Source: Actinomycetota bacterium
GTDB lineage: Bacteria > Actinomycetota > Actinomycetes > Streptosporangiales > Streptosporangiaceae
Assembly: GCA_003140115.1 (NCBI GenBank)
Contig: PLIQ01000227.1
Span: forward strand, 21,123 to 29,539
Direction: 5' to 3'
Length of the DNA stretch: 8,417 bases
In this document: in pieces, positions 1-8,417 of the stretch
Layout: each line of letters begins with the position of its first letter
Numbering within the stretch: position 1 is the first letter of the stretch
Made by a program: the position numbers and the translations under genes
Notes under the pieces: model-generated
The model's input: only the letters and a program-made list of their open reading frames with translations
Database searches by the model: none
What the model was told of the DNA's origin: nothing

Positions 1-51
1 ATCACCCATTTCCACGCCGTCGTGCAGGACATGCTCGACGCCGACGACTGA
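1..51 (+). CDS. C-terminal end of an upstream gene, probably a second Rieske oxygenase alpha subunit (partial)
   Basis: Frame 1 is open from the window edge to TGA at 49-51 and gives ITHFHAVVQDMLDADD. This resembles the C-terminus of the next gene (VQHFHRVLKEMLP): both share the pattern HFHxVxxxML just before the stop, a common ending of Rieske oxygenase alpha subunits. The stop lies 12 bp before the next start codon, as expected in an operon. The inference is a tandem paralogue of the Rieske oxygenase at 64-1248. Only 16 residues are visible, so the family call is tentative, though the reading frame itself fits the layout well. Confidence 0.55.
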   Translation: MTHFHAVVQDMLDADD

Positions 52-63
52 CGGGCACACAGA

Positions 64-1248
64 ATGGCTGCTCCACACTACGTAGCTGGGATCGACTTCA
101 ACCCGGCCGTGCGCCAGGACGCGTTCGACGTCATGGCCCGGCTCGTCGAGCACTACCGCAACAAGTCCACCGACCAGGCGCCGGACCAGTGGCGCGAACC
201 GGTCAACAACTACCGGGACCCGGACGTGTGGCGGCAGGAGATTCAGACCGTCTTCAAGAAGGTGCCGCTGCCGCTGGCCCTGTCCTGCGAGCTGCCCGGG
301 CCGGGCACCTACAAGGCCATCGACGTGGCCGGCACGCCGGTGGTGATCACCCGCGACCCGGGCGGCACCGTCCGGGCCATGATCAACGCCTGCCGGCACC
401 GGGGCGGCGAGCTGGTGCCCGAAGGCATCGGCAAGGCGAACCGGCTGACTTGCCCGTACCACGCGTGGAGCTATGACCTGAAGGGCTGCCTGGTCGCCGT
501 CTACGGCGAGGAGACCTTCGGCGGCGTCGACCGGGACACGATGAGCCTGTTCGCGCTGCCCGCCGCCGAGCGCGCCGGGCTGGTGTTCGTCTCGCTGGAC
601 CCCAAGGCCACCATCGACCTGGACGAGTGGCTGGGCGCCGAGCTGATCACTCTGCTCGAGGCGATGGCGCTGGATAACTGCTTCCACTACTCGACCCGGA
701 CCCTGGCCGGGCCGAACTGGAAGGTGGTCATCGACGGCTACCTGGAGGGCTACCACTTCGCGTCGCTGCACCGCACCACGGTGTTCCGGACCAACCTGTC
801 CAACATGGCCGCCTTCGACGGCTGGGGCCCGCACCAGCGCAATTCGTTCGCGCTGCGGCCGATCGCCCACGCGGTCGACCAGCCGCGCGAGCAGTGGAAC
901 CCGGCCCTGTGCGTCGGCGCGATCTACTGGCTGTTCCCCGGCCTGGCCGTGGCCGGCGGCTGGCGCTCCCAGGTCGTGGTGTCGCTCGTGCTGCCCGGCA
1001 CCACCTGGGACACCTCGCACACCCAGCAGATCTTGGCCCTGCGCCACCAGCCCGCCGACGACGACGAGCGCAAGGCCGCCGAGCACACCCGTGACTGGTT
1101 CCACGACGTGGTCATGGACGAGGACTACGCGACCGGTTACGGCGTCCAGCGCGGCCTGGCGGCGGCCGCGGGCCAGGATTTCGTGTTCGGCCGCAACGAA
1201 CCAGGCGTTCAACACTTCCACCGTGTCCTGAAGGAGATGCTGCCATGA
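64..1248 (+). CDS. Rieske [2Fe-2S] aromatic-ring-hydroxylating-type oxygenase, alpha (catalytic) subunit
   Basis: A 394-residue protein of normal length for a single-chain Rieske non-haem iron oxygenase. The Rieske cluster ligands are C110, H112 (CRHRGG) and C130, H133 (CPYHAW). The catalytic domain has the mononuclear iron motif around 224-236 (DGYLEGYHFASLH) with ligands H231 and H236; E228 sits where naphthalene dioxygenase has its bridging Asp. The third ligand is probably an Asp in 348-354 (DVVMDED). Family members use electrons from a reductase, directly or through a ferredoxin, to hydroxylate, dihydroxylate or demethylate small molecules with O2; no reductase, ferredoxin or beta-subunit gene is visible here. 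ATG at 64 has no clear ribosome binding site but starts a full-length protein 12 bp after the previous stop. Its stop overlaps the SDR start (ATGA). The substrate cannot be read from the sequence; the family call is firm. Confidence 0.95.
   Translation: MAAPHYVAGIDFNPAVRQDAFDVMARLVEHYRNKSTDQAPDQWREPVNNYRDPDVWRQEIQTVFKKVPLPLALSCELPGPGTYKAIDVAGTPVVITRDPGGTVRAMINACRHRGGELVPEGIGKANRLTCPYHAWSYDLKGCLVAVYGEETFGGVDRDTMSLFALPAAERAGLVFVSLDPKATIDLDEWLGAELITLLEAMALDNCFHYSTRTLAGPNWKVVIDGYLEGYHFASLHRTTVFRTNLSNMAAFDGWGPHQRNSFALRPIAHAVDQPREQWNPALCVGAIYWLFPGLAVAGGWRSQVVVSLVLPGTTWDTSHTQQILALRHQPADDDERKAAEHTRDWFHDVVMDEDYATGYGVQRGLAAAAGQDFVFGRNEPGVQHFHRVLKEMLP
1231..1236 (+). promoter_or_regulatory. Ribosome binding site for the SDR start at 1245
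   Basis: AAGGAG ends 8 bases before ATG 1245. It lies inside the last codons of the Rieske gene, so the SDR can be translated by the same or re-initiating ribosomes. Confidence 0.7.
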
Positions 1249-2090
1249 GCGGCGGCGGAGCAACCGACATCGAAGAAGAGGAGCTGGATGTGACCGAGGC
1301 CGGAGCAGCGCCGCTCCTGGACAAGAGGGTCGCCGTGATCACCGGCGGTACCCGCGGCATCGGCCGCGCCATCGCCGAGGCGTTCGCTTCCGCGGGCGCC
1401 GCCGTGGTGCTGGGTGGCAGGTCGCCGGACAAGGGCCAGCAGGCCCTGGCTGAGATGGGCGTCGGCGACCGGGCCAGCTTCGTGCAGTGTGACGTGCGCC
1501 GCCAGGGGGACGTCAACAACCTGGTCGACCAGGCCGCCAAGCGGTACGGCAGCGTGGACATCATGGTCAACAACGCCGGCGGCACCGAGGGGTTCGCGCT
1601 GGTGCACGAGATGACCGACGAGGCGTGGCTGGATGCGCTGGACTTCAACCTGAACGCGGTGTTCTGGGGCACCCGCCGGGCGCTGCGGTACATGCTCGAG
1701 CGCGGCTGGGGCCGGATCATCAACATCTCCTCGGTCGAGGGCAAGCAGGCCAACAAGCCCGCGGTCAGCCACTACATCACCAACAAGCACGGCATCAACG
1801 GCTTTACCAAGGCCGTCGCGTTCGAGTACGGCGCCAAGGGCATCACCTGCAACGCGATCTGCCCCGGCGCGATCGAGACGGACACCATGCGCGAGCTCGG
1901 ACCGCAGGCGGCCGCCGGCGCGGGCATCACCTATCAGCAGTTCATGGACAACTACGCGCAGGAGTCCGCGATCAAGCGGCTGAACACGGTCGAGGAGGTC
2001 GCTGCCATGGCTAGCTTGCTGGCCAGCGAAATCGGCGGCGGCATCACCGGCGCGCTGATCAACGTCGACGGCGGTACCGCGCAGTGGTGA
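1245..2090 (+). CDS. NAD(P)-dependent short-chain dehydrogenase/reductase (classical SDR)
   Basis: A 281-residue Rossmann-fold oxidoreductase, single domain. The cofactor motif TGGTRGIG is at 33-40, D83 follows strand 4 (CDV), NNAG is at 109-112, and the active site is S163 (NISS), Y177 and K181 (YITNK), with an Asn at 135 or 137 (DFNLN) as the fourth catalytic residue. PG at 207-208 and the C-terminal VDGG are also typical. The Ser-Tyr gap is 14 residues, one more than in FabG. The first ~25 residues, including an acidic stretch (DIEEEELD), precede the SDR core; GTG at 1290 is an alternative start with its own good ribosome binding site and would give 266 residues. Placed directly after a Rieske oxygenase, it may dehydrogenate a hydroxylated or cis-diol product, but the sequence resembles general FabG-like SDRs and the substrate is unknown. 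Confidence 0.93.
   Translation: MSGGGATDIEEEELDVTEAGAAPLLDKRVAVITGGTRGIGRAIAEAFASAGAAVVLGGRSPDKGQQALAEMGVGDRASFVQCDVRRQGDVNNLVDQAAKRYGSVDIMVNNAGGTEGFALVHEMTDEAWLDALDFNLNAVFWGTRRALRYMLERGWGRIINISSVEGKQANKPAVSHYITNKHGINGFTKAVAFEYGAKGITCNAICPGAIETDTMRELGPQAAAGAGITYQQFMDNYAQESAIKRLNTVEEVAAMASLLASEIGGGITGALINVDGGTAQW
1279..1283 (+). promoter_or_regulatory. Second ribosome binding site, for an internal SDR start (GTG 1290)
   Basis: AGGAG lies 6 bases before the in-frame GTG at 1290, inside the 5' end of the SDR frame. It is as good as the site before ATG 1245, so either or both starts may be used. The purine run also encodes the acidic EEEE stretch, so it could be coincidental. Confidence 0.4.
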
Positions 2091-3859
2091 ACGCGGCGGT
2101 GCCGCTGCCCGACCGCTGGCTCACCGACACGCCGACCAGCTCGCGTTTCCCGATCTACACCCGGGGCAACGCCGACGAGGTCGGCCCGGAGCCGTACTCG
2201 CCGCTGGGCTGGAGCCTGACCTGGGAGCAAGGTATCGCGCCAGGAACGGCGGACGGCTGGGTCACGCTCGGCGGGTTTACTTCGGAGGAATTCACCTGGC
2301 CGGTGCCGGAAACCTTCGGCAACTGGGGCGGTTACTTCTTCAACCAGGTGTCGCTGGGCCGGGTCTTCGGCGTCCGGGCGCCCGGCGGCAGCCCGGACCT
2401 CATCGATGAGCAGTTCTTCGGGAAGAACCGGTCGGTCCCGCGCTACGTGCCCGATCCTCGCGACGAGTCCCCGGAGCGCAGCGAGGCCATCGGGGCCCGG
2501 TTCGCCGAGATCCTGGCCGCCACCCAGCCTCCGGGCTACCTGACCGACTTCATCGCCCAGGTACAGGCATGGTCGCAGGAGCGCCCGGACCTGCCCGCGC
2601 TGACCGACGCGGAGTTGATCGCATACGGCCGGACCGCGAACTACCGGCAGCGCCCGACCTGGGACCTCTACACCGTGATCACCATCGCCGCCACCGTGGG
2701 CCCCTCCGTGGTGGGCCCGATCGCCGCGTCGCTGGGCTTCCCGAACGCCGCCACCGAGGTGTTCAGCGCGATCGGCGGAGTCGCCAGCGCGGCCACGGCC
2801 GAGCGGGTGTGGCGGCTGTCCCGCCTGGCCCGGGCTTCCAAGCGGGTCGGCGCCGAACTGGACGCGGGGATCGACGGGGCCATCGGTCGGCTGCGTGCGT
2901 CGGAGGATAAGGAGGCCGAGGCGTTCGTCGAGGAGTTCGAGCACCTGCTCGCGGTCGACGGGCACCGCGGGCCGAACGAGTGGGACATCTCCTCCGACAG
3001 CTGGGTGCTGAGCCCGGAGCTGCCGCTCAGCATGATCGACCAGCTGCGGCGCCAGGACGATGACCACTCTCCCGCGTCCCGCGCCGTGGCCCTGACCGCG
3101 CGCCGGGAACAGCTGGTTTCCGAGCTGCTGGCGGCGGCGGCCGGCGATGAGGCCACCCAGGGCGTGCTGGCGTCCGCGCTCCGCTCGGGCACGGTGTTCT
3201 ACCAGGTGCGCGAGAAGGGCAAGGACGCCGCGGTGCGGGCCATGCTCGAGGCCAAGCTGCCGTTCGTTGAGCTGGGCCGCCGGTGGGCCGAACGCGGCGT
3301 CATCGAGCACCCCAAGCACGTCTTTATGCTGCTGGACCGCGAACTGGACGAGATTGCCGCCGCCCCCGAGGGCTGGCGCGAACGCCTGGCCCAGCGCGCC
3401 GCGGACTTCGCTGAGCTGGGCGCCCGCGTCCCGCCCTATGTCGTCGTGCACGGCGAGCCCATACCGCCGCTCTCACGGTGGCCGCTGCGATCCGGCGACG
3501 TCGCGGTGACCAGGGCCGTTCCTGGTGATGAGCTGAAGGGGCTGGGCGTCTCGCCGGGCGTGGCTCGCGGCCGGGCCCGGGTGGTCTCCGGCCTGGCCGA
3601 CATCACCGACCTCGACCCCGGCGACATCATCGTCTGCTCCACGACCGATCCGTCGTGGGTGCCGCTGTTCCTGGTCGCGGGCGGCGTCGTCTGCGACATC
3701 GGCGCACCGTCCAGCCACGCCGCGATCGTCAGCCGCGAGCTCGGAGTGCCGTGCGTCGTATCGGTGTCCCGCGCCCGCGACCGCATCGCCGACGGCACGC
3801 ACGTCGAGATCGACGGGCTCGCCGGGACGGTGCGAATCCTGGAAGGCGCCCCCGGGTGA
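2084..3859 (+). CDS. PEP-utilizing (phosphohistidine swivel) domain protein lacking ATP-grasp, paralogue 1; dikinase/RPH-like phosphotransferase subunit
   Basis: 591 residues. The C-terminal ~110 residues (485-587) form the mobile phosphohistidine domain of PEP synthase/pyruvate phosphate dikinase: KGLGVSPGVARGRARV, then SSHAAIVSRELGVPCVV with the phosphorylatable H545. The central part resembles the substrate-binding region of RPH-like enzymes: YTRGNADEV near 25-33, SPLGW at 39-43, HRGPNEWDI at 294-302, REK at 376-378 and a following helical stretch with ERGVIEHPKHVFML. The N-terminal ATP-grasp domain of full dikinases is absent; the protein begins where that domain would end. In phenylphosphate synthase the same split exists, with ATP binding on another subunit. 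The SDR stop is overlapped: GTG 2084 and GTG 2087 are both possible starts (2087 gives a GTGA overlap), and neither has a strong ribosome binding site. Inferred role: accepts phosphate from a separate ATP-binding partner and transfers it to a small molecule. Confidence 0.85.
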   Translation: MVNAAVPLPDRWLTDTPTSSRFPIYTRGNADEVGPEPYSPLGWSLTWEQGIAPGTADGWVTLGGFTSEEFTWPVPETFGNWGGYFFNQVSLGRVFGVRAPGGSPDLIDEQFFGKNRSVPRYVPDPRDESPERSEAIGARFAEILAATQPPGYLTDFIAQVQAWSQERPDLPALTDAELIAYGRTANYRQRPTWDLYTVITIAATVGPSVVGPIAASLGFPNAATEVFSAIGGVASAATAERVWRLSRLARASKRVGAELDAGIDGAIGRLRASEDKEAEAFVEEFEHLLAVDGHRGPNEWDISSDSWVLSPELPLSMIDQLRRQDDDHSPASRAVALTARREQLVSELLAAAAGDEATQGVLASALRSGTVFYQVREKGKDAAVRAMLEAKLPFVELGRRWAERGVIEHPKHVFMLLDRELDEIAAAPEGWRERLAQRAADFAELGARVPPYVVVHGEPIPPLSRWPLRSGDVAVTRAVPGDELKGLGVSPGVARGRARVVSGLADITDLDPGDIIVCSTTDPSWVPLFLVAGGVVCDIGAPSSHAAIVSRELGVPCVVSVSRARDRIADGTHVEIDGLAGTVRILEGAPG

Positions 3860-3903
3860 GCCCACGGCCGGTGGTGACGCTGCCCGATCGCTGGCTCACC
3901 GAC
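2105..3903 (+). repeat. Direct nucleotide match at the 5' ends of the two tandem paralogues (2105-2128 and 3880-3903)
   Basis: The two 24-base segments encoding LPDRWLTD are identical except for one C/T difference (2113 versus 3888). The positions given span from the first copy to the second. This is the clearest nucleotide trace of the duplication; elsewhere the genes have diverged substantially. Confidence 0.6.
3842..3846 (+). promoter_or_regulatory. Ribosome binding site deciding the start of paralogue 2
   Basis: GAAGG (within GGAAGG) lies 9 bases before GTG 3856. The GTG overlaps the TGA of paralogue 1, and the encoded N-terminus lines up with that of paralogue 1, which supports this start over upstream in-frame codons. 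Confidence 0.6.
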
Positions 3904-5607
3904 TGGCCGCGCAGCCCGCGGATGCCCTTCTACACCCGGGCCAACGCCGGGGAGGTGCTGCCCGATCCGGCCAGCCCGCTCGGCTGGACCCTGGTCTTCG
4001 AGCAGGGCCTGCTGCCCGGGTGGCTGCGCGGGCTGGTCGAGTTCGGCTTCTACCGCGAGGGCGAGCTGCCCATGGACCGCCCGCCCGTCGCGGGGCTGTT
4101 CGGTGGCTACTTCTACATCAACCTCTCGCACTGCCGCGTCCTGGCGATCCGGATGGGGATGACGGTCGAGGCGTTCGACGCGACCCTGCTCGGCAGCGCG
4201 GCGGCCGCGCCGTCGTACCAGCCGCACCCGGACGACCCGTGCGGTGAGTGCTCGGCGAAGATCGCGCAGACGATCGGCGAGATCCTGGCCGCGTCGCAGT
4301 TCCCGCAGATCGACGCCGACACCGAACGCGTCCTCGCCCTGCGGCGCGGCCGCCCGGACCTGGCCGCGCTGTCGGAGGCCGCCCTGGTCGCACACGCCCG
4401 GTCGTTCCTGCCCGAGCTGGACAACGCGTTCGTCCGGCACGACTACTCCACGTTCGGCTCCGCGGTCGGGCCCGCGATGCTCGCCGAGGCCTGCGCCGCG
4501 GCCGGCGAGCCCGCGGCCCTGCTCGACCTCATCTCGGGCTACGGCGAGGTGCCGTCCGCGTCGCCGTCGTGGGGCCTGTGGGAGCTGTCCCGGCTGGCCA
4601 ATGCCTCACCCGAGCTCAGCGCGGTATTCGACCAGGGCGTGGCGGCGGTCTTGGCGGCCCTGCCCTCCCCTGCTCAGCCCGCCGTGGTCAAGTTCGCCGA
4701 GGCTCTCGACAGCTTCCTGGCCGACTTCGGGCAGCGCGGCCCCAACGAGTGGGACATCCGCGCCATCTCCTGGGAGGCGGGCCCGGACCAGGTGCTCGCG
4801 CTGGTCGACAGCATGCGGCACATCCCCGACGAGGATTCGCCGGACGCCCGCCACGCCCGGCTGGAAGCCACCCGCCGGGCCGCCGCCGAGCGCATCCGCG
4901 CCGCCCTGCCCGACGACGCGAGCCGGGTGAGCTTCGACGTCGCCCTGCAGTCCTCGGCCCGGACCATCCCGTTGCGCGAGAAGACCAAGCTGATCGCCGT
5001 CACCACGATCAACGAGGTGCGGCTGGCCCTGCGCGAGCTCGGCCGGCGGGGCGTGGCGGCCGGCTACTACGCGGCGCCCGAAGACGTCATGATGCTGCTG
5101 GAATCCGAGCTCGACGACTACGTCGCGGACCCGGCGCGCTTCGCCCCGGTCATCGCCGAACGGCTGGCCCAGTACCTGGCCCTGTTCGAGATCGAGCCCC
5201 CGTTCATCATCGACGCCGACCCCGCCCCGCTGCCCAGCTGGCCCCGGCGGGCCCGGCCCCGCCCCGAGCCGGCCGCCGCGGGCGAGGTACTGCACGGGAT
5301 CGGCGGCAGCGCCGGGCAGTACCAGGGCCGGGCCCGGGTGGGCATGGACCTGCCCGCGGCGATGGCCCTGGAGCCGGGCGAGATCCTGGTCGCACCGCTC
5401 ACCGACGCCGCCTGGACGCCGCTGTTCCTGGTGGCGGGCGCGGTCGTGGTCGACGTCGGCGCGCTGAACAGCCACGCCGTGGTGGTGTCCCGCGAACTCG
5501 GGATTCCCTGCGTGCTCTCGCTGGCGGACGCCACTGCGCGGCTGCGGGACGGCATGGTGCTCGCGGTGGACGGCACGGCGGGCACCGTCACCGTGGTTTC
5601 CGGGTAA
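3856..5607 (+). CDS. PEP-utilizing (phosphohistidine swivel) domain protein lacking ATP-grasp, paralogue 2
   Basis: 583 residues from GTG 3856, which overlaps the previous stop (GTGA). The frame stays open upstream to 3655, but that extension overlaps paralogue 1's swivel domain, is Arg-rich, and is a shadow. The protein is collinear with paralogue 1: LPDRWLTD at 9-16, YTRANAGEV at 26-34, SPLGW at 40-44, RGPNEWDI at 294-301, REK at 374-376, and the C-terminal swivel domain with NSHAVVVSRELGIPCV and the phosphorylatable H540. The ATP-grasp domain is again missing. Differences include a Pro/Arg-rich linker (about 455-475) before the swivel domain and NSH in place of SSH. The two proteins may form a heteromer or have diverged in substrate. 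It is the last gene of the operon; the stop is TAA 5605-5607. Family membership is clear, the reaction is inferred, and no ATP-binding partner is seen in the window. Confidence 0.85.
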   Translation: MSPRPVVTLPDRWLTDWPRSPRMPFYTRANAGEVLPDPASPLGWTLVFEQGLLPGWLRGLVEFGFYREGELPMDRPPVAGLFGGYFYINLSHCRVLAIRMGMTVEAFDATLLGSAAAAPSYQPHPDDPCGECSAKIAQTIGEILAASQFPQIDADTERVLALRRGRPDLAALSEAALVAHARSFLPELDNAFVRHDYSTFGSAVGPAMLAEACAAAGEPAALLDLISGYGEVPSASPSWGLWELSRLANASPELSAVFDQGVAAVLAALPSPAQPAVVKFAEALDSFLADFGQRGPNEWDIRAISWEAGPDQVLALVDSMRHIPDEDSPDARHARLEATRRAAAERIRAALPDDASRVSFDVALQSSARTIPLREKTKLIAVTTINEVRLALRELGRRGVAAGYYAAPEDVMMLLESELDDYVADPARFAPVIAERLAQYLALFEIEPPFIIDADPAPLPSWPRRARPRPEPAAAGEVLHGIGGSAGQYQGRARVGMDLPAAMALEPGEILVAPLTDAAWTPLFLVAGAVVVDVGALNSHAVVVSRELGIPCVLSLADATARLRDGMVLAVDGTAGTVTVVSG

Positions 5608-5615
5608 CCACCCGG
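5600..5615. terminator. Candidate bidirectional terminator hairpin between convergent genes
   Basis: CCGGGT (5600-5605), loop AACC, ACCCGG (5610-5615): a perfect 6-bp GC-rich stem across the 10-bp gap between two convergent stop codons. The + strand continues CTTTACC, so there is only a weak T run; the opposite strand continues AAACC. Location is the main support, and chance is possible in such GC-rich DNA. Confidence 0.4.
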
Positions 5616-5617
5616 CT

Positions 5618-6115
5618 TTACCGTTCGGGCGGGGGAGCCAGGTCCTTGCGGCCGGTCAGCACGAACCACCAGATCAGGCCGCCGACATCGGCCGGGGCGG
5701 CCGCGGTACCGGGGATCAGGTGCAGCACCACCAGGGACAGGGCGGCGGCGACGGTGGCGCGGATGAGCAGGCGCAGCGGACGGCCGCGGCGGATCCGCGC
5801 CGGAACCCAGGCTAGGTTGAGGAGCGGCTGCCACGGCGGGACCGGCGGTGGCCAGGCGTCGGCGGGCACGGCCAGCAGCGGTGAGGTGTCTGGTTCGCCA
5901 TCCTCGGTGAGGTCGGCGTAGGCCTCGCTGCGGGCCCAGGGGGTGCGCAGCTGGGCATAGGCGGCGGACGCGGCCGTATACCGGGCCAGGTCGCCGCCGT
6001 CGGGCCGGTCGGGGTGGGTGGCGGCGGCGATCGCCCGCCAGGCGGAACGGACCTGCTCGTCGCTCAGGTCGGGCCGGGCCGGCAGGCCGAGCGCGTCAAA
6101 TGGGTCAGGGTTCAT
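5618..6115 (-). CDS. Membrane-anchored J-domain (DnaJ-like) protein
   Basis: 165 residues. The N-terminal J domain (about 4-66) starts DPFDALGL and has the diagnostic HPD at 34-36 (ATHPDRPDGGD), followed by the helix with YTAASAAYAQL; HPD is what stimulates DnaK ATPase in this family. There is no Gly/Phe-rich region or zinc-finger domain. A Pro-rich linker (about 88-96) leads to two likely membrane segments (about 115-133 and 141-154) and a short charged tail. ATG 6115 is chosen because GGGAG (6125-6121 on the minus strand) precedes it by 5 bases and the J domain begins at once; ATG 6136 would add seven residues without a good ribosome binding site. The gene overlaps the translocase end by 11 bp, so it is probably co-translated with it. 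Inferred role: recruiting DnaK to the membrane translocase or a transfer complex. Confidence 0.85.
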   Translation of the reverse strand: MNPDPFDALGLPARPDLSDEQVRSAWRAIAAATHPDRPDGGDLARYTAASAAYAQLRTPWARSEAYADLTEDGEPDTSPLLAVPADAWPPPVPPWQPLLNLAWVPARIRRGRPLRLLIRATVAAALSLVVLHLIPGTAAAPADVGGLIWWFVLTGRKDLAPPPER

Positions 6116-7982
6116 CACGGCTCCCGAAGACGTCATCGAGACTGGCCGGTCCCTGCGGCCAGGCCGGGGGTGCGGGGTCGGGTTCGCGGCGCGGCTTGGG
6201 CACCTGGACCAGTGGTTCGGCGGCGGGTGCGGGGAGCAGCGTGAGGGGCGACGCCTTGGGCCGGGCGACCTGCACGAACGTCGCGGCGCCGCGATGGATG
6301 TAGCAGGCCTGGCCCACCTTCAGGTGACGGATGAGATCGGGGTCGGCGACCGAGGTCCGCTGGATACGGGTCGTGCCCTCATCGCCCCAGAGGTTCCCGA
6401 CGAGCTTGTGCGCGGTTTCCAGCACCCGCCGGTTCCCGGCCAGCACGGTCAGCGGCTCGGGGTAGGGAGCCTGCAGGACGAACACCCCGCCGTCAGCGGT
6501 GGCCGCGATCCGGTAGCGCTCATCGTCATCCCGGCCCAGGCCCTGCCAGGTCTGCGCGGAGACCTGGACCCCGATGCCCAGCGACCGGCCGCGTTCGTAC
6601 AGGTTGGAGATGGGTACCCGCCGGGCGACGGCGGAGTAGTCGTCGGCAGCCAGCAGCATCACCCGCGGCTCGCCGTCCAGGCTGGTAGCGGCGCAGGCGG
6701 CCAGCTCGGTCAGCGCCATGGCCTGCGCCTCGGCCACCGAGGGTTCGCGGGTGCCCTCCAGAATGCAGTACCAGGCGTCGGCCTCGGCCAGGGTGCCGGG
6801 CCCGTCCAGCGCGGGACCGAGCCGGCCGAGCAGGGTCGCGTACCGGAGCTGGATGTCGGGCAGGTGCCTGGCCGCGGCCCGGGCCTGGGCCAGCTCCGCC
6901 GGGTGGCGGCCGTCGCTCCAGGCGTGCTGCAGCCATTTCGCCTCGAGCCGGTCCAGGAACCCGGCGGTGTTCACCGGCGGGCCGCAGGGGGCCAGGACGG
7001 CCATGGTCAGGACCGCTTGCAGGATGTCGGCGTAGTAGGCCGCGGCGCCGGTTCCGGTGTCGATCATCTGGTAGAGCAGCACGGCCAGGTCCGAGGCGGG
7101 CAGGTCCCACAGGCACAGGCGAGCCTCGTCGGGCCAGATCGCGACCCGGCGGGCACCGGCGCCGTAGAGCAGGCGGCGGGTCCGGTCGGCCTTGGATCGC
7201 GCGTCCCGGCCGCCCTTGCAGTCCAGCACGATCAGCAGCGGCCGGTTACCCCGTCCGGCCTGGGCGGCCTGGAGGGCGGCGGTGAACCAGCCCGCCCACA
7301 GCCGAATCATCAGGTTGGTCTTGCCCGATCCAGTCGCGCCGACCACGACCATGTGCCGGGCGCACGCCTCCGCGGGCAGAGCGAACACGGGCCGCCAGCG
7401 GTGGCCGATCGCGCGGATGGTCGCGCCGACCGGGATCCGGCCGCCTCTGGCCAGCAGCGGGACGGCGCCAGGCGCCCTGTTCAGGCCCTGGGCCGCGCGG
7501 ACCTGCCGTTTCCACTGGCGGGCGTCGAAGCTGATCGGCGCGGATGCCGTCCAGCCGCCGATCCCGGCGGTCACGGCATAGATCCGCCACCCCCACGCCA
7601 GCCCGGCCAGCGCCAGTCCGGCCGGGACCGCGACCGGGAGGAGCAGGGCGAACGTGTGGGCCAGGCCCGCCGCGGTCAGGTGGTCGAAGCCGCGGGCCCA
7701 CGCCCGGCCCGGGGTCAGGGCGGCCGACCGCCAGCCAGGCGCGCGGACCTCCACGATGATCAGCCAGCCCGCCGTGACCGGCAGCGTCCACGCGGCGGTG
7801 CGGTACAGGCGGACCGGGGGCCAGCCGCGCAGCCACGCCGCGAGATACCCGATCACGGCCACCAGCATCACCGGCCACGCCGCGACCAGCACGGCGGCCA
7901 GCAGCAGCCCTCCGGTGAACTTGACCGTCTTGCGGAGCAGCCACAAGAACATGGTCAGCTTCAGCCACGACCACACGCTCAT
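6105..7982 (-). CDS. FtsK/TraB-like DNA translocase (membrane-anchored conjugation/segregation ATPase)
   Basis: 625 residues from ATG 7982. About four N-terminal membrane segments are visible (roughly 24-36, 37-50, 64-79 and 108-130). The RecA-like motor has Walker A GATGSGKT at 215-222, the strand-plus-KGG motif LLIVLDCKGG at 249-258 seen in coupling-protein-type ATPases, and a Walker B-like strand VMLLAADDYSAV at 441-452 with D447-D448 where DE is usual. The segment that follows (NLYERGRSLGIGVQVSAQTWQGL) matches the FtsK/TraB pattern after Walker B. A Pro-rich tail ends SLDDVFGSRDEP. Actinobacterial members pump double-stranded DNA during mycelial conjugation or plasmid/ICE transfer. The start overlaps the upstream stop (ATGA) with GGAG 8 bases before it; the frame stays open upstream to 8363, but that part is an Arg/Gly-rich shadow of the preceding gene. 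No FtsK gamma (KOPS-reading) domain is evident. Confidence 0.93.
   Translation of the reverse strand: MSVWSWLKLTMFLWLLRKTVKFTGGLLLAAVLVAAWPVMLVAVIGYLAAWLRGWPPVRLYRTAAWTLPVTAGWLIIVEVRAPGWRSAALTPGRAWARGFDHLTAAGLAHTFALLLPVAVPAGLALAGLAWGWRIYAVTAGIGGWTASAPISFDARQWKRQVRAAQGLNRAPGAVPLLARGGRIPVGATIRAIGHRWRPVFALPAEACARHMVVVGATGSGKTNLMIRLWAGWFTAALQAAQAGRGNRPLLIVLDCKGGRDARSKADRTRRLLYGAGARRVAIWPDEARLCLWDLPASDLAVLLYQMIDTGTGAAAYYADILQAVLTMAVLAPCGPPVNTAGFLDRLEAKWLQHAWSDGRHPAELAQARAAARHLPDIQLRYATLLGRLGPALDGPGTLAEADAWYCILEGTREPSVAEAQAMALTELAACAATSLDGEPRVMLLAADDYSAVARRVPISNLYERGRSLGIGVQVSAQTWQGLGRDDDERYRIAATADGGVFVLQAPYPEPLTVLAGNRRVLETAHKLVGNLWGDEGTTRIQRTSVADPDLIRHLKVGQACYIHRGAATFVQVARPKASPLTLLPAPAAEPLVQVPKPRREPDPAPPAWPQGPASLDDVFGSRDEP
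6121..6125 (-). promoter_or_regulatory. Ribosome binding site deciding the J-domain gene start
   Basis: Minus-strand GGGAG sits 5 bases upstream of ATG 6115, inside the end of the translocase gene. The alternative ATG 6136 has no comparable site. Confidence 0.55.
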
Positions 7983-8417
7983 CGCGACGGCTCCAGGGTG
8001 AACGCGGACCGCGGCAGATCCCGGACCACCACCCGCGCCTGTTCCCAGGGCGGAAGGGCCGCGGTGGTCCTGGTCACCACCGTCCGGGCGGCCGGGGCGG
8101 TCAGGTAGATCACCTGTGCGTACTGCATCGCGGTCAGCAGCTCGGTGATGATCCGCGCGGTGCGGGCCGCCGCCTTGGGGGTGAGCTCGACCTCGATCGC
8201 CCAGACCTGCCCGGCGTAGGGGGTGCCCGCGACGCTCGGCCAGTGAATCTCCGCATCCGGGACGTGCCCGCGACGCCCGGCGGCGGGCACGTCGGCGCGC
8301 AGCCGCCGCTCGCAGTGCCACCATGGCTGCCCGGCCGCCCAGGCCGGGCTGGCCGCGATCCACAACCGGGCCGCCAGCACGGCGCGGATGTGGGTCAGGC
8401 GGCCCAGCGCCGGGCGG
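7979..8417 (-). CDS. Replication-relaxation family protein, C-terminal part (runs off the right edge)
   Basis: The frame is open from the window edge to TGA at 7981-7979 and shows about 145 C-terminal residues. GTG 8380 is in frame, but the sequence before it (RPALGRLTHIRA) continues naturally into the protein, so the gene very likely begins outside the window. The recognisable core is WWHCERRLRA, GHVPDAEIHWP, then WAIEVELTPKAAARTARIITELL, YAQVIYLTAP and VVVRDLP, the conserved C-terminal pattern of actinobacterial replication-relaxation proteins. The family name comes from plasmid replication/relaxation contexts and its biochemical role is poorly defined; the unseen N-terminal half usually holds a winged-helix DNA-binding region. 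Its stop overlaps the translocase start, the usual order in actinobacterial mobile elements. A PD...ExE...K pattern in the visible part could be a nuclease-like core. Confidence 0.83.
   Translation of the reverse strand, partial: RPALGRLTHIRAVLAARLWIAASPAWAAGQPWWHCERRLRADVPAAGRRGHVPDAEIHWPSVAGTPYAGQVWAIEVELTPKAAARTARIITELLTAMQYAQVIYLTAPAARTVVTRTTAALPPWEQARVVVRDLPRSAFTLEPSR
7991..7994 (-). promoter_or_regulatory. Ribosome binding site for the translocase start
   Basis: Minus-strand GGAG lies 8 bases upstream of ATG 7982, within the last codons of the preceding gene. With the 4-bp ATGA overlap this fixes the start and suggests translational coupling. Confidence 0.6.

Follow-up and report, generated by a model that had tools for sequence, protein, structure and literature searches.

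Gene organization of the locus

The stretch of DNA analysed here (the window; 8,417 nucleotides, contig PLIQ01000227.1, Streptosporangiaceae) begins just before a gene encoding a Rieske oxygenase. This gene belongs to a tight operon with the order Rieske-SDR-A-B, where A and B are two phosphohistidine (H) subunits. The features are the following:

64..1248, + strand: Rieske ring-hydroxylating oxygenase, alpha-type, 394 aa (PF00848, E 2e-29; PF00355, E 3e-17)
1245..2090, + strand: SDR oxidoreductase, 281 aa (PF00106, E 4e-59), with a 4-base overlap with the Rieske gene
2084..3859, + strand: putative H subunit A, 591 aa, RPH-like substrate-binding region and swivel, no ATP-grasp, GTG start
3614..3826, + strand: PF00391 swivel (mobile) domain of A, residues 511-581 (Pfam, E 5e-21)
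3716..3718, + strand: His545 codon of A, motif CDIGAPSSHAAIVSREL (by alignment)
3871..5607, + strand: putative H subunit B, 578 aa, same architecture as A and an old paralogue of it, GTG start
5371..5583, + strand: PF00391 swivel domain of B, residues 501-571 (Pfam, E 9e-20)
5473..5475, + strand: His535 codon of B, motif VDVGALNSHAVVVSREL (by alignment)

The SDR gene also overlaps with that of A, and the gap between A and B is 11 bases. The start codon of A is uncertain, since many homologues begin about 8 residues further in. All the NCBIfam models listed for the Rieske protein score far under their cut-offs. No relative was found in viral contigs, and a search of plasmids for near-identical DNA yielded a single 39-base match.

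Domain architecture and predicted catalytic histidine of A and B

A and B align over 583 columns with 39% identity (E 4e-104). PF00391 is the sole Pfam domain in each of them, and the Pfam search detected no PPDK_N (ATP-grasp) domain in either protein up to E 1. PF27448, a model absent from the Pfam set searched, is also assigned to homologues among the precomputed domains of the protein database. Residues 286-587 of A match residues 573-867 of the RPH 5fbs by phmmer (E 1e-25); a profile compared with one RPH gave a probability of 99.8% over A 213-587, and a profile search of PDB sequences gave E 5e-42 over profile positions 239-577. Thus, the pair of collinear dikinase-type swivel ORFs with an RPH-like region and no ATP-grasp, as described in an earlier sequence-only reading of this DNA, is borne out by Pfam and profile evidence. 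That reading also had both proteins starting where ATP-grasp would end. The RPH likeness of the N-terminal part of A comes solely from a MAFFT alignment, where residues 24-43 lie opposite RPH residues ~332-351 (counted by eye). The RIF-binding domain of the Listeria RPH comprises residues 327-754 (PMC4844700), so that A starts near the start of this domain, which fits the proposed boundary.

The phosphorylatable His is intact in both proteins (H545 in A, H535 in B). The sequence-only reading gave the same residue for A and H540 for B, a numbering consistent with translation beginning five codons earlier. Across the 116-row alignment H545, G540 and A541 are all invariant, and the residues up to the His are CDIGAPSSH in A and VDVGALNSH in B. 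In the wider H family the residue pair before the His varies, being GG in the B2 gene of L021, GS in the B3 gene of L008 and GL in L109. The H-gene set comprised 120 matches with at least 350 aligned residues, some genes being in it twice, and 109 were full-length. The strict His motif was missed by 26 of these 109, and SH is visibly kept in 24 of the 26; of the other two, L035 is unread at a base ahead of the His, while the tail shown for L079 stops short of it.

At E 1e-3, A has at least 1810 matches among 7998 scored candidates and B at least 1346 among 7995, numbers indicating that this architecture is not due to chance. The evidence supports A and B as predicted split phosphohistidine subunits with an architecture of the RPH/phenylphosphate-synthase type, set among Rieske and SDR genes.

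Pairing of A and B across relatives

The tree places A and B as members of two old clades, ruling out a recent tandem duplication, so that the duplicated swivel subunit of the sequence-only reading is not supported in the sense of a recent copy. Two H genes were found in 27 of 75 relative loci, a biased sample because the query was A-led, the set was limited to the top 80 of 124 relatives and many contigs were short. The two genes were always an A-clade gene and a B-side gene (15 A-B3 and 12 A-B2 pairs). A Rieske-SDR-B unit is present in 11 of the 75 loci (L049, L050, L052-L057, L059, L060, L070), and in L055 a Rieske gene lies downstream of B. A further gene adjoins A in L004, L005, L008, L009 and L013.

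Comparison with two-component dikinases and RPH

Two-component small-molecule dikinases, which use ATP to phosphorylate phenols, have been recognised as a subfamily since 2025; one of them, HpeH, acts with a separate HpeI, and its H581Q mutation abolishes activity (PMC12167813). Like A and B, the H subunits of HpeHI, CreHI and PpsAB contain a substrate-binding region and a C-terminal swivel with the His, and these systems have the ATP-grasp on another chain and belong to aromatic catabolism (PMC12167813; Azoarcus PpsABC-Ppc-like cluster L142). However, our PpsA-like and CreH-like comparators, which stand in for CreH and HpeH themselves (L143 and L144 being CreH-like by cluster content), are 43-53% identical to one another, whereas A and B share with them ~27-30% over part of their length and ~42% over the ~105-aa swivel. 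The motif T/SXXGGXXXH precedes the catalytic His in the H subunits of two-component phenolic dikinases (PMC12167813); A and B have GA in place of GG before the His and do not match it. We have thus rejected A and B as PpsA/CreH/HpeH members, since their full-length identity is well under the ~45% among members. The likeness to phenylphosphate synthase suggested earlier holds for the split architecture and does not extend to family membership (~28% over part). These systems also differ in that the linked candidate donor in relatives of A and B is PPDK-derived. The window, whose left edge lies just before the Rieske gene, contains no PpsB/CreI-type ATP-grasp gene, and the ATP-grasp subunit marker I_L094 was the best match nowhere in the loci searched (L111-L130).

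The substrate-binding and swivel regions of RPH align with A (33% over 312 aa), but RPH carries the ATP-grasp on the same chain and the A and B chains lack it.

Half-PPDK genes linked to H genes

Linkage was analysed in 24 H-bearing genomes, 19 behind the chosen loci and five from further genome searches. In 16 of them a half-PPDK is encoded on the same contig as H and within ~20 kb of it; the other eight have no linked half-PPDK, although genome completeness is not stated and absences may therefore be inflated. The half-PPDKs retain their own swivel His. Ten of the 16 are PEP-halves, which keep the PEP barrel and swivel and have lost the ATP-grasp motifs or domain: eight are of the c29 type (G001-G004, G009, G010, G011, G386) and two are swivel+barrel+207 fusions (G005, G006). 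The remaining six are ATP-halves, with ATP-grasp and swivel and no barrel (G013, G014, G229, G260, G263, G280). A linked ATP-half is also present on an R. pyridinivorans plasmid, and on a Diaphorobacter plasmid a more distant H gene has one next to it. The short PPDK of L111, the one ATP-half protein scored, passes NF004531 (557.5 against a cut-off of 456). For the L111 and L115 ATP-halves, a regular-expression check did not pick up every ATP-grasp motif.

c29 is 42% identical to PPDK over 700 aa. A large c29 protein (862 aa) was considered as the ATP-grasp partner after a tblastn search; this reading was discarded, since Pfam and the alignment show that it has a PEP barrel and that its ATP-grasp is degenerate. 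The ATP-grasp motifs GGKG, GMMDT, QGEDVV and QTR are absent in 11/11 c29 proteins read, which keep the PEP barrel and swivel His (the L015 and L005 copies are cut by the locus end). The c29-type protein of L102 scores 668 with TIGR01828, under the cut-off of 843. Among 24 genomes of the family of G009, c29-type proteins (>1100 bits) occur only in G009 and G386, the two with H; as the query came from G009, this is one independent match among 23 other genomes (chance 1/23). For G010, searching at order level yielded no genome beyond the 5 obtained at family level. The fork joining A, B and mostly PEP-half genomes has a support of only 83/89.

A partner gene nearby had been predicted, and relatives do have a candidate donor gene in their conserved neighbourhoods; it is not the stand-alone PEP-synthase-type ATP-grasp partner that was envisaged. 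Such stand-alone genes occur in G001, G002, G006, G016 and G017, beside a different, PpsA-like H gene. The lack of an ATP-grasp partner in relatives, which the earlier reading would have counted against itself, is observed in part: the linked gene of the nearest lineages has no ATP-grasp motifs.

In the family of G012, H is present in 47/48 genomes (some genes being listed as two pieces in the match counts) and PPDK_N in 10/48. Of the H-positive genomes, 37 lack PPDK_N, and 34 of these have a PEP-barrel ORF of 426-625 aa; 12 of the 34 were read, and none contains an ATP-grasp motif while 10 contain the SHAA His pattern. In G012 itself the barrel gene and the H genes lie on different contigs. 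G431 has the PEP-barrel half and no H and, like G344 (below), shows that the association is not exclusive. The location of the G016 barrel gene (C3) on the same contig as its H gene was checked and not borne out. Several H genomes also encode a canonical PPDK or a PpsB-like subunit, which are possible in-trans donors.

Proposed function and alternatives

We propose, with a confidence slightly short of even, that the operon encodes a small-molecule phosphotransferase of the split type, which a half-PPDK would charge in trans, presumably with phosphate from PEP in the lineages of the nearest relatives. A and B would be two distinct substrate-binding and swivel subunits, the RPH-like region of each would bind a hydroxylated Rieske/SDR pathway intermediate, and the swivel His of A or B would carry the phosphate onto a hydroxyl of this small molecule. 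Since A and B have no ATP-grasp, neither is expected to charge its own His; this would be done by the PPDK-derived half enzyme, whose gene would lie at another place in the cluster and which is usually accompanied by a ~207-aa accessory domain, and we infer that the genome of the window also encodes such a partner. The half-PPDK of the nearest lineages has a PEP barrel, its own swivel and no ATP-grasp motifs, suggesting PEP as the phosphate source.

A more specific version, which we consider unlikely in this full form, is a family of PEP-fuelled split small-molecule kinases in which the half-PPDK hands the phosphate swivel-to-swivel or barrel-to-swivel to an A+B hetero-pair. In the family of G012 a single PEP-half would then serve one to four H genes per genome, and the system would be the cytosolic counterpart, for substrates other than sugars, of the sugar phosphotransferase system. 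Like c29, Enzyme I of that system combines a PEP barrel with a phosphohistidine swivel, but c29 is PPDK-like and none of the H proteins is an HPr. As a precedent for the main proposal, Enzyme I on its own can transfer phosphate to rifampicin in vitro, although no such activity was detected in vivo (PMC13099321); other precedents are HpeH with its separate HpeI and the autophosphorylation of VadK (below). If half-PPDKs charge the A/B family, partly via PEP, small-molecule kinases would have a new source of energy; this would assign a role to many genes labelled "rifampicin phosphotransferase" or "pyruvate,water dikinase" and would offer a hypothesis for the acceptor of truncated PPDKs. Among the literature matches listed, no paper dealt with the A/B-type H family or a half-PPDK donor, which does not prove absence.

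The closest alternative, rather unlikely, is a classical ATP dikinase, where A and B are charged with conversion of ATP to AMP by an ATP-half PPDK or a PpsB-like subunit encoded outside the window, as in PpsAB, CreHI and HpeHI. The linked ATP-halves in 6/24 H genomes and on the two plasmids, as well as the stand-alone ATP-grasp subunits in five genomes, agree with it. However, the linked partner in the lineages nearest A and B is without ATP-grasp motifs, and no PPDK_N domain was detected in G386 or in the 37 genomes mentioned above. Half-PPDKs may instead serve another acceptor or have a regulatory role. VadK (Rv1127c), a PPDK-derived ATP-half, autophosphorylates its His and is said to act via protein partners (PMC13400623). 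The linked ATP-halves resemble VadK and the NF004531 short PPDKs in joining an ATP-half with a swivel, but those found here differ in being neighbours of A/B-type H genes. By analogy, half-PPDK and H could pass phosphate His-to-His as a relay that reports the status of PEP or energy and forms no small-molecule product. The N-terminus of the 207-aa partner shows weak similarity, under cut-off, to DNA-binding-type domains, and in G344 a short PPDK lies close to a 207-family gene, H having no match there at E 1e-60 or in the vicinity. Nevertheless, A and B retain the RPH-like region and sit among oxygenases and dehydrogenases, and we regard such a relay as quite improbable.

Phosphorylation might also prime a substrate for condensation without a stable phospho-ester, as in PigC/RedH. 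RedH is the best NCBIfam match for both proteins (138 bits for A, 143.5 for B) and PigC ranks high (104 and 134.6 bits), but these scores are far under the cut-offs (1350 and 1300) and only the C-terminal part is matched. In addition, the gene adjoining A in L008 is a histidine phosphatase by Pfam, which suggests a phospho-intermediate, making this activation-ligation scheme very doubtful. Inactivation of a rifamycin-type antibiotic, which the similarity to RPH could evoke, is the least credible: the NCBIfam RPH model scores 127.1 for A and 120.7 for B against a cut-off of 999, the surroundings are oxygenase and SDR genes, and H is nearly universal in the family of G012 (47/48 genomes).

The 207-aa family

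Returning to the half-PPDK genes, a 207-family gene or domain lies on an H contig in 18/24 genomes, namely the 16 with a half-PPDK plus G015 and G019. This family was rejected as a specific marker of H genomes, being present in 182/341 genomes of one family, and only linked, high-scoring copies bear on the H case. The 207-aa genes of G008, G016, G017 and G018 have no H in the region taken and lie beside a 295-296-aa protein; they were taken as paralogues. In G229 and G260, the 207 domain is part of an AMP-ligase-like protein.

Operon and the proteins A and B

The window (8417 bases, 72.5% GC) contains a plus-strand operon of four genes, including those of the H subunits A and B, i.e., putative split-phosphotransferase subunits without an ATP-grasp domain, followed by a convergent module:

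64-1248, + strand: Rieske oxygenase; overlaps the SDR gene
1245-2090, + strand: SDR; overlaps the Rieske gene and A
2084-3859, + strand: A; overlaps the SDR gene; PF00391 is its sole Pfam domain
3871-5607, + strand: B; starts 11 bases after A; PF00391 is its sole Pfam domain
5618-8416, - strand: small DnaJ-domain-like protein, FtsK/TraD-like ATPase and MobC-like fragment; weak matches

The fragment in this module has weak similarity to MobC replication-relaxation proteins, and the module ATPase matched only one plasmid record. The module may be where a plasmid or integrative element ends.

A and B share 39% identity over their full length, and the swivel domain PF00391 (PEP-utiliser, mobile) was the only one detected in them with a local copy of Pfam. 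Both keep the phosphorylation-site His (H545 in A, H535 in B), H545 being invariant across 116 aligned homologues. Thus, the sequence-only reading was right in describing tandem swivel-His proteins without ATP-grasp. The top NCBIfam matches (RedH, PEP-synthase-like, PigC and RPH models) were all far under the cut-off and mostly begin at about residue 210-290; RPH was the common answer of the phmmer, profile-profile and profile-PDB comparisons. Residues 24-43 of A were placed by MAFFT close to where the RIF-binding domain of RPH begins (numbering by eye), suggesting that A and B look like RPH minus its ATP-grasp domain.

Relationship to PpsA, CreH and HpeH

As comparators we have used a cluster of the phenylphosphate synthase-carboxylase type from an Azoarcus plasmid (L142) and Cre-like clusters from Rhodococcus (L143, L144). 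The H subunits of these clusters and of loci L092 and L094 share 43-53% mutual identity, and the two from Rhodococcus are 95% identical, whereas A and B share about 27-30% with the PpsA-like and CreH-like proteins over part of the sequence and about 42% over the swivel of ~105 aa. The motif that precedes the His in the known two-component family is T/SXXGGXXXH in the available part of the source (PMC12167813). A and B have GA where PpsA, CreH and HpeH have GG; this position varies in the wider H family, with GG in the B2-group gene of L021. The lower identity and the GA motif argue that A and B are not members of the PpsA/CreH/HpeH family, and membership of the phenylphosphate synthase family is not supported. 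Judging from their sequences, A and B would work like these proteins, yet fall outside their family. Loci L091-L095 are separate operons encoding a PpsB-like ATP-grasp protein, a PpsA-like H subunit and a further protein of ~419 aa, and their genomes also carry A/B-type H genes.

Half-PPDK genes linked to H genes in relatives

We have surveyed 24 H-bearing genomes, 19 behind chosen loci of a 75-locus scan and five from family searches. A half-PPDK, retaining either the PEP barrel (PEP-type) or the ATP-grasp domain (ATP-type), is linked to H in 16 of them (10 PEP-type, 6 ATP-type), and none was linked in the other eight (G007, G008, G012, G015-G019). In those 16 genomes, the gap between the H gene and a gene of the 207 family (accessory proteins or domains of about 207 aa) ranges from 70 bases to 22 kb.

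The gene order in freshwater actinobacterial loci is A, histidine phosphatase, Rieske, B3 (a second H gene), 207-aa protein and c29, with OYE-like and alcohol dehydrogenase genes between B3 and the 207-aa gene in some of them. The c29 protein is an 862-aa PPDK homologue that matches PPDK along most of its length. All 11 c29-type proteins read, including those of L119, L121 and L146, retain the His of the swivel and the signature of the barrel, and all lack the ATP-grasp motifs GGKG, GMMDT, QGEDVV and QTR. In G005 and G006, a single chain joins swivel, barrel and 207-aa domain, the ATP-grasp domain being gone; fusions of this type lie at L127:7778-10066 and L128:10050-12362, about 14 kb from the H genes. 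The opposite half, ATP-grasp plus swivel without barrel, is linked in an R. pyridinivorans plasmid and in G013, G014, G229, G260, G263 and G280, and a Diaphorobacter plasmid carries it beside a more distant H gene. This ATP-half is fused to the 207-aa domain in G013 and G014. G229 and G260 have the 207 domain within an AMP-ligase-like protein. At L111:11874-14069 and L112:14119-16410, beside or near H, the 207 family forms the C-terminus of an AMP-ligase-like protein, a call made by reading the sequence. The 207-aa gene of G015 and G019 is divergent to H at 130-160 bases (L122:6627-9131, L123:7391-9895), and no PPDK-type gene was seen beside it.

The expectation of an ATP-grasp partner near H is therefore half refuted: an ATP-half is linked in 6/24 genomes, and in 10/24 the linked half-PPDK lacks the ATP-grasp motifs or domain. 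The earlier interpretation is half right: it holds for split H-type subunits with a candidate donor gene near the H genes of relatives, and not for PpsA-family membership or a partner of the PEP-synthase type. A half-PPDK as the likely partner of H subunits is new here.

Specificity of the linkage

In the family of G010, H is found in 5/341 genomes and the 207 family in 182/341, and the five H genomes hold five of the top six 207-family scores, each on the H contig. G010 and G280 had rows in the 207 query alignment; the three other H genomes, independent of it, all rank fourth or better among the 180 genomes left, with a chance of about 4e-6 under random ranking, which ignores relatedness. The sixth top score belongs to G344 (L129), where a short PPDK and the 207-family gene are about 1.8 kb apart, with no H in the region and no H match at E 1e-60 in the genome. 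This counts against an exclusive tie to H.

Among the 24 genomes of G009's family, only G009 and G386 have H, and only these two have c29-type proteins; 18 of the rest score at the level of ordinary PPDK (482-531 bits), G385 gives 143 bits and three give none. Since the c29 query was taken from G009, the independent chance of the G386 match is 1/23.

G012 is a Microthrix-labelled MAG whose related records are marine by title. Its family (48 genomes) has H in 47, the PEP barrel in 43 and PPDK_N (the Pfam ATP-grasp domain of PPDK) in 10. Of the H-positive genomes, 37 lack PPDK_N, and 34 of these have a barrel ORF of 426-625 aa; in eight PPDK_N-positive genomes the barrel ORF measures 890-958 aa. 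No ATP-grasp motif was found in the 12 short ORFs read of the 34 (L131, L147-L153, L155-L158), nor in the flanking DNA taken around 11 of them (L147-L153, L155-L158); the SHAA pattern is present in 10 and missing in L153 and L156. An ORF of this kind is also present in G431 (L154), which lacks H, and similar ones occur outside this set in G015 (L135, cut by the contig end), G017 (L133) and G019 (L132), although G017 encodes a stand-alone ATP-grasp protein as well. As the completeness of these genomes is not given, the absences counted in them may be overestimates.

Proposed mechanism

According to the available part of PMC12167813, HpeH acts together with an ATP-grasp protein on another chain, and the H581Q change kills activity. 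By analogy with HpeHI, the His of A and B would take phosphate and hand it on to a bound hydroxyl. Given the half-PPDKs linked to H, the phosphate donor is probably PPDK-derived. A and B lie in a 64-row part of the tree whose support (83/89) is not strong; within it, ten genomes have a PEP-half as the linked putative donor and two (G013, G014) an ATP-half. A precedent for PEP-driven phosphorylation by a barrel-swivel protein is Enzyme I, which alone phosphorylates rifampicin in vitro, the activity not being detectable in vivo in what is available of that report (PMC13099321). The 207-aa protein may be the counterpart of Rv1126c. This is the operon partner of VadK, described in the accessible part of PMC13400623 as an ATP-half PPDK that autophosphorylates on His. 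A monosaccharide-type ABC importer lies near several of the relatives' H loci (NCBIfam scores under cut-off); neither this importer nor the oxygenases single out a substrate.

Pairing and ancestry of A and B

In a tree of 76 proteins, A falls in a group of 34 rows (support 99/96), B in one of 30 rows (98/91), and both groups span several lineages. A recent tandem duplication as the origin of A and B was rejected, since they sit in two old groups. Two H genes occur in 27 of the 75 loci, which come from the best 80 of 124 relatives, and all 27 pair an A-clade gene with one of the B2 or B3 groups (15 A-B3, 12 A-B2). The paired genes adjoin in L021, L022 and L029 (gaps of 59-67 bases), as in the window. 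A and B thus appear to be two old subunits that have been kept together, and this ancient pairing of A-type with B-type subunits is new here. A Rieske-SDR-B unit recurs in 11 of the 75 loci (same best 80 of 124), suggesting that A in the window looks like an addition between SDR and B; L055 has the Rieske gene after B. HpeH reportedly occurs in part as a dimer (PMC12167813, available part), which makes an A:B hetero-pair a possibility.

Several MAG contigs (L005, L006, L009, L052, L057, L059 and others) are titled Bifidobacterium breve; their H proteins group in the tree with those of other freshwater actinobacteria and the records are probably mislabelled. Next to H-like genes (L076, L078, L079, L049, L050), DUF7064/DUF7065-like proteins and APH-type kinases are encoded repeatedly, both on plasmids of Rhodococcus, Diaphorobacter and mycobacteria and in freshwater loci.
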